Assembly (NCBI RefSeq): GCF_018619335.1
Contig: NZ_JAHHDX010000093.1
Coordinates: 1-64,000, forward strand
DNA length: 64,000 bases
Direction: 5' to 3'
Origin: Alteromonas sp. ALT199
GTDB lineage: Bacteria > Pseudomonadota > Gammaproteobacteria > Enterobacterales > Alteromonadaceae
Shown: positions 1 to 64,000 of the stretch, piece by piece
How positions within the stretch are numbered: position 1 is the first letter of the stretch
Layout: each line of letters begins with the position of its first letter
Program-made: the position numbers and the translations under genes
Notes under the pieces: model-generated
What the model was told of the DNA's origin: nothing
Seen by the model: only the letters and a program-made list of their open reading frames with translations
The model's database searches: none

Positions 1-228
1 ATAATGCATACCCTTATGGCTTATAGTCATAAATAAATAAAACGAATACAGGGAAAAATAACAGAGAAGAATTACTATAAATCAATAGCTTAATTATATT
101 CAGCTATATTTCACAAGTAATAAAAGTACATATTCAGGTATGAAATAGGATACTTGAAGATGTTTAAATTGCGCCAACTGCCATTGGCGCATGACTAAAA
201 GAAAAATAGAAAATAACGACCCGAGTTA
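1..228. other. Intergenic, AT-rich left edge
   Basis: No gene or clear signal is seen. This AT-rich stretch lies downstream of the RND pump gene, which is read leftwards. No strong terminator hairpin with a U-run was recognised. The neighbouring gene lies outside the window. Confidence 0.5.
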
Positions 229-3200
229 TCAAGACTCGCCTTTTTTATAGGGAATCGCGTTTTCTAACTCTTCAATTTCATTAGTGCGCTGAAGTGGAGA
301 GCCTGTGTTTCGAGCAAGCCAACGATACGCCGTGGGAACAACGTAAAGCGTCATAAACGCAGAGACAAGGACGCCCGAAAAGATAACCATACCTATGACC
401 ATTCTGCTTTCTGCACCAGGACCTGATGCGAGTACTAAGGGTAAAGAACTAAATACAGTAGTAAAGCCGGTCATCACTATAGGGCGTAACCGCTGCGCAG
501 CAGCGCGCTTAAGTGCAAGTTCAAATTCCATACCTGCATCGCGAAGTTGGTTGGCAAACTCCACAATCAAAATACCGTTCTTAGCGGCAAGACCAATAAG
601 CATGACCAAGCCTATCTGGCTGTAAATATTAATCGTCATACCGCTAAAAAACAGCCCGATATAGGCACCAACAAGCGCCAGCGGCACAGTCAGCATAATC
701 ACTAACGGATGCACCCAACTTTCAAACTGTGCAGCTAATATTAAGTAAGTCACTGCAAGCGCAAGCATAAAGACATAAACAAAGGAATTACCAGCTTCTT
801 GGTAAAGTTGTGATTCACCTTTGTAATCAATAGACACGTTATCAGGCAATTCAGTGGCAACTATATCCTCTAAATAAGCAAGTGCCTCACCGAGTGTATA
901 GCCCTCCGCCAGGTTCGCCGATATAGTTACAGCCCGCATTCTGTTATAACGATTGAGCTGTGCGGATGTAGCTTGCTCCTCAAACGTTAGCAAGTTATCC
1001 ATGGGGATGAGTTCACCTGTACGTGATGAACGCACATATAAATTTTCAATGCTGTTAGGACTTCTAAAGTCTTCCTCTATACCTTCCATGATAACGTCGT
1101 ATTCTTCGCCTCTATCAAGGAAAGTAGACACCCTACGCTGGCCTAGCATCACTTCCAATGTGCCACCAATATCACTGATAGACACGCCTAGGTCGGCGGC
1201 TCTGTCCCGATTGATATTGACCAAAAGCTGTGGGGAAGTCTCTTTATAGTCTGAGTCTAGTCGAATTAATCCAGGGTTTTGCGCCGCTTTTTGTATTACC
1301 GTGTCACGCCACTCGACAAGATTTTCGTAGGTATCGCCTTGCAATACAAACTGAACAGGACGCCCGAGCCCGCCGCCAGATATACCGCTTCGCATAATTG
1401 CGAAAGCGCGAACATCGGGAACACTGTTGAGCTTGGCACTGATTTCATCCATTAATGAAAATGTGCTGAAATCGCGTTCATCCCAATCTGCTGAACCAAC
1501 TATTGCAATCCCCGCATTGCCACCAAATCCAGGCGTTCTTACCAATAAACGATTGATTTTTCCGCTTTCGCGGTATGGCATAAGGACGTTCTCTATTTGC
1601 GCTAGGTTTCGTGCGTTACTTTCAAAACTTGCACCTTCTTGTGCATTCATCAAAATGAAGAAGTTGCCTCTGTCTTCTTTAGGAACAAACTCGCTTGGAA
1701 CCTTCTCTGAAAGCTGAACTAACGCGATAACTGCAATAACAAGCATAAGTAGCATAAGAATAGGTTGATGCAGCGTTTTACCTAACGTATTGAAGTAACC
1801 CGTTTCAAGTTGTGAGAACCGCTTGTCCATCCAGCTTCCAAAGCCGGAAGAACGGGGGCGCTTTTTAAGAATTTTCGACGCCATCATGGGTGACAACGTA
1901 AGCGCAGTAAAACTCGAAAAAGCCACTGCTGCCGCAATCGCCAGCGCAAACTCGGTGAAGAGTCTGCCAATATTCCCTTCAAGAAAGACTAAAGGAACGA
2001 ACACAGAAATAAGCACCAGCGTTGTCGCGATAACAGCAAAACCTACTTCCTTGGCACCGCGATAAGCTGCCAAAATAGGAGGCTCTCCCATTTCTATGCG
2101 TCGATAAATATTCTCAAGCACAACAATCGCGTCATCCACCACAAGACCAATTGCTAACACCATAGCAAGCAGCGTAAGTAAGTTTATCGAAAAGCCTAGC
2201 GCGTACATTACGATAAATGCAGCAATGATAGAAACGGGAACCGTAACGGCCGGAATGAGTGTCGCGCGAATATTGCCCAGGAAAAGGTAAATCACGATCA
2301 CTACCATCAGCATCGCGATACCCAAGGTCTCGTACACTTCATCAATCGACGCTTCGATGAAAACAGACGAGTCGTAGCTTGGTACAATAAAAATATTGTC
2401 TGGTAAAGTATCTTCTATTCTTTCAATCTGTGCTTTAGCTGCGCGAGCTACTTCGAGAGTATTGGCTTTAGACTGCTTGATAATGCCAAGCCCTATCATA
2501 TTGACGCCATCGCCTCGAAACTCGGTTTCGTCATCTTCAGCGGTTAGTTCAACATGAGCAATTTCGCCAAGGCGTACAAGGTAGCCATTATCGCCTACGG
2601 CGACGGTCAGCGCTGCAAAATCATCAGGCGTTAGAAAAGTTCGCGCCACTCGCACTTCAAAATCACGATCAGAACTTTCCACTTCACCAGCAGGTAGCTC
2701 TACGTTTTCTGCACGAATAACTTGCTCTACATCGCTAACAGTTATTCCCCTGGCCGCCATAGCATTGCGGTCTAGGAACACCTTCATGGCGTAGCGTCTA
2801 CCCCCACCAATTTGCACACGGGCAACACCATCTACAATCGACAACCTATCCACCAGTACGCGCTCAGCGTAATCGGTCAGCTCCATGGTATTTAGATTAG
2901 TACTTCGAAGGTTGTACCACACTACCGCACTTTCATCGGAATTCGCTTTAGACACTTCAGGTGGGTCGGCTTGGTCTGGCAGGTTATTAAGTGCACGACT
3001 GACTCGCTCTCGCACATCATTGGCCGCTGCATCAATATCTCGCGTAAGTTTAAACTCAATAGTAATATCTGAGCGACCATTACGAGATGTGGACGTAACG
3101 TTTTTTATGCCTTCAATACCCGAAATTCTGTCTTCTAAAAGCTGAGTAATTCGGGTCTCTACGATGTTCGCTGACGCACCCGTATAGTTCGTGCTTACAG

Positions 3201-3336
3201 ATACAATTGGCGGGTCGATATCGGGGTATTCACGTAAACTAAGCATAGAGAACGCTGCAATGCCAAAAATAATCAGCAGTAGGTTGAGTACGGTTGCAAA
3301 AACCGGGCGCTTTACAGAAACGTCTGATAATAACAT
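229..3336 (-). CDS. RND efflux pump, inner-membrane transporter (AcrB/MexF-like)
   Basis: Proton-driven resistance-nodulation-division transporter, 1035 aa, the usual length of the hydrophobe/amphiphile efflux family. It should form the inner-membrane trimer of a tripartite pump. The N-terminus (LLSDVSVKRPVFATVL) is the typical first helix. The motif GLVVDDAIVVLENI, at about residue 400, carries the two adjacent Asp residues of the proton relay in TM4. Two homologous halves are visible, each with a large periplasmic loop and a cluster of hydrophobic helices. The ATG start has GGGAG 9 nt upstream. The adaptor gene ends 13 nt upstream, so the two are co-transcribed. No outer-membrane channel gene or regulator is adjacent. 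Substrates cannot be read from the sequence. Confidence 0.95.
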   Translation of the reverse strand: MLLSDVSVKRPVFATVLNLLLIIFGIAAFSMLSLREYPDIDPPIVSVSTNYTGASANIVETRITQLLEDRISGIEGIKNVTSTSRNGRSDITIEFKLTRDIDAAANDVRERVSRALNNLPDQADPPEVSKANSDESAVVWYNLRSTNLNTMELTDYAERVLVDRLSIVDGVARVQIGGGRRYAMKVFLDRNAMAARGITVSDVEQVIRAENVELPAGEVESSDRDFEVRVARTFLTPDDFAALTVAVGDNGYLVRLGEIAHVELTAEDDETEFRGDGVNMIGLGIIKQSKANTLEVARAAKAQIERIEDTLPDNIFIVPSYDSSVFIEASIDEVYETLGIAMLMVVIVIYLFLGNIRATLIPAVTVPVSIIAAFIVMYALGFSINLLTLLAMVLAIGLVVDDAIVVLENIYRRIEMGEPPILAAYRGAKEVGFAVIATTLVLISVFVPLVFLEGNIGRLFTEFALAIAAAVAFSSFTALTLSPMMASKILKKRPRSSGFGSWMDKRFSQLETGYFNTLGKTLHQPILMLLMLVIAVIALVQLSEKVPSEFVPKEDRGNFFILMNAQEGASFESNARNLAQIENVLMPYRESGKINRLLVRTPGFGGNAGIAIVGSADWDERDFSTFSLMDEISAKLNSVPDVRAFAIMRSGISGGGLGRPVQFVLQGDTYENLVEWRDTVIQKAAQNPGLIRLDSDYKETSPQLLVNINRDRAADLGVSISDIGGTLEVMLGQRRVSTFLDRGEEYDVIMEGIEEDFRSPNSIENLYVRSSRTGELIPMDNLLTFEEQATSAQLNRYNRMRAVTISANLAEGYTLGEALAYLEDIVATELPDNVSIDYKGESQLYQEAGNSFVYVFMLALAVTYLILAAQFESWVHPLVIMLTVPLALVGAYIGLFFSGMTINIYSQIGLVMLIGLAAKNGILIVEFANQLRDAGMEFELALKRAAAQRLRPIVMTGFTTVFSSLPLVLASGPGAESRMVIGMVIFSGVLVSAFMTLYVVPTAYRWLARNTGSPLQRTNEIEELENAIPYKKGES

Positions 3337-3349
3337 GACTGTGTGCTCC

Positions 3350-4399
3350 CTAGCGGTTTAGTACATTAACCGGAGACTGGTCGCGTACGCGAAGTGTACC
3401 TTCGGTTATCACTTCATCTCCTTCATTCAAACCACTGACAATTTGAACTAACCCTGGACGACGCTCTCCAATTACCACTTCGGTTTGATGCGCAACGTCA
3501 TCTTTAACTACATACAAATATTGCTTGTCTTGTACCGGTACCAGTGCTTTCTCTGGTAATACCAATGCGTTAAGCACTCTCTTTTCTACCACTATGGTAA
3601 GCAGCATGCCAGGGCGCAGTCGGCTGTCTTTGTTATCTATTATTGCTCGTACACGAATTGAGCGGCTAATGGGGTCAAGACGCGTATCAATGCTGGTGAT
3701 TTTCCCTGTAAACTCTACTCCAGGATAAGCCACTGAGGATGCGCTCACAGACTGTCCTGTTGCCACACTTGCAAGGTGATTTTCAGCAACACTGAAGTCA
3801 ACTTTAATTTGGCTGATGTCATCTAAACTGGTGATGGTGTCGCCGGGCTGAACTAGCGAACCAATACTGATTTCGCGGTTGCCCAAAAAACCGCTAAATG
3901 GCGCGCGAACTTGAAAGTCATTAAGCTGTGCTAGTGCTATGTCTAGCTGAGCCTGCAGTGCTTTTACGCGGGCTTGCTGTTCATCAAGAAGCTGTTCAGA
4001 GGTGGCATTTGACTGACGCAGGTTAGCTATGCGGGTGAACTGACGTTTGGCCTCGTCAATATTTGCTCTTAGCTCTTCAACCCTCGCACGCTCTTCAGTG
4101 TTATTAAGCTGAACCAGTAGTTCGCCTTCTGTTACTTTGTCTCCATCATCAAAATTTATTGTTTTTACCGTATCGGTAACTTGCGCAGTAATATTCACCG
4201 ACTCGTTAGCGGTAGCCGTACCGAGTGACTCTATAGTGATAGGAAATGCTCGAGACGACACTAAAGCCGTCTTTACTGGCGTCGCCCTTGCACTGGCGTT
4301 TTTTTTACTCTCTTCTTCGGGCATATTCAGATACACCACAACACCAGCAAGCAACACTGCGCCAAGTAATAATGGCGATAACGATAATCGTGAAGACAT
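3350..4399 (-). CDS. RND efflux periplasmic adaptor (membrane fusion protein)
   Basis: HlyD/AcrA-family adaptor, 349 aa, bridging the downstream RND pump to an outer-membrane channel. An N-terminal hydrophobic segment (about residues 7-25) acts as anchor or uncleaved signal; there is no lipobox Cys. A barrel-sandwich lipoyl half-motif follows (about 60-95), then a short coiled-coil hairpin (about 100-150), the second lipoyl half (FRAPFSGFLG-like, VRAPFSGFLGNREIS), a beta-barrel (about 200-270) and a membrane-proximal domain ending in VLNR. It is first in a two-gene operon with the pump. The short hairpin resembles MexH/VexE-type adaptors. Regulation is not evident; no TetR/LysR gene is adjacent. 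Confidence 0.93.
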   Translation of the reverse strand: MSSRLSLSPLLLGAVLLAGVVVYLNMPEEESKKNASARATPVKTALVSSRAFPITIESLGTATANESVNITAQVTDTVKTINFDDGDKVTEGELLVQLNNTEERARVEELRANIDEAKRQFTRIANLRQSNATSEQLLDEQQARVKALQAQLDIALAQLNDFQVRAPFSGFLGNREISIGSLVQPGDTITSLDDISQIKVDFSVAENHLASVATGQSVSASSVAYPGVEFTGKITSIDTRLDPISRSIRVRAIIDNKDSRLRPGMLLTIVVEKRVLNALVLPEKALVPVQDKQYLYVVKDDVAHQTEVVIGERRPGLVQIVSGLNEGDEVITEGTLRVRDQSPVNVLNR

Positions 4400-4637
4400 A
4401 ACCTTTCCTATTGGTAAAATAGCATTGCATTGAGTCTTAAATTTTTTAAAAACTCAACGAATACTCAAGTACACAAAGTTCACTTTGCGCTAATTGAAAA
4501 CGCACCCAAACGTTGTTTTGTGTACCGCATTATTATTGTTAGTTGTGTTATTTTTATTTTTGCGTAAAGTTTGTCTGATAAAATTGATTGCTTTTACAAC
4601 AATCGCAAACAGTCGCTAGAGTATTTTACCCAAATCG

Positions 4638-5183
4638 ATGGTCATCTTATTTCGCTTATCAGCTATATTCGCTGTTTTAACGCTTTTCTCATGCTCACAG
4701 TCGTCACCTAACTCTCCAATGTGTCGTGTTTCTGATCCACTTGTCCCAGAAAACGTGCACGCTATGGCAAGTAGCCGCGTGTCTCCCATTGCAGCTGCCT
4801 GTTTAATAAAAACTGGCAGCAAAGTGTTGCTGGTTCAGCATCGCCTGTCCGGCAAATTAGACTTCCCCGGCGGAGGGCTAGTCGAAGATGAATCACTCGC
4901 CTGCACTGCCCATCGAGAAACGTGGGAAGAAACGGGTTTTAACGTTGAGGTGAAAGAATACTTATCGACGACGGTCAATGGCCTTGTCATATTCGGCTGT
5001 CATGTAGACGCGGGAATTGAAAAACTCCCGAACACTTTCGATGCGCCACCGTGGGCAAAGATAGAAGTTATCAGGCTCGTTAAGGCAGACCCATTTATGC
5101 TCGACCACGATGCGCTTCGCTTTGCCGATGATCTTATTCCCTTGCGCGATGGCTATACCCATTTCGATATAAAGCATCACTGA
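4638..5183 (+). CDS. NUDIX hydrolase with lipoprotein-like signal
   Basis: 181 aa. The NUDIX box is complete: GGGLVED-E-SLACTAH-RETWEETGF fits G-x5-E-x7-REUxEExGU, with the Mg-binding Glu residues present, so it probably hydrolyses a nucleoside-diphosphate-linked substrate. The N-terminus is unusual: a hydrophobic stretch ends in LFSC at residues 16-19, close to a lipobox, suggesting export and lipidation. NUDIX enzymes are normally cytosolic. The first ATG is the only start that retains this signal, but no convincing ribosome binding site precedes it. An internal Met near residue 28 or 42 would give a cytosolic form. It is read towards the aldolase gene, 65 nt away. Substrate unknown. Confidence 0.75.
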   Translation: MVILFRLSAIFAVLTLFSCSQSSPNSPMCRVSDPLVPENVHAMASSRVSPIAAACLIKTGSKVLLVQHRLSGKLDFPGGGLVEDESLACTAHRETWEETGFNVEVKEYLSTTVNGLVIFGCHVDAGIEKLPNTFDAPPWAKIEVIRLVKADPFMLDHDALRFADDLIPLRDGYTHFDIKHH

Positions 5184-5248
5184 CAAAGCATTGTTCATTG
5201 TGACGGGGATTGGTAAATTGTCCCAATTGAATAAACAGGAGAAGAGGC

Positions 5249-6016
5249 TTGTTTTCACTGCCAACATTAAGCCTAAAAGACAAAGTATCTGAACAAGAAT
5301 GGCAAACCCGTGTCGATTTGGCGGCGTGCTATCGGTTAGTAGCAGATATGCGGTGGGGCGACCTTATTTATACCCACATTTCCGCTAAGGTACCGGGCAC
5401 AGATCATTATCTTGTTAACGCCTTCGGACTTACCTTCGATGAAGTTACAGCTTCAAACCTAGTCAAAGTCGACTTAGACGGCAATATACTGGATGACACC
5501 CCCTATGGGATTAACCCTGCGGGCTTCACTATTCACAGTGCAATTCACGAAGTGCGCCACGACGCCCAGTGCGTTATTCATTTGCATACTCTAGCCACCA
5601 TCTCCGTGGCTTCGGTGAAAGGCGGGTTAAAACCGTGGAGCCAGTATTCAATGTTTTCGCTTCCTTCGCTTTCTTATCACAGCTACGAAGGCTTAGCCGT
5701 AGATGATAGCGAGAAAAAGCGTTTGCAGGACGATCTTGGTGATGCGAACCACATGCTTTTGCCTAATCATGGCGGTCTAACGCTAGGCCCAACTGTAGGC
5801 GACGCTTTTATGCGCTTTTACGATTTACAGCGGGCGTGCGAAATTCAGCTTGCGTTGATGCAATCTAACGAAGCGGTTATCGAAATACCGCAAAGCATTA
5901 TTGATGGTATATACGCCCAGGCAAATGTTGTTCACAGCGGCGAAACTGGCGGACAAAAAGCATGGCCAGCCATGTTGCGCAAAGCCTATAAACTAGACCC
6001 AAGCTTTTGCGAATAA
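5249..6016 (+). CDS. Class II aldolase/adducin family protein
   Basis: 255 aa zinc-dependent aldolase of the FucA/RhaD/AraD/adducin fold. Candidate zinc ligands are the HLH of VIHLHTLATI (about residues 111-113) and the His of LLPNHGGLTLG (about 175). The start codon is TTG, chosen because AGGAG lies 7 nt upstream (5237-5241). The dehydratase gene follows on the same strand 54 nt later, so the pair is probably one operon. In this setting it may cleave the 2-keto-3-deoxy acid made by the dehydratase, but adducin-family members also act on unrelated substrates and the true reaction is not shown by sequence. Confidence 0.85.
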   Translation: MFSLPTLSLKDKVSEQEWQTRVDLAACYRLVADMRWGDLIYTHISAKVPGTDHYLVNAFGLTFDEVTASNLVKVDLDGNILDDTPYGINPAGFTIHSAIHEVRHDAQCVIHLHTLATISVASVKGGLKPWSQYSMFSLPSLSYHSYEGLAVDDSEKKRLQDDLGDANHMLLPNHGGLTLGPTVGDAFMRFYDLQRACEIQLALMQSNEAVIEIPQSIIDGIYAQANVVHSGETGGQKAWPAMLRKAYKLDPSFCE

Positions 6017-6070
6017 TTAAGCCTATTTAGCTAAACGCCAACTCACTTTAAACAGGAATTTTTTTAGTAT

Positions 6071-7255
6071 ATGAAAGTCACCAAAGTAGAAATTTTTGAT
6101 ATCGAATGCCCTAAACGCCCGCAGTGGAACCCTGTTTTCGTGCGTGTTTACACCGATGAAGGCATTACTGGCGTAGGTGAAGCAGGGCTTGCTTATGACT
6201 GGGGTCACAGCGCCGCAGCGCATATGATTAAAGAAATTACCGAGGCGATGCTAATTGGCTTTAACCCCTTCCACACTGAGCTGCTTTGGTCGAGAATGCT
6301 GCGCGAGGGCTTTTGGGGACTAGGCGGTGGCCCGGTAATTTATGCCGCTATGAGCGCAATTGATACGGCACTTTGGGATATTAAAGGCAAAGCACTTGGC
6401 TTGCCTGTGTACGAACTACTGGGCGGTAAAACGAATGGCAAGCTTCGTAGCTACGCCAGCCAGCTGCAGTTTGATTGGGACAAAGAAGTGACCAAGCTTA
6501 ATGACCCAGCAGATTATGCACGTGCCACAGAAAAGGCGCTGAAAGACGGCTACGATGCCGTTAAAGTTGACCCCATCGTATACGATAAAGACGGCAACAC
6601 CCACTTTGACAGAACCAAGCTGTTCACAAAGCCCGAGCTTAAACTTTTCAAAGCTCGCCTTCAGGCCATTAGAGACACCATGGGCGAAGATGGCGACATT
6701 ATCTTTGAATGTCATAGCTTATTGGGTGCATCTACGGCCATTCAGCTGGGCGATATGGTTAAAGAAATTGGCTGCTTATATTACGAAGAGCCAGTAAACT
6801 ACCTGAATTCTAAGCTTCACGACAAAGTAGCGAAGAACGTCAACGTGCCGATTGCGGGCGGTGAACGTTTGTATCATCGCTGGGATGTTCGCCCTTACCT
6901 TGAAGACCAGTCCCTTGATGTACTTCAACCTGACGTAGGCCTTTGCGGTGGTTTTACAGAAGCGAAAAAGGTATGTGACTATGCCGACATTTACGACGTG
7001 CGCGTTCAGGCCCACGTTTGCGGAGGCCCAGTTGCTACTGCGGCGAGTCTGCATCTAGAAACGGCTATTCCAAACTTCTTAATTCACGAGCATCACACCT
7101 ATGCGATTAAAGATTGGAACCGTGAACTTTGTATTCAAGATCCTCAGCCAGTAAATGGTTTTATTGAAGCGCCAGACACGCCGGGAATTGGAATAGATCT
7201 GAACGATGAGGTGGTTTACCGCTCGCCACATATGACAGTAACTGAGCTTAAATAG
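6071..7255 (+). CDS. Enolase-superfamily sugar-acid dehydratase (mandelate racemase/galactonate dehydratase-like)
   Basis: 394 aa. The N-terminal capping domain (about 1-125) is followed by a TIM barrel. Visible family landmarks are the KVD strand (DAVKVDP), the metal-binding acid runs FECHS, YYEEP and AGGER, the QPDVGLCGG strand and the catalytic-dyad region QAHVCGGP. These resemble galactonate/gluconate-type acid-sugar dehydratases more than muconate cycloisomerases. The expected product is a 2-keto-3-deoxy sugar acid. It lies downstream of the aldolase and convergent with the lactonase and SDR genes. The exact sugar acid (fuconate, galactonate, arabinonate or other) cannot be decided; it is shorter than typical L-fuconate dehydratases (about 440 aa). 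Confidence 0.87.
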   Translation: MKVTKVEIFDIECPKRPQWNPVFVRVYTDEGITGVGEAGLAYDWGHSAAAHMIKEITEAMLIGFNPFHTELLWSRMLREGFWGLGGGPVIYAAMSAIDTALWDIKGKALGLPVYELLGGKTNGKLRSYASQLQFDWDKEVTKLNDPADYARATEKALKDGYDAVKVDPIVYDKDGNTHFDRTKLFTKPELKLFKARLQAIRDTMGEDGDIIFECHSLLGASTAIQLGDMVKEIGCLYYEEPVNYLNSKLHDKVAKNVNVPIAGGERLYHRWDVRPYLEDQSLDVLQPDVGLCGGFTEAKKVCDYADIYDVRVQAHVCGGPVATAASLHLETAIPNFLIHEHHTYAIKDWNRELCIQDPQPVNGFIEAPDTPGIGIDLNDEVVYRSPHMTVTELK

Positions 7256-7328
7256 CAAAGTTACACAACAGCAGTGTTGCAATGGAATAATTCCAGTGTA
7301 AGCCTTAGCGTTTACGCTAAATTAGCTT

Positions 7329-8204
7329 TTAAGCAATGTCATACCATTGTTTAGCATTGACAGATAACAGCGCCGCTTTTTGAGCTTCAGAAAGCGGCGC
7401 TGTCATATTTGATAACCCTCGCCAAAGCGCAGCATAAGGCATACGCCATTTACACAATGGGTAATTGCTCGCGAACATTATCTGATTTGCGCCTACAGTA
7501 GTTAGCAAAGTCTCAAAAATATAGGAGGCTCGCTGCCACTGCCAATTGCGGTTTTGCATTTCTAACCCCGAAAATTTAAACGCGACCTGTCCGGTTTCAC
7601 TTAAATCACGGATATTCTGCTGCCAAGCTTTAAACGCATAACTTTTTACCTCTAGTGGCGCAATAGCGGTGTGGTTAATAGCTACTTTTAATGAGGGGTT
7701 TTGTTCTAATACGTTAAGTAATGCACTCACGGCATTGCTATTTGCAAAATTTAGCTGCGCCTCAAAAGACAAGCCTCTAGAAGCCATATGACTAAGCGCC
7801 CACTTTACTTTAGGAGCGCGTAGAAGCGATTCAGCGTCATCATCTAAAATATGGCGAAGGCCACGTACAGAACAGTACAGCCCTAGCTTATCAATATGAC
7901 TGCCAACGCTGTTCCCAACTAAATCTATACACGCAACTGCGCGAAATGGCAGCGTACAATGACGCTCAAGAAAGGTAATTTCTCGCCACGGTCTATCGTT
8001 ATCGTAACCCGCTTCTAAATGCACAAACCCACAAAGCCGACCTAAAGAAGCCCGATAAAGCATGTACTCTGTAGTGTTCTTAGCAATCGCTTTTTTATCT
8101 GCCCAGAAAGGCGCATTCGCGGGCTTTAGCCAGCCATAGACCCCTTCGTTTAAGGCAAAGAAGTGAATATGAGGGTCTATCCAAGTATGTGAATGCTGAC
8201 TCAT
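7329..8204 (-). CDS. Amidohydrolase-family lactonase (L-fuconolactonase-like)
   Basis: 291 aa amidohydrolase 2 family protein. The N-terminal metal motif is DPHIHF (HxH, residues 12-14), and the C-terminal MFASNYPLCKW carries the Asn/Asp-type end motif seen in fuconolactonase/4-sulfomuconolactone-hydrolase relatives. Such enzymes open sugar-1,5-lactones made by a dehydrogenase. The SDR gene lies 56 nt upstream in the same direction, so the two form an operon. The role is inferred from the surrounding dehydrogenase, dehydratase and aldolase set. The ribosome binding site is weak (AAGG 13 nt upstream). Confidence 0.85.
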   Translation of the reverse strand: MSQHSHTWIDPHIHFFALNEGVYGWLKPANAPFWADKKAIAKNTTEYMLYRASLGRLCGFVHLEAGYDNDRPWREITFLERHCTLPFRAVACIDLVGNSVGSHIDKLGLYCSVRGLRHILDDDAESLLRAPKVKWALSHMASRGLSFEAQLNFANSNAVSALLNVLEQNPSLKVAINHTAIAPLEVKSYAFKAWQQNIRDLSETGQVAFKFSGLEMQNRNWQWQRASYIFETLLTTVGANQIMFASNYPLCKWRMPYAALWRGLSNMTAPLSEAQKAALLSVNAKQWYDIA

Positions 8205-8260
8205 TTTTTTATCTAACCTTATTTTGTGCCGTAGCCGAGCGCGCCTCTTTTGAGCACTTT

Positions 8261-9055
8261 CTATTGAGCTGTATAGCCCCCATCGACAGCGTACAAGCTT
8301 CCCGTGATGAAAGACGCTTTTTCGCTACATAAAAAATAGGTCAGTTCCGCTACATCCTCTGGCTGGCCCAAGCGTCCAATGGGCTGTGCAGAAGCTTCTT
8401 CGGCTACCACTTCATTTTTATCTGCCCCAGAACGAGCCACGTAATTATCGATCGCGTTGTGAAATAGAGGCGTTTCGATAGTGCCTGGGCACACTGCGTT
8501 TACGCGAATATTGTAGGGTGCATAGTCGAGTGCCGTCGTTTTTGCCATAGACGCCAGTGCCCCTTTACTTACCCCATAGGCAAAGGAATTGCGCTTCCCT
8601 ACAAAGGACTGATCAGAGCCCATCACCACAATGGCTCCACTTCCCTGCTCTTTCATCGTCCGCAAGCATGATTTTATTGCGCCATAAGCGCCTTTAACAT
8701 TCAGGTTGAGTACTTTATCGAGCAAGGCTTCATCAGTATCTTCAATGGTCGCGGAAACGTGAATACCTGCATTACATACCAATACATCTATTCGTTGAAA
8801 AGTGGCAGTGACTTCTTTGATTGCAGCTTCAATGTTACTTACTACGCTTACATCACAAGGTTTCCAAATGGCATTAGGCACGGCTTGTTCAAAATCTCTG
8901 ATATCAAGGTTAACAACTTGATAGCCGTTTTGACTAAATAGCTCGCATACCGCAAAACCAATACCCAAACTCCCACCCGTTACAATGCAAACTGGGCGCT
9001 GCTCTTTATTATCACTGGTGTGTTCAAGGTTTTTGTTAGTGCTATCTGACTTCAT
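8261..9055 (-). CDS. Short-chain dehydrogenase/reductase (probable sugar dehydrogenase)
   Basis: 264 aa classical SDR. The Rossmann glycine motif is GGSLGIGF (about residues 27-34), NAG occurs at about 95, and the catalytic Ser and YxxxK are in GSDQSFVGKRNSFAYGVSKGAL. The Asp at the end of the second strand (NLDIRD) suggests NAD preference. A 20-residue polar N-terminal extension precedes the fold, and no strong ribosome binding site supports the first ATG. It is first in the operon with the lactonase, so oxidation of a sugar to its lactone is the natural inference. A perfect palindrome centred 83 nt upstream is a likely operator. Confidence 0.88.
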   Translation of the reverse strand: MKSDSTNKNLEHTSDNKEQRPVCIVTGGSLGIGFAVCELFSQNGYQVVNLDIRDFEQAVPNAIWKPCDVSVVSNIEAAIKEVTATFQRIDVLVCNAGIHVSATIEDTDEALLDKVLNLNVKGAYGAIKSCLRTMKEQGSGAIVVMGSDQSFVGKRNSFAYGVSKGALASMAKTTALDYAPYNIRVNAVCPGTIETPLFHNAIDNYVARSGADKNEVVAEEASAQPIGRLGQPEDVAELTYFLCSEKASFITGSLYAVDGGYTAQ

Positions 9056-9387
9056 ATCAATGTGTACCGTTTCAATGGTGCGTAGGTAAATGGATTAATT
9101 TAGGCTAAGCATGCCAGTGAGAATATGAATTGCAAGGTAACTTGCAAACGGGGGGCATAATTATATAGCCAAACAGGCTGCCAACTATATTTACTGAAGC
9201 CTGTGAACACTTAAAATGAGTGCTTCGTTCTATATATATACCGTTAATCGCGAAGCTGACCTGCTATTGTTTGTCACCACATCAATCAAATTTATTATTA
9301 ACTTTCCTTTAACGGGCTATTCGGACTACGCTTTTTGTGACTATAATAGGCAAAATTAAAACACTTGTTTGAAAAAAGGAGTCATCC
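9056..9387. other. Divergent promoter region, SDR operon / acyl-CoA dehydrogenase
   Basis: 332 bp between divergent genes. It contains the palindrome at 9130-9147 and AT-rich stretches but no additional open frame of note. Promoter hexamers are not assigned with confidence. Confidence 0.6.
9130..9147. promoter_or_regulatory. Palindromic operator candidate upstream of the SDR-lactonase operon
   Basis: Perfect inverted repeat TTGCAAG-GTAA-CTTGCAA, 7-bp arms with a 4-bp spacer. It lies 75-92 bp upstream of the SDR start codon. The size and symmetry suit a dimeric GntR- or LacI-type repressor, but no regulator gene lies in the cluster, and no copy was noticed upstream of the aldolase gene. Confidence 0.5.
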
Positions 9388-11148
9388 ATGCCTCTGTACC
9401 ACGCCCCTACAACTGATTTTCAATTCTTACTAAAAGACTGGCTTGGACTCGATGCTCACTACGAAAAGCTCGGTATCAGCGACTTTGATAGCGACCTAGC
9501 CAATGAGATTATTGCGCAGGGCGCAAAATTTGCTCTTGATGTAGTAGCCCCTCTTAATCGTGAAGGCGACGAAGAAGGCTGTAAGCTCGAAAACGGTAAA
9601 ATTACCACGCCTACGGGTTTTGCCGATGCCTATCAGGAATATGTTGCAAACGGCTGGAATGCGATGTTAGGCACCGCCGAATATGATGGTCAAGACTTGC
9701 CATATACCATGGCTGTACCTGTACACGAAATGCTAAACGCGGCGAACCTTAGCTGGCGTTTAACCACAATGCTTACAGAAAGTGCCACCCTTGCGGTAAC
9801 TAAACACGCCAGTAAAGAGCTTAAAGATATATACCTTGCCAAGTTAATCAGTGGCGAGTGGACAGGCACCATGAATCTGACAGAACCTCATGCTGGTACA
9901 GATTTGAGTCTATTAAGTACTAAGGCCGAGCCTCAAGGCGACGGCAGCTACAAAGTGACCGGTAACAAGATATTTATTACCGCTGGCGATCAAGACTGGA
10001 GCTCGAACGTCATTCACCTTGTTCTTGCTCGCCTACCTGACGCGCCGAAAGGCGTTAAGGGAATAAGCTTGTTCTTAGTGCCTAAACTCCTTCCAGATGC
10101 CAATAATGAGCCTGGTGAAGCAAACAGCCTTTCTGTAGGAAGTATCGAACATAAGATGGGCATTAAAGCGAGCCCAACATGTGTGATGAATTTTGACGGT
10201 GCAACCGGTTATCTTGTAGGTGAGGAAAACCAAGGCCTTGCATGTATGTTTACCATGATGAACGACGCGCGTTTCCAAGTAGGCCTCCAAGGCTTAGGCG
10301 CTGCCGAAGCATCGTACCAAGGTGCCCTGACCTACGCCCGCGAACGCGTACAGTCTCGCGCACCTCAGGGTATCCAAAACCCAGAGGGCAAAGCGGACCC
10401 AATCGTATTTCAACCTGATGTAGCGCGTATGTTGCTTACACAGAAATCACTGATTGAGGGCTGCCGTGCACTTTCACTTTTCTACGCCAAATTTATGGAC
10501 GTAGAGAAACTTGGTGAAGGCCAGGAAAAGGAAGATGCAGATAAAGTGCTGCAATTTTTAACGCCAATCTGTAAAGCCTTTATGACTGATATGGGGCTTG
10601 AAACCACCAGCCTTGGTGTACAAGTATTCGGTGGTCACGGCTTCATTCGTGAATGGGGCATGGAGCAGCTTATGCGCGATGTTCGCATTGCCATGCTATA
10701 TGAAGGTACCAACGGTATTCAGGCTTTAGACCTTATTGGCCGTAAGCTTACTCGTGATGGCGGTCAGATGATGGAAGCCACGTACAATGCATTTAACGCC
10801 TTGGTTAGCAACATGCAAGACAGTGAATCGAAAGCGCTAGCTCAAGGTATTCTAGATGACTGGCGAGCGTCTTCAGCAGACTGCTTAGGGATGGATGCAA
10901 CGACCGCTGCAGCAGCGGCATGCGATTATCTGGCTTACAGCGCCTATTCACTTATTGGTGTACTGTGGTACAGCATGGCTGACAAAGCTCAGACTTCGGG
11001 TAACGCGGTACTTGCCGCTTCTAAGTTGAAGACTCGCGACTTTTACATAGAGCGTATATTAGTGCGTCGCGATTCACACAAATCAGCTTACAAGGCTGGC
11101 CCTGAAAGCACGCTCGCTATCTCAGGTAACGAGTTCGATTATTTGTAA
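9388..11148 (+). CDS. Acyl-CoA dehydrogenase, long form (DmdC/PA0506-like)
   Basis: 586 aa FAD-dependent acyl-CoA dehydrogenase, about 200 residues longer than classical members, with the extra C-terminal domain found in DmdC-type (3-methylmercaptopropionyl-CoA) and related fatty-acyl enzymes. FAD-binding motifs are TEPHAGTDL and FITAGDQDW (about residues 165-205). The catalytic base Glu is in MLYEGTNGIQALDLIGRK (about 445). The ATG start has AAAAGGAG 6 nt upstream. It stands alone, bounded by a strong terminator. Whether it serves beta-oxidation or dimethylsulfoniopropionate breakdown cannot be told, because no other dmd genes are present. Confidence 0.92.
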   Translation: MPLYHAPTTDFQFLLKDWLGLDAHYEKLGISDFDSDLANEIIAQGAKFALDVVAPLNREGDEEGCKLENGKITTPTGFADAYQEYVANGWNAMLGTAEYDGQDLPYTMAVPVHEMLNAANLSWRLTTMLTESATLAVTKHASKELKDIYLAKLISGEWTGTMNLTEPHAGTDLSLLSTKAEPQGDGSYKVTGNKIFITAGDQDWSSNVIHLVLARLPDAPKGVKGISLFLVPKLLPDANNEPGEANSLSVGSIEHKMGIKASPTCVMNFDGATGYLVGEENQGLACMFTMMNDARFQVGLQGLGAAEASYQGALTYARERVQSRAPQGIQNPEGKADPIVFQPDVARMLLTQKSLIEGCRALSLFYAKFMDVEKLGEGQEKEDADKVLQFLTPICKAFMTDMGLETTSLGVQVFGGHGFIREWGMEQLMRDVRIAMLYEGTNGIQALDLIGRKLTRDGGQMMEATYNAFNALVSNMQDSESKALAQGILDDWRASSADCLGMDATTAAAAACDYLAYSAYSLIGVLWYSMADKAQTSGNAVLAASKLKTRDFYIERILVRRDSHKSAYKAGPESTLAISGNEFDYL

Positions 11149-11194
11149 TTTACAACTCGGCAGTGTTCTAAAAGCTAACTGATAGACCTAATAG

Positions 11195-11225
11195 AAAAGG
11201 TCACTTCATTATGAAGTGACCTTTT
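11195..11225. terminator. Intrinsic terminator, bidirectional
   Basis: 14-bp perfect stem (arms 11195-11208 and 11212-11225) with a 3-nt loop, flanked by A- and T-runs on both sides. It ends the acyl-CoA dehydrogenase transcript and can also stop the convergent DUF3016 transcript. Confidence 0.9.
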
Positions 11226-11278
11226 TTGTGTATTTGCATCAAACGCTAAACTATTTAGCATTTGCTTTTTCCTAACCG

Positions 11279-11830
11279 CTATTTGCTTTGGGCTACTTGA
11301 GTGGAAAAATTATCTGCGAACCAATCGTTAAGCATAGCCTTCTCGTATGATAGAGACTCAGTACGATTGCGACGGATATTAGTCTCCATAAAGTCCATAT
11401 CTTTGAGCTTCACATCATCGCCACTTAGAATGACGTGGCCATCTGCATTAGAAAGGGAGTAACTGAATGTCATTCTCGGAATATCAATACGCTTAATTAT
11501 GCGTACATCGCTTCCTGCACCATTGCCAAAGCCAACAAACTGACTTGGCCAAACTTGCCCAGCCAAATCAACATTCGTTACCGTCATTGATAGCACTTGA
11601 GACTCGGGTAAATCACTAGCCAATTCTACAATGTGCTCTTCAAGATCTTTCAACGTTCGTTCACGGAATCGTTTACGAGATTCGTTGGAGGGTCTTACAT
11701 CGCTATACGACTCTGGCTCTTCCCACGTTATTTTAACTTCAGCTGCTTGAGTGGGAACAAATGCAGCGAGAAACGCTACTCCTGTAGCCAGGCCAAAACA
11801 AGAAAAAGTACTAAATTTGTTCACTTTCAT
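11279..11830 (-). CDS. DUF3016 family periplasmic protein
   Basis: 183 aa. The N-terminal signal peptide (about residues 1-29) ends in the PTQAA region. The mature part, beginning VKITWEEPESYSDVRPSNESRKRF, matches the DUF3016 pattern (W-x-P-E-x-Y-x-D-I/V-R-x-N), a family of unknown function frequent in Alteromonadales and Shewanella. The start has AGGAG directly before the ATG with unusually short spacing. It is single-gene and convergent with the acyl-CoA dehydrogenase. Function unknown. Confidence 0.8.
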   Translation of the reverse strand: MKVNKFSTFSCFGLATGVAFLAAFVPTQAAEVKITWEEPESYSDVRPSNESRKRFRERTLKDLEEHIVELASDLPESQVLSMTVTNVDLAGQVWPSQFVGFGNGAGSDVRIIKRIDIPRMTFSYSLSNADGHVILSGDDVKLKDMDFMETNIRRNRTESLSYEKAMLNDWFADNFSTQVAQSK

Positions 11831-11944
11831 GCTCCTAAATTCAGTCGACTTAACAGTACGTTAGCAAAAAATATAAAAGCGACACATCAAATACTGGTCA
11901 ATCGGCACTTTCTATTTAACCAGTTTTTAGTTTGAAGGCTAACG

Positions 11945-12310
11945 TTACTTTGCGAGTTGCATAACTGGCGACTGTTTAACGATTAGGCATAAATTGGCGC
12001 GTTTAGTTCCCGAGAAGTTAGGGTTTATATCGTCATTTTCACAGTAAGTGTGATAGAAACGTTTCACGCTTGCACCGTCAGCGGTGATTTGTTCAATATA
12101 ACTCTGTTGATAAGGCTTTAAAGGGCTTAACTCTATATTTATTCTATTCTGTAAACTATGTAACTCTTCTCGCTCAGGAAGGTTAGCAACGGACTCCAGC
12201 AATTCGGAAACAGAGTGTTGAATATCTTCAAATAGATATTGAACAAAAGGAGATCGCAGCACCATTATTAATACAATAATTTCAGCAGCGATAATAAAAA
12301 ACCTAAACAT
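11945..12310 (-). CDS. Hypothetical protein with one N-terminal membrane helix
   Basis: 121 aa, not recognised. Residues 2-20 (FRFFIIAAEIIVLIMVL) form a membrane anchor or signal. The remainder is polar with a predicted helical stretch (about 30-70) and two Cys (about residues 92 and 110) that could pair in the periplasm. No good ribosome binding site is visible. It is 114 nt upstream of the DUF3016 gene on the same strand. Coding status is plausible rather than certain. Confidence 0.5.
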   Translation of the reverse strand: MFRFFIIAAEIIVLIMVLRSPFVQYLFEDIQHSVSELLESVANLPEREELHSLQNRINIELSPLKPYQQSYIEQITADGASVKRFYHTYCENDDINPNFSGTKRANLCLIVKQSPVMQLAK

Positions 12311-12656
12311 GACTTCTCAGCTAATTCTGACAGGCGTTTACAACAAATAGCACCAACTTAGCGGCACCTTTAATGACAACACGCTTAATTACACATCACT
12401 AATATACAACAACAGCAAATGATACTGTACATGATTTGGACGCAAATTGACTAGATTATTCTGACTACGTTAGTGTGATGTAGGTTGTTTGTAAATACGA
12501 AATACTATACAAAAGTATAACTAATGCCTTTCAAATATTGAGACCATAGCGTTCAATATACGACCAACTTTATTCACATCTTCATGATGTTGTACATAAA
12601 AGTTTACAAGGTGTGATTAGATGTCGAACAACAAAAAGCAATATAGCAACCTTCTA

Positions 12657-12680
12657 AACTTTCAGTATTGACTGAAAGTT
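12657..12680. repeat. Perfect inverted repeat upstream of the ccoG promoter
   Basis: Arms AACTTTCAGT / ACTGAAAGTT (10 bp each) separated by ATTG. The next bases are CAAAAAGG on one side and TAGAAGG on the other, so there is no U-run and it is unlikely to be a terminator. It lies about 86 bp upstream of the inferred start site and could be an activator or repressor site. Confidence 0.55.
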
Positions 12681-12707
12681 CAAAAAGGTGGACCATACGC
12701 CGCATTA

Positions 12708-12748
12708 TTGATCTATATTAAATATGACGTTTTAAACGCAGTTATACT
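12708..12748 (+). promoter_or_regulatory. FNR-type promoter of ccoG-srkA
   Basis: TTGAT-CTAT-ATTAA at 12708-12721 differs from the FNR consensus (TTGAT-N4-ATCAA) at one position. The -10 element TATACT lies at 12743-12748; its centre is 31 bp from the box centre, the spacing of class II FNR promoters (about -41). This predicts a start near 12755, 30 nt before the ATG. FNR control of cbb3-oxidase assembly genes is well known. Confidence 0.65.
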
Positions 12749-12784
12749 GCACAGGCAGTTTGTAACGTCACATAAGGTAAAGCT

Positions 12785-14215
12785 ATGAATGAACAAATAC
12801 CGGTCAAGACCGTTACACCGGTAAAAGTACATAAACCCAAGGGAGGTCCTGAGGGTAAACGACACGACTCACGTAGCCGTATTTATGTGCGTGCCGTGCA
12901 GGGCCCTCTGGAAACTTTCAGACGCTTTTTTGGCCTTTTCTTTTTAGCCTTGTTCGCCGTTATTCCATGGATTCAGTACAACGGCCATCAAGCTGTACTG
13001 CTTGATATTGGCGAACAGCGTTTTACTATATTCTCGCTTACTCTTTGGCCTCAAGACCTTACCTTGCTAGCCTATATCTTCATTGTTTCTGCTTTTGCTT
13101 TGTTTTTTGTCACCACTTTCGCAGGCCGTGTGTGGTGCGGCTTCATGTGTCCTCAGACCACGTGGGTATACATTTACACTTGGTTCGAAGAAAAGTGTGA
13201 AGGCCCTCGTAATAAGCGTGTAGCCCTTGACGCACGTAAGATGGATACAGACAAATTTTTACGTAAAACTGCGAAGCACACTGCCTGGGTTCTTGTAGCA
13301 CTATTAACGGCTTTAACTTTTGTTGGCTACTTCACACCCATTGATGCTCTGTTTATTGATTTCGTGACCTTTAACACCAGCTTTTGGGCCGGTTTCTCAG
13401 TTATCTTCTTTGCCGTATGCACCTATGGTAACGCGGGATATATGCGTGAAATTATGTGTACACACATTTGTCCCTATGCACGCTTTCAATCGGCCATGTT
13501 CGACAAAGATACCTTTACCGTTTCTTACAATGCAAAGCGGGGCGAACAACGCGGGCCACGCCCCCGAAAACTGAGCCACGAGCAGGTGCAAGAAAAGGGA
13601 TTAGGTGACTGCATAGACTGTAACTTATGTGTTCAAGTTTGCCCAACCGGTATCGATATTCGAAACGGCTTACAATATGAGTGTATTAACTGCGGCGCCT
13701 GTGTTGATGCATGTAATGGTGTTATGGATAAAATGAATTATCCCAAGGGCTTGATAAGCTTTACTTCAGAAGAAGAGTTAGCGGGCGGAAAAACCCATAT
13801 TATACGCCCAAAACTAATAGGCTATTTGGTAGTGCTTATGGTTATGACAGGCTTACTGTTTGCTAATATCTGGATGCGTAGCCCAACCGAAGTCGACATT
13901 ATCCGCGACAGGAACTCGCTATATCGCGAGACCAATGAAGGGCTAATCGAGAACGTATACACCATAAAGGTGCTCAATAAAACCCAGCAAGAGCAAACAT
14001 ACACTATTACTGTAAAAGGTCTGCCTGACTATGAATACATAGGAGAGCAGGAAGTTACAGTTAAAGGTGGTGCGGTTTACAGTACACCGATTTCAGTTGC
14101 AACTGACGCTTATAATCTGGAAGATACGGTTACCGATATTTTTATCAGTGTAACCACCACAATTGATGGGGAAACGGTTACGATTGATGAACCAACCAAG
14201 TTCCTTTATCGATGA
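12785..14215 (+). CDS. ccoG: Cytochrome c oxidase accessory protein CcoG (FixG/RdxA)
   Basis: 476 aa polytopic ferredoxin-like protein needed for cbb3-type oxidase assembly, where it handles copper for CcoN. Several TM helices lie in the N-terminal half, with the motif CGFMCPQTTW between them. A two-cluster ferredoxin domain follows: CIDCNLCVQVCP and CINCGACVDACN (about residues 278-315), each suited to a [4Fe-4S] cluster. Next come one TM helix (about 340-360) and a C-terminal Ig-like FixG domain. The usual partners ccoNOPQ and ccoHIS are not in the window. It overlaps srkA by 4 nt (ATGA). The upstream FNR-type promoter fits microaerobic expression. Confidence 0.95.
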   Translation: MNEQIPVKTVTPVKVHKPKGGPEGKRHDSRSRIYVRAVQGPLETFRRFFGLFFLALFAVIPWIQYNGHQAVLLDIGEQRFTIFSLTLWPQDLTLLAYIFIVSAFALFFVTTFAGRVWCGFMCPQTTWVYIYTWFEEKCEGPRNKRVALDARKMDTDKFLRKTAKHTAWVLVALLTALTFVGYFTPIDALFIDFVTFNTSFWAGFSVIFFAVCTYGNAGYMREIMCTHICPYARFQSAMFDKDTFTVSYNAKRGEQRGPRPRKLSHEQVQEKGLGDCIDCNLCVQVCPTGIDIRNGLQYECINCGACVDACNGVMDKMNYPKGLISFTSEEELAGGKTHIIRPKLIGYLVVLMVMTGLLFANIWMRSPTEVDIIRDRNSLYRETNEGLIENVYTIKVLNKTQQEQTYTITVKGLPDYEYIGEQEVTVKGGAVYSTPISVATDAYNLEDTVTDIFISVTTTIDGETVTIDEPTKFLYR

Positions 14216-15195
14216 CAGATTTTTCTTTTTCTGGGCTTAGCCCAGACACCATATTAGATGCCCTGGAAAGCCAGGGCATTTTTCTTCAAAGCGGCCTGTT
14301 AGCGCTTAACAGCTATGAAAACCGCGTTTATCAATTTTTGGCTGAAGACGGGCAACGTTACGTGGTTAAATTCTACCGCCCCGGTCGATGGACAGATGCG
14401 CAGATTCTTGAGGAGCACGAATTTGCCGCCGAGCTAACTGATAACGAAATTCCCTTAGCTGCGCCAATAAGCTTAAATGGCAGCACACTTCACCATCACA
14501 CAGTGGCTGAAACAGACTATCGATTTACGTTATTCCCTTCGGTAGGCGGCAGGCAATTTGAAAACGACAATCTCGATCAGCTCGAATGGATGGGACGTTT
14601 CATAGGCCGTATTCACAGAGTAGCTTCTGCTAAGGAGTTTACTCATCGACTTTCAATTGACACTGAAAGTTACCTCAATGAACCCAAGCGGGTTCTCGAG
14701 CAAAGCACCCTGTTACCCGAGCATTTAAAAACGGCCTTTTTTGCCATACTTAACCCTGTGATTGAGGCAACCTTACATGCTTACAAACCCACATCGAATA
14801 TTCGATTACACGGCGACTGCCACCCTGGCAATATCTTGTGGCGCGATGGTCCGACGTTCGTCGATCTTGATGACTGCCGCATGGGCCCTGCTATTCAAGA
14901 TTTATGGATGATGCTAAGCGGCGACCGCCAGCAACAACTTTTGCAGCTTGATACCCTAGTAGAGGCCTACGAAGAATTTCATGAATTCGATACGGCGCAA
15001 CTACCGCTTATTGAGCCTCTTCGGGCAATGCGAATGGTGCATTACATGGCGTGGCTGTCTCGTCGCTGGGAAGACCCAGCATTCCCTCGTGCATTCCCTT
15101 GGTTTGCTGAAGACAAATACTGGGAAGGCCAAATACTTGCTTTAAAAGAGCAGCTATCTGCACTTCACGAACCCCCATTGAAGTTGGGCTACTAA
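14212..15195 (+). CDS. srkA: Stress response kinase A (YihE/SrkA)
   Basis: 327 aa aminoglycoside-phosphotransferase-fold Ser/Thr kinase, the same length as E. coli YihE (328). Visible motifs are NSYENRVYQF near the N-terminus, the ATP Lys in YVVKFYRPGRW, the catalytic-loop HGDCHPGNILW (about residue 200) and the metal-binding VDLDDCRMGP. The start overlaps the ccoG stop as ATGA, indicating translational coupling. In E. coli yihE lies directly upstream of dsbA; here dsbA is also downstream, but a cobalamin riboswitch and receptor gene intervene. Confidence 0.94.
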   Translation: MTDFSFSGLSPDTILDALESQGIFLQSGLLALNSYENRVYQFLAEDGQRYVVKFYRPGRWTDAQILEEHEFAAELTDNEIPLAAPISLNGSTLHHHTVAETDYRFTLFPSVGGRQFENDNLDQLEWMGRFIGRIHRVASAKEFTHRLSIDTESYLNEPKRVLEQSTLLPEHLKTAFFAILNPVIEATLHAYKPTSNIRLHGDCHPGNILWRDGPTFVDLDDCRMGPAIQDLWMMLSGDRQQQLLQLDTLVEAYEEFHEFDTAQLPLIEPLRAMRMVHYMAWLSRRWEDPAFPRAFPWFAEDKYWEGQILALKEQLSALHEPPLKLGY

Positions 15196-15312
15196 CCTAC
15201 CGTTTCAATTATACAAATGCGCTTTTTCGATAACGCTTTGCGAGTGTCAAAAAGCGTAAGGTATAAGAAACCGTGTTCGCTATCATTTTTCAACTTCTAT
15301 ATAATTGATGTC

Positions 15313-15552
15313 GTGTAGGTGCTCTTGTCTCGCTCCATATCAACTACAGTGACAAGAGTTAAACGGGAAATCAGTGAAAAACTGATGCTGCCCCCGCAAC
15401 GGTAAACTCAACGCATTGTCGTTTTCTTTTCATACGCCACTGTCTATTGCACGTTTAGGCTCGCTATTGCGCAACTAAACGCCATTAGGTGGGAAGGCAA
15501 AAGAGCCATTACCTTATCGGTAATGGGAGTAAGCCCGGATACCGGCCTGTAC
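15313..15552 (+). ncRNA. Cobalamin (adenosylcobalamin-type) riboswitch
   Basis: The 7-bp closing stem P1 pairs GTGTAGG (15313-15319) with CCTGTAC (15546-15552). Between them are the conserved boxes GGGAAATCAGTG (15365-15376), CCCCCGCAACGGTAAA (15391-15406), the GGTGGGAAGGC element (15488-15498) and AAGCCCGGATACCGGCC (15531-15547). The order and spacing match the btuB leader of E. coli. It should repress the downstream receptor when cobalamin is plentiful, probably by blocking translation; no intrinsic terminator was seen before the ATG. Confidence 0.93.
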
Positions 15553-15656
15553 TTCATGGTGTTGTTTGTTTGCTCACTTTCAAAAGAATAAGCAACAACG
15601 TACACTTTCACTCATCATGTGCTCGGGTGGAGCGCATCAAAGACAATATAAAAACC

Positions 15657-17579
15657 ATGCGTACACATTTTACTAAAGCAGCTCTTAGCGCTGCGGTTAT
15701 TTCGTGCTTAAGCACACCTGCCTTTGCTCAAACCTCGAATCAAGATATTGAAACGTTAACAGTGACTGGCACCCGTTTGCCTATTTCATTAACTAAGCTT
15801 CCTGGTTCAGTATCTGTGCTAACTGAAAGCGATATTAAAGCATCTGGTGCACTCCAGCTTACCGACCTAATTCGCGGCTTACCTGGCGTGAGCTTGTCTC
15901 AGTCAGGCAGTCCTGGCGGTTTAACCGAACTGCGCGTTCGCGGCGGTGAGACCAATCACTTACTTGTTTTAATTGATGGTGTTGTTGCCAATGACATAGG
16001 ACAGGGAAGCCTTGTTGATCTTGCTCACCTTACCAGCGCCAACGTAGTGCGCATTGAGCTACTTCGCGGCCCACAAAGTGCAAGGTGGGGAAGCGGCGCG
16101 ATTGGTGGTGTGCTGAGCATTACCACTCAATCTGGTCAGTTTACCGACAATGTATCCCACGTAGATTTTTCTGCTGGCGTTGGCACACAAGGTACGCTGC
16201 AGGGCAGCATGAATGCGCGCTCACAAAGCGATAACGTGGGTGTATCTGCCTACGCAAGCTACATTCGCACTGACGGCGATAATGTGTCTCGCGTTGGTAA
16301 CGAAGATGATGGCTATGACAATATGACTGCCGGCATAAACCTCAATTATGCCGCCACCTCAGAGCATACCTTCATAGCGAATTTACGTACTGTTCAATAT
16401 GAAAATGACTACGATAGTACTGACTTTGTTACAACAGGCCTTCCTACCGATTCCGACAACGTTACAGACGGATCTCAAATAAGTGCGAAATTGAGATGGG
16501 AGTTTGCCCCTGAAAATACAGGCTACCGCTCAGCATTAAGTGCACACTATCGTAAAGACGAAAACGACAACACTGAATCTGGCGCTGACACGGGCAGTAC
16601 CACAGGTGAGCGTATTGAGTTGAACTGGACCGGTTTTTACACCATGGAAAATTGGGATTTTGCCGGCGGCGTTGAGTATCTGCAGCGTCTTTTTACACAG
16701 CGTGGACCTATTGTATTTGGCGATCCAAATCAAAAACAGCATGACAATACCTACAGCGTATTTGCAGAAGCTAACAGCCAGTTAACCGAGTCGCTAACGG
16801 CAACATTAAGCGCAAGGTTCGACAACAATAGCGAGTTCGACAATGCCGTAAGTTATCGAGGCGGTCTTACATGGCAACTTAGTGACCACTACGCTGTTTT
16901 CACAAGCTATGGTAGAGCGGTTAAAACCCCTACTTTCACCGAACGTTTTGGTTACTTCCCAGCAAGCTTTATAGGTAACCCTAATCTAGAGCCTGAGACC
17001 AGTGAAGAATGGGAAGTAGGTATTAAAGCCAACTGGCAATCGCTTTCTGGTCAAATCAGTACCTATACCACTGATCTTGAAGACGAAATTAACGGCTTTG
17101 TGTTTGTGCCTGACTTAGGTGCATTCAGCGCTGATAATATTGACGGTGAAAGTTCACGGGAAGGAATTGATGTAGAGCTAAATTGGGACAGTGGTTATGG
17201 TGACCTTACCGCCGCCTATAGCTATTTAGACGCAGAACAAACTGACAGCGGTGTTACTACCTCAGAATTACGTCGTGCCCCCCATCAAGGCTCTCTAACT
17301 TACACTACTGATTTCGGTACAGAAAAGTTCAGTTTTTACACCAAGCTGGCCTATACAGGCAGCCGTTACGACACCTTCTTCCCACCATTCCCTGAGCCGT
17401 CTCAAACGTTGGCACTATCAGCCTACACACTTGCTACGGTTAACTTAAGCTATCAAATTGATAGTCAGTGGCAGGTCTCTTTGAAGGTCGATAATGCATT
17501 TGATAGCGATTATGAAGACATTGTAGGCTACGCTGGTCAAGAGCGTCGTGCGCTACTTTCTGTTAATTACACTATGTAG
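15657..17579 (+). CDS. btuB: TonB-dependent vitamin B12 receptor (BtuB-like)
   Basis: 640 aa outer-membrane receptor, close to BtuB length (about 615). Signal peptide MRTHFTKAALSAAVISCLST ends at AFA (about residue 24). The TonB box region is ETLTVTGTR; the plug domain has VLLVLIDGV-like LLVLIDGVVAND and ELLRGPQSARWGSGAIGG. The barrel ends in LLSVNYTM. The frame is open back to 15489, but that part lies in the riboswitch, so the ATG at 15657 with the signal peptide is the start. No clear ribosome binding site precedes it, which suits riboswitch control. Cobalamin specificity comes from the riboswitch. Confidence 0.92.
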   Translation: MRTHFTKAALSAAVISCLSTPAFAQTSNQDIETLTVTGTRLPISLTKLPGSVSVLTESDIKASGALQLTDLIRGLPGVSLSQSGSPGGLTELRVRGGETNHLLVLIDGVVANDIGQGSLVDLAHLTSANVVRIELLRGPQSARWGSGAIGGVLSITTQSGQFTDNVSHVDFSAGVGTQGTLQGSMNARSQSDNVGVSAYASYIRTDGDNVSRVGNEDDGYDNMTAGINLNYAATSEHTFIANLRTVQYENDYDSTDFVTTGLPTDSDNVTDGSQISAKLRWEFAPENTGYRSALSAHYRKDENDNTESGADTGSTTGERIELNWTGFYTMENWDFAGGVEYLQRLFTQRGPIVFGDPNQKQHDNTYSVFAEANSQLTESLTATLSARFDNNSEFDNAVSYRGGLTWQLSDHYAVFTSYGRAVKTPTFTERFGYFPASFIGNPNLEPETSEEWEVGIKANWQSLSGQISTYTTDLEDEINGFVFVPDLGAFSADNIDGESSREGIDVELNWDSGYGDLTAAYSYLDAEQTDSGVTTSELRRAPHQGSLTYTTDFGTEKFSFYTKLAYTGSRYDTFFPPFPEPSQTLALSAYTLATVNLSYQIDSQWQVSLKVDNAFDSDYEDIVGYAGQERRALLSVNYTM

Positions 17580-18124
17580 TTATTAAAGGTCTGTTCCTTC
17601 TCTCACATTGAAGGTTGATCTTAGCTGAATCGTCAAATTGAAGGGCTGCACTTTGGTGCAGCCCTTTTGAATTAAGCTTTTTTTTCTGCCCTTATTCTGC
17701 TGTTTTTAAACTGTCAATTGGTGCTCTCACCCCTTGCTGTCGTCCTGTTTTCGTAATAACAGCGATTCATATTCTGTTCATGGTTAAACGTTTATTCTGC
17801 ATAGATGGCTTATCCCATAGCGGACGCTGTTGAGCTGGAACTATTGTAGTGTTTGCAAATATCTGCGTTTGCTGATTAGTTAGCTGTAGTAAAATGTTAG
17901 GTATCAGACTAGGTGATGTAAGGCACGTGCCGTGATTTCGTTAAATATGATACTTAAGCACAATTATTGAAAATAATATAAAACTTCAATGCGGTCTTTG
18001 AATCGCGTTTTTTAGTTAGCTTATCGCGTACTAAGGCCTTGAAGTCAAACAGGTCCTAGTTAAGCGAATGAGGCTGTGATAATCTCGACACGATTAATCG
18101 TTTTTAAATACAGGATCATAATCC
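17580..18124. other. 545-bp intergenic region between btuB and dsbA
   Basis: The btuB terminator lies at 17641-17666. The remainder is AT-rich and holds no open frame I can support. A 10-bp self-complementary GGCACGTGCC occurs at 17922-17931 with unknown meaning. The dsbA promoter should lie in the last 150 bp but is not assigned. Confidence 0.5.
17641..17669 (+). terminator. Intrinsic terminator after btuB
   Basis: 11-bp stem AAGGGCTGCAC / GTGCAGCCCTT with loop TTTG (17641-17651, 17656-17666). The T-tract is short, and further T-rich sequence follows after 17675. It lies 61 nt past the stop codon. Confidence 0.75.
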
Positions 18125-18757
18125 ATGAAAAAGTTTGCAGTAATGTTTGTCATGGCAATGCTTTTGCCATTAACAGCGTGTGCCCAAGAGCCAGCGTCTA
18201 AATGGAAAGAAGGCACGCACTATAAAGTGCTTGATAAAGAAGCCACAGATAAACCAGTAATTACTGAGTACTTCTCATTTTGGTGCCCACATTGCTTCCA
18301 ATTTGAGCCAATCGTTGCACAAATTAAAGAAAAGAAAAGCGACGGCACTAAGTTCAATAAAGTACACGTAAACTTTATGCGCTTTACCGGCCCAGAAGTA
18401 CAAGACGATGCCACCAAAGCCATGCTTATTGCACGCGCATTGAAGCAAGAAGATGCTATGAATGGTGCTATCTTTAACTACATTCATAAGCAGCGTGCGT
18501 CTATCACAGGGCTGAAAGACCTTCGCAACATCTTTGTTGTTAACGGCGTAGACGGCGCAGAGTTTGACAAAATGGCTAAGAGCTTTGGCGTTAACAGCAT
18601 GGTGCGCAAAAACCAACAGCAAATTGATGAGTACCGTGAACACCTAACAGGTGTGCCTAGCTTTATTATCAACGGTAAATATCAGCCAACGTTCACCTCT
18701 GATATGACGTTTGATGACATCGCCGACCTTATCGTGTGGTTATCAGAACAGAAGTAA
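18125..18757 (+). CDS. dsbA: Thiol:disulfide interchange protein DsbA, with lipobox
   Basis: 210 aa periplasmic disulfide oxidase of the thioredoxin fold. The active site is CPHC (residues 54-57, in FSFWCPHCFQF), the same dipeptide as E. coli DsbA. The cis-Pro loop is TGVPSFIING. The signal sequence ends LPLTAC with Cys19, which fits the lipobox (L-T-A-C), so this DsbA may be a lipoprotein rather than soluble, as known for Neisseria DsbA. AGGAT lies upstream of the ATG. It is a single gene with its own terminator. The position after srkA recalls the E. coli yihE-dsbA order. Confidence 0.93.
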   Translation: MKKFAVMFVMAMLLPLTACAQEPASKWKEGTHYKVLDKEATDKPVITEYFSFWCPHCFQFEPIVAQIKEKKSDGTKFNKVHVNFMRFTGPEVQDDATKAMLIARALKQEDAMNGAIFNYIHKQRASITGLKDLRNIFVVNGVDGAEFDKMAKSFGVNSMVRKNQQQIDEYREHLTGVPSFIINGKYQPTFTSDMTFDDIADLIVWLSEQK

Positions 18758-18804
18758 TTACCGCTTTTTAGCAACTACGCTTCACATCATACCCTTAATA
18801 ATTG

Positions 18805-18829
18805 AATGGGCGCTAAGGCGCCCATTTTT
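18805..18829 (+). terminator. Intrinsic terminator after dsbA
   Basis: 9-bp stem AATGGGCGC / GCGCCCATT with 4-nt loop TAAG (18805-18826), followed by TTT. It lies 48 nt after the dsbA stop and just before the ribosome binding site (TAGGAG, 18835-18840) of the HD hydrolase gene. Confidence 0.75.
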
Positions 18830-18849
18830 ACACCTAGGAGCCTTTTAAC

Positions 18850-19440
18850 ATGCATGCTGTTAGTGATTTTGCCGATTTCATCTGTGAACTCGATCAACTC
18901 AAAGCGGTTAAGCGTCAGATTACGCTTCCAAGTGATGACTATCGACAAGAAAACTCCGCAGAGCACAGCTGGCATGTCGCATTAATGGCAAACATGTTAA
19001 GCGAATATGCGGCCAAGCCAATTGATATAACGCGAGTTATTCGCATGATCCTTATTCACGATATTGTGGAGATAGACGCTGGCGACATGTTTGCGTTTAA
19101 TGAGCAAGCCGATCATGATGCACAAGCTGAGAAAGAACTTGCGGCCGCTAAGCGCATTTTTGGTTTATTGCCACGTCCACTCGATAGCGAACTGCTCAAT
19201 TTATGGCTTGAGTTTGAAGCTGCAGAAACCGCTGATGCTGAATTTGCGAAAGCTATGGACCGAGTACTTCCTGTATTTCAAAATATGAAAGACGATGGAG
19301 GAAGTTGGAAGCGTCACGGTATTACAAGAGAGAAAATTGAAGCGCGAAATGCCCATTTGAAATCTTGTGCACCGGCACTGTGGGACTATGTTATGCAGCA
19401 GCTAGATACTGCCGTTGAAAAAGGCTGGCTAAGTCAGTAA
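18850..19440 (+). CDS. HD-domain hydrolase (YfbR/HDDC2-like)
   Basis: 196 aa metal-dependent HD-superfamily protein. Metal ligands are visible as His in AEHSWHV (about residue 40), the HD pair in ILIHDIVEIDAGD (about 68-69) and the distal Asp in AMDRVLPV (about 138). The size and motif layout match the HDDC2/YfbR group, whose studied members are 5'-deoxynucleotidases. The ATG follows TAGGAG by 9 nt. It is convergent with the porin gene. The substrate is inferred from family only. Confidence 0.85.
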   Translation: MHAVSDFADFICELDQLKAVKRQITLPSDDYRQENSAEHSWHVALMANMLSEYAAKPIDITRVIRMILIHDIVEIDAGDMFAFNEQADHDAQAEKELAAAKRIFGLLPRPLDSELLNLWLEFEAAETADAEFAKAMDRVLPVFQNMKDDGGSWKRHGITREKIEARNAHLKSCAPALWDYVMQQLDTAVEKGWLSQ

Positions 19441-19510
19441 CGACTTAGCCAACCCAAGCTTGGTGTAGCTATACCACTATGCTGTATCTATAAGTAGATT
19501 CGCGCAGCAA

Positions 19511-20731
19511 TTAAAATCGTGTACCAACCCACATCCAAAAGCGGTTAGCATCTACTTTAATATCGCCTGCGTCGTAAGTACCGTACTTGATGCCGAAGTT
19601 GTACTTACCTGCAAACTTCTTGGTGTATTGAACATTGAATTCGCTACCTAAATCATCAACGCCATTGCTGCTGTCGTCAGCGCTGAAATCATGATAAGCC
19701 AAAAGCCACTTACCACCGGCTAAGCCACCAGAAAGTGAAAACTTAAGGTCTTGTAAGCCTTGCGCTGGTGTACCCAAAAACTGATCGGTCCAACCGTTGA
19801 ATTTATGCAGCGTAGCAAGGGGCGTCGCAAAACCGTACAAACCGTCATCAGAGCCTAATACCTCATAATCAACTTTTGCTGTTACGCCTGAGAAGGTGGC
19901 GGCTAAATACGCATTTAGGTAAGAGGCGTCAAAGTCAGTGGCTGTTTCTCCTGCGCCGGCTTCGCTCGATTGCGTAGCAAACTCAGCACCATAAGCCCAA
20001 TTTACGCTGTCACCTTTCATTTTTCCATCATAGCTTACGCCATACGTATCTAGCGCATTATCCGTATCATTATCTACTTCTAACAAATACGCGTAGGCCA
20101 CGAACTTACCGATTTTCGACTTATAAGTAGCGTGAAGGATATGATCTTTTGAATCTAAATCAGCGGCTTCTGCGAAAATTCGGTTGCGCTTGTACAAATA
20201 GCTATAGAAAAGCTCTAAGTTGTCGGTTGCCGCATATTTAGCGCTTACGGCATCAAAGGTCTGACGGTCCTGTCTCCAACCAACGTGACCAACGAATCTG
20301 TGGTCATCTAGTGTAATAACTTGGCGGCCTACTTTCGCAGTAAAGTTATCAGCTTTGTATTGAATGAAGGCTTGGTCTACTTCAGTGGTTTCAGGGTCCG
20401 CAATTACCGAATATTCACCCACGTTAAAACCAGTAGGCCCTACGGTAAACTCATCCTGCCCCATTACAATTCGGCTATCTTCAACCTCGGCGGTAAATGA
20501 AAAACCATTAACGCTCCCCGAGCTAAAGCCTAAACGGGTGCGCAAGGTCAGCGCGCTTGCATCTTCTAGTGCATTGTCTTGATCTACAGCCTCATAGCGC
20601 AAATTCAGATCAACCCATGCCTTGGAGTCGCTTAATGCGGTGTGAATATCAGCGGCCATCGCGCTGCTGCCCAATACTGCCATTACAGATGCAGCAAGCA
20701 TATTAATGCTTAGTTTTTTAAACGTGTTCAT
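19511..20731 (-). CDS. Outer-membrane porin (beta-barrel, alginate-export/porin-like)
   Basis: 406 aa. Signal peptide of 26 residues ending AMA. The mature part alternates short amphipathic strands and ends in WMWVGTRF with C-terminal Phe, the Bam-recognition signature of outer-membrane barrels. The fold resembles the alginate-export/OprD-size porins. It is the last gene on the nrtABC strand, 135 nt after nrtC, so an outer-membrane path for nitrate or another small anion is a reasonable inference. A hairpin in the gap (20828-20847) may set separate expression levels. Substrate specificity is not shown by sequence. Confidence 0.8.
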   Translation of the reverse strand: MNTFKKLSINMLAASVMAVLGSSAMAADIHTALSDSKAWVDLNLRYEAVDQDNALEDASALTLRTRLGFSSGSVNGFSFTAEVEDSRIVMGQDEFTVGPTGFNVGEYSVIADPETTEVDQAFIQYKADNFTAKVGRQVITLDDHRFVGHVGWRQDRQTFDAVSAKYAATDNLELFYSYLYKRNRIFAEAADLDSKDHILHATYKSKIGKFVAYAYLLEVDNDTDNALDTYGVSYDGKMKGDSVNWAYGAEFATQSSEAGAGETATDFDASYLNAYLAATFSGVTAKVDYEVLGSDDGLYGFATPLATLHKFNGWTDQFLGTPAQGLQDLKFSLSGGLAGGKWLLAYHDFSADDSSNGVDDLGSEFNVQYTKKFAGKYNFGIKYGTYDAGDIKVDANRFWMWVGTRF

Positions 20732-20827
20732 GCGTGTTCCCTATCGGTTTAAATTTAAATTTTTATTAGTCAGCACTTACCCAGCCAGCATCAAAACGCT
20801 GGTTGAAAAGTGAAAGTTATAGGTGGT

Positions 20828-20847
20828 GGGCGGTAAAACTACCGCCC
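20828..20847 (-). repeat. Hairpin between nrtC and the porin gene
   Basis: Perfect 8-bp stem GGGCGGTA / TACCGCCC with a 4-nt loop, just after the nrtC stop. No U-run follows on the minus strand, so it is more likely an mRNA-stability or processing element than a full terminator. Confidence 0.6.
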
Positions 20848-20866
20848 TTATCAGATGCCGATAGTG

Positions 20867-21742
20867 CTAGGCAGCATCTGATTTCTTAGTGTCTTTTTTT
20901 TCAGATGTCACCCCGCTGGGTTTTGATGATGTGTTGTTAGTACGTGAAGTAACGGTTTCAACCTTTTTCTGCTTATCATATAGGAAGGTTAATACCTCAT
21001 GTCGGTAGTGGTTGTACTGTTTGTTATCTGCAAGTGCTAATCTGTCTCGCGGACGAGGTAATTCAATATCTAAGATTTCGCCAATAGTGGCTGCAGGGCC
21101 ATTGTTCATCATTACAATGCGATCAGATAGCAACACGGCTTCATCCACATCATGGGTAATCATAATGACGGTATTACCTAAATCAGCATGAATTTCCATT
21201 AGCGAGTCTTGAAGGTGAGCACGGGTTAATGCGTCAAGCGCGCCGAATGGTTCGTCCATCAATAGCACTTTAGGTTCCATTGCCAATGCACGGGCAATAC
21301 CTACTCGTTGTTTCATCCCCCCGGAGATCTCACTTGGCAATTTGTCGAGTGCGTGAGTCATGTGTACAAGCTCTAAGTTGTGCATTATCCAATCGCGCAT
21401 TTCGCCTTTACTTTTGCCTCGCATGGTCGATTTCACGGCCAGCTCTACGTTTTTATACACCGTAAGCCAAGGCAATAAAGAGTGGTTTTGAAATACTACA
21501 GCACGTTCGGGGCCCGGTTGCTTCACTTCAGCACCATCTAATATTACGCCACCTGAAGTTGCCTGGTGTAGACCCGCGATGATATTAAGCACCGTTGATT
21601 TTCCGCAGCCAGAGTGCCCAATTAGTGATACGAATTCACCTTTGCTAATTTTAAGATTCACATCTTGAAGCGCAGTAAATGGCCCCTTCGGTGTTGGGAA
21701 GTCGATACCTACCTGCTCTAACTCTAAGTGTTTAGTGTGCAT
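20867..21742 (-). CDS. nrtC: Nitrate ABC transporter, ATP-binding protein
   Basis: 291 aa ABC ATPase of the NrtD/NasD/TauB/SsuB group. Walker A is GHSGCGKST (about residue 43), the signature ISGGMKQR, Walker B VLLMDEPFGALD and the switch His in MITHDVDEAV. It has the single ATPase domain of proteobacterial NasD-type proteins, without the substrate-binding-like C-terminal domain of cyanobacterial NrtC. The Ser/Thr/Lys-rich tail (about 255-291) is unusual. The ATG has GAGGAG 6 nt upstream. It lies 16 nt after nrtB. It powers uptake of nitrate/nitrite through NrtB. Confidence 0.93.
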   Translation of the reverse strand: MHTKHLELEQVGIDFPTPKGPFTALQDVNLKISKGEFVSLIGHSGCGKSTVLNIIAGLHQATSGGVILDGAEVKQPGPERAVVFQNHSLLPWLTVYKNVELAVKSTMRGKSKGEMRDWIMHNLELVHMTHALDKLPSEISGGMKQRVGIARALAMEPKVLLMDEPFGALDALTRAHLQDSLMEIHADLGNTVIMITHDVDEAVLLSDRIVMMNNGPAATIGEILDIELPRPRDRLALADNKQYNHYRHEVLTFLYDKQKKVETVTSRTNNTSSKPSGVTSEKKDTKKSDAA

Positions 21743-21758
21743 AAATTTCTCCTCAAGA

Positions 21759-22754
21759 TTAGCGTAATACGCTCGACTTATCCCAGCTTACCGCACGCTG
21801 AATTGATAACATTAAGCGGTCTAAAACGAAACCAATTGCCCCAATAGTAAGCACTGCCACCATAATCCGGGCTAAGGATTCTGAACTGCCGTTTTGAAAC
21901 TCATCCCAGACAAACTTTCCTAACCCTGGATTTTGAGCAAGCATTTCTGCTGCTATGAGTACCATCCAACCAATACCAAGCGACAACCGAAGCCCAGTGA
22001 AAATCATCGGAATTGAAGACGGCAGTACTATTTTCGTAAGGTGAGCAAAAGGCGTAAGACGCAACACCTTGCTCACGTTGATAAGATCTTTCTCAATATT
22101 TGACACCCCTACCGCGGTGTTAATTAACGTTGGCCATAAGCAGCAAAGCGAGACCGTAAAGGCAGAGGTAACAAATGACTTAGAAAACGCCGGGTCGTCA
22201 CTGACATAAAGTGCACTTACTACCATGGTGACCAGTGGTAACCACGCTAGCGGCGAAACAGGTTTGAATAATTGAATAAGCGGGTTTATCGCCGTGTAGG
22301 CTGATTTACTTAAACCACACAAAATACCCAATGGGACTGCGACTACTGATGCAATAAAGAACCCCACCATAACGGTATAAAGGCTGGTCCAAATCTGATC
22401 AAAGAAAGTGGGCGCACCGGTAAAGTCTCTTACCTTCGGTTCATAAGTAGGATCCTGTGCCATGCGTGCGGCATTTCGTGCTTCTTGTCGCTGATAAAAC
22501 GCATCTGCCTTTTCACGCTGAGCAATATGCTCATCAACTAAGGTACCTGCTTGTTCGAAAACATGTGCAGGGCCAGGAAATTGCCCTAATGACGTATCGA
22601 TACTTTTTGCAACGCCATTCCAAATAGCCAAAAACATCAGCAAGCCGATTACGGGCAGCAACAACACGGGCATGGATTGATATAAACGACTCAACACAGA
22701 GTTGGCGTTTGACGGCGACGATGGAAGGCGAAGAATGGTTGTCATCTTGCTCAT
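21759..22754 (-). CDS. nrtB: Nitrate ABC transporter, permease
   Basis: 331 aa inner-membrane permease. Hydrophobic segments occur near the N-terminus and through the C-terminal two thirds. The EAA-loop region reads NVSKVLRLTPFAHLTKIVLPSSIPMIFTGLRLSLGIGWMVL. A hydrophilic periplasmic insert (about residues 70-120, rich in Ala/Arg) is typical of NrtB. The frame is open to 22805, but AGGAG lies 6 nt before the ATG at 22754 (MSKMTTILRLP), so that start is preferred. Part of nrtABC. Confidence 0.93.
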   Translation of the reverse strand: MSKMTTILRLPSSPSNANSVLSRLYQSMPVLLLPVIGLLMFLAIWNGVAKSIDTSLGQFPGPAHVFEQAGTLVDEHIAQREKADAFYQRQEARNAARMAQDPTYEPKVRDFTGAPTFFDQIWTSLYTVMVGFFIASVVAVPLGILCGLSKSAYTAINPLIQLFKPVSPLAWLPLVTMVVSALYVSDDPAFSKSFVTSAFTVSLCCLWPTLINTAVGVSNIEKDLINVSKVLRLTPFAHLTKIVLPSSIPMIFTGLRLSLGIGWMVLIAAEMLAQNPGLGKFVWDEFQNGSSESLARIMVAVLTIGAIGFVLDRLMLSIQRAVSWDKSSVLR

Positions 22755-22843
22755 TGCTTGCTCCTGACTCTTGATGTGCGCAAATGCGCTGTGTGAGTGC
22801 CCCACCTTCGCAAAAGCGACGACGGGGCTATTGTACGAGACAC

Positions 22844-24253
22844 TTAAAGTACAGTGTCACCCTTGAGACCAATATCAAATCGCTCTAAGTAAGCGTTTGG
22901 CTTGCTTCCATCGAACGTTACGCCATCAATAAACTCGCTCTGAGGCGGCTTATAACCTGTTTCCGTTCCAAACTCAGGGAAATCAGAAGCCTTTGCTTTA
23001 CCCTCAGCGATCAGCGCTTTAGCGGCCTGAGCATAAACTTCTGGCTTGTAGACTTTTTTGGCCGTTTCTTTGTACCAATCGTCAGACTTTGCTTCTGAAA
23101 TTTGGCCCCAGCGGCGCATTTGTGTGAGGTACCAAATCGCATCACTGTAGTATGGGTAAGTAGCGTTGTAGCGGAAGAATACATTGAAGTCTGGCACGTC
23201 ACGCTTGTCGCCTTTTTCGTATTCGAAGGTGCCCGTCATGCTGTTAGCCAATACGTCTTCGTCAGCGCCTACATAGGTGCTTTTAGCAAGAATTTTCACT
23301 GCTTCAGGACGGTTAGCGTTGTCGTTTTCATCCAACCACATTGCTGCACGAATTAAGGCTTTTACCACGCGTATGTGAGTATTTGGATACTTGTCAGCCC
23401 AACCTTGGCTTACGCCAAACACCTTTTCAGGGTTGTTTTTCCAGATCTCATAATCGGTAATTACAGGTACGCCAATGCCCTTAAATACCGCTTGCTGGTT
23501 CCATGGCTCACCTACGCAGTAGCCATAAATAGTGCCCGCTTCCATTGTGGCCGGCATTTGTGGTGGTGGCGTTACAGACAATAGCGCTTGTGCATCGATT
23601 TGACCTGCGGTATCACCTTTGTGAGGTGCGTAATAACCTGGGTGAATGCCACCTGCTGCTAGCCAATAACGCAGCTCATAGTTGTGAGTAGAAACAGGAA
23701 ATACCATACCCATATTGAAAGGTTTTCCAGCGTTGCGGTATTCATCAACGACTGGCTTAAGATAATCAGCTTTGATTGGGTGTACAGGCTTGCCATCTTC
23801 CTGTGGAATGTGGGCCTTCATTTTTTCCCAAATCTCATTTGATACAGTAATACCATTGCCGTTTAGGTCCATGCTAAACGCAGTCACTACATGAGATTCC
23901 GTACCAAAGCCAATGGTTGCGCCAAGTGGCTGACCTGCAAGCATATGAGCGCCATCTAGCTGGCCATCAATAACCCGGTCTAGCAGCACTTTCCAATTAG
24001 CTTGTGCTTCTAGTGTGACGTACAGCCCTTCATCTTCAAAAAAGCCTTTTTCATACGCCACAGCGAGCGGCGCCATATCTGTCAGTTTAATAAAACCAAA
24101 CTTCAGTTCTTCTTTCTCTGGCCATCCTACTGCAGGCGCTTGTGCTGAAACAGATGTTGAAAATGTTGCTACAGAGACGACAAGTGCAGCACAGACGCTT
24201 GCGCCCACCGTTCTAAAGCGTTCTAGTAATGATGTTGCCTTTAACCCAGTCAT
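22844..24253 (-). CDS. nrtA: Nitrate ABC transporter, substrate-binding protein
   Basis: 469 aa periplasmic binding protein of the NrtA/CmpA family. Signal peptide of about 38 residues ends SVSAQA with no lipobox, so it is soluble periplasmic, unlike lipidated cyanobacterial NrtA. Landmarks include [28 protein letters not shown], the ligand-pocket [13 protein letters not shown] and [14 protein letters not shown] is 6 nt before the ATG. It is first of the nrtABC-porin operon, preceded by a long leader with an ANTAR-type hairpin and an intrinsic terminator. Nitrate is inferred from the neighbouring nasA/nir genes. Confidence 0.94.
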
Positions 24254-24270
24254 ACGTATTCCTCGTAGCC

Positions 24271-24318
24271 AAAAAAAAACCCACCAGCTAAAGACATTTG
24301 ACTGTCTAGCATGGTGGG
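24271..24318 (-). terminator. Leader terminator (attenuator) of nrtA
   Basis: On the minus strand CCCACCA pairs with TGGTGGG, extended by GCTA/TAGC and GACA/TGTC around a short loop, followed by nine T residues (24279-24271). It ends only 18 nt before the nrtA start codon, between promoter and gene, so it must be bypassed for expression. Its 5' arm overlaps the ANTAR hairpin. Confidence 0.88.
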
Positions 24319-24328
24319 CTTCGTTGCC
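24317..24328 (-). promoter_or_regulatory. ANTAR-target hairpin (P2-like) in nrtA leader
   Basis: GGC-AACGAA-GCC: a 3-bp stem, extendable by neighbours, with hexaloop AACGAA, which has the A1 and G4 bases conserved in ANTAR-binding hairpins. The stem shares its 3' GCC with the terminator's 5' arm, so the two structures are mutually exclusive. The same 12 bases occur in the nirB leader. A second hairpin directly upstream (24330-24356) is the candidate P1, though its loop does not match the A1/G4 rule cleanly. Confidence 0.75.
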
Positions 24329-24608
24329 GTGTTAGTAACATCGGAGTAATTACTAACGCATCAAGTTGTTATTGGTAAGTCAGGAATTCCCGCTCACACA
24401 CCTCATCTTAAAGGGAGGTTATATAAAAGCTTTAGCTTAATAAAACCATCTTTTTTATTGTTATTATCATTTGCCATAAATGCTGGAGAAGATGGAGCTT
24501 CCCTACTGCTCTCCACTGATTCCCAATAATTTTTCTTATTCACACTATGGAAAATGTTGTGCTTTACACGATGCCTTGTACGACATCGTTGTTTTGCACG
24601 TAGTAGTT

Positions 24609-24624
24609 AGCAGTCATTGTGCCA
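24609..24624 (-). promoter_or_regulatory. Sigma-54-like promoter of nrtABC
   Basis: Minus-strand TGGCACAATGACTGCT has the exact GG-N10-GC core and closely matches TGGCACG-N4-TTGCW. The transcription start would be near 24598, giving a leader of about 345 nt. Confidence 0.65.
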
Positions 24625-24698
24625 AAAATTTAAATATATGATTAATAAGAAAATACCAGAAAAAAAGGCGTGTACTTGGAACATAAAGAAAGGTTTAG

Positions 24699-24734
24699 CG
24701 CACCAAAACGGGGGAGGTGTTCAACCATGGTGCG
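24699..24734. promoter_or_regulatory. Two NtrC-like sites upstream of nrtABC
   Basis: 24699-24715 has the left half CGCACC with a weak right half, and 24718-24734 ends in TGGTGCG with a weak left half, judged against TGCACC-N4-TGGTGCA. They sit 75-110 bp upstream of the -24 element, the usual enhancer distance. Each site is a half-match only. Confidence 0.45.
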
Positions 24735-24806
24735 AGTTAACAGGCACCACGAATGAACAAATTAAAATGCATAAGTGCGTTTGAAACGATTGATAGATGC
24801 CCTGCT

Positions 24807-26123
24807 CTAAAGGCGCTTAGTGAACTGTCCGATGGCGTTCACAACCTCGTTTGCGCCACTTTGAATCTCTCCCATCGCATTACCAGACTGCGTTGAATAT
24901 TCTAACGCTTCGCGGGCTTTTTCCTGCCCTGCTTCAATAAGCTGAACGGCATTTTCAGTAAGTTTTCTGTTCTCTACTACAACGTTTACTATCTCTTCCG
25001 TAGCGCTACTTGTCCGTGAAGCCAATTGTCTTACTTCATCAGCCACTACAGCAAACCCTCTACCCTGATCTCCTGCGCGCGCAGCCTCTATCGCGGCATT
25101 CAGGGCAAGCAAATTGGTTTGATCAGCAATACCACTAATACTTTTAACCAAATCAGCAACTTTTTGAGATTGCTCATCGAGGTCTTTAATGCCTTCGCTC
25201 GCACTACCCATTTGTGCAGTAAGTTCGTTCATAGCCTTTACTGTTGCATTAAGCACTTCGTTACCTGTACGTGCCTGTTCCCCCGTCTCTTGCGATATAT
25301 TAAACGCCACGTTTGCCGCTTCAGAAATAGCAAATTCACGCTGCATTTGCTCAGTGATGACAGTGGCAAACTTAACGACTTTATAAAGGTTTCCGTCTTC
25401 ATTTCTAATTGGGTTATACGACGCTTCCAACCAGACTTCGTTGCCCCTACTATCTACTCGCTTGAACCTACCTGACTCTAATTTCCCTTCAGCTAAATCT
25501 CGCCAGAACTTTTTATATTCTTCTGAATTAGCTTCTTGTTCGGTACAAAACATTCTATGGTGCTTACCTTCTATCTGGTCTATGGAGTACCCCATACCTT
25601 TAAGAAAGTTGTCATTTGCTTTTATTATCGTTCCATCTAAATTAAATTCTATGACAGCAGATGATCGCTGAAGCGCAGCAATCATATCGCGAAGTTCGTT
25701 ACTATGAGTAATGTTCCGCGTTTGTTCGGCCATGTAGAAGGCGATAAATTTCACATTCCCATTAGCATCATCAACGGGCTGTACAATACCTCGCACCCAC
25801 ATTTCTTGGCCTTTTGCATCCATAAAGCTGACAGCACCGTGCCAATGGCGATGCGTTTTAATCGCACCTAGCATATCTTGCGTTGCAGGTTTTCTGAGTG
25901 CATTTTGGCTCATCATCCTCTCAAGAGACTTTCCCTCTAATTCACCTATTGAGTAGCCAGTAGCCTGAGAACACAAGTCGTTAATAGCATGAACCCTACC
26001 GTCAGGGTTCATGTGTATATAAAGCATCTCTTCACGAAGCTCTTCTTGAACCGTGTGATATGCCTCAATTTCCTTTTGCAAACGTGAGTTTTCAGCTATC
26101 AACTCTTTATTTTTGAAAAACAT
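24807..26123 (-). CDS. Soluble PAS-PAS methyl-accepting chemotaxis protein
   Basis: 438 aa with no membrane helix. An N-terminal coiled-coil (about 5-30) is followed by two PAS domains (about 25-135 and 145-260), each with a PAC-like end, then a compact MCP signalling domain (about 270-438) containing the conserved hairpin tip [22 protein letters not shown]. This is the Aer-2/McpB-like cytoplasmic chemoreceptor type; PAS ligands could be heme, FAD or none. There is no HAMP domain and no C-terminal pentapeptide tether. Start at ATG 26123, because CAGGAG lies 6 nt upstream and the longer frame begins with TTG. It sits between the nrt and nir/nas operons. Confidence 0.9.
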
Positions 26124-26290
26124 TCTCTGCTCCTGATGAACCAAGCTTTGCTCATTCTTCAGCTAGTAAGCTTTCGACGATGCAGCCCACAACAAAAAGG
26201 CTTTGCTGCTTCACTCGTGATTACGGTTATGTCTGAAACGATAAGCTAATTTTTTTTGGTTTTGATTAAAGATAGCAGAGGAATTGAAGT

Positions 26291-26317
26291 TTATACCAAT
26301 CCGCATAGATAATTGCC
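26291..26317. repeat. Dispersed intergenic repeat, copy A
   Basis: A 27-bp sequence sharing 23 positions with 52276-52302; the common core is ATACC-R-TCCGCATAGAT. It lies just past the 3' end of ybiB. A shorter relative (TAATACCGATTCTGCGG) is at 38621-38637. Such ATACCAATCCGCAT-like repeats are familiar in intergenic DNA of marine gammaproteobacteria. Confidence 0.55.
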
Positions 26318-26369
26318 CACTCAGAAGGCGCTGGCAAGTTACCTAGCGAAGCGTGGGAATGCAGGAAGG

Positions 26370-27356
26370 CTAGAATGGCATTGCCGTTTTTTGTCTTTTT
26401 GACCAAAGTTCCCTAGCTTGAGATAAGGCATCCGCCACATCACAATTATTAAGAAGTACTAAGTAGCTGCTAAGCGTGCTTAAAATAGCCTGTTCACCGT
26501 AAAGGCTATTCGCTTTACCCGCCCACACATCGAGCATATCGTCTACGTTCATATCTTTGTCTTTAAGCGCCCATTTGTCGGCAACCACCGGCATTATGAC
26601 TTCGTCAGTTTTACCATTACGGCTAATGAAAAGTTCGGTTTCTCGTTCTCCATTGACCTCGGGGTCGCCGCCATCGCCGCGAAAACAAAGGGCGTTTATC
26701 GACGGGTAATTTTCATTAACGCGACAATGCTTATGATCAAGATGCATGTGGTAAACCCCCTGCACACAGAACTCTGCGCCAGTGGGGTTCAATAACCTGG
26801 CTAGAGTGTTGGCACAAGAACGCAACCCAAACACGTCTCGCAGCTTAATAATGGTATCTAGGGACGGTAACAAATAAGATAAATCGAGATAGGTTACGCC
26901 TTTATCAGCCAGCTGTTGTTTTGCCTCGCCGATACTGCTGACTTCGGGAAGGCCCAGCTTGGGTAGTGCTATGCTCGCATACAGGCGTCCTGAGCCCGGC
27001 TCATGGGCACCGTGAAGCATAATTGAATAACCGTTTTTGGCCAGTACAGCTACCGCCAGTAAGTACCAAGGAAGCTGGCGACGTTTTCCTGCATAACACC
27101 CAATATCTAACGTCGGGGTAAGTGTCTTAACCTCTGGCTCAATAAGTTCTCGGCATGCATCAACAAAACCAATCACTTCTTCTGGCGTTTCTTCACGGGT
27201 ACGAAGTAACATAAGAAATGCGCCCCGTTGATCGCCGGTCACTTCATTGGCCAATACCATTTTCATGGCATGATAAGCTTCATCCCGGGTAAGGCTACGC
27301 CCCCCTTTTTGACCCTTACCAATAATCTTTATGTATTCGCTAAATGGTTGCTGCAT
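26370..27356 (-). CDS. ybiB: TrpD2-like glycosyltransferase-fold protein (YbiB family)
   Basis: 328 aa. The helical N-terminal domain (about 1-75) and the alpha/beta domain resemble anthranilate phosphoribosyltransferase (TrpD), but the phosphoribosyl-pyrophosphate glycine loop is altered (GHGAHEPGS-like LHGAHEPGSGR), as in YbiB/TrpD2 proteins, which bind nucleic acids and lack TrpD activity. It overlaps cobA by 17 nt and is last in the nirB-nirD-nasA-cobA operon. YbiB homologues recur beside nitrate genes in marine bacteria, but the role there is unknown. Confidence 0.85.
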   Translation of the reverse strand: MQQPFSEYIKIIGKGQKGGRSLTRDEAYHAMKMVLANEVTGDQRGAFLMLLRTREETPEEVIGFVDACRELIEPEVKTLTPTLDIGCYAGKRRQLPWYLLAVAVLAKNGYSIMLHGAHEPGSGRLYASIALPKLGLPEVSSIGEAKQQLADKGVTYLDLSYLLPSLDTIIKLRDVFGLRSCANTLARLLNPTGAEFCVQGVYHMHLDHKHCRVNENYPSINALCFRGDGGDPEVNGERETELFISRNGKTDEVIMPVVADKWALKDKDMNVDDMLDVWAGKANSLYGEQAILSTLSSYLVLLNNCDVADALSQARELWSKRQKTAMPF

Positions 27357-28317
27357 GCTCGGATGAATGTAGTAGAAGTGTATTTACCTGTTGACGTGAC
27401 TCTACCACCTTTCCAAATATAAGTAACGTAGGCCCAGTTAAATTTGCAGCCTTTACTTTGCCATGAATATTAGCAAGCTCACCAGTGATTACGCGCTGTT
27501 GAGACGATGTAGCATTTTCAATTACCGCTACCGGCCACGAACTTGGCACCTTGTGCTGTTCCAATCCTTTACAAAGTCCCTCAAGGCGGCTTAGCCCCAT
27601 ATAAACCACCATGGTCTGCTTTAATACATTCTGCGCCATTGGCGCCATTTCAGGCCATTGTTTTGCATCTTTAAAATGTGCGGTCACAAAACTCACCGAT
27701 TGGGCACAGCGCCTGTCGGTAAGAGGAATACCCGTATAGGCAGACACGCCCGATGCTGCAGTAATACCAGGAACAATAGCAAAAGGAATGTTAGCTTTTG
27801 TTAGCGCATCGGTTTCCTCGCAGGTTCTAGCAAATAAGGCTGGGTCACCACCTTTTAGTCGCACCACGGTGTGGCCCAAACTGGCAAGTTCAACCACCCG
27901 TTTGCAAATAGCGTCTTGGGTAAAACTATGCTTTTTGCAGCGCTTTCCTACGTATTCTTTCGCTACACTAGATGGAATAAGCGAAAGGATATCTTCGCTT
28001 ACAAGTGCGTCAAACAGTACCACGTCAGCTTGCTGTAAAAGGCGAAGCGCTTTTAAGGTAAGTAGCTCTGCATCGCCAGGGCCTGCGCCTACAATAAATA
28101 CTTGGCCCTGCTTTTGACGCCCATCACCAAGGTTTGCTGTTTTCAGCCACTTGTTTAAGTACGTATACTTAGCTAAAGATTTGAAATTGTCATTAGGCTT
28201 ACGAGTGGTCGAAGTTTTATTCGAAGTTGCATCGCGATAAAAAAGATTAGACAACGGTTTCTGCTGTTTGAATAAGGTGCGCAAAAACGGTAAAGACCAA
28301 CTAGAGGCAATTGACAT
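27340..28317 (-). CDS. cobA: Uroporphyrinogen-III C-methyltransferase (SUMT)
   Basis: 325 aa. The tetrapyrrole-methylase domain starts at about residue 72 with VFIVGAGPGDAELLTLKALR, followed by VLFDALVS, RLKGGDPALFAR and VPGITAASGVSAYTGIPLTDR, all SAM- or substrate-binding landmarks. It makes precorrin-2 for siroheme, the cofactor of NirB. The first 70 residues are a basic, low-complexity extension not found in typical SUMTs (about 250-280 aa). AGGAG is 9 nt upstream of the ATG, which supports that start. It lies 12 nt after nasA. Confidence 0.93.
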   Translation of the reverse strand: MSIASSWSLPFLRTLFKQQKPLSNLFYRDATSNKTSTTRKPNDNFKSLAKYTYLNKWLKTANLGDGRQKQGQVFIVGAGPGDAELLTLKALRLLQQADVVLFDALVSEDILSLIPSSVAKEYVGKRCKKHSFTQDAICKRVVELASLGHTVVRLKGGDPALFARTCEETDALTKANIPFAIVPGITAASGVSAYTGIPLTDRRCAQSVSFVTAHFKDAKQWPEMAPMAQNVLKQTMVVYMGLSRLEGLCKGLEQHKVPSSWPVAVIENATSSQQRVITGELANIHGKVKAANLTGPTLLIFGKVVESRQQVNTLLLHSSEHAATI

Positions 28318-28329
28318 AATTTAACGCTC

Positions 28330-31239
28330 CTAAACAGATTGGGTTTCTATAACTAAATGCTTGTCTATAAGCTCAGACAAGGCAGGCTTGCAAGAACCAC
28401 AGTTAGTGCCGCATTTTAACTGCTTACCAAGTTCGCTTACCGATGAGCAGCCTTTGGTGATGGTGTCTGTAATCGTCTTTTCACGTACTTCAAAACAGCT
28501 ACAAACCACATCGCCATTTAAAAATGCTTCATCCACTTGGCCTCGTAATAAATTGCGTTGTGACTCAATAGAAATCGCAGTATTTAAAAGACTGGCAAGC
28601 CACGCATTCGGTACTGACCAAGTGCTTTTTGCAAGTGGCGCTGCCTGCGCTGTTGTATGTGTCGTTGCAGGTGCTTTTTCCGGCTCATCACCTAGGAATG
28701 CTGCAAAGCATAATTTGTCATCAACAAGCGCAAGGCAAACTGAGTAGCTGTGATGATGTAACTGTAATAGCACCGCGTTTTGCGGTAACCGTGGTATCAA
28801 GGTTTGAGTGAATTCACGACGGCCTTTGTTCGAAGCAACGTTCAATACTGATAGTGCTTCTTCAGAACTACTTTCTTTTGATGTAGCGCCTTCGGCCTCA
28901 AGCGGTGTTTTATTCCAGTAATCGCACGCTTTCTTTAGCGCTTCTTGATTGTCGATGCTGGGATTATCAAGGCTTGTTTTAGAATCGTGTGACGACTGTA
29001 TTTTTGATGATAAAAAGAGTTTTCCATACGTAGCGTAACGTACAGGCGCAATAGCCACTGCGGCGTGTTTTAGTTCGGGCTGTCCTGAAATTGGGTCTAC
29101 CGCGCTAGCGTAAAGTGCGCCTAGCTTACTGTGAGAACCCCATTGCGCCGACCAGTGTATAGGTATAAACACTTCTTTTTTGCGCATGTCCGCATCTGTT
29201 TTTACCGGATAGATAACTGGAGCGTCTTTGCACACCGTGCTTGTCAGAGAAATGAGGTCATTATTTTTTAAACCCAACTCAGCAGCATCTTTAGGGTTTA
29301 TGTAGACAGAGGCGCTCGGCATATGGGCAAGTAACTTTGCGGCTTTACCCGTGCGCGTCATGGTATGCCATTGGTCTCTTGCTCGACCACTGTTAACCAC
29401 GAAAGGGTAAGCGTCTGACGTAACCTGCAATGGGGCTTTATAGGTTACGGGAATGAGTTTAGCCTTACCGCTAGGCGTAGAAAACTGCTTATCTTCAAAA
29501 GGGCGCTTGCTAATAAGGTTAGGCTTAGTGTTTGCTTTGAAGTTGGTACCGGATAAGGGCGTATTCAAAGCTGCGTTCTGAAAAGGCCACTGAATAGGTG
29601 ATAGCCCATTGTACTGAGCCTCATTTAGCCTTTGCAAAGGCGATAGGTCTAACTGGCGCTTACCATTATTGTGATAGCCAGTTAAGCCAGCGTATTCGCA
29701 GAATATTTGCGACGGATGAGTAAAGCTAAATGCTTCGCCAAAATCCATTTTAGCCGCCACGTCGCACATAATTTGCCAGTCGTGTTTTGCATTACCTGGT
29801 GGAGGCAATATACCGCGCTGACGAGAAATACGGCGCTCTGAGTTCGTCACTGTGCCGTCTTTTTCCGACCAGCCGGTTGCAGGGAGGGCTATGTGGGCGT
29901 AGTTAAGCGTATCATTCGATTCGACAATATCAGACACTACGACCATCTCGCACTTTGCAAGTGCGCGCTCAACTTGGCCACGATTGGGCATACTGACAAC
30001 AGGGTTAGTCCCCATTATCCAAACGAACTTAACCTTGCCACTTTCTATTGCGTTAAAGAGTTCTACAGCTTTAAGACCCTGCCCTTTGGGCATAACGGGT
30101 GCATCCCAGTAGGTTTTTACTGATTCGATATGTTCAGGGTTGTCTAAATCCATGTGGGCCGCTAGCATGTTAGCTAGCCCACCTACTTCACGCCCTCCCA
30201 TGGCATTGGGCTGACCTGTGATGGAAAATGGACCACAACCGTCTTTGGCAATTAAGTCTGTAGCCAGGTGACAGTTAATGATGGCTTGGGCTTTATCTAC
30301 ACCAGCTGAAGACTGATTAACGCCCATAGAATAAAAAGTAATTGCACTAGACGCTTTACAGAATGCGTCGAAAAAAGCCTTAACCTTGCTTAATTCTATA
30401 CCGCATACGCCAGCCACGTCATCCAGTGTTAAGGTACTTGCACTTTCAAGCGCTTCATCAAGCCCCTCGGCATAAGTTTCGACGGTGTTTCTATCTATTC
30501 TACCTTGCGCGTCTGCATAGCTAAGTAAGCCGTTAAACAGAGCAACATCGCTACCTGGTTTTATAGGAAGGTGTAAGTCGGCTATCGTACAGGTTTCAGT
30601 TTTGCGAGGGTCGACAACGATGACCTTCATATTTGGGTTCTTCAGCTTTGCTCGCTGAATGCGTTGAAAAAGTACTGGATGGGCCCACGCCGCATTACTT
30701 CCGGTGATCACTAATAAATCTGTACACTCTAAGTCGGTGTAATCGCAAGGCACCACGTCTTCACCAAAGGCGCGCTTGTAAGCAGCTACGGCTGATGACA
30801 TGCAAAGTCGAGAGTTGGTATCTATATTGGCACTGCCGATATAACCTTTCATAAGTTTATTGGCAATATAGTAATCTTCGGTGAGAAGCTGGCCTGATAC
30901 ATAAAAAGCAACGGCATCCGCGCCATACTGCGCAATGGTAGATGTGATCTTATCCGCAATCACATCGGTGGCCGTGTCCCAATCCACCGATTGACCTGCT
31001 ATGGTTGGGTGAAGCAAACGTCCATTTAGGTCATTTGTTTCAAGCAGGTTTGTTCCTTTAACACACAATCTTCCATAATTGGCGGGATGCTCTGGCGTGC
31101 CTTTAACAGTGTCCAGGGTTACGGCACGCTTGCTTACGTTGCAACTGATATCTACACCACACCCTACGCCGCAGTATGGGCATGTTGTTTGTCTTAATTG
31201 TTCAGACATCATGTCGGGTTGTTGTGTAGCCATATTCAT
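28330..31239 (-). CDS. nasA: Assimilatory nitrate reductase, catalytic subunit
   Basis: 969 aa molybdopterin oxidoreductase. The N-terminal [4Fe-4S] motif is CPYCGVGCGVDISC...LCVKG (about residues 20-60), then molybdopterin domains with TGSNAAWAHPVLF and PNAMGGREVGGLANML, and a dinucleotide-binding domain (about 640-760). The C-terminal 60 residues form a BFD-like [2Fe-2S] domain: CSCF...CGTNCGSC. This matches NasA/NasC-type cytosolic enzymes, with no Tat signal. AAAGG lies 7 nt before the ATG. It reduces nitrate to nitrite for NirBD. The electron donor subunit (NasB-like) is not seen in the window. Confidence 0.95.
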   Translation of the reverse strand: MNMATQQPDMMSEQLRQTTCPYCGVGCGVDISCNVSKRAVTLDTVKGTPEHPANYGRLCVKGTNLLETNDLNGRLLHPTIAGQSVDWDTATDVIADKITSTIAQYGADAVAFYVSGQLLTEDYYIANKLMKGYIGSANIDTNSRLCMSSAVAAYKRAFGEDVVPCDYTDLECTDLLVITGSNAAWAHPVLFQRIQRAKLKNPNMKVIVVDPRKTETCTIADLHLPIKPGSDVALFNGLLSYADAQGRIDRNTVETYAEGLDEALESASTLTLDDVAGVCGIELSKVKAFFDAFCKASSAITFYSMGVNQSSAGVDKAQAIINCHLATDLIAKDGCGPFSITGQPNAMGGREVGGLANMLAAHMDLDNPEHIESVKTYWDAPVMPKGQGLKAVELFNAIESGKVKFVWIMGTNPVVSMPNRGQVERALAKCEMVVVSDIVESNDTLNYAHIALPATGWSEKDGTVTNSERRISRQRGILPPPGNAKHDWQIMCDVAAKMDFGEAFSFTHPSQIFCEYAGLTGYHNNGKRQLDLSPLQRLNEAQYNGLSPIQWPFQNAALNTPLSGTNFKANTKPNLISKRPFEDKQFSTPSGKAKLIPVTYKAPLQVTSDAYPFVVNSGRARDQWHTMTRTGKAAKLLAHMPSASVYINPKDAAELGLKNNDLISLTSTVCKDAPVIYPVKTDADMRKKEVFIPIHWSAQWGSHSKLGALYASAVDPISGQPELKHAAVAIAPVRYATYGKLFLSSKIQSSHDSKTSLDNPSIDNQEALKKACDYWNKTPLEAEGATSKESSSEEALSVLNVASNKGRREFTQTLIPRLPQNAVLLQLHHHSYSVCLALVDDKLCFAAFLGDEPEKAPATTHTTAQAAPLAKSTWSVPNAWLASLLNTAISIESQRNLLRGQVDEAFLNGDVVCSCFEVREKTITDTITKGCSSVSELGKQLKCGTNCGSCKPALSELIDKHLVIETQSV

Positions 31240-31328
31240 TTCATTACCTTTTTCGAGTTCGCAGTAATTGAATGCGTTTTTGCAAGAAGGCTCTATTCAT
31301 GTGGGGCATTCAAATAGGGTCTGCTTGC

Positions 31329-31697
31329 TTAAACGCCTACAAATACCTTCTCGCCCTCTACCTTCACAGGGTAAGCCGTGACGAATACATCATCGTGCTC
31401 TTTACACAGCCCTGTTTCTAAAAAGTAATGCTCTTTGTACAAAGGCGAAGCGACAACGGGTGCACCGCCTATCGACCCCAAAAGCCCGCGATAGAGCACG
31501 TTTGCTTTACCAATAGGGTCGTAATTACTAATGGCAAAAACCCGGGGTTCGCCCTTTATTTTCAAGCAGAAAATGGCCACTTGCTGTGAGTCAACAAGGG
31601 CGCAAACGCCACTGTTTGTTACCAAGTCGCTCGTCTCACAAACCAAGTGCCACTGCACTGCCTGTTCTGACGCTATTACGTTTTGCGCAGCTGTCAT
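31329..31697 (-). CDS. nirD: Nitrite reductase small subunit NirD
   Basis: 122 aa Rieske-fold small subunit of the NADH-dependent siroheme nitrite reductase. The Rieske Cys/His cluster ligands are absent, as in E. coli NirD. Recognisable segments are HLVCETSDL, VFAISNYDPIGKANVLYRGLLGSIGG and VASPLYKEHYFLETGLC. AGGAG lies 9 nt before the ATG. It is placed between nirB and nasA in the operon. Its partner NirB is frameshifted in this sequence. Confidence 0.94.
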   Translation of the reverse strand: MTAAQNVIASEQAVQWHLVCETSDLVTNSGVCALVDSQQVAIFCLKIKGEPRVFAISNYDPIGKANVLYRGLLGSIGGAPVVASPLYKEHYFLETGLCKEHDDVFVTAYPVKVEGEKVFVGV

Positions 31698-31727
31698 AAT
31701 TTGATTCTCCTAACAAGATTGATAAGC

Positions 31728-31784
31728 CAGTGGCTACACCATTAATTCAGTGGCTACACCATTAAACCTATGGGCTACACCATA
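31728..31784. repeat. Short tandem duplications after the nirB stop
   Basis: An 18-bp unit CAGTGGCTACACCATTAA occurs at 31728-31745 and 31748-31765, and its core GGCTACACCAT recurs at 31773-31783, where it encodes the last codons and stop of nirB (ATG GTG TAG CC on the minus strand). The gene's 3' end has therefore been copied twice downstream. Confidence 0.85.
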
Positions 31785-32746
31785 GAGACGGGAATAAACT
31801 GATCTTTCCCCGCTACTTTTTCAGCTTCCGTGGCTGGGCGAACCTGTCCGCGCTCTGAAACAAACTGAATATTGGTGTCGCTGGCACTACTGTTTACAAA
31901 TTGACGGAAACGCTTGCGAGATTCAGGATCTTCAATAGTGGTTTTCCATTCGCACTGATAAGCATCAACCACATCATCCATCTGCGCTTCTAGCTCTTCA
32001 TTAATGCCAAGTGCATCGTTGATCACAACATCTTGCAGGTAAGCTAACCCACCTTCTAAGTTGTCCATCCACACTGATGTGCGCTGTAAGCGGTCGGCCG
32101 TTTTCACATAAAACATCAGTACGCGGTCGATGTATTTAATAAGCGTTTCGGTGTCTAGGTCGGTAGCAAACAAGTCTGCATGTCGTGGCTTCATACCGCC
32201 ATTTCCGCACACATACAGGTTCCAACCTTGCTCGGTAGCGATAACACCAATGTCTTTGCTTTGTGCCTCTGCACACTCGCGGGTACAGCCTGATACGGCA
32301 AATTTGATTTTATGCGGCGCACGTAGGCCTTTGTATCGGTTTTCTAAATCAATAGCCGTGCCCACCGAGTCCTGCACACCGTAGCGACACCATGTACTTC
32401 CCACACAGGATTTCACAGTACGTAGCGCTTTCGCATACGCGTGACCGGTTTCAAACCCACCGGCTACTAACTTTTCCCAGATGTCAGGCAAGTGCTCTAC
32501 GCGCGCGCCAAATAAATCGATGCGCTGCCCACCGGTGATTTTGGTGTAAAGGCTATATTCTTTAGCCACTTCCCCTAACAAAATGAGCTTCTCGGGCGTA
32601 ATTTCTCCGCCAGGAACGCGAGGCACTACAGAATAGGTACCGTCTTTTTGCATGTTGCCAAGATAGATGTCGTTGGTGTCTTGTAAGGGTAGGTGTGAAG
32701 CTTTTAGGATGTAGTCGTTGTAGACTGATGCCAGAATAGAACCCAC
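31775..32746 (-). pseudogene. nirB: nirB, C-terminal (siroheme) part after a frameshift
   Basis: 323 residues readable from an internal GTG. This is the second half of the NADH nitrite reductase large subunit: LYTKITGGQRIDLFG, then the [4Fe-4S]/siroheme cysteines in CVGSTWCRYG and SGCTRECAEAQ, and VCGNGGMKPRHADL. In intact NirB this follows directly on GLGCEI-C-KPAVGSILAS. Here one base is missing near 32757-32760 (minus-strand GAAATTGTAAG where GAAATTTGTAAG would keep frame). Restoring it gives one 849-aa protein, against 847 in E. coli. As written, no ribosome binding site supports independent translation. Confidence 0.85.
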
Positions 32747-34323
32747 AGCAGGCTTACAATTTCACAACCTAAACCTTCACCATGCTGTTCAAGTAGCTCG
32801 TCGAAGGTGCGAATGCCGTTAACTTTAACAATGTGAAACAGCTCTTGTCGGGTGTAATTGAAGTGCTCACATATGGCTTTTGATACTTCCACACCGCGCT
32901 TTTCAAGCTCGCTGTCTACCACATTTTTAAGCAGGGCGGCACAACCCCCACAACCAGTACTGGCTTTAGTTTCACCTTTTACGTCGCCAACGCTGCAACA
33001 GCCACCTTCAATAGCTGAAATAATGTCCCCCTTTGTCACGTTTAGGCACGAGCATATGGACGCGGTGTCTGGCAGTGCATCGGCACCTAGCGCGGGTGCT
33101 GCATCGGAGGATGGAAGAATAAGGCTTTCTGGGTGTTCAGGTAATTCGATATTGTTAAGCGCATACTGTAAAAGCGTGTCGTAATCACTCGTATCGCCAA
33201 CAAGTACAGCACCAAGCACGTACTTTTGCTCGCTATCTACCACCAGCTTTTTATACACGCCTTCAGGCTGATTCAAGTAGGTGTAGCTAAGGGCACCTTC
33301 TGTACGTTCGTGCGCATCACCAATTGAGCCCACTTCTACGCCCATTAGCTTCAGTTTGGTACTCATATCTGCGCCAACGAACTCGGCATCGCCACCTTTT
33401 ATATGACTTACTGCCGTGCGCGCCATGGTATAACCAGGTGCAACCAAGCCAAAAATTTTGTTATCCCACAGCGCACATTCGCCCACTGCGTAAATATTAG
33501 GGTCAGAGGTCACGCAGTGGTTATCAATGACAATACCGCCGCGCTCGCCTAATGTTAATGCTGACTTTCTACCAAGCTGATCTGACGGACGAATTCCGGC
33601 AGAAAATAAAATCATGTCGGTTTCTAGCGCGGTTCCGTCAGCAAACACCATTTTATAGCGGCAGGTATCACCAGCTTCGATAGTTTGGGTTGCCTTTTGG
33701 GTATGAACGGTTACGCCTAAATCTTCAATTTTGTCTTTGAGCACGGTGCCACCGGCTTGATCTAGCTGCACTGCCATAAGCTGCGGGGCGAACTCAACCA
33801 CATGGGTGTCTAGACCTGCTTGCTTCAGAGCATTCGCAGCTTCTAAACCTAGAAGACCACCACCAACAACTACACCAACTTTGCTCACCGCTGCTGACGC
33901 TTCAATAGCGAGCAGGTCGTCTATAGTGCGGTACACTAGGCAATGCTCTTGATCGTTACCTGGAATGGGGGGCACGAAAGGATAAGAACCGGTGGCAAGA
34001 ACCAGCTTGTCGTAGTTGAACACCTGCCCTTCTGACGTTGTGACTTTATTATTGTCACGGTCAATATCAGTAACTAAGGCATTGGTAACAACATTTATGC
34101 CCCACTCGGCATACTGAGCGGGTGTAGTAAGCGCTAAGTCGTCAGCACTCGCACCACTAAAAAAAGATGACAAATAAACGCGGTCGTACGCGAGGCGAGA
34201 TTCGCCGCATAAAACGGTTATTTCTACATTGGCATCGCTTTGATGAAGCTGCTCAACAAAATGGTGCCCCACCATGCCGTTGCCTACGACGACAATTTGC
34301 GTTTTTGAGTCCAATGAAGTCAT
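32704..34323 (-). pseudogene. nirB: nirB, N-terminal (flavin and BFD) part before a frameshift
   Basis: 539 residues; the last 14 or so are out of frame (VSLLWVLFWH... replaces CKPAVGSILA...). It has an FAD/NAD(P)H oxidoreductase fold with VVVGNGMVGHHFVEQL (about 12-27), a second glycine motif VVVGGGLLGLEAA (about 152) and YAVGECALW (about 285), then a BFD-like [2Fe-2S] domain CSCLNVTKGDI...CCSVGDVK...CGGCAALL (about 420-465). The start is ATG 34323 with AAGGGGA 6 nt upstream; the longer frame's TTG falls in the leader. The part is well conserved, which suggests a recent mutation or a sequencing error. Confidence 0.85.
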
Positions 34324-34345
34324 GGTATTCCCCTTTTTTCGGGAC

Positions 34346-34381
34346 AAAAAAAAGCCCGCTTCAACTTTCGTTGATGCGGGC
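34346..34381 (-). terminator. Leader terminator (attenuator) of nirB
   Basis: On the minus strand GCCCGC-A-TCAAC-GAAA-GTTGA-A-GCGGGC followed by eight T residues. It lies 22 nt before the nirB start codon, downstream of the promoter, and its 5' GCC is shared with the ANTAR hairpin. Confidence 0.9.
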
Positions 34382-34390
34382 TTCGTTGCC
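34379..34390 (-). promoter_or_regulatory. ANTAR-target hairpin (P2-like) in nirB leader
   Basis: GGC-AACGAA-GCC, the same 12 bases as in the nrtA leader, with hexaloop A1 and G4. It overlaps the attenuator's 5' arm, so binding of an ANTAR protein would prevent termination. Immediately upstream is an imperfect hairpin (about 34396-34434) that could be P1. Confidence 0.75.
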
Positions 34391-34516
34391 TATTTTGCTA
34401 GTACTGACGCTAAAGTTCAGCAGAATCTAGCTAACACATTTTACGGAGTGTTATAAATCACACAATTTTTCAGCGATTGACACAAATCACTAAAACACAC
34501 TTTACGCTTATAGCTA

Positions 34517-34532
34517 TCCAAGTTCAGTGCCA
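34517..34532 (-). promoter_or_regulatory. Sigma-54-like promoter of nirB operon
   Basis: Minus-strand TGGCACTGAACTTGGA has a perfect -24 half (TGGCAC) and TTGG in place of TTGC at -12. The start would be near 34505, with a leader of about 180 nt. Confidence 0.55.
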
Positions 34533-34595
34533 AATTCGTAATACATTGTTTTTATTAAATTTACCGTAAAATAAGCATTATACAGACTTCACAAC

Positions 34596-34633
34596 TGCAC
34601 CAAACAAACGCAAAACTGTGTTTACTTGGTGCA
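34596..34633. promoter_or_regulatory. Two NtrC-like sites upstream of nirB
   Basis: 34596-34612 has a perfect left half TGCACC and GCA at its end. 34617-34633 has a perfect right half TGGTGCA. Centres are 21 bp apart (two helical turns), 64-101 bp upstream of the -24 element. Confidence 0.55.
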
Positions 34634-34652
34634 TTAAGTGCTATCGAATAAC

Positions 34653-36218
34653 TTAGGCGAGTTTATCCGTCGCTACGCGGTAGCGAGGGTCTTCTACTAC
34701 GTTAATTTCAACAAATTTGTCGGCCTTGCGAAGCAGTGAGCGACACTCATCGCTGATATGACGAATGTGTAGCTTCTTACCTTGCTCTTCATATTTATCG
34801 GCAAGGGTATCTAGTGCGTCGATACCTGATGAATCCCAAATACGAGAGTCTTTAAAATCGATAACGACATCTTGTGGGTCGTTAGCGATATCAAACAAGT
34901 CTTTGAAATGCGATACCGAGCCAAAGAAAAGCGGGCCATCTAGTTCATAGACTTTCCAGCCGTCATTATCAATGTGCGACTTAGTTTCGATATGACGAGC
35001 GTGTTTCCATGCAAATACAAGGGCAGAAACGATAACACCCACAACCACCGCAATAGCAAGGTCAGCAATAACGGTAACGCCTGTCACTAGAAATAGTACA
35101 AAGGCATCTTCTTTGTTTACGCCGCGAATAATTCTGAATGAGGCCCACTCGAAGGTAGCGATTACCACTACGAACATTACGCCAACAAGAGCAGCTAGCG
35201 GGATCATTTCAATAAGCGGTGCAGCAAATAGAATGAAACCTAGTAATACAAGCGCGGCTGTAATACCAGATAAGCGCCCACGACCGCCAGAATTAATGTT
35301 GATCATGCTTTGACCAATCATGGCACAACCGCCCATACCACCAAAGAAACCGTTAACGGTATTTGCAACGCCCTGGCCAACACACTCTTTGTTACCGCGC
35401 CCTCGGGTATCGGTCATTTCGTCAATTAATGAAAGCGTAAGTAGCGATTCAATAAGACCCACCAAGCAAAGAATCACTGAGGTTGGTAGTACTATCATGA
35501 AAGTTTCCCACGTGAACGGCACCATAGGAATAGCAAAGCTAGGAAGTTCACCCGCTAGGGTTGCGGTGTCACGCTGGTCAGCCGGTAGCAGGTCACGAAC
35601 AAAGTCGATTACCGTACGTGCTTCTAAGTCGAGGCCGTGTACTAATGCTGTTACCGTAACAATCGCTACTAGCGAGGCTGGAACAGCTTTGGTTAGCTTA
35701 GGTAACAAATAGATAATGGCCATGGTTAACGCCACGAGCGCAAGCATCCAGTATAGCAGCGTACCTTCCATCCACTGTAGTTCTCCAGCAGCGTTAGTAA
35801 CTTTGAACTGGCCTAGCTGAGCTAAGAAAATAACGATCGCAAGACCGTTTACAAAGCCAAGCATTACCGGATACGGCACCAAGCGAATAAACTTACCGAG
35901 CTTGAATATACCGCACATTATTTGCAGTAAACCGGCTAAAATAACCGCGGCGAATAGATATTGCACACCGTGTTGGGCAACCAGTGCCACCATTACAACG
36001 GCCATGGCGCCGGTAGCACCAGAAATCATTCCAGGGCGACCGCCAATAGCAGAAGTGATTAAGCCCATCATAAATGCCGCATAAAGACCAATCATTGGTT
36101 CTACGCCGGCCACAAATGCAAATGCAACGGCTTCAGGAACCAGGGCAAGTGCCACTGTAATGCCTGATAGCACGTCGTTCTTAACGTTGCTGTCTTTACT
36201 GGTAATTAAATCGAACAT
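34653..36218 (-). CDS. SulP family anion transporter with STAS domain
   Basis: 521 aa. Ten or more hydrophobic segments fill about residues 15-400, beginning with the SulP signature region [23 protein letters not shown]. The cytosolic STAS domain occupies about 420-500 ([23 protein letters not shown]). SulP proteins carry sulfate, bicarbonate or other anions; bacterial members of this length with this N-terminus include BicA-like bicarbonate and nitrate/sulfate carriers, so the ion is undetermined. Its position between nirB and nasR suggests, but does not prove, a link to nitrate. GAGAGA precedes the ATG at short spacing. Confidence 0.9.
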
Positions 36219-36676
36219 GTTCTCTCAGAAGCTAAGATGTTAAACACAACAACCCACCGTGGCGTAAACTGCATGAAAGCAGTACACCAAGTAGGCAGGG
36301 TAATTTTTCGGCGATTCTATCACTATTGTAGCTTAAAATCTTTTAATAGATTGTTACTAGCGTATAAACACAACTCAGAGGATGCCGCTGCAAGGCTAAC
36401 TGAGCGAAAGTCACTTCACATATTCTCAACCCAGCTTCTTAAATTAATTTCAGACGCGCTAAATTTTTGTGCCTTTGCTGACAAAAGGCATCTTACGTGG
36501 CATCGTATTGCAGTATTTTTATAACCTAGCCCATCGGTGCGCTTAGCTCGTAGTATTAGCTCGTAGTATTAGTTCGTAGCATTAGCTCGTATTATTAACC
36601 CGCTACTTTGCGCTAAGTTGCACTCAATGATGAGGCAATAATGTAAGGCATAGGCCTTATTTGACGAGGAGTTTAC
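36219..36676. other. 458-bp intergenic region upstream of the SulP gene
   Basis: Holds the four-copy 13-bp tandem repeat at 36544-36595. A 95-codon open frame at 36237-36524 lacks a ribosome binding site and family resemblance and is not called. Confidence 0.5.
36544..36595. repeat. Tandem repeat, 4 x 13 bp
   Basis: Units TAGCTCGTAGTAT, TAGCTCGTAGTAT, TAGTTCGTAGCAT and TAGCTCGTATTAT, contiguous. The first two are identical, the third differs at two positions and the fourth at one. It ends about 80 bp before the small membrane protein gene. Confidence 0.92.
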
Positions 36677-36964
36677 GTGGTACCTTATATTCTTACCATT
36701 TTGTGCGTGCTAGTGGCAGGCGCGATTCATTGGATGTCGCCAAAGGCTTATTGGAAAGCCACCATTATGTCTACCGCCGTTATCTTACTATTTTCTGTCG
36801 CTGCATTGTTTATCTTTAAGGCTTCTGGAATGCTAGTTAGCGAGCATACGGGTGAAAATGCAGACTTCTCAGGGCAGATGCTCACCATTACGACTATGAT
36901 TGCCTTCTTCGGCTTCTTGATTTCTTTATTTGTCGGTTGGTTTCTCCGCGTGGTTAGAAACTAG
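36677..36964 (+). CDS. Small membrane protein, three helices, unknown function
   Basis: 95 aa, not recognised. Hydrophobic segments lie at about residues 2-17, 29-50 and 68-91; the segment between the second and third is polar (SGMLVSEHTGENADFSG). The start is GTG, supported by AGGAG 5 nt upstream (36667-36671). It lies alone between the SulP gene (opposite strand) and nasR. The good ribosome binding site and clean topology argue that it is real. Confidence 0.7.
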   Translation: MVPYILTILCVLVAGAIHWMSPKAYWKATIMSTAVILLFSVAALFIFKASGMLVSEHTGENADFSGQMLTITTMIAFFGFLISLFVGWFLRVVRN

Positions 36965-36999
36965 CTTTTAAAATTAAATCTATACATCTGCAGGCGGAT

Positions 37000-37016
37000 T
37001 GCACCATTAAAGTGCA
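37000..37016. promoter_or_regulatory. NtrC-like site upstream of nasR
   Basis: TGCACC-ATTA-AAGTGCA matches TGCACC-N4-TGGTGCA at 11 of 13 specified positions, the best full-length match in the window. It lies 150 bp upstream of the sigma-54-like promoter. As RNA it also folds (ATTGCAC/GTGCAAT), so a transcriptional-end role for the gene before it is an alternative. Confidence 0.55.
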
Positions 37017-37165
37017 ATATCGCCTACTCTCTCCTAAAGTGCCCGTCTTTTTTAACTCATCAAATAGCAATTGATTTTGCTTAACACTTATAAAAGCCAC
37101 GTCTGTTAGGCATTCAGAATATTACGCACCCATCCAAACTTTGCCTAAATACATTCTTATAAACA

Positions 37166-37181
37166 GGGCATAAGTGTTGCT
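37166..37181 (+). promoter_or_regulatory. Sigma-54-like promoter of nasR
   Basis: GGGCATAAGTGTTGCT has GG-N10-GC with GGCA at -24 and TTGC at -12. The predicted start is near 37191, 79 nt before the chosen ATG. Confidence 0.5.
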
Positions 37182-37269
37182 TAATTTAATGTGCTTTAAA
37201 GCAATACTTCGCAAAAAAACTATCAATAAAAAAGCGAATTGCGTAAACCAACATTTAGCAGGGCCTCTT

Positions 37270-38610
37270 ATGCTGCACGAACCTGAACAAACCATTGCGC
37301 TTTGTAGCGATGCGACCAAACGTTTTTTGCTCGCCGCAAAACATGCAGAAATCACTGTGTTAGAACAGCTTTCTAGTAACTGTCGTATTGTTATTGCGGT
37401 TCGTGAGCTTATACATGAACTGCAAAAAGAGCGCGGAGCCAGCAATATCTTTCTTGCGTCTAAAGCCGAGCGCTACCAAGTTGAGCGAATGCAGTATGTC
37501 AGTGCTAGTGAACAAGCAGAGTCAATGCTAAAAAGCCATTTGAAGTCTCTCTACTTAACTGATGAGATCACTTCTGGTAACCCGCGCCTATTAAGCAGTA
37601 TTACTTTAGCCATGCAGGCGACAGACTATTTGCCACGCTTAAGAGAACAAGTCAGTAAGCAGCAGCTAACGCCACTAGAATCAACACGAGCCTACAGCCG
37701 TTTAGTGGCAAGTTTACTTACTGTCATTTTTGAAGCAGCAGATATTGCAAGCGATCCAACCATTACCCGCTTACTGGTTGCTTTGTTCAACTTCATGCAG
37801 GCCAAAGAATATGCAGGGCAAGAGCGAGCGTGGGGGGCAATTGGTTTTGCAGAAACCCATTTCGATGCGCGCCTATGTGAAAAGCTTACTGCGCTTCAGC
37901 ATGCCCAAGAGCATCACTTCAATATATTCTGTGAATTTAGCTGTAAGCCGCATAAAGAGGCATTGGAAGCTTTAAATAAAAGCCCTGCCGCAATAGATAT
38001 TACACAGCTTAGAAATATGATCGCGCAGCTAGGAGACGGCAGCCCTATTGCCGGCGAAATATCAGAAGTTTGGTTCGACGTTGCAACCCGACGTATAGAT
38101 GCAATGCAGGATATCGAGGTAGCATTGACCGAAGCCTTAACACAGCAAACTAACAGTAAAGTAGCCAATGCAAAAAATGAAATGGCCAATCATCAACAGT
38201 TGCTTACACGCTTTAACAATGAGCACGCCAATGATGGCTCGCCGCTTACTTTACTGTTTGACCCCAGCATGCCCGGCTTAGCGGAAGATACAAAAGACGA
38301 CGAGATTAAAACGCTGTCACTCGATGAGCAGACTAAAACCTTATCGGCCCACCGCTCTTTTTACGACTTACTGCGTTCACAAGCCCAGCATATAGAAGAC
38401 ATGGGACGAGAGCTTGAAGAGACTAAGCGTGCAATTCAAGATCAGAAGCTGATAAGCCGAGCAAAGCTGGTAGTAATGGAACAATTTGGACTAAGCGAAA
38501 ACAATGCGTATCGCCGACTGCAAAAACAAGCGATGAGCGAAAATACAACCATAGCGGCTATTGCCACTAAGATAGTAGATATTACTACGAAAAATTCAGC
38601 CGTAAGGTAA
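37270..38610 (+). CDS. nasR: Nitrate-responsive antiterminator NasR (NIT-ANTAR)
   Basis: 446 aa. The N-terminal and central region (about 20-290) is a NIT-type nitrate/nitrite sensor: IVIAVRELIHELQKERGASNIFL near the start is the family signature. The C-terminal 60 residues are an ANTAR RNA-binding domain: AIQDQKLISRAKLVVMEQFG followed by SENNAYRRLQKQAM, with the hydrophobic and Ala/Arg pattern of AmiR/NasR. Nitrate binding should let it bind leader hairpins and prevent termination; two such leaders (nrtA, nirB) are nearby. Start at ATG 37270 (AGGG 6 nt upstream), because the longer frame overlaps the promoter. It is longer than Klebsiella NasR (about 390 aa), with a 60-residue linker rich in Asp/Thr. 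Confidence 0.92.
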   Translation: MLHEPEQTIALCSDATKRFLLAAKHAEITVLEQLSSNCRIVIAVRELIHELQKERGASNIFLASKAERYQVERMQYVSASEQAESMLKSHLKSLYLTDEITSGNPRLLSSITLAMQATDYLPRLREQVSKQQLTPLESTRAYSRLVASLLTVIFEAADIASDPTITRLLVALFNFMQAKEYAGQERAWGAIGFAETHFDARLCEKLTALQHAQEHHFNIFCEFSCKPHKEALEALNKSPAAIDITQLRNMIAQLGDGSPIAGEISEVWFDVATRRIDAMQDIEVALTEALTQQTNSKVANAKNEMANHQQLLTRFNNEHANDGSPLTLLFDPSMPGLAEDTKDDEIKTLSLDEQTKTLSAHRSFYDLLRSQAQHIEDMGRELEETKRAIQDQKLISRAKLVVMEQFGLSENNAYRRLQKQAMSENTTIAAIATKIVDITTKNSAVR

Positions 38611-38646
38611 GTAGAAACTAATACCGATTCTGCGGTCTTCAGTAGC

Positions 38647-38668
38647 GCTGCTGCCACTTTTCAGCAGC
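38647..38668. terminator. Hairpin after nasR, probable terminator
   Basis: Arms GCTGCTG / CAGCAGC (38647-38653, 38662-38668) with an 8-nt loop, followed after 8 nt by T-rich sequence (ATTTTAGTTTT). It lies between nasR and the convergent XRE gene. The U-run is displaced, so it is a moderate call. Confidence 0.5.
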
Positions 38669-38704
38669 AGCCACTACATTTTAGTTTTATATTAAGCTAC
38701 CGCC

Positions 38705-38908
38705 TTATTTGAGTTCGAACACCTGCTCAACTGGGATAGCAAAATGGGCAGCAATTCTTAGCGCAATAACAACCGATGGTGTGAAGCGTCCTGTTTCTAC
38801 GGTACTTATGGTTTTTCTGGAAACACCAATCGCATCAGCTAATTCTTGCTGAGAAATTTTATGTTGCAATCGGAGCTTGTGAATGTGGTTGTCTAAATCT
38901 TCATTCAT
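38705..38908 (-). CDS. XRE-family transcriptional regulator, small
   Basis: 67 aa, essentially one Cro/C1-type helix-turn-helix: ISQQELADAIGVSRKTISTVETGRFTPS (about 18-45). It resembles YozG/PF01381 mini-regulators that pair with a membrane protein. It overlaps the upstream membrane-protein gene by 8 nt, with AGAGG within that gene's end as ribosome binding site. Large palindromes in front of the operon (39444-39508) are its likely operators, giving autoregulation. Confidence 0.9.
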   Translation of the reverse strand: MNEDLDNHIHKLRLQHKISQQELADAIGVSRKTISTVETGRFTPSVVIALRIAAHFAIPVEQVFELK

Positions 38909-39383
38909 CTAGGTCTTCCTCTCGCAGTTTCCATAGAATAGATGTTCCATGGGCGGCTGCGGCTACACCGAGCAATACTTGAAGTGCATTGGTAATCTGA
39001 TAGGGAGCAATTAATTCTACAAACCACCTGCTATCCCCCCAAATAGCGAGCATGATTGTGCCAAAAATCAGTATATGACAGGTAACGCGCAAGCTAAATG
39101 AGCTGACATAGTCTACGTATTCATCATCAAATGTTAGTGTCCAAAAGCCCAAATGCGATATATTTTTGGCGAACTTCATTGATTTAATACCTAACACTAC
39201 ACAGTAAATAACACTTGCTAAAGACGCTAACCCTAATGACAAGTAGATAGGTGAGTCCGTATCGTTAACCATAGCTAATGCGGCTTTAACTAAAACAAAG
39301 AACGCTAAGGCGAGACTGATTTTGCCAGTTATTGTTAAATACTCTTGCTCAGTCTCTGGTGGTACCAAAATTGATGTTGCCAT
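38901..39383 (-). CDS. Four-helix membrane protein paired with XRE regulator
   Basis: 160 aa, not recognised by name. Hydrophobic segments lie at about residues 22-38, 46-65, 97-116 and 128-146, with an acidic C-terminus (KLREEDLDE). Similar DUF2178-like or hypothetical membrane proteins are commonly co-transcribed with mini-XRE regulators, where they may control or be controlled by the DNA-binding partner. AAAGGA is 7 nt before the ATG. First gene of a two-gene operon. Function unknown. Confidence 0.8.
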   Translation of the reverse strand: MATSILVPPETEQEYLTITGKISLALAFFVLVKAALAMVNDTDSPIYLSLGLASLASVIYCVVLGIKSMKFAKNISHLGFWTLTFDDEYVDYVSSFSLRVTCHILIFGTIMLAIWGDSRWFVELIAPYQITNALQVLLGVAAAAHGTSILWKLREEDLDE

Positions 39384-39726
39384 TTTTAAATCCTTTAATG
39401 TTTAACGGGCTTTAATGCCGTTGAAGCTCACTGCGTTTTAACATTACATATGATACCTAAACGGATCATATGTAACCTATAGGTATCAATGATACCTTAA
39501 GGTTACATAACTGCAAGTTTTTTATTCAATTCCAGCGCTGCGTGTTTGATATAGCTGTATTTTCTCGCCACCTTTTCGGCAATATATGTAGAGGAGATAC
39601 GGGGATAAATTGTTTATTTAGCAATGCTTTACATATTGCATAGGTGCAGATAAAAGCGACTCTTTGTTATGCAGAAAAATCTGAAATATTAAGGCTTGAT
39701 GCGCTAAAATGCGCACTGCTTTCCGA
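39384..39726. other. 343-bp intergenic region upstream of the XRE operon
   Basis: Contains the palindromic cluster at 39444-39508, 61-125 bp before the membrane-protein ATG. The remainder is AT-rich; no further gene is seen. Confidence 0.6.
39444..39508. promoter_or_regulatory. Nested palindromic operators of the XRE operon
   Basis: First palindrome: TTACATATGAT (39444-39454) and ATCATATGTAA (39465-39475), perfect 11-bp arms. Second: GGTATC-AAT-GATACC (39482-39496), itself framed by ATGTAACCT (39470-39478) and AGGTTACAT (39500-39508), giving a 39-bp near-perfect palindrome that shares bases with the first. GATACC/GGTATC half-sites recur. This suits cooperative binding by a small HTH dimer. 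Confidence 0.75.
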
Positions 39727-40368
39727 TTATCTTTGAACCTTTAGCAAAGGCCACACATCAAGCCAATTCTTAGATGCAAGTCGCTTACTAAAAACATCGG
39801 GTCTTGGATATTGGGGGTTAATACTTATGGTGCCCGCGAAATTTGCTGCTAAGCCAAATGGCGCAAGTACGTCTAAATCATCATTCGCTAATAAGCGAAC
39901 CGCTACGCAAGTTTCCCGCTCTATCCAATATGAAATGGCTTCGTGACTGCTTTTATAGGGAGAATGCCCGTGAGACAAATGCATACGCGCTTGGTTTTTC
40001 ACCTGCCAATTAGCTTGGGGCATTATTTGGGTTAACTGGCGTTCAATGGCTTTTTCTTGGTTTTTTATTTCTGATTTAGCGGCTGCAGTTATTAGTGAGT
40101 GTTCTTGTTGTTGAAATGCTGGTTCTGTTGAAGTCTGGGCTATTACAACATTCTGAGATACTGTGATTTCATCGCTAAAGTAAATCACATCAATATCGTT
40201 AAGCGGCGTTGGTTTAACCCTTTCATGTAATTCATCCCATATTGCATTTCGCACAAACCCTGCACCTATGTAGCCCTGCGGTAAATCAAGCGACCGCAAG
40301 GCATGAAGGCAGTCCATTTTGAAAGGATCCCGACTGATGATATCGCCAAGCCGTTTGAGATCTTGCAC
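39727..40368 (-). CDS. Nucleotidyltransferase family protein (PF06042-like)
   Basis: 213 aa. The N-terminal GAGFVRNAIWDELH and the paired Asp in PLNDIDVIYF (about residues 58-60) are the nucleotidyltransferase-fold landmarks of the DUF925/PF06042 family. The C-terminal part DLDVLAPFGLAANFAGTI...KRLASKNWLDVWP is also typical. A Gln/Ala-rich segment (about 75-105) interrupts the fold between those halves. The start codon is GTG, 2 nt after the PAP2 stop, so translation is probably coupled. Substrate unknown. Confidence 0.82.
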   Translation of the reverse strand: MQDLKRLGDIISRDPFKMDCLHALRSLDLPQGYIGAGFVRNAIWDELHERVKPTPLNDIDVIYFSDEITVSQNVVIAQTSTEPAFQQQEHSLITAAAKSEIKNQEKAIERQLTQIMPQANWQVKNQARMHLSHGHSPYKSSHEAISYWIERETCVAVRLLANDDLDVLAPFGLAANFAGTISINPQYPRPDVFSKRLASKNWLDVWPLLKVQR

Positions 40369-40370
40369 GC

Positions 40371-41063
40371 TTAAGCTTTTTCTTTAATACGCAGCTTTCG
40401 TTTCCACTTAATAATATAAAAGCAAAATGCAGCCATGCTTCCGCCAGCAAACCAGCCTGCGATAATATCACTAGGCCAGTGCACGCCCAGTAAGACACGG
40501 CTAAGGCCAATGCAAAATACCAGCAGAGTAGTCGCAAGGTATATCCATACTCGTACCTTCGTACTTTGCGTTAAATGTGTAAGCAAATGAGCTACATAAA
40601 AGTAAACTAAGGTTGATAACGTGGCGTGAGCCGAAGGAAAACTTCGGGTATACACATCAACATGCTGCATACTCAGCGATGGACGCGGTCTGTCGATCCC
40701 CGCTTTAAGTAGAAAAGTCATAGCGATTCCCGCTGCAACGGCAATAATAAAGGTAACGGCCTTTTTCTTCTCTCCCGCCATACCTAAAGCACCAGCAACG
40801 GCTGCCACAACAAAAATTAGCACCGTATTGCTACCTAGCGCTGTGGTATCTCTAAGCACGTCACGCTTCCAGCCCGACACATTGCCTAGCTCGCTAATTG
40901 TGTTAAACACTGCATTATCAAATGACGTTAAAACGCCCATGTAAACAAACAGCATCATTAACAAAAAGCCTGTTCCAAGTAGTAAAACTTGAATAGCGGG
41001 TGTTTTTATCATGCTTAAATAATCGGCGAGGGCGCTATTTTTTGTCTTTTCACTGCTTGTCAT
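40371..41063 (-). CDS. PAP2-family phosphatase, membrane
   Basis: 230 aa with about six hydrophobic segments. The three phosphatase motifs are complete: KAGIDRPRP (K-x6-RP), PSAH in SFPSAHATL, and SRVLLGVHWPSD (SR-x5-H-x3-D). Expected to dephosphorylate a lipid phosphate such as undecaprenyl pyrophosphate or phosphatidylglycerophosphate at the periplasmic face. It lies 32 nt after bolA and 2 nt before the nucleotidyltransferase gene. Confidence 0.92.
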   Translation of the reverse strand: MTSSEKTKNSALADYLSMIKTPAIQVLLLGTGFLLMMLFVYMGVLTSFDNAVFNTISELGNVSGWKRDVLRDTTALGSNTVLIFVVAAVAGALGMAGEKKKAVTFIIAVAAGIAMTFLLKAGIDRPRPSLSMQHVDVYTRSFPSAHATLSTLVYFYVAHLLTHLTQSTKVRVWIYLATTLLVFCIGLSRVLLGVHWPSDIIAGWFAGGSMAAFCFYIIKWKRKLRIKEKA

Positions 41064-41095
41064 GTTTCTACTTCCATTTAGTACGATTGAGGGTG

Positions 41096-41416
41096 CTACT
41101 TATCGTGCTTGCTGCCGCCTAGACAGTTGGGCGATGCTAGCGATTCCCCACCTCGTGCTTCCCACTCGGCAGGTGTATACGTGTGAAGCGCCAAAGCATG
41201 AACAGGCCCCTGCAGCGCTTCTGCCGCAAGTCCGTTAATTTCTCTGTGCCTTGCTATTAATCGCTTACCTTCAAAGGCGTCGCTCACAACGGTAACTTTA
41301 AAGTGACTCTGCGCGCCGTCTGGCACATTGTGCATGAAGCTTTCATCTACAACCTCGAGATAATGTGGACTAAGTGCAGACTCGATCGTAGTTTCTAGAA
41401 ACGCTTTTACTTGCAT
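41096..41416 (-). CDS. bolA: BolA family protein
   Basis: 106 aa. The BolA fold is recognisable in LEVVDESFMHNVPDGAQSHFKVTVVSDAFEGKRLIARHREINGLAAEAL, with the conserved His (HN, SHFKV) and the RHR-x-(I/V)-N motif. HxLALHTYTP follows. BolA partners monothiol glutaredoxins in iron-sulfur handling and influences morphology. AAGG lies 9 nt before the ATG. It is 5 nt after the AlkB-like gene. Confidence 0.94.
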   Translation of the reverse strand: MQVKAFLETTIESALSPHYLEVVDESFMHNVPDGAQSHFKVTVVSDAFEGKRLIARHREINGLAAEALQGPVHALALHTYTPAEWEARGGESLASPNCLGGSKHDK

Positions 41417-41421
41417 TTGGC

Positions 41422-42075
41422 TTACCTTGCTCTTTGAATAAGATGTCGAAATGTAAGATTAATTCTACCACCGATAGGCTTAGCCGTCTTTGCAATACCG
41501 TGCACATAGTGGCTTTGTGTTGCGCCCGCCATAATCAACACGCTACCGTGTTCAAGTACCTGCGTATGCTTTTCCTTTGTTTCTTTATGCTTAAAAACAA
41601 AGGGTCTTGCCTCACCTAGGGTAACTGATGCAATTACTGGGTTGATGCCTAGCTCTGGTTCATCATCGGAATGAAAGCTCATGCTGTCTTGCCCATTGCG
41701 ATACCAGTTTGCTAACACGCTGTTGAACCTTGCTTTGTACTGTGAAGCGCTCGATTTTTCACACAGTTGCTCACAGCGCGCTTTGATGTCTGCAAGGCTT
41801 TCAGTCCACGGGTTCGGCGACATGGTTAAATTTGAGTAGGTGTAAGTACACTCGGGGTCGCCGTGCCAGCTTTGAAGCCGAGGGATTTTTACCGCCTTGC
41901 CAAACAGCTTAATAGTATCCTGACGCCAGGGTAACTCTACTTGTAGTTTTGTAAAGAAGGTATCAGCAGTAGCCTGCGATAGCGCGTTAGGAAAATAGAT
42001 GATATCGCCTTCAACTAACGGGAGCTTATAAGACGCCCGCTTGTCTTCAGGCGTGTCGAACAGAGAAAATTGCAT
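41422..42075 (-). CDS. AlkB-like 2-oxoglutarate/Fe(II) dioxygenase
   Basis: 217 aa. Iron ligands are HSD in SFHSDDEPELG (about residues 131-133) and His in QSHYVHGI (about 190); the 2-oxoglutarate Arg lies in GGRINLTFRHL. The short form with WHGDPECTYTYSN resembles the ALKBH2/3-like bacterial AlkB2 group, which repairs alkylated bases in DNA or RNA. It is first in the alkB-like, bolA, PAP2, nucleotidyltransferase run. Confidence 0.9.
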   Translation of the reverse strand: MQFSLFDTPEDKRASYKLPLVEGDIIYFPNALSQATADTFFTKLQVELPWRQDTIKLFGKAVKIPRLQSWHGDPECTYTYSNLTMSPNPWTESLADIKARCEQLCEKSSASQYKARFNSVLANWYRNGQDSMSFHSDDEPELGINPVIASVTLGEARPFVFKHKETKEKHTQVLEHGSVLIMAGATQSHYVHGIAKTAKPIGGRINLTFRHLIQRAR

Positions 42076-42380
42076 GTGTAAGTACGAGACTTCCTTTGAT
42101 ATTCAATACTCGCTATCTGCATAGGGACTGATAGTGCCAATGCCCGCTTTAGCGCTTATTTAATCACATCTTAATACGCATAAGTACGCATGCTTTACCA
42201 ATGTGGATTGTTCTGACATCGTTAAACATCGTGCTTTACGCAATGTAAGCACAATGCCGAAGAATAACGGGTTATTCGCTAGAGCCAAGTGGTTGATATG
42301 ATAAGATAGATATTAGCACGTAAATTAAATGAGCATTCTCTAGTAGTTAATGCTTGAGCCTTCTCTAAAAACAGACTCCA
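42076..42380. other. Divergent intergenic region, AlkB-like gene / rlmG
   Basis: 305 bp. It contains a short palindrome GAATAAC-GG-GTTATTC (42262-42277), about 105 bp before rlmG. No promoter could be fixed and no gene is seen. Confidence 0.5.
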
Positions 42381-43613
42381 ATGAATACAGAATTTATATT
42401 TGCCGACCGCCAGTTCTCGCTGATTCGCTACCCAGAAAAGCATCAGCACGTAAGCCTTCAAGCATGGGATAGCGCCGATGAACTCGTTATTGAGCACATC
42501 GAAACCTTGCTAAGTGAAACATCTCTTTCAATTGGCAGCGGTGAAGATGATGGATCAATGATGATTTTTAATGATGACTTTGGTGCATTAGGCTGCTGGT
42601 TTTCCCATTTAGCGCCTTACTGGGTGTCCGATTCCTATATTTCATTGCGTTCACTGTCTGAGAACTTGAAAGCCAATCAGTTACTCAATGCACCAGCAGA
42701 TAACAGTACAAATGAGCTAGCGAGCGCACCGCTGCAAACGTTAACCAGCGTGCAAAGCTTAACATTTCAACCAGAAACTGCACCTAGCCTTATCGTCATA
42801 AAGGTCCCTCGCGCTCTTGCTTTGCTGGAACAACAGCTTATCGATTTACAGAAGTATGTTACGCCTGATACCCGCATAGTCGCAACGGGTAAAGTGAAGG
42901 CCATTACGAAGTCGGTACTTAACCTGTTTGAGCGATATATTGGCCCTACAACCACCTCTCTTGCTAAAAAGAAATCTCGACTTGTTTTTGCAACGCCTCG
43001 TGAGTCTCTAAAACTCGCTGATTCTCCCTACCCAACGCGCTGGCAATGTAAAAGCACTATGGGCGCAGAGCTTACTATAGATAATCTTGCCAATACATTT
43101 GCTCGACAGTCGCTAGATATTGGTGCACGTATTATGCTTGAGCACATGACGGTGAGTGCCAATGACGTAGTGGTAGATTTAGGTTGCGGCAATGGTGTAC
43201 TGGGTGTAAACGCGCTGTCTCTCGCTCCTGACGCCAAAGTGATATTTGTGGATGAGTCATACATGGCTTTGGAAAGCGCTAGGCTTAATGTGCTAAACAA
43301 CTTCCCGGATAAAATCGACCAGTGCGAGTTTGTGGCAAGTAACTGCTTAGAAACACTCATAAATCGTGAAAATAAACCTGCTGTTACCAAGATTTTGTGT
43401 AACCCTCCCTTTCATCAGCAAAACGCAATTACCGATCATATTGCATGGCAAATGTTTACTGACTCTCGTGAATTGCTTATTAAAAGTGGTCATTTGGTGG
43501 TGGTTGGCAACCGCCACCTCGACTATCACATTAAACTCAAAAAGCTATTTGGTGGCGCCAAGGTACTTGCCAGTGATAAAAAGTTCGTTATCTTAGGCAC
43601 TGCAAAACGCTAA
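42381..43613 (+). CDS. rlmG: 23S rRNA (guanine-N2-) methyltransferase RlmG
   Basis: 410 aa, close to E. coli RlmG (378). A degenerate N-terminal methyltransferase-like domain (about 1-195) precedes the catalytic Rossmann domain, with SAM motif VVDLGCGNGVLGVNALSL (about 268-285) and the N2-guanine motif NPPFHQ (about 345-350). It methylates G1835 of 23S rRNA. The ribosome binding site is weak. The cyclophilin gene follows 49 nt later on the same strand. Confidence 0.92.
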   Translation: MNTEFIFADRQFSLIRYPEKHQHVSLQAWDSADELVIEHIETLLSETSLSIGSGEDDGSMMIFNDDFGALGCWFSHLAPYWVSDSYISLRSLSENLKANQLLNAPADNSTNELASAPLQTLTSVQSLTFQPETAPSLIVIKVPRALALLEQQLIDLQKYVTPDTRIVATGKVKAITKSVLNLFERYIGPTTTSLAKKKSRLVFATPRESLKLADSPYPTRWQCKSTMGAELTIDNLANTFARQSLDIGARIMLEHMTVSANDVVVDLGCGNGVLGVNALSLAPDAKVIFVDESYMALESARLNVLNNFPDKIDQCEFVASNCLETLINRENKPAVTKILCNPPFHQQNAITDHIAWQMFTDSRELLIKSGHLVVVGNRHLDYHIKLKKLFGGAKVLASDKKFVILGTAKR

Positions 43614-43662
43614 GCGTATAAAAGAAGTACGCAAATTAAGGAATACATTTAAAGGCATTTTT

Positions 43663-44271
43663 ATGAAGAAAATACTTTTATCACTTATGACCGCTGTTAT
43701 GCTGATTGGCAGCAGCTCATCGGTTATGGCCAAGAAAGACGATGGGTCTCAGGTTCAGCCCGATAACTATTACCCACGAGTAAAGATTGAAACGACCATG
43801 GGCGATATCGTGGTTGAGTTAGACAGAAGACGCGCGCCAATTACGGTAAATAACTTTCTTCGTTATGTAGATAAGCGAGCCTATGAAGACACGATTTTCC
43901 ATCGCATCGTGCCCGGCTTTGTTGTGCAAGGTGGCGGCTACACCGCTGACTTCAATGGCAAGTCAAACTTCCCCGATATATTTAATGAATCAGGTAACGG
44001 TTTAACCAACGACCTACACACCATTGCTATGGCAAGACAAAATGACCCGCATACCGCAAACCGACAATTTTTCTTTAATGTGAACGATAATAGCAGCCTA
44101 AACCCAGGTAGAGATTGGGGATATGCGGTGTTTGGCGTGATTGTGGAAGGCGAAGATATTGTTGATGCTATGTCAGAAGTAGAGACTGAATACTCAATTC
44201 GCCTTAATGCGAATAACGTCCCTCTTGAGTCAATCATTATTAAAAAAATGACTGTCTTGCCACCGCTGTAA
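43663..44271 (+). CDS. Periplasmic peptidyl-prolyl isomerase, cyclophilin type
   Basis: 202 aa. A signal peptide (about 1-24, ending VMA) precedes a compact cyclophilin domain: IETTMGDIVVELDRRRAPITVNNFLRYV, the catalytic FHRIVPGFVVQGGGY and the hydrophobic pocket ANRQFFFNV. This matches periplasmic PpiA-like enzymes, which speed proline isomerisation during folding. It ends at a strong bidirectional terminator. Confidence 0.92.
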   Translation: MKKILLSLMTAVMLIGSSSSVMAKKDDGSQVQPDNYYPRVKIETTMGDIVVELDRRRAPITVNNFLRYVDKRAYEDTIFHRIVPGFVVQGGGYTADFNGKSNFPDIFNESGNGLTNDLHTIAMARQNDPHTANRQFFFNVNDNSSLNPGRDWGYAVFGVIVEGEDIVDAMSEVETEYSIRLNANNVPLESIIIKKMTVLPPL

Positions 44272-44310
44272 AGCTACCTCATTAAAATGAGCGTCAACTA
44301 TGAAAAAATT

Positions 44311-44345
44311 AGTGTCCTTATCTTTTAAAGATAAGGACACTTTTT
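44311..44345. terminator. Bidirectional intrinsic terminator
   Basis: 15-bp arms AGTGTCCTTATCTTT (44311-44325) and AAAGATAAGGACACT (44327-44341), forming a hairpin with a small T/A loop, followed by T-run on plus and AATTTTTT on minus. It serves the converging cyclophilin and dipeptidase transcripts. Confidence 0.92.
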
Positions 44346-44361
44346 ACGATTTAGGAAAGAT

Positions 44362-45603
44362 TCATTTTAAAGACTCGGCGTAGTCTTGTGCTTGAGAAAG
44401 TAAGCGTAGAACGTTGTTTCCCCAAATATCCGCTAAATCTTCTTCGGTATACCCTTCGGCCAAAAGCCTTTCTGTTATAAGAGGCAGTGCAGCAACGTCC
44501 ATCATGCGCTCAACACCTCCGCCTCCATCCCAGTCTGCACCTACACCAGTATGCTTAGGACCCGCAACTTTCAGAATGTGAAGGAAATGCGCCATATAAT
44601 CTTCGAAGGTGGCACGAACCGCTGGGTGCTCCATATCAATTTGTTTTCGCTTAAGCTTTAATGCCGTGACTTCTCCAGCAGTCATGTCGGCAATATTACC
44701 CATTTGCTTAAACAACTCTCCATATGCTTTTTGCCGTTCTGGGTCGCTGGGTAGCTCTGTGAGGTAAGACCCATAAGCGTTTACATGAATAACACCGCCA
44801 CTTTCAACTAACTTTTTAAGTAGCTCGTCGTCAATATTTCGCGGATGGTCATAGACAGACTTAGTGCCAGAATGAGAAAGAATCACTGGTGTTTTGGACA
44901 ATCGAATCATGTCTTCTAAAAGCTCATCATGAGCATGTGAGCCATCTAGTATGATACCCAGTTCATTGGCTTTTTTTACCAAGTCCTCTCCCAAAGGAGA
45001 CAATCCACCATATTGTTGGCCATTGGGGTCGGTTGAGCTATCGCCAAATTGATTATTCTTGAAATGCACAGGCCCAACCATTCGCAAGCCCATTTTGTAG
45101 AAGGTTTCCAAGAGACTTAAGTCTTCTCCCAGTGGGTAGGCGTTTTCCATACTGATATAGACAATTTTCTTTCCTTCATCAGTAATCGCTTTTGCATCGC
45201 CCGGGTTAGTAGCAAGAGCAAAAGTGTCAGGGTTGGCTTCGACCATCTTATGAATTGCCATCGCTCGCAGCAGCGCCGTATCACGAGCTGACTTGAACCC
45301 TTCATTAGTTACTGGCCCTTGTGATGTGTATATAACCCAAAAGCCACCATCTAGACCTCCGGCATCCATTCTTGGCACATCGACCTGAGAAAAGTCTCCA
45401 TCAACGGTATGGGCATGCATAATGTCAAAGCCCGGCTGCACGAGTAACGCTGGCGTGTCTAAATGGGTGTCCATCACAACCATGGATTCATGAAACGCTT
45501 GAGTTTTAGACTCATTACCAGGCGACTGTGCACAAACGCACATTGAAGTCATAGATAAAGAGAAAGCAATCGCACTTAACTTCATACTTTTAACACTCAT
45601 CAT
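44362..45603 (-). CDS. Membrane dipeptidase (peptidase family M19), exported
   Basis: 413 aa. The signal peptide ends near residue 25 (CVCAQS). Zinc-site landmarks of renal-dipeptidase-type enzymes are MDTHLDTPALL (HxD), the bridging Glu in ISMENAYPLG, DGSHAHDELL, LSHSGTKSV and GVGADWDGGGG. M19 enzymes cleave dipeptides, including D-residue-containing ones. The start codon abuts the stop of the upstream TonB receptor (TAA then ATG), so the two are translated together; receptor import followed by periplasmic cleavage is inferred. Confidence 0.92.
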   Translation of the reverse strand: MMSVKSMKLSAIAFSLSMTSMCVCAQSPGNESKTQAFHESMVVMDTHLDTPALLVQPGFDIMHAHTVDGDFSQVDVPRMDAGGLDGGFWVIYTSQGPVTNEGFKSARDTALLRAMAIHKMVEANPDTFALATNPGDAKAITDEGKKIVYISMENAYPLGEDLSLLETFYKMGLRMVGPVHFKNNQFGDSSTDPNGQQYGGLSPLGEDLVKKANELGIILDGSHAHDELLEDMIRLSKTPVILSHSGTKSVYDHPRNIDDELLKKLVESGGVIHVNAYGSYLTELPSDPERQKAYGELFKQMGNIADMTAGEVTALKLKRKQIDMEHPAVRATFEDYMAHFLHILKVAGPKHTGVGADWDGGGGVERMMDVAALPLITERLLAEGYTEEDLADIWGNNVLRLLSQAQDYAESLK

Positions 45604-47949
45604 TTAAAAATCCACCGTTACTGTTGCTTGGAATGTACGGGGGCTTAAAGGTCGTCCAAACGAAGAGCCCGTAAAACCGAAAGACATCACTTCTTTATCA
45701 AACACGTTATCTACATTAAAACGCAGTCGAACATTTTCTGGCATCCCAAAATTGTTAGGGCCTCCAATATCAACGTAAGCTTGCGCCACCAAATAGCTTT
45801 CTAGCTCATACGTTTCGTTGAAGTCGGTATAGCGGATATCTGTATACTTCGCTGAGAAGTTAGCAACCAACCACTCAGTAGGTTCATAAGTTACGCCACC
45901 TGTCATTAGCCATTCAGGACTATCGGGTAATTGACTACCAGCAGGATTGCCTGCAAAACCATCCACTAACTCTGCTTTTTTATACGAAATATTTGCATTG
46001 AAATAGAGTTTTCTATCGAACATTTCCGGCTGAAAAACACCACTAAACTCAATACCATAAGCTTTCGATGCACCAGCATTCACATAAAAGGTTTCTGGCT
46101 GACCTGTCGCAGGATTGATGACGCTACTTGCAATCAAACGATTATCGAAACGTGTGTAAAACAGCGCAACAGCCCCGTTGTAATGCTCACGATTAGTTCT
46201 AAAGCCCAGTTCATAGTTGTCTGCTTCTTCACCTTCCGGTGCTTCCACATCAAAACCTACCGCGTTATCAAAGATGTCGTCGGTTCCAGCTGGCAATGCG
46301 AAATTTTGCGCGTAGGAAGCAAAAAGCTGATCAGTATCGTTAAGACGATATACTGCCCCCACCATTGGTAAGAAATTATCGGTGTATTCAGCGTCTACTG
46401 ATTGCGGCCCGTAGCCAGGCTCTCCATCAATTTCATAGTCGTCATAATCGCGATAGCCATCTAATGAATAATCTATAGACAGTGACTTAAAGCCAACCTC
46501 CAACAAAAGGTCGTCATCCATCATGCTAAAGTTGTCTTTAATAAAAAGCTGTGTGGTGTCGCGAACCGCGGTGTAGTCGCGCCGATAGTAAGCTACCTCA
46601 TCAAAGATAACTTCGCCATCTGCACTACCCCCTGTTTTATTTAAGCGTGCTTGAGTACGATTATAGGTATCTTCTTCAATCCAGCCGCCCGCCTGTAACT
46701 TATGATCGCCCATAAACCAGGTCACACTTCCAACAAGGCCTTCACGCTCGCCTCCCACAGTGGACAAACCGTATTGCACCCCTCTAGGATGCACAACGTC
46801 AAGACCTGCGGCTGCTTGATCAGTATAAATACTCAATGTATTGGTGTAGCTATCAGGCGAAACTCCATAGCCATTTTTATCTTCATAGTAAGCAGTAACG
46901 TCAAGCTGTATTTCGTCTGTTAAGTAAGTGCCAAAGCCTAATGAATAAAGCTTGTCGTCGCGTATATTAATTCTATCTTCGTAATAGCTAGTGCAGTTTG
47001 AGCCTGTGAACACAGGCGTAAAATCAGTATCGTCTATAGTCCCATCACCATTGAAGTCATATACTTCAGGCTGCGCTTCTATACACCCTTCAGGAATGCT
47101 GTCTAAGTAACTATAGTAATAGTTATCTTCGAAGACTGACGCAGGCGCAGAAGGAGAGTCATAATCAAAGAAATCATTGGCAACATAGGTAGCTTGTATA
47201 TAGCTGCTGCCAAACTCGTAGAGCGCTTTAGCTTCAATGTGTTCACGGTCAATTGTGCCAGGGCCGCGCCATAACTCTGAATCGGTTTTTGAGCGGCTTA
47301 CGTAAGCTTTAAATCCGTCAATGTCACCAGTTTCTAGTTTCACGAAAGTTCGTTGTAGATCGAAGTCTCCTGCGGTCACGGCTACCATGCCGCCCATTTC
47401 ATCTGAAGGTCTTACCGTATTGTATTGCGCAATAGGTCCAAGTGATGCGTAGGTTGGAGCAGATACATCACCCGCACCTGGAGAGGCGATTACGGCCCCT
47501 AAATTTTCGTTATCAACATAGCGGAAGATAGGACTACCACCGAAAGCATCAGAACGTCCCATAGGAACACCGTCAAGAACAAAACCCATCTGACTGAGTT
47601 GAAAAGCCCTTACCTGCACTGAGTTACCGAACTCATAAAGGCCAAGTGCACCATCAGTTTGCACATTAAAGCCTGGTAAGCTTTCTAGCATCTTCAAGCC
47701 TGATATACCTGATGGTGCTGAAAGCAATTCTTCGCGGCTTACCGCAAGTGTATTAGTGGCTTCATCAGTACCAATCGCGATATCCGTTTGTGAAACGCGC
47801 CGCCCGGTTACGACAATTTTCTCTTCAGTTTCGGTTTGCTGAGCAGTTGGAGCTTGCTGAGCATGAACGTGCGGTGAGATTAAGACTTGGCCGATGACGC
47901 CAGCTAGCAGTGAGTATTTAAAGCTTTTGAGTGTACGTTGTGTTTTCAT
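45604..47949 (-). CDS. TonB-dependent receptor paired with dipeptidase
   Basis: 781 aa. Signal peptide of about 30 residues (ending HVHAQ), TonB box EKIVVTGRR (about 43-51), plug (about 60-190) with VLDGVPMGR, and a barrel ending in FQATVTVDF. A dockerin/EF-hand-like loop, DFNGDGTIDDTD, lies at residues 298-309 in a predicted extracellular loop, flanked by Cys289 and Cys319. No Fur or Zur box was seen upstream. Coupling to the M19 dipeptidase suggests a peptide substrate. Confidence 0.9.
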   Translation of the reverse strand: MKTQRTLKSFKYSLLAGVIGQVLISPHVHAQQAPTAQQTETEEKIVVTGRRVSQTDIAIGTDEATNTLAVSREELLSAPSGISGLKMLESLPGFNVQTDGALGLYEFGNSVQVRAFQLSQMGFVLDGVPMGRSDAFGGSPIFRYVDNENLGAVIASPGAGDVSAPTYASLGPIAQYNTVRPSDEMGGMVAVTAGDFDLQRTFVKLETGDIDGFKAYVSRSKTDSELWRGPGTIDREHIEAKALYEFGSSYIQATYVANDFFDYDSPSAPASVFEDNYYYSYLDSIPEGCIEAQPEVYDFNGDGTIDDTDFTPVFTGSNCTSYYEDRINIRDDKLYSLGFGTYLTDEIQLDVTAYYEDKNGYGVSPDSYTNTLSIYTDQAAAGLDVVHPRGVQYGLSTVGGEREGLVGSVTWFMGDHKLQAGGWIEEDTYNRTQARLNKTGGSADGEVIFDEVAYYRRDYTAVRDTTQLFIKDNFSMMDDDLLLEVGFKSLSIDYSLDGYRDYDDYEIDGEPGYGPQSVDAEYTDNFLPMVGAVYRLNDTDQLFASYAQNFALPAGTDDIFDNAVGFDVEAPEGEEADNYELGFRTNREHYNGAVALFYTRFDNRLIASSVINPATGQPETFYVNAGASKAYGIEFSGVFQPEMFDRKLYFNANISYKKAELVDGFAGNPAGSQLPDSPEWLMTGGVTYEPTEWLVANFSAKYTDIRYTDFNETYELESYLVAQAYVDIGGPNNFGMPENVRLRFNVDNVFDKEVMSFGFTGSSFGRPLSPRTFQATVTVDF

Positions 47950-48287
47950 AGTTGCAGTCTTCTTTATCTATTTTTATTGTCTGATTAGCAACCCTGTTTT
48001 TATTCTACGCACTTCCTTTTGCGGTGTTGTACTCAAAGTGTTTTCAACAGCTGTACCAAGACGAAGTTAGGAAGATAAAGATTGGACGAAGTAACATTAA
48101 ACGGAGATAAGTGACGTTTTGAGAAAAGCCAGATGGAAACAATGGAGAATTAATAACATTTTCATAACAAAAAGATGAAAAGGGATATTTACAAAACGGG
48201 CACTTATAAAAGGCAACGCACCAAATTAGACAAAAGTATAACGTCCTTTGGGTAGACTACTAGAAGCTGTTATATCGCCGCCAAGTT
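47950..48287. other. 338-bp region upstream of the TonB receptor
   Basis: AT-rich, with no gene, no recognisable operator and no clear hairpin. The receptor promoter should lie here. Confidence 0.45.
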
Positions 48288-48824
48288 TTACAGTTCAAGC
48301 CTAAACAAAAGCTGCTTTGGAAAAGTTCTATCGAAGTAAAGGCCCTGCTTATTGAACCCTAGTCGCTGCAATAGCTTTTGCGATGCCTTATTGTCTGGAT
48401 GCGTCATTGCGGTTAAAAAGCCATACCCTTTAGAAGCAGACCACGCTATAACCTTCCTGCAAGCCTCGTGGCATAAACCGCTTCCTCTTGCTTCAGGCAG
48501 CATGGCGAAGCCCAAATCTGGGCATTCAAATGCAAAGCGATTAAATAAACCACAAACTCCTAACGGCTGTTTAGTGTCATTTAACTCAACGGCAAGTAGA
48601 CCGTACCCCCACTCTTCTCGTTGAGCATTGGTTTTTCCGATGTAGTCACAGGCATCATCTAACGTATTTACATTCTTACTTCCAATGAACTTAAGCCACA
48701 GCTCGTCTTGCTGTAACGTTAAAATCCAGCGTTGATCATCAAACGTGAGCGGTCTTAAGGTAATATTATCGGAGGTTAAAATTGATGTTTCTGTATTCAC
48801 ACTAAACTCTCTGCCTAAGGGCAT
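48288..48824 (-). CDS. GNAT family N-acetyltransferase (RimJ/RimL-like)
   Basis: 178 aa. Pattern of the RimJ/RimL group: ITLRPLTFDD near the start, LLAVELNDTKQPLGVCGLF, the acetyl-CoA loop LPEARGSGLCHEAC (R-x-x-G-x-G/A like) and NKASQKLLQRLGF. A GTG at 48800 (VNTETSI) with AGAGAG 6 nt upstream is an equally good or better start, because no ribosome binding site precedes the ATG. It follows the GGCT-like gene by 15 nt. Target unknown. Confidence 0.87.
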   Translation of the reverse strand: MPLGREFSVNTETSILTSDNITLRPLTFDDQRWILTLQQDELWLKFIGSKNVNTLDDACDYIGKTNAQREEWGYGLLAVELNDTKQPLGVCGLFNRFAFECPDLGFAMLPEARGSGLCHEACRKVIAWSASKGYGFLTAMTHPDNKASQKLLQRLGFNKQGLYFDRTFPKQLLFRLEL

Positions 48825-48839
48825 TTGTTACTGCTAAAA

Positions 48840-49463
48840 CTAGCGCTTCGCTAGAATTCTGTCTATATGATCAATAGCTTCATTATTTACTTTTGCTGCG
48901 CGCGGGTACTTAGGCTGTGTTCTGTCGTTTACTCTTGGATGCTCCCATAGTGACGTATGCATTACAAATCGTTCTGCTTCTTTAATGCCGCCATGCTCTA
49001 GACAACCGGCCATACAGGTATCAATATAGGTTTGGCTAACGGGGAACGCTTCGCTTGCTGGCTCGCAGGCAAGTGTTTCACAAATCCAGAAAGTGAACTG
49101 CGCCAATCGCTCATTTAACGCATCTGTTACCTCACCTTGGTGAAGTTGAAAACTAAGCGATTTAGGACTTACTTCAACAAACCGATAGTCTTTTTCGCGC
49201 TCCTGTAATGCTGGGTTAATTTGCGTGGGGATAAGCTGAGCGTTCAGCTGGCTATGAGCGTTGGCTACGGCACCTACATAGGTTTGCTCTTCATGAATAC
49301 TGCGCGTCACCCAAGCCCGTTCGAACCCAGATACGGTTACCGGGATCCCTTTTGTGAAAATGTTCGAGTAGCGCTCTCGACTATCTTTGCTGAGTAAGCT
49401 TCCATAACCTAAAACCATGTGTTTTTCGGTTTGCGTACTTAACCATGTAGCTATCTCATTCAT
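48840..49463 (-). CDS. Gamma-glutamylcyclotransferase-like protein
   Basis: 207 aa. GGCT-fold signature VLGYGSLLSKDSRERY near the N-terminus (residues 17-32), FERAWVTRS, and an acidic residue region EREKDYRFVEV that fits the catalytic Glu position. The long C-terminal helical part (about 110-207) is larger than in minimal GGCT proteins. Start at ATG 49463 (AGAGG 5 nt upstream), two codons inside the longer frame that begins with GTG. Substrate not known. Confidence 0.8.
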   Translation of the reverse strand: MNEIATWLSTQTEKHMVLGYGSLLSKDSRERYSNIFTKGIPVTVSGFERAWVTRSIHEEQTYVGAVANAHSQLNAQLIPTQINPALQEREKDYRFVEVSPKSLSFQLHQGEVTDALNERLAQFTFWICETLACEPASEAFPVSQTYIDTCMAGCLEHGGIKEAERFVMHTSLWEHPRVNDRTQPKYPRAAKVNNEAIDHIDRILAKR

Positions 49464-49664
49464 TTTCACCTCTACTTCATAGCCGCTTCATCATCACTAT
49501 TTTAGGGCTGTTTATGTTTACTGTTTATATTTACTGTGCATAACCCCAAGAAAGAATTGTTTTACGCATCTTTTCATACTGCATAAATTTTTTTCACACT
49601 CCATAAATAATAAAGGCGATGTAACAAGTTACACCGCCTTTGTTTACTACAGTAAAGTTGTTAA

Positions 49665-52142
49665 TTAAAACAAAGCTCTCACACCCATAGTAAAGTTTCT
49701 ACCTGGAAGCGGTGCTTGGTCTTTTAAGAAAGACGTATGAACACGGGCTTCTTCATCAGTCAGATTTTCAGCACGGGCAAACACTACCCAGTCGATACCT
49801 TGCGAACCAAACTCGTATTGAACGCTAGCATTAACTAGTGTGTAGCCATCGGTTGAGGTTTCAAACGACGCTACTTTGTCTTGATCGTCGTACCATGTAA
49901 AGCCCACGTCAGCACTTAAACCATTGTTCACATAGCTTAATTCACTACCAAAGCGCATAGGTGGCGTGCGCGGAAGGTTGTCATCTTCTACTTCAGCGCG
50001 AATGTAGTCACCAAATACAGTTAAACGTAGCGTGTCTGTTAAGTCTACGTAAGTTTCTGCTTCAAAGCCCCATATGTCAGCGTCAGCCTGCTGGAAGTAA
50101 TAAACCGGCGTGCCCTCTTCATCGCTGTGCTCTTCTTCAAGCTCGTCGTGCTCTTCCTCATGTTCGTGTTCGCTTAGGGCAAGCAATCCCGTGCTCGACT
50201 GGAATATATAGTCATCAGCCTGATTGTAGAAGAAAGATGCGCTGTAGCCCCAGCTTCCGGTAAATTTACGGAAAGTAATATCTAAGTTAGTGCTAACTTC
50301 CTCGTTAACGCTTCTTAAGTCTTCTTCAATATGACCTTCTTCGTCCATATCGAATACCAGACCCACTTCGTAGCTTTGAGTTGCTAAGTGCTGACCTGCA
50401 GAGAAAAGTTCTTGCTGGCTAGGCGCGCGTTCGCTGCGTGATAAAGTCACTGCAATTGAGTGCCCTTCCTGGTATTCCCAGTTGGCGCCTGCTGAAAGCG
50501 ACAAGCTGGTAAAGTCATAATCTGGGAAGTTGAAAGCAACAGCGTGCTCTTCATGTTCTTCATCCTCATGCTCTTCATCATGCTCTTCGCCTTCGTGTTC
50601 CTCATCTTCATGCTCATCATGTTCTTCATGTAAAACATCAAGCTCTACTTCGCTTGCTTCAGCATCTAAAGTCGTGCGCTCAAGTCGGCCACCTAGTTCA
50701 AAGGTAACGTCACCTACTTTTTTCTGCTCAACTACATAAAGTGCATAACTTGAAGTGGTATTGGCTGGAGTGAAAGCTTCTTCGCCCACCGCATTGTAAT
50801 CGCTATGATTAAACTGTAGCCCGAATACGCCGTGCCACCCGTTCACTTCCTCATGGTAAGCAGACAGGCGGATGTCGCTTGATTCGTTTGTAAATACAGT
50901 ACCTGGTTCACCATCTTCAATTTCGGCATGCTCATAGTCGGTATAAGCAGCCGCAAATTTTAGGTTAGTTAGCCCTTCGAAAGGAGAATGCCATTCACCG
51001 GCAGCTTGGTAGCGGGTCATATCTACGTCAAGTAGAACGCCTTCTTCTTCATGATCGTGATCGTCTTCGTCGTGGTCACCATCAAGCTCATCATGCTCAT
51101 CTTCGTCATGTTCTTCTTCGTGCCCATGACTGTGACCTGGTACGCCATATTCGTTGTCTAATTGCTCAACTGCGAAACCGAAGTAACCTTCTTCAGCCAC
51201 GTAAGATAAACCTGCAACGATGTTGCGGGTCTCCATGGCACTACTTTCCAGTTCACCGTTTGGCTCGTCTTCATCAGGTTCGATTGATGCAAAACCTGGG
51301 ATATCTGCATTGTCTGTGTCACGATAGAAACCATCAACATGCCACACAATATTACCGCTGCCACCAGTCACGTCTGCACGGGTGTAAGAACCATCATTCA
51401 CTGTGCTGTAGCTGGTTTCCGCTTCGCCTTCTACGCCGTCTACTTGGTACTGGGGAATTCGTTTATCAACCACGTTAACAACGCCACCAATGGCGCCACT
51501 ACCGTATTGGAGTGTTGCAGGGCCTCGAAGCACTTCCACCTGCGTTGCGCTTGAAAGCGTTGTCGCAACGTTATGATCTGGCCCAACGCGAGATACGTCA
51601 GAAACATCTAGGCCGTTTTGAACTATCTTTACGCGTGGACCATCGTTACCGCGAATAACTGGGCTGCTTGATACTGGACCGAAATACGTGCTGTGTACAC
51701 CCGGCGCGTTTTTAAGGGTCTCGCCTAGGGTTGGCGCTTCAATTTTGCGCAGTTTTTCAGCGCCGATAACAGTTACAGGCGTAACCGATTCAAGTACAGA
51801 TGATTGAAGCGCATTAGCGGTTACAACAATATTTTCGACAGATGCTGGCTGTAAAATAAAGTCGACGTTTTGATCTGCGTTTACGTCACCTAAGTCGTTA
51901 TCCCCATGGATATAATTTGAAGAATAAACATGTAAATGTATATGTGGCTGCTTAACATCGTCAAAACGGTACACACCGTTCACATCGGTGTAAGCTACGC
52001 GGCGGCTGCCTTCAATTTTAACTTCTGCACCAGCTACAGGTTGGCCAGCAGTATCGGTTACTTTTCCAGTTACTGTGGTGGCATACACAGGCGCACTTAA
52101 CAGCCCTGCTATGGACAAACTTAGCAGTGAACGCATTTTCAT
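49665..52142 (-). CDS. TonB-dependent receptor, zinc-type (ZnuD-like) with His/acid-rich loops
   Basis: 825 aa. Signal peptide (about 1-21, ending VYA), carboxypeptidase-regulatory-like domain (about 22-100: GKVTDTAGQPVAGAEVKIEG), TonB box and plug (about 105-235: VEVLRGPATLQYGSGAIGG), then the barrel ending GRNFTMGVRALF. Three loops are extremely rich in His, Glu and Asp (about residues 334-367, 499-537 and 654-677), as expected for metal capture. Two palindromic Zur-like boxes sit upstream. Zinc uptake as in Neisseria ZnuD is the best reading. GAGGA lies 7 nt before the ATG. Confidence 0.93.
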   Translation of the reverse strand: MKMRSLLSLSIAGLLSAPVYATTVTGKVTDTAGQPVAGAEVKIEGSRRVAYTDVNGVYRFDDVKQPHIHLHVYSSNYIHGDNDLGDVNADQNVDFILQPASVENIVVTANALQSSVLESVTPVTVIGAEKLRKIEAPTLGETLKNAPGVHSTYFGPVSSSPVIRGNDGPRVKIVQNGLDVSDVSRVGPDHNVATTLSSATQVEVLRGPATLQYGSGAIGGVVNVVDKRIPQYQVDGVEGEAETSYSTVNDGSYTRADVTGGSGNIVWHVDGFYRDTDNADIPGFASIEPDEDEPNGELESSAMETRNIVAGLSYVAEEGYFGFAVEQLDNEYGVPGHSHGHEEEHDEDEHDELDGDHDEDDHDHEEEGVLLDVDMTRYQAAGEWHSPFEGLTNLKFAAAYTDYEHAEIEDGEPGTVFTNESSDIRLSAYHEEVNGWHGVFGLQFNHSDYNAVGEEAFTPANTTSSYALYVVEQKKVGDVTFELGGRLERTTLDAEASEVELDVLHEEHDEHEDEEHEGEEHDEEHEDEEHEEHAVAFNFPDYDFTSLSLSAGANWEYQEGHSIAVTLSRSERAPSQQELFSAGQHLATQSYEVGLVFDMDEEGHIEEDLRSVNEEVSTNLDITFRKFTGSWGYSASFFYNQADDYIFQSSTGLLALSEHEHEEEHDELEEEHSDEEGTPVYYFQQADADIWGFEAETYVDLTDTLRLTVFGDYIRAEVEDDNLPRTPPMRFGSELSYVNNGLSADVGFTWYDDQDKVASFETSTDGYTLVNASVQYEFGSQGIDWVVFARAENLTDEEARVHTSFLKDQAPLPGRNFTMGVRALF

Positions 52143-52158
52143 GGGTATTCCTCTGAGG

Positions 52159-52191
52159 ATGTTATAACATTATTTAGTGATGTTATAACAT
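52159..52191 (-). promoter_or_regulatory. Two Zur-like operator boxes
   Basis: Identical 12-bp palindromes ATGTTATAACAT at 52159-52170 and 52180-52191, 21 bp apart (two helical turns), 17 bp upstream of the receptor start codon. The core matches the proteobacterial Zur pattern (TGTTATA-N-TATAACA family). Zinc-loaded Zur should repress the gene. Confidence 0.8.
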
Positions 52192-52275
52192 TTTTCAGCA
52201 TTGACCTGCTTATGTCAACAGCAGCCCAGCGTATCTTCCTCTTGTTCTAACGTAATTTAATGTTTCGTGACTATC

Positions 52276-52317
52276 TAATACCAGTCCGCATAGATCATTA
52301 CCTATGCGGACTGGTAT
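52276..52317. repeat. Dispersed intergenic repeat, copy B, forming a 16-bp hairpin
   Basis: Arms at 52278-52293 and 52302-52317 are perfect complements with an 8-nt loop. The left arm plus loop (52276-52302) matches copy A at 26291-26317 in 23 of 27 positions. There is no U-run. It lies between the epmA 3' end and the receptor promoter. Confidence 0.75.
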
Positions 52318-52362
52318 AGGTGCAAAGTTACGACTTTTCGCCCATATATACGCAATAAGCGC

Positions 52363-53331
52363 CTAGGCTCTGCTTACACTAAAGTTAATGACCTCTTTAA
52401 TATGTGACGCGCCTGTTTTTAACATAAGTAATCTATCGATACCCATGGCTACGCCAGCACATGCGGGCAACCCCGCATCAAGGGCTCTTAAAAAATTCTC
52501 ATCAATAGGCTTTGTAGGTAACCCGTTTTCTTTGCGCTTTTCATTATCCGTTTCAAAGCGCAGCCTTTGCTCTTTTGCCGCATTTAGCTCGTGGAAGCCG
52601 TTGGCAAGTTCTGCGCCTTGGTAATACACCTCAAAGCGTTCAGCAACCCGTTCATCAGCTGGGCTTAACTTTGCAAGCGCTGCCTGAGAGGCCGGAAAGT
52701 TGTAGACAAAACAAGGCCGCTCAATACCAATTTTAGGCTCGATAACATAGCTGAATAACAGTTGTAATTTGGTGTCATAGCTCAGATTTTGCGGCGCATG
52801 AATATCTATATTCCGTTCTTTCATTGCCTTTAGCAACACGTCGTCATCAGCACTTAAAGGGTCAATATTCAAATAGCGTTGAAAGGCTTGCTGATAAGTC
52901 AATTTATCGGCAGGAGCGGTGTTTAAGGTTTCTTGCAATAAAGCGTCCACTTCATCCATTAGGGCGAAATGATCAAAGCCTAAGCGATACCACTCTAGCA
53001 TGGTAAATTCTGGGTTGTGCCAGCGGCCTTCGCCTTCATGGCGAAATGCCTTACACACTTGATAAATACTGCCGCTATCAGCGCACAGTAAACGCTTCAT
53101 GGCATATTCTGGCGAGGTCTGAAGATACAACTTACTTGGCTTACCAGATGAGGCAAAATTAAACTGTGTATCAAACGCATCTAGATGTTCATCGGTAACT
53201 GTGCCGTTTGAAAGTAAAGGCGTGTCTACCTCTAACACGTTTCTTGCGTAAAAAAACTCTCGGATGGTTCTGAGTAATTCTGCACGCGCTACACGCGCAT
53301 CATGTTTGGTAGTCGGCTGCCAAGGTTGCAT
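52363..53331 (-). CDS. epmA: EF-P--(R)-beta-lysine ligase EpmA (GenX/PoxA)
   Basis: 322 aa class II lysyl-tRNA-synthetase-like protein without an anticodon-binding domain, the known EpmA architecture (E. coli 325 aa). Landmarks are the start VDTPLLSNGTVTDEHLDAF, motif 2 FRHEGEGRWHNPEFTMLEWY, ELANGFHELN and motif 3 GVAMGIDRLLML. It attaches beta-lysine to Lys34 of EF-P. It lies 102 nt downstream of efp on the same strand. Confidence 0.96.
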   Translation of the reverse strand: MQPWQPTTKHDARVARAELLRTIREFFYARNVLEVDTPLLSNGTVTDEHLDAFDTQFNFASSGKPSKLYLQTSPEYAMKRLLCADSGSIYQVCKAFRHEGEGRWHNPEFTMLEWYRLGFDHFALMDEVDALLQETLNTAPADKLTYQQAFQRYLNIDPLSADDDVLLKAMKERNIDIHAPQNLSYDTKLQLLFSYVIEPKIGIERPCFVYNFPASQAALAKLSPADERVAERFEVYYQGAELANGFHELNAAKEQRLRFETDNEKRKENGLPTKPIDENFLRALDAGLPACAGVAMGIDRLLMLKTGASHIKEVINFSVSRA

Positions 53332-53433
53332 GTATTAAAACCTAAATAGTAAAGCTTAAACAAAAAACCGGTACACAAGGCACCGGCTTTCATACGTAAA
53401 CAATATGCGCGAATAGCGCTCTAGTTTTCGCTA

Positions 53434-54003
53434 TTATTTCTGCGCGCGAGACACATATTCGCCAGAGCGCGTATCAACACGGATAACTTCGCCTGTTTGC
53501 ACGAATAAAGGAACGCGAACAACTGCGCCTGTACTAAGTGTTGCTGGCTTACCGCCTGTACCCGCTGTATCACCTTTAAGGCCAGGGTCCGTTTCAGTGA
53601 TTTCAAGCTCAACAAAGTTTGGTGGCGTTACTGTGATAGGTGAACCGTTCCACAGTGTAATAGTACAAACGTCGTTTTCTACCAACCACTTTGTATTCTC
53701 GCCCACTGCTTTTTCGTCTGCAGCGATTTGTTCGAATGTATCATTATTCATAAAGTGGTAGAATTCGCCGTCGGTGTACAGGTAGGCAAGCTCCGTATCC
53801 ATTACGTCAGCGCCTTCTACTGATTCACCTGAGCGGAAAGTTTTTTCTAAAACTTTACCTGAAATAAGCTTACGGATTTTTACGCGGTTAAACGCTTGGC
53901 CCTTACCCGGCTTTACGTATTCGTTTTCTAGAATGTTGCAAGGTTCGCCGTCCAGCATGATTTTCAGGCCGCCTTTGAACTCGTTAGTGCTGTAATTAGC
54001 CAT
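53434..54003 (-). CDS. efp: Elongation factor P
   Basis: 189 aa. The modification loop [10 protein letters not shown] places Lys at residue 34, the beta-lysylation site of the EpmA/EpmB pathway. All three OB/KOW domains are present, ending [13 protein letters not shown]. It relieves ribosome stalling at polyproline. Start at ATG 54003 with AGAGGA just upstream; the open frame continues to 54138 but would overlap epmB on the other strand and lacks homology. The promoter must lie inside epmB or the 36-bp gap. Confidence 0.96.
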
Positions 54004-54039
54004 AATTCCTCTGTCTAAACATAAGGTACAAAAAGTTTC

Positions 54040-55065
54040 GTGGAACAAATAATACCTAAAAAACCGATTTCTGTAGAGCATAACTGGCAAAAAGAATTGG
54101 CAAGTAGCTATACCGACCCTGCAAAACTGTTGCAGCACTTAGATTTAGACGAAGAAAAATACGCACAACATATTAAAGCCCGTCGCCTTTTTCCTATGCG
54201 TGTTCCACGACATTTTGCAGACCTTATGGAAAAAGGGAACCCTAACGATCCGTTGTTTTTACAAGTCATGCCACTTAGCGACGAATTCCTGACCTCTAAG
54301 GGTTACAGCGAAGATCCGCTAGATGAGCATGACACGGCAGGCAAAGGTATTTTACATAAATACGATTCTCGTGTGTTATTGATGGTACGCACCGGTTGTG
54401 CGGTTAACTGCCGCTACTGTTTTCGTCGCCACTTCCCTTACGCCGACAATGCAGTAAGTAAAAACCAGTGGCTAGATGTGCTTGAATATCTTCGCGGAAA
54501 CAGCAAGATTAATGAGGTGATTTTTTCCGGTGGCGATCCGCTCATGGCAAAAGACGATCATTTATCGTGGCTAGCTAATGAAATTGCAACAATCCCTCAT
54601 GTAAAACGCCTGCGCATACATAGCCGTTTGCCCGTAGTACTACCAGAAAGAATTAGCCATAACTTTGTTAAATGGTTTACCGCGCTGCCTCTTCAAAAAG
54701 TGCTGGTGCTGCACGCGAACCACGCGAATGAAATGTCTGAGCCCTTAAAAACTCGACTTCGCACTTTGCGAGACAAGGGCGTAACCTTACTCAATCAGTC
54801 GGTATTACTTAAAGGCATTAATGATTCTGGCGAGGCAATTAGTAACTTAAGCGAGTCACTTTTTGAAGCGGGTGTCCTGCCTTACTACTTACACGTGTTA
54901 GATAAAGTACAGGGAGCTAGCCATTTTTACGTAAGCGATGATGAAGGTCGTCAAATTATGGAAGAAGCGATAAAACGCCTGCCAGGCTTTTTAGTGCCAA
55001 AACTGGTGAGAGAAATTGGCGGTCAACCCGGCAAAACGCCTATCGACTTACATTTGCATCCGTAA
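54040..55065 (+). CDS. epmB: EF-P beta-lysylation protein EpmB (lysine 2,3-aminomutase family)
   Basis: 341 aa radical SAM enzyme, the same length as E. coli YjeK (342). The cluster motif CAVNCRYCF (C-x3-C-x2-C) is at about residues 117-125, followed by [18 protein letters not shown] and the PLP Lys region ending [11 protein letters not shown]. It converts (S)-alpha-lysine to (R)-beta-lysine for EpmA. The start codon is GTG with only a weak, distant AAGG upstream. It is divergent from efp across 36 bp. Confidence 0.95.
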
Positions 55066-55066
55066 C

Positions 55067-55258
55067 TTACGCGTAGGTATCGATGTTGGCGCCTAACGCG
55101 GGGTTTGAAGATGACGATTTTGGTACGTCAGCAGCTGATTCCAGCAGCTGAAGCGACGCTTTACCCTCTTGCTCTTGTTGGCTTTTTGCCAACTTAAGAG
55201 AGGCCAACTCAAGTGACGCACCGGACGCTCCAGAGGCACTAGTACCTTGTAGATCCAT
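55067..55258 (-). CDS. YjfB-family putative motility protein, small
   Basis: 63 aa. The overall form, M-D-start, a helical Leu/Ala/Gln middle (LELASLKLAKSQQEQEG) and the ending NPALGANIDTYA, fits the YjfB_2 (PF14070) pattern, whose members end in LGxNVDxYA. The start at ATG 55258 has AAGGA 7 nt upstream; the longer frame to 55360 is not supported. Members are annotated putative motility proteins because of FlgM/FliA-linked occurrence; the function is unproven. It ends 1 nt from the epmB stop, convergent. Confidence 0.75.
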   Translation of the reverse strand: MDLQGTSASGASGASLELASLKLAKSQQEQEGKASLQLLESAADVPKSSSSNPALGANIDTYA

Positions 55259-55503
55259 ACCATTTTCCTTTGTTGCTTGTAGCAAAGTAAAAAAATGGGC
55301 AGAATTGCCCACCCTTACAGCATGTTGAATTTTACGTATAGACCGTAAACTACAACACATTATAGGTTATCGGCCTTGAAAGGCGAAACTTTAACCATTA
55401 TTACCTGTAAGGTATATAAGCGGATTGCTCTAAGAGACAACAAATACTTAGTTACAAGCTTAATACATAGATTTTAGACACTTAGAAACAAAAGGCGTGA
55501 CCA

Positions 55504-55836
55504 ATGCAACAAAGCCAAGAGATGCAAGCTGTCCATCAACAACTTCAAGAAACACTTCAAACGCTGCACCGTAAAGCCGTTGATGCCGACCAAGTTTTAG
55601 ATAGCTTACAGCGCGATCAAAAAGGTAAGTTTGCAGCCGTATTCGCTGACGATAGCGGTTTTACCACATCAGCCAAGCGCTTTGGCCCTTATGTGCAAGA
55701 GATTGCAAATGACTGGCAGGCACTGAAAGACTTAGATGACGATGCGGCCAAACAAGCTTTGGCACCAATGGTTAAGAAAATTGAATTAGCACTTGTGACT
55801 ATTGCACAGTTTCAACAGTCTCTTGCTAAAAAGTAG
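55504..55836 (+). CDS. Hypothetical helical protein
   Basis: 110 aa, not recognised. The sequence is Gln-, Ala- and Lys-rich with heptad-like spacing through residues 1-45 and 75-108, so an all-helical, possibly coiled-coil protein is likely. No signal peptide or membrane helix. The ATG lies close after AAAGGCGTGACC. Followed by a good terminator, which supports a real single-gene unit. Confidence 0.65.
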   Translation: MQQSQEMQAVHQQLQETLQTLHRKAVDADQVLDSLQRDQKGKFAAVFADDSGFTTSAKRFGPYVQEIANDWQALKDLDDDAAKQALAPMVKKIELALVTIAQFQQSLAKK

Positions 55837-55866
55837 CGTAGAACTGCAAAGCTGTTTCGAGTAATA

Positions 55867-55900
55867 AAAGAAAGCCCTCTTTGATTCGCGGGCTTTCTTT
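55867..55900. terminator. Intrinsic terminator
   Basis: 11-bp stem AAAGAAAGCCC / GGGCTTTCTTT with a 12-nt loop, flanked by A- and T-rich sequence. It sits between the converging genes for the helical 110-aa protein and the 431-aa protein. Confidence 0.8.
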
Positions 55901-55944
55901 GAATTAGCTTCTCACTTACGGCGCACTCTCACACACCTTAGCGC

Positions 55945-57240
55945 TTATTTTTGATAAAGCGGTAGCAAGCTAATTCTACGCTTAATTTCCTGTACTTCTT
56001 TTAAATACTCATTACTGTCCACCCGCTGATACTGCTCGGTAAATGCTTTCTTACTCAAGCCTTCAGGCAGCCCATCGATAGGCGGGATAATTTCAAGTTC
56101 ACTTTGAATGCGCGCCATAGCATTTTGCACACCCATCGCGGTGCTTGGGTTAGTAGCAACCTTTGCAAACTCAGTGCCCGACATATCTGCCGCTAAATCT
56201 ATAAAGCTATAGCCCGAACCGCCGTTCCCGCGATCCATTAGCTCTTTGAACTCTCCAATCGCTAACGACATACCTTGTTCAGCCATTAGCTCCAATGCTG
56301 CAGATATAATAAAGTGACGGGCCAAATCGTTGCGTTTATGTAGCACAGCACCTCTGCGGGGTTTTAATGCCTTTTCGGAGTCCGGCTGAATGTCGCCCAC
56401 CAAGGTACCAACTCGATGATGTCCCACGTAAACTGCCAAGGCTAAGATCACTGCGTTATTGTGCAATACTGCATCATCAGGTGTTTTGCTTTGCTCTCTT
56501 GCCCTTGCCATCCCTTCGCGTAAGTATTCTATGAGAGATACCGGCTTGTTTGATAAGGCTATTTCTCTTCCAGACAAGTAACGTAGGTAGTACGCGGAAA
56601 GCTGCTGAAGTTCGGTCTGCTCGCTTACCGACATGTTCGAAGCCACTACGTTTAACTCGCTTAGCAATTCATCTAAGCGCCCAACATCAAGGGTAAGCTC
56701 GCCGCGACCCATGGTCACTCGCTCAACCCGTGATAACGCAATAGTCGCTATCTCCGATTGCGTATAAGAGTTCACCGTGCGCTCTAGAAACCCCAGTAAA
56801 AAACGCCCCGGAATGGTTAGGTCTCCAACTTGGACTTGTTCTATACGCAAGCTATCGCCAGGCAGTACGAGTGCTGATGCATTAACGTAATAACCCGTAT
56901 CATTAATAGCGTAAGTAATGTTAATTGTTCCCGCCAATGGAGTAATGTTTACCACCCCTTTAAACTCAGGTAAGGCCCGCTGTAACACCCCCACCAAGCT
57001 CTCGACTTGCGTTTCGGTAAGCGCAACTTGATGGCCTTCCTCTCTGCGGGAAAACGCCTGTTGAAGCTGGCTAAGGAGTTCGTTAACACTATCAGCACCA
57101 TCGAGTTGCGTAGGCGCTGTCGACGCAACTAGTGGCGCTTTTTGCACAGCCATAATGGTAACCGTAGCTACGCCTACTACAAGCAACACAACAATGATGG
57201 CAATAGAAATCAAAAGCCATTTTACGCTACGCAAAATCAT
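55945..57240 (-). CDS. Conserved hypothetical protein, membrane-anchored
   Basis: 431 aa, not recognised. A single hydrophobic N-terminal helix (about residues 8-32) anchors a large, mostly periplasmic domain. Residues 60-190 look beta-rich (ITPLAGTINITYAINDTGYYVNASALVLP). Residues 240-330 carry an alpha-helical region with AVYVGHHRVGTLVGDIQ and HKRNDLARHFIISAALELM; the SGYSFIDLAADMSGTEFA segment that follows resembles a protease- or lysozyme-like helical domain without clear catalytic residues. Monocistronic. Confidence 0.72.
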   Translation of the reverse strand: MILRSVKWLLISIAIIVVLLVVGVATVTIMAVQKAPLVASTAPTQLDGADSVNELLSQLQQAFSRREEGHQVALTETQVESLVGVLQRALPEFKGVVNITPLAGTINITYAINDTGYYVNASALVLPGDSLRIEQVQVGDLTIPGRFLLGFLERTVNSYTQSEIATIALSRVERVTMGRGELTLDVGRLDELLSELNVVASNMSVSEQTELQQLSAYYLRYLSGREIALSNKPVSLIEYLREGMARAREQSKTPDDAVLHNNAVILALAVYVGHHRVGTLVGDIQPDSEKALKPRRGAVLHKRNDLARHFIISAALELMAEQGMSLAIGEFKELMDRGNGGSGYSFIDLAADMSGTEFAKVATNPSTAMGVQNAMARIQSELEIIPPIDGLPEGLSKKAFTEQYQRVDSNEYLKEVQEIKRRISLLPLYQK

Positions 57241-57418
57241 GAGAAATTAGCTTTACCTGTTATTACAGTTAATTAAAAATGGGTTAGTGCCTTTAGCGTT
57301 CTTCGTTGTGCGGTAAACAACAATGTGCTCTAAGGCGCTGGTTATACTACGTTATCTATTTTCGCGCCACCAGTAACAAGTGGCACGACAAGTTGGTAAT
57401 TAGTCACTACTGAAATGG

Positions 57419-58120
57419 TTAAGGAGCAAACTCGCAGTCCACCCAGTCTTTTAAGCTTGTATAACGCGCAGTGGCGCCAGACAGGTCATGATGCTTCGAC
57501 AAGTCCGTAGGTATCACCACGCAGGCTAAGTTAGCAGCAAGTGCCGCTGTCATTCCGGTTTGCGTATCTTCAATTGCTACACATTCACTAGGCATTTTAC
57601 CTAGTTTGTCCATAGCAAGAGCGTAACAGTCTGGCGCTGGCTTACTATGTTCAACGTCTTCAACGGCAACCACACAGGAAATATAATCACTCAACTCATA
57701 TTGAGATAGGGTTTTCTCCACCGACTTTTTACTTCCCCCAGTCACAATACCAATGGTATAGCCGTCGCTTGCGCGTTGGATAATGGTTTCCTTAGCAAAC
57801 GGCATTAAGGGAAACGCCTGTTTGTCTAAGTAGTCGCTAATGCTTTTGTGTTTCTGCTGTGCCAGCTGGCTTGGCGCTATATCGATATTAAAATGTTCAA
57901 CTAAGTCGACAGCATTTTGCTTCACTGGAATACCCGCCATCACTTCACAGTAAAAATCCGCGCTAAGCTCAACATCGTACTCCAGCAAAATGTCTTTCCA
58001 GAGGTCAAAATGTACGGTTTCTGAGTCAATAAGGGTGCCATCGTGGTCAAATAATAGCGTTGTGGTTTTATCGCCTATCGCTAACTGACGTGTTGATGAA
58101 GATACTGAATGCAATGCCAA
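57419..58120 (-). CDS. HAD-superfamily hydrolase, subfamily IA
   Basis: 233 aa phosphatase of the beta-phosphoglucomutase/GPP-like group. Motif I is LFDHDGTLIDSE (nucleophile Asp and general acid Asp), motif II IVTGGSKKS, motif III Lys in SKPAPDCY, and motif IV IEDTQTGMTAAL. The cap lies between motifs I and II. The start codon is TTG at 58120, chosen because AAGGAGG is 6 nt upstream; the frame is open to 58201. Substrate not known. Confidence 0.88.
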   Translation of the reverse strand: MALHSVSSSTRQLAIGDKTTTLLFDHDGTLIDSETVHFDLWKDILLEYDVELSADFYCEVMAGIPVKQNAVDLVEHFNIDIAPSQLAQQKHKSISDYLDKQAFPLMPFAKETIIQRASDGYTIGIVTGGSKKSVEKTLSQYELSDYISCVVAVEDVEHSKPAPDCYALAMDKLGKMPSECVAIEDTQTGMTAALAANLACVVIPTDLSKHHDLSGATARYTSLKDWVDCEFAP

Positions 58121-58330
58121 AATAAACCTCCTTGCTATTAAAATTAAATATCGGTTGTGAAAACATATTGGGCGCAATCGATACCGAAAAAACGATAACA
58201 CCTATTGGTTATTAAACGTGTAGCACTTTATTAATGATATTTGAAATTGCGCTTGTACCAGAACAATACCAGCCCTGTGGTACACTGAATCTTTCACGAA
58301 CTAGAACATTTTCAACGTGGAGCTGATTGC

Positions 58331-59005
58331 GTGCTTTACCACATTTTAGGCTTTGCCAGTGCCGCACTATTTTTACTAACGTGGTTAGGATTATGGTCAC
58401 AAATTAAAGCTATGACGCACCATCAAGTGTCCGTTACAAGCGAGAAAAGCGATGCGAACCACAGCCTGTCGCTAAACCAGTTTGGGTCCAGCTATTTTGC
58501 GTTTTTCTCTATTTTCCTGTTTGGTATTTCGGTAGAGCCTTTTAACCACTACTTGGTATGGACGCGTTTTGGCGCCCTCATTCTAACCCTGGTAATCATT
58601 TGGAAAATATGGCAACACAGGCGTACTACAATTTCAGGCTACGTTGCCATGATTGCGCTATTTACCCTTGTCGGAGGCACTCTTTCCATTGCTTTTCGCC
58701 CTTTCCCAACGCTTGCACAGCTTGGCGCAAACACCCTAATGCTGGTTGTTACCGTCATATTATTTCAAGGCTCACTGCATCAATGGCTTGTGTTGCAGCG
58801 CAGACAAAAAGTAGGCTCGCTGTCCTTTGCGCTATTTCGTAATATATTGATAAAAGACGTTAGCACCTTAATGTTCGGCCTAACAATGCCATTGAGCCAA
58901 AGCTGGCCACTACTTATCTTAAATGGCACCAGTGTAATTATGCGGGGCAGTATTTTATTGCAGATGCACAAACTAAAACGCCGAGAACTCCTTGCGTCAG
59001 AATAG
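58331..59005 (+). CDS. PQ-loop-like integral membrane protein
   Basis: 224 aa with about seven hydrophobic segments. Two similar segments each start with a helix followed by a polar Gln/Lys-rich turn and SLS/SF (WSQIKAM...LSLNQFGSSYF at about 22-60, and LHQWLVLQRRQKVGSLSFALF at about 146-166), recalling the PQ-loop repeat of SWEET/cystinosin-type transporters; the Pro-Gln itself is replaced. The start is GTG with GGAG 8 nt upstream. Single gene, function unknown. Confidence 0.68.
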   Translation: MLYHILGFASAALFLLTWLGLWSQIKAMTHHQVSVTSEKSDANHSLSLNQFGSSYFAFFSIFLFGISVEPFNHYLVWTRFGALILTLVIIWKIWQHRRTTISGYVAMIALFTLVGGTLSIAFRPFPTLAQLGANTLMLVVTVILFQGSLHQWLVLQRRQKVGSLSFALFRNILIKDVSTLMFGLTMPLSQSWPLLILNGTSVIMRGSILLQMHKLKRRELLASE

Positions 59006-59120
59006 TATCTCGGCGTATACCAGTTATTTTAGTGTAGCGAGGCATAGGTTTGTCTAGCTAAGCACTGTTTTGATCAATGTTTTCGGTACCAATACTGTAA
59101 ATCAGCACCAACGCGACGCG

Positions 59121-61031
<1,911 letters not shown>

Positions 61032-61145
61032 TTAAGCCAGCGATAAGGAAAGAAAGCACACAGTGCTATGGTTAACTAAAATAATCACAGCACTGCTCTG
61101 CTGTATAATTGATGTTAGCAGGGCTAGTTGAGACTGGCAATGCGC

Positions 61146-61727
61146 TTATTTAAGCAAAAACTCGGCTATAGCGGGCAAGTGATTTTCGTAGCCTACAAAG
61201 CTGTGATCGCCACCTTCTTCAATAATCAAGTGACTTTGCGCGTACTTATCGGCAGCCAAGCGGTAATCCAGCGTTTCATCTGCGGTCTGAAGCAACACCT
61301 TGTAATTGCTTGGTTGTTTAATTAAAGCAGCGTCTAACGCTTGAATTACCCCCATATCACTTTCTACTATTTCAAACTTTTCTTTGCTATAAGGGTTTTC
61401 ATGGGCACCGATAAAGTTTCGCAACAACTCGTACGGGCGTACCGCTGGATTAATTAGCACGGCTTTACCACCAAACTTTTCAAGCAAAAACGTAGAGAGA
61501 TACCCCCCCATTGAACTACCAATAAGTTTAAGCCCGTTTTCGAGCAATGCTGGCGTGCTTTCAATAACCTCTAATAACTGTCTTTCTACTTTACTGGGAA
61601 AATTAGAAAGTTCGGGAATATGTAAGGTAACGTTTGTGTGATGCTGCTCAAAATACGTTTTTGTAGCTTGCGCTTTGATGGACTGTGGTGAACTCAAAAA
61701 GCCGTGAAGATATAAAATGTGCTGCAT
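61146..61727 (-). CDS. yqiA: Esterase YqiA
   Basis: 193 aa alpha/beta-hydrolase of the UPF0227/YqiA family (E. coli 193 aa). LYLHGFLSSPQSIKAQ near the N-terminus, nucleophile Ser in GSSMGGYLSTF (about 70), and the His in EGGDHSFVGYE (about 174). It has short-chain acyl esterase activity in E. coli. Between cpdA and parE. Confidence 0.94.
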   Translation of the reverse strand: MQHILYLHGFLSSPQSIKAQATKTYFEQHHTNVTLHIPELSNFPSKVERQLLEVIESTPALLENGLKLIGSSMGGYLSTFLLEKFGGKAVLINPAVRPYELLRNFIGAHENPYSKEKFEIVESDMGVIQALDAALIKQPSNYKVLLQTADETLDYRLAADKYAQSHLIIEEGGDHSFVGYENHLPAIAEFLLK

Positions 61728-61851
61728 ACTATTCTCTATTACTTGTTCTGTTTGGCATTTTTTTAGCGTTAAGCGAAAATAGGTAGCAACCTCAATAGAG
61801 AACGCTGCCTACTCTTTCCCGGACAAGCTATACCAGCCTAAATCGATACCG

Positions 61852-62703
61852 TCAAAGCTCAACTCGATTAACCACAACATCCACCGAGCCGTCATCCATC
61901 AAATTAACAACCTGATACCCCGACGCTTCGTTGCTTACTCCAAATTCAGATTGCATTTCCCATTGCCAGCAAGTGGATGGACTGCCGTAAGAAGGCGTAT
62001 TGTTCGCACCTATGATCTGACGTAGTGGCGAATGCACATGCCCGTGAATCAAAGCTTTTATTTGCGGATGTTCTTCTGTGAGCGTTACAACACGCTGCGC
62101 GTTGGACAAAAAGTGCTTATCCATCCAACTGTTCGAAGGCAATATGTGGTGATGAAGTGCAATAAGATGATGAATTTGGGCGGACTTCGCTAGCGACTGC
62201 TTTATTGCCTTTAAGTCGTTTTCTTTTACCTCACCGGCGGCCGTGTATTTGTCGTCGGTGGCGCGAGTATCTAAGCCATGTATTTGCCAATTGGATAAGC
62301 TTATGGGCTTAGAGCTTTTCAAGTGCCGATTGCCCACATATTTCTCGAAATATGGATTATTGTCGTGGTTACCGGCCAGTACAAACCACTCTATATTAGC
62401 GCGCTCAATACATTGATGCATTAACGATGCAAAAAGTTGATAGCTTTCAGCTGAATTGTCGCCGCTAATATCACCTGTAACAAGCACTATAATTTTTTGA
62501 TGTTTATTCTGCTTCGCTTCCTGTTCTATCCCGCCAGCAGCGTCGTGAAGCTTTTGGTTTTTGGTATCAGCGCTGTTACCTACGTACTTTTGAACATCGC
62601 TAAGCACACGCGCCAGCGAATGATAAGGTGCAATACCCGCATATGCCGCCTTATCTTTGTCCTTAAGTAAGTGGCAATCACTCAATTGTATAAGTGTTAT
62701 CAC
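61852..62703 (-). CDS. cpdA: 3',5'-cyclic-AMP phosphodiesterase CpdA
   Basis: 283 aa metallophosphoesterase. Metal motifs in order: SDCHLLKD (D-x-H), VTGDISGDN, LAGNHDNNP, ALHHHILP and IHGHVHSP. This is the class III cAMP phosphodiesterase CpdA (E. coli 275 aa). The GTG start overlaps the yqiB stop by 4 nt (GTGA). A variable insert rich in Lys, Gln and Glu (about 45-70) follows the first motif. It lowers cAMP and so dampens CRP signalling. Confidence 0.95.
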   Translation of the reverse strand: MITLIQLSDCHLLKDKDKAAYAGIAPYHSLARVLSDVQKYVGNSADTKNQKLHDAAGGIEQEAKQNKHQKIIVLVTGDISGDNSAESYQLFASLMHQCIERANIEWFVLAGNHDNNPYFEKYVGNRHLKSSKPISLSNWQIHGLDTRATDDKYTAAGEVKENDLKAIKQSLAKSAQIHHLIALHHHILPSNSWMDKHFLSNAQRVVTLTEEHPQIKALIHGHVHSPLRQIIGANNTPSYGSPSTCWQWEMQSEFGVSNEASGYQVVNLMDDGSVDVVVNRVEL

Positions 62704-63152
62704 GCTTCAGAAATAACGTTCGAGGAGTGTTGCAAACAGAAGTTTAACCACTCAGCTAGAAAGATATTTACCATATGCTTCTCGTTGCGTTGACGCATCT
62801 TGTTATTAGGGTAGTCATAAGAAGGCTGTAACGCCCCCGTGTTCTGACTATTTATCACTTCTGCCATGCGAGCATCGTGATAAAGGCGCACCGTCATCAC
62901 AGGCGTTAAGTAAGAAGGCATATCTTTTGTTGTTTGTTTAATACTCAGTGTGCTCGTGTAGCGGGCAGACTCTACAATTCGAATCTCGTAAGACAGACCA
63001 GTAGCGACAGAAAACTCATACCTTAGGTCTTCCGTATCGCAGTCAGGCAAAATTCTTAGAACATGGGAATAGTTCAGTTCGCAAAGTGCCTGCATTGATG
63101 GAAGATGAGGAATGTATTTTCGTTGATTGCGTTGTGTCACGATGACTGCCAT
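62700..63152 (-). CDS. yqiB: DUF1249 family protein YqiB
   Basis: 150 aa, the DUF1249 family (E. coli YqiB 140 aa). Conserved segments are YSHVLRILPD, RYEFSVATGLSYEIRIVESARYTSTLSI, MTVRLYHDARMAEV and the end KHMVNIFLAEWLNFCL. Function unknown; it is always found between nudF and cpdA in enterobacteria. It overlaps nudF by 16 nt and cpdA by 4 nt. Confidence 0.93.
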   Translation of the reverse strand: MAVIVTQRNQRKYIPHLPSMQALCELNYSHVLRILPDCDTEDLRYEFSVATGLSYEIRIVESARYTSTLSIKQTTKDMPSYLTPVMTVRLYHDARMAEVINSQNTGALQPSYDYPNNKMRQRNEKHMVNIFLAEWLNFCLQHSSNVISEA

Positions 63153-63763
63153 TGCTCCAGAAGTTGTGTTTTATGCATAAAGAACCATTGTAGCGCAATT
63201 ACCGCTGCGGCGTTGTCAATATGGCCATTTTCCAGCCATTCAAGAGCGGTATTCTCTTTTACACGGTGCACTTTAATGTCTTCAGACTCGGTTTCTAGGC
63301 CGTGAATGCCTTGTGCCAAGCTAGCATCAGTCTTTGCTATAAATATATGTAATCTTTCCGTGGTGCCGCCTGGGCTCGATAAATAACTTAATGCCTTGGT
63401 CAAGTTTTGTAACTTTATTCCCGCCTCTTCCATCGACTCTCTATGACATACATTTTCTGGAGTTTCTCCTTTATCAATCATGCCGGCGATAATTTCTATT
63501 AACCAGGGGCTTGAAGATGTGGCTAATGCCCCAATTCTTACTTGCTCGATTAGCACGAATTCTTGCAGAATAGGGTCGTAGGGTAAAACGCCCACAGCAT
63601 GACCGCGTTCAAAAATTTCGCGTGTAACTGTGTCGCTCCATTCTCCATTAAAACACTTGTGCTTAAATTGATACTGATTCATGGTAAAGAAACCACGATA
63701 CACTGGCTTAACGTCGGTGATTTCGACATCATTTGAGGTAAATGAAAGGAATTCCTTGCTCAT
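63137..63763 (-). CDS. nudF: ADP-ribose pyrophosphatase NudF
   Basis: 208 aa (E. coli 209). The NUDIX box is intact: GMIDKGETPENVCHRESMEEAGI (G-x5-E-x7-RE-x2-EE-x-G-I). The N-terminal fold with YRGFFTMNQYQFKHKCFNG matches ADP-ribose pyrophosphatases, which clear ADP-ribose to AMP and ribose-5-phosphate. Start at ATG 63763 (MSKEFLSF); the longer frame opens with TTG. First of the operon nudF-yqiB-cpdA-yqiA-parE. In many relatives tolC lies divergently upstream, beyond this window. Confidence 0.95.
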   Translation of the reverse strand: MSKEFLSFTSNDVEITDVKPVYRGFFTMNQYQFKHKCFNGEWSDTVTREIFERGHAVGVLPYDPILQEFVLIEQVRIGALATSSSPWLIEIIAGMIDKGETPENVCHRESMEEAGIKLQNLTKALSYLSSPGGTTERLHIFIAKTDASLAQGIHGLETESEDIKVHRVKENTALEWLENGHIDNAAAVIALQWFFMHKTQLLEQWQSS

Positions 63764-64000
63764 TTGCTGACACTTATGGTTCAAATAGATTTATCATACA
63801 TAGTACATTTACACACCAACCATGTATACGCATGAAAAATGCGAAATGGCGTGTGAACGAATAACAGAAAACTCATATTACAAGTCGTCTATTACTATAA
63901 TAATTGCGTGGGTAGATCACATATTCTGTTACAGTTAATCGAATACTGTTACGAGTTTGGACTTTCGGTTTGTGGTTGAATTTTCATACACTTGGTTTTA
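63764..64000. other. Right-edge intergenic region upstream of nudF
   Basis: AT-rich sequence with no gene. It should contain the nudF promoter and perhaps that of a divergent gene outside the window; none is assigned. Confidence 0.4.

Follow-up and report, generated by a model that had tools for sequence, protein, structure and literature searches.

In the non-phosphorylating L-fucose and L-rhamnose pathways, an SDR, a COG3618 lactonase, and an enolase-superfamily dehydratase are followed by an aldolase or a dehydrogenase-hydrolase. The last enzymes of non-phosphorylating sugar pathways are usually of the HpcH/HpaI or DHDPS type, and typical sugar operons have a transporter, kinase, mutarotase, or regulator nearby. 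We analyzed a four-gene cassette in Alteromonas sp. ALT199 (GCF_018619335.1, contig NZ_JAHHDX010000093.1); the window, that is, the whole stretch of DNA analyzed, comprises positions 1–64,000 of the forward strand. The cassette shares with the L-fucose and L-rhamnose pathways the first three enzyme classes and a lactonase whose nearest solved relative is 4dlf/4do7, a COG3618 protein from Burkholderia that we take to be the L-fucono-1,5-lactonase. Unlike these pathways, it has a dehydratase of another subfamily (sharing 25–28% identity with the MR-type proteins of the fuconate-type stretches in their visible part), an adducin-type last enzyme, and a convergent two-operon layout without a local transporter, mutarotase, or regulator. 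We consider it reasonably probable that the four co-inherited genes encode enzymes that oxidize a single sugar, or a small set of sugars, to small acids without phosphorylation.

The four enzyme classes assigned by a sequence-only reading of this DNA are upheld by the ORF positions (Table 1) and the Pfam matches: PF00596 (Aldolase_II, 147 bits) as the sole domain of the aldolase, PF02746 (MR_MLE_N) and PF13378 (MR_MLE_C) in the dehydratase, PF04909 (Amidohydro_2) in the lactonase, and PF13561 (adh_short_C2) and PF00106 (adh_short) in the SDR. The two convergent operons proposed in that reading also hold, with one pair on each strand. In the window, as it had likewise stated, the four genes have neither a regulator nor a transporter gene among them or as an immediate neighbour, the flanks being a NUDIX-domain gene, an RND efflux pair, and an acyl-CoA dehydrogenase; the flanks of the fetched loci show no recurrent gene for a sugar transporter, kinase, mutarotase, or regulator. 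In Cognaticolwellia-type genomes, an Lrp/AsnC-type gene is next to the lactonase.

Table 1. Features of the cassette and its surroundings (positions in the window)
Feature	Positions	Strand	Size or form	Remarks
RND efflux pair	229-4399			beyond the NUDIX-domain gene, aldolase side
NUDIX-domain gene	4638-5183			next to the aldolase
Adducin-type class II aldolase/adducin-domain protein, PRK07044 family	5249-6016	+	255 aa, TTG start	proposed last step, lower half
Mandelate-racemase-type enolase-superfamily acid-sugar dehydratase	6071-7255	+	394 aa	proposed first step, lower half
Gap between convergent pairs	7256-7328		73 bp	stop codon to stop codon
Amidohydro_2 (COG3618-like) lactonase	7329-8204	-	291 aa	proposed second step, upper half
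Classical SDR, proposed sugar 1-dehydrogenase	8261-9055	-	264 aa	proposed first step, upper half
Element TAAGCATGCCAGTGAG	9106-9121			upstream of the SDR; partly conserved, Alteromonas group
Perfect palindrome TTGCAAG-GTAA-CTTGCAA	9130-9147		exact, 7+4+7	divergent promoter region
Acyl-CoA dehydrogenase	9388-11148			flank on the SDR side

The four genes act as one unit that is kept or lost together in Alteromonas-type marine bacteria. Of 59 genomes from the genus, 43 carry close orthologues of all three of the aldolase, lactonase, and SDR, and 16 carry none of them. The limits for orthologues in the 43 genomes were E ≤1.7e-142 for the aldolase, ≤1.2e-78 for the lactonase, and ≤4.6e-97 for the SDR, and weaker matches in 4 of the 16 "absent" genomes (lactonase 6.7e-32 in G829; aldolase ~1e-73 to 1e-75 in G002, G016, and G813) were counted as paralogues. 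The dehydratase, scored in 36 of the 59 genomes (29 present, 7 absent), agrees with the other three genes. Across a phylum panel of 398 genomes, the dehydratase (E ≤1e-100) and the close lactonase orthologues (E ≤5.7e-70, the next best match being 4.7e-54) mark the same 13 genomes. All four genes are under purifying selection, with dN/dS values in nine pairs of 0.00–0.04 for the dehydratase, 0.01–0.09 for the aldolase, 0.03–0.12 for the SDR, and 0.11–0.29 for the lactonase.

The convergent layout is found in all 62 stretches with the four genes (the window and 61 fetched loci). Their outer neighbours vary, and the gap between the pairs contains no called ORF in 41 stretches and one to five ORFs in 21, ORFs having been called longest-first at ≥90 aa. 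In 79 of 79 called loci, the aldolase gene comes with one for an acid-sugar dehydratase; L102 was uncounted, a longer antisense ORF having displaced both genes. Where an aldolase-dehydratase stretch lacks the other pair, the SDR and lactonase genes lie side by side elsewhere in 14 of 14 genomes, which were drawn from 17 "pair only" loci with L052, L073, and L102 left out. A total of 322 plasmid records match the adducin-type class II aldolase at E 1e-5; outside this order, none of 11 plasmid stretches examined (six with the dehydratase, five with the aldolase; the genes of the unannotated L126 were taken from ORFs) holds both genes, and these stretches give no hint of the substrate. Judged by gene set and co-inheritance, the cassette would belong, at the enzyme-family level, to a non-phosphorylating oxidative sugar pathway.

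We infer the reactions, their order, and the products as follows. Oxidation of the sugar at C1 by the SDR would give a lactone, which the COG3618-like enzyme would open to the aldonate. The enolase-superfamily enzyme would dehydrate the aldonate to a 2-keto-3-deoxy acid, and the adducin-type metalloenzyme would cleave this acid; the cleavage would most likely be a metal-dependent retro-aldol split that yields pyruvate and an aldehyde. The two operons would represent halves of the pathway, the SDR and lactonase making the aldonate and the dehydratase and aldolase using it. The persistence of intact pairs when they are apart fits such an upper half (sugar-lactone-aldonate) and lower half (aldonate-2-keto-3-deoxy acid-products). 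Since the cassette has no kinase, no phosphorylated substrate is expected.

The SDR contains the Ser-Tyr-Lys triad and the TGxxxGIG motif of classical SDRs. Residues S147, Y160, K164, and D51 are kept in 62 of 62 sequences, and the Asp after β2 suggests a preference for NAD. The protein scores 207.4 bits against PRK06398 (aldose dehydrogenase), below the cut-off of 341, and its PDB matches include 4e4y and 4ni5 (function unnamed), then 3vtz, named glucose 1-dehydrogenase. The AlphaFold model of the lactonase (pLDDT 95.5) has the COG3618 fold, and its best PDB matches are 4dlf (TM 0.82 by query length, E 1.4e-15; profile E 8.8e-19) and 4do7 (TM 0.81); D248 mutants of LigI, a relative, also occur among the structural matches. 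Nine residues (H12, H14, H62, E64, N177, H178, K210, E215, and N247) are invariant in 40 of 40 aligned lactonases. Asn247, in the motif ASNYP, replaces the Asp of the GSDWP motif of 4dlf, which is presumably catalytic in L-fucono-1,5-lactonase. Against NF052480 (L-fucono-1,5-lactonase) the protein reaches E 4e-16 and 59.3 bits, compared with a cut-off of 400. For distant lactonases, 18 stretches were fetched and the context was taken from their visible part (L221 and L222 in part): in four (L213, L215, L220, and L223) the lactonase has an SDR and a different MR-type dehydratase as neighbours, and no aldolase relative appears in the visible part of the 18.

Both MR_MLE domains and the carboxylate metal ligands E213, E239, and E265 place the dehydratase in the mandelate racemase type of the enolase superfamily; these ligands, together with K165, H215, D288, and H315, are present in 80 of 80 sequences. 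It resembles the D-galactonate/ManD-type dehydratases in its full-length profile matches and in its E-x-H, which we take to be the third-strand ligand, and a later His, presumably of the seventh strand, kept in the same 80 sequences. Unlike that group, it remains below every cut-off (PRK14017, D-galactonate dehydratase, 242.2 bits against 311; glucon_galact_dh, 218 against 750; ManD, 202 against 550), and its closest solved relatives, 4e6m/2gl5, 2o56, and 2ox4, carry names no more specific than "putative dehydratase" or "putative mandelate racemase". The complete route like the L-fucose pathway claimed by the sequence-only reading is partly supported: the nearest structure of the lactonase and the SDR and MR-type dehydratase neighbours of several distant lactonases agree with it, but no protein of the cassette reaches the curated cut-off for a named sugar-pathway enzyme.

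The aldolase is the only one of the four above any curated cut-off, scoring 340.4 bits against the 207 of NF005451 (PRK07044). NF005451 is an "aldolase II superfamily" family of unnamed function, and no reaction is given in its name. The AlphaFold model (pLDDT 88.5) is best matched by 3ocr (TM 0.92), and 3ocr (function unnamed), the adducins, NovR, TqaM, and pyruvic oxime dioxygenase (POD) all rank structurally ahead of E. coli FucA. The aldolase shares with FucA the fold and the His triad, its metal histidines H111, H113, and H174 being invariant in 24 of 24 aligned orthologues. Unlike FucA, it has an equally invariant Gly92 at the position of the catalytic Glu73 and no counterpart of the Tyr113 stretch in the alignment, and the cassette lacks a kinase. 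Glu155, also invariant in the 24 orthologues, lies 19 residues before the metal ligand His174, and this spacing, identical to that of Glu164 and His183 in POD, together with the His triad is the pattern of the POD/NovR/TqaM group. The fold, the three histidines, and Glu155 are thus like those of PRK07044/3ocr, adducin, NovR, TqaM, and POD; unlike these proteins as described, the aldolase is tied to an acid-sugar dehydratase, and the parts of their descriptions available do not include cleavage of 2-keto-3-deoxy sugar acids. A literature search, with subscription journals mostly outside it, likewise gave no adducin-type protein tied to such cleavage among the matches listed. The comparison with FucA and the structural and profile rankings support the view that this protein is odd as a last enzyme, and its only Pfam domain, Aldolase_II, is not of the HpcH/HpaI or DHDPS type.

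Several observations count against the proposed route: the missed cut-offs for named sugar-pathway enzymes, the Asn for Asp in the lactonase, the aldolase without the Glu73 of FucA, the separation of the plasmid relatives, the flanks without a recurring transporter, kinase, mutarotase, or regulator, and the defects of the lactonase in G816 (matched only to position 253, with an internal stop) and G797 (broken).

Instead of an aldolase, the last enzyme could be a non-haem enzyme dependent on Fe(II) and O2 that splits the 2-keto-3-deoxy acid or decarboxylates it oxidatively, in the manner of NovR, TqaM, and POD, whose own substrates are 2-oxo- or oximino-acid-like; we regard this as unlikely. 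The structural ranking above FucA, Gly92, and the spacing of Glu155 and His174 point to such an enzyme. In POD, Glu164 occupies the site of FucA Glu73, Glu164 and His183 have the spacing given above, and the E164A variant retains 3.7% of kcat/Km (PMC11841055); POD is also driven by Fe(II), not Zn(II) (PMC5216522). However, the aldolase shares only ~21–26% identity with NovR, TqaM, and POD. In addition, 4xxf, named fuculose-1-phosphate aldolase, falls among the NovR chains in the structural ranking, scores above TqaM in the profile comparison, and is also without the Glu73 position. Because α-adducin, to our knowledge not an enzyme, also has a Glu aligned with Glu155, this residue is no proof of chemistry. 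The identity of the metal is beyond the reach of residue checks, and the fold may have been repurposed in many lineages. A retro-aldol step is the likelier one, and a marine sugar-acid pathway ending in adducin-type Fe(II)/O2 cleavage or decarboxylation of a 2-keto-3-deoxy acid seems decidedly unlikely.

That the two pairs act on different substrates and stay together only through ancestral adjacency appears improbable. In its favour, the pairs evolve at unequal rates, the dehydratase being 77–99% and the lactonase 30–78% identical across loci to the copy in the window, and at least 14 genomes carry the two pairs at separate places. Nevertheless, both pairs are retained in all 14 genomes in which they are apart, the three tested genes are lost jointly in all 16 absences in the genus, and the chemistry of both halves would meet at the aldonate. 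Equally doubtful is that the unit handles a non-sugar lactone or hydroxy acid, for example in metabolite repair or detoxification. Such a role would account for the missing transporter and regulator, neither of which recurs in the flanks, and the very strong constraint on the dehydratase and aldolase is more core-like than niche. In contrast, the curated-name enolase-superfamily relatives in the dehydratase scan are mostly sugar-acid dehydratases, the best curated and structural relatives of the lactonase are L-fucono-1,5-lactonase models, and 16 of the 59 genomes live without the unit. The sugar route remains our preferred reading.

The palindrome in the divergent promoter region exists exactly as a string, as first described, and is probably not an operator. 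At ≤3 mismatches the window holds three matches (two being this site on both strands) against 0.14 expected; genome-wide, 38 places match at ≤2 mismatches against 18 for the reversed control, and the 14 fixed bases recur exactly at two other places. The four best other matches (two exact, two with one mismatch) all lie inside ORFs, and of the two inspected among 33 two-mismatch places, one is inside an ORF and one outside. Only something like the left arm remains in the relatives shown. An operator of an unlinked regulator controlling the cassette and its transporter is extremely improbable despite the perfect symmetry and the excess over the control, for none of 61 relatives carries the palindrome ahead of the SDR gene and its best other matches are inside ORFs. 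For the same two reasons it was rejected as a regulon marker. The element upstream of the SDR has a GCATGCC core, which 13 of 23 Alteromonas-group stretches (the window among them) contain and 10 lack. At ≤2 mismatches, TAAGCATGCCAGTGAG occurs at six other places in the genome, all inside ORFs; the conserved element TAAGCATGCCAGYGAG was rejected as a regulon marker on account of these six places, with no second locus.

Adducin-type class II aldolases are a widespread group, and no reaction is named by the curated family into which the aldolase of the cassette falls. The aldolase is co-inherited with three enzymes of guessable chemistry; therefore, its substrate becomes testable, the candidate being the 2-keto-3-deoxy acid from the partner dehydratase. 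Should the aldolase prove to be a retro-aldolase, the 2-keto-3-deoxy acid aldolases would include a new fold. If it depends on oxygen, sugar-acid catabolism would gain an oxygenase step; with Fe(II)/O2 chemistry, the pathway would need oxygen at its last step. The non-phosphorylating catabolism of sugars would then have a branch that depends on oxygen, and a PRK07044-type protein would have a first catabolic role. The all-or-none presence of the unit allows 43 genomes that have it to be compared cleanly with 16 that do not, as a way to the sugar and its transporter.

The four genes of the cassette lie in the window as two convergent pairs, and the ORF coordinates thus confirm the two convergent operons described in the sequence-only reading. 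The same convergent arrangement was found in 62 of 62 four-gene stretches (61 fetched loci plus the window); 41 of them have no called ORF separating the pairs, and the other 21 have one to five. Wherever both genes were called in the fetched loci (79 of 79), the dehydratase directly neighbours the aldolase on the same strand, a count that leaves out locus L102, whose genes the ORF picker missed. The aldolase start codon is TTG, preceded by a purine-rich AGGAG.

Features of the cassette and its surroundings in the window
Feature	Position	Strand	Basis or place
NUDIX-domain protein (PF00293)	4638-5183	+	family scan; aldolase side
RND efflux pair, after the NUDIX gene			family scan; aldolase side
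Aldolase_II/adducin-domain protein (aldolase)	5249-6016	+	ORF call and family scan
Enolase-superfamily protein, mandelate racemase (MR) type (dehydratase)	6071-7255	+	ORF call and family scan
Amidohydro_2 protein (lactonase)	7329-8204	-	ORF call and family scan
Classical SDR	8261-9055	-	ORF call and family scan
TAAGCATGCCAGTGAG	9106-9121		beside the palindrome
Palindrome	9130-9147		upstream of the SDR
Acyl-CoA dehydrogenase	9388-11148	+	SDR side

The absence of a transporter and regulator, also noted earlier, holds beside the cassette, whose flanks carry no sugar gene. The outer neighbours vary by lineage. Next to the aldolase are NUDIX, TANGO2, ThrE or other genes, and next to the SDR an acyl-CoA dehydrogenase or other genes; in Neptuniibacter (L100) they resemble a housekeeping block by eye. 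In 19 of the 62 four-gene stretches a NUDIX relative comes immediately before the aldolase, and the window protein, whose N-terminus resembles a lipoprotein signal by eye (LTLFSC), is possibly an extracytoplasmic NUDIX hydrolase. In 35 stretches, the window among them, an acyl-CoA dehydrogenase of one cluster is found close to the SDR. These stretches come from Alteromonas and Colwellia, whose enzymes share 46-47% identity, and the window copy has a divergent promoter region in common with the SDR. Nine Paraglaciecola loci (L066, L069, L070, L073-L076, L091, and L101) have, just upstream of the aldolase-dehydratase pair, a gene for a PhyH-type dioxygenase, as assigned by Pfam from a single representative.

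No recurring regulator or transporter was found beside the cassette when the fetched loci were compared. Eleven of 80 loci, all from Colwellia or Cognaticolwellia (L080, L082-L086, L088, L090, L092, L094, and L097), carry an Lrp/AsnC-type gene between the pairs, assigned by Pfam from a single representative; it is the closest lead and a candidate regulator for that lineage. By eye, an Lrp/AsnC-type gene of similar start (L180:7441-7896) adjoins a separate lactonase-SDR pair. The palindrome had been proposed as a marker of the regulon; it is exact in the window, but 0 of 61 relatives have it, and the two other exact and two one-mismatch places in the genome all fall inside ORFs. Judged by eye, two of these ORFs resemble those of ribosomal protein L10 and initiation factor 2. 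Up to two mismatches, the genome holds 38 matches (3 exact, 2 with one, and 33 with two) versus 18 for the reversed control. TAAGCATGCCAGTGAG is a different, better conserved element, whose core occurs in 13 of the 23 stretches from the Alteromonas group; as a genome search term it led to no second locus.

In the proposed pathway, the SDR would oxidise a cyclic sugar to a lactone, the lactonase would hydrolyse this to an aldonate, the dehydratase would convert the aldonate to a 2-keto-3-deoxy acid, and the aldolase would cleave the latter; the boundary between the pairs would therefore fall at the aldonate. The catalytic dehydratase residues K165, E213, H215, E239, E265, D288, and H315 are conserved in 80 of 80 sequences, as are S147, Y160, K164, and D51 of the SDR in 62 of 62. 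The nearest named dehydratase relatives, at 99%, are from Alteromonas sp. IB21 and A. portus (among the best 80 of 101 confirmed), as fits an Alteromonas genome. Over nine species pairs, all four genes are under purifying selection of unequal strength, with a strong rate contrast within one pathway: dN/dS is 0.00-0.04 for the dehydratase versus 0.11-0.29 for the lactonase, with several dS values above 1 and rough. Despite its higher dN/dS, the lactonase has the same core residues in all 40 aligned sequences. At least two genomes have a damaged lactonase, G797 (L172:8353-9205, two ORFs with a stop) and G816 (C1:655947-656699, matching only up to profile position 253, one TGA inside), and the partner genes remain in both; cells could bear such damage if the lactone can open spontaneously as well.

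The L-fucose-like route suggested earlier is borne out in part, in its enzyme classes and in the lactonase fold (AlphaFold model, pLDDT 95.5), whose best structural matches are the COG3618 structures 4dlf and 4do7 of the L-fucono-1,5-lactonase. However, the lactonase scores 59 bits, below the curated L-fucono-1,5-lactonase cut-off of 400, and has Asn in place of the GSDWP Asp of 4dlf. In at least four stretches, a distant lactonase relative adjoins an SDR together with an MR-type dehydratase unlike that of the cassette, and in L214 an SDR without an MR-type dehydratase. The solved structures nearest to the dehydratase carry no function name. For the substrate, a deoxyhexose or a related aldose would be no more than a reasonable guess.

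The aldolase, an odd last enzyme for such a route, exceeds the cut-off of PRK07044, a family without a named reaction. Its His triad (H111, H113, and H174) is conserved; where the class II aldolase FucA has its catalytic Glu73, all 24 orthologues have Gly92. Retro-aldol cleavage would be likelier than an oxygen-dependent step. That the enzyme instead performs an oxygen-dependent reaction on the 2-keto-3-deoxy acid seems improbable, although its model (pLDDT 88.5) matches, in order, 3ocr, adducins, NovR, 4xxf, TqaM, pyruvic oxime dioxygenase (POD), decarboxylases, and then FucA, placing the Fe(II)/O2-dependent NovR, TqaM, and POD ahead of FucA. In POD, Glu164 serves where FucA has Glu73 (PMC11841055); aldolase Glu155 precedes the last metal histidine by 19 residues, as Glu164 does in POD, and paralogues of other genomes align a Glu at the Glu155 position. 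Against an oxygenase, alpha-adducin likewise has Glu at this position (Asp in beta-adducin), and 4xxf, named a fuculose-1-phosphate aldolase, also lacks Glu73. A second adducin-type paralogue lies away from the cassette (G000:C127:7129-7875, + strand, E 6e-106), and many other cassette-bearing genomes of the genus have similar paralogues, with E values of about 1e-105 to 1e-108.

Close orthologues of the aldolase, lactonase, and SDR are present together in 43 of 59 genus genomes, whereas each of the remaining 16 has none of them, at thresholds chosen after the gap between orthologues and paralogues was visible; adjacent genes can go in one deletion, which bears on this all-or-none count. Those 16 include G829, with a weak lactonase match only (6.7e-32); in G002, G016, and G813 the aldolase match is a more distant paralogue only. 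The dehydratase, checked in 36 of the 59, agrees with the other three genes (present in 29, absent from 7). One genus genome has it in two frames (G025:C1:3164002-3165182).

Separation of the pairs is a stronger test of linkage. The aldolase and dehydratase alone were visible in 17 fetched stretches, 14 of which were traced genome-wide with two four-gene loci added as controls. All 16 traced genomes have both the lactonase and the SDR, and in the 14 pair-only ones these two genes are same-strand neighbours. In three Paraglaciecola genomes (L075/L174, L101/L181, and L091/L179), the pairs share a contig and still face each other across 13 to 18 kb. In the 398-genome phylum panel, the dehydratase occurs in 13 genomes, which also give the 13 best lactonase scores, and in three of them (G198, G717, and G735) the two genes are far apart or on different contigs. 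Because the pairs separate yet are both kept, and the phylum panel agrees even with separated genes, the link is functional and not only positional. A family-restricted cassette, built of ordinary enzyme families and assigned to a known kind of pathway, is well supported.
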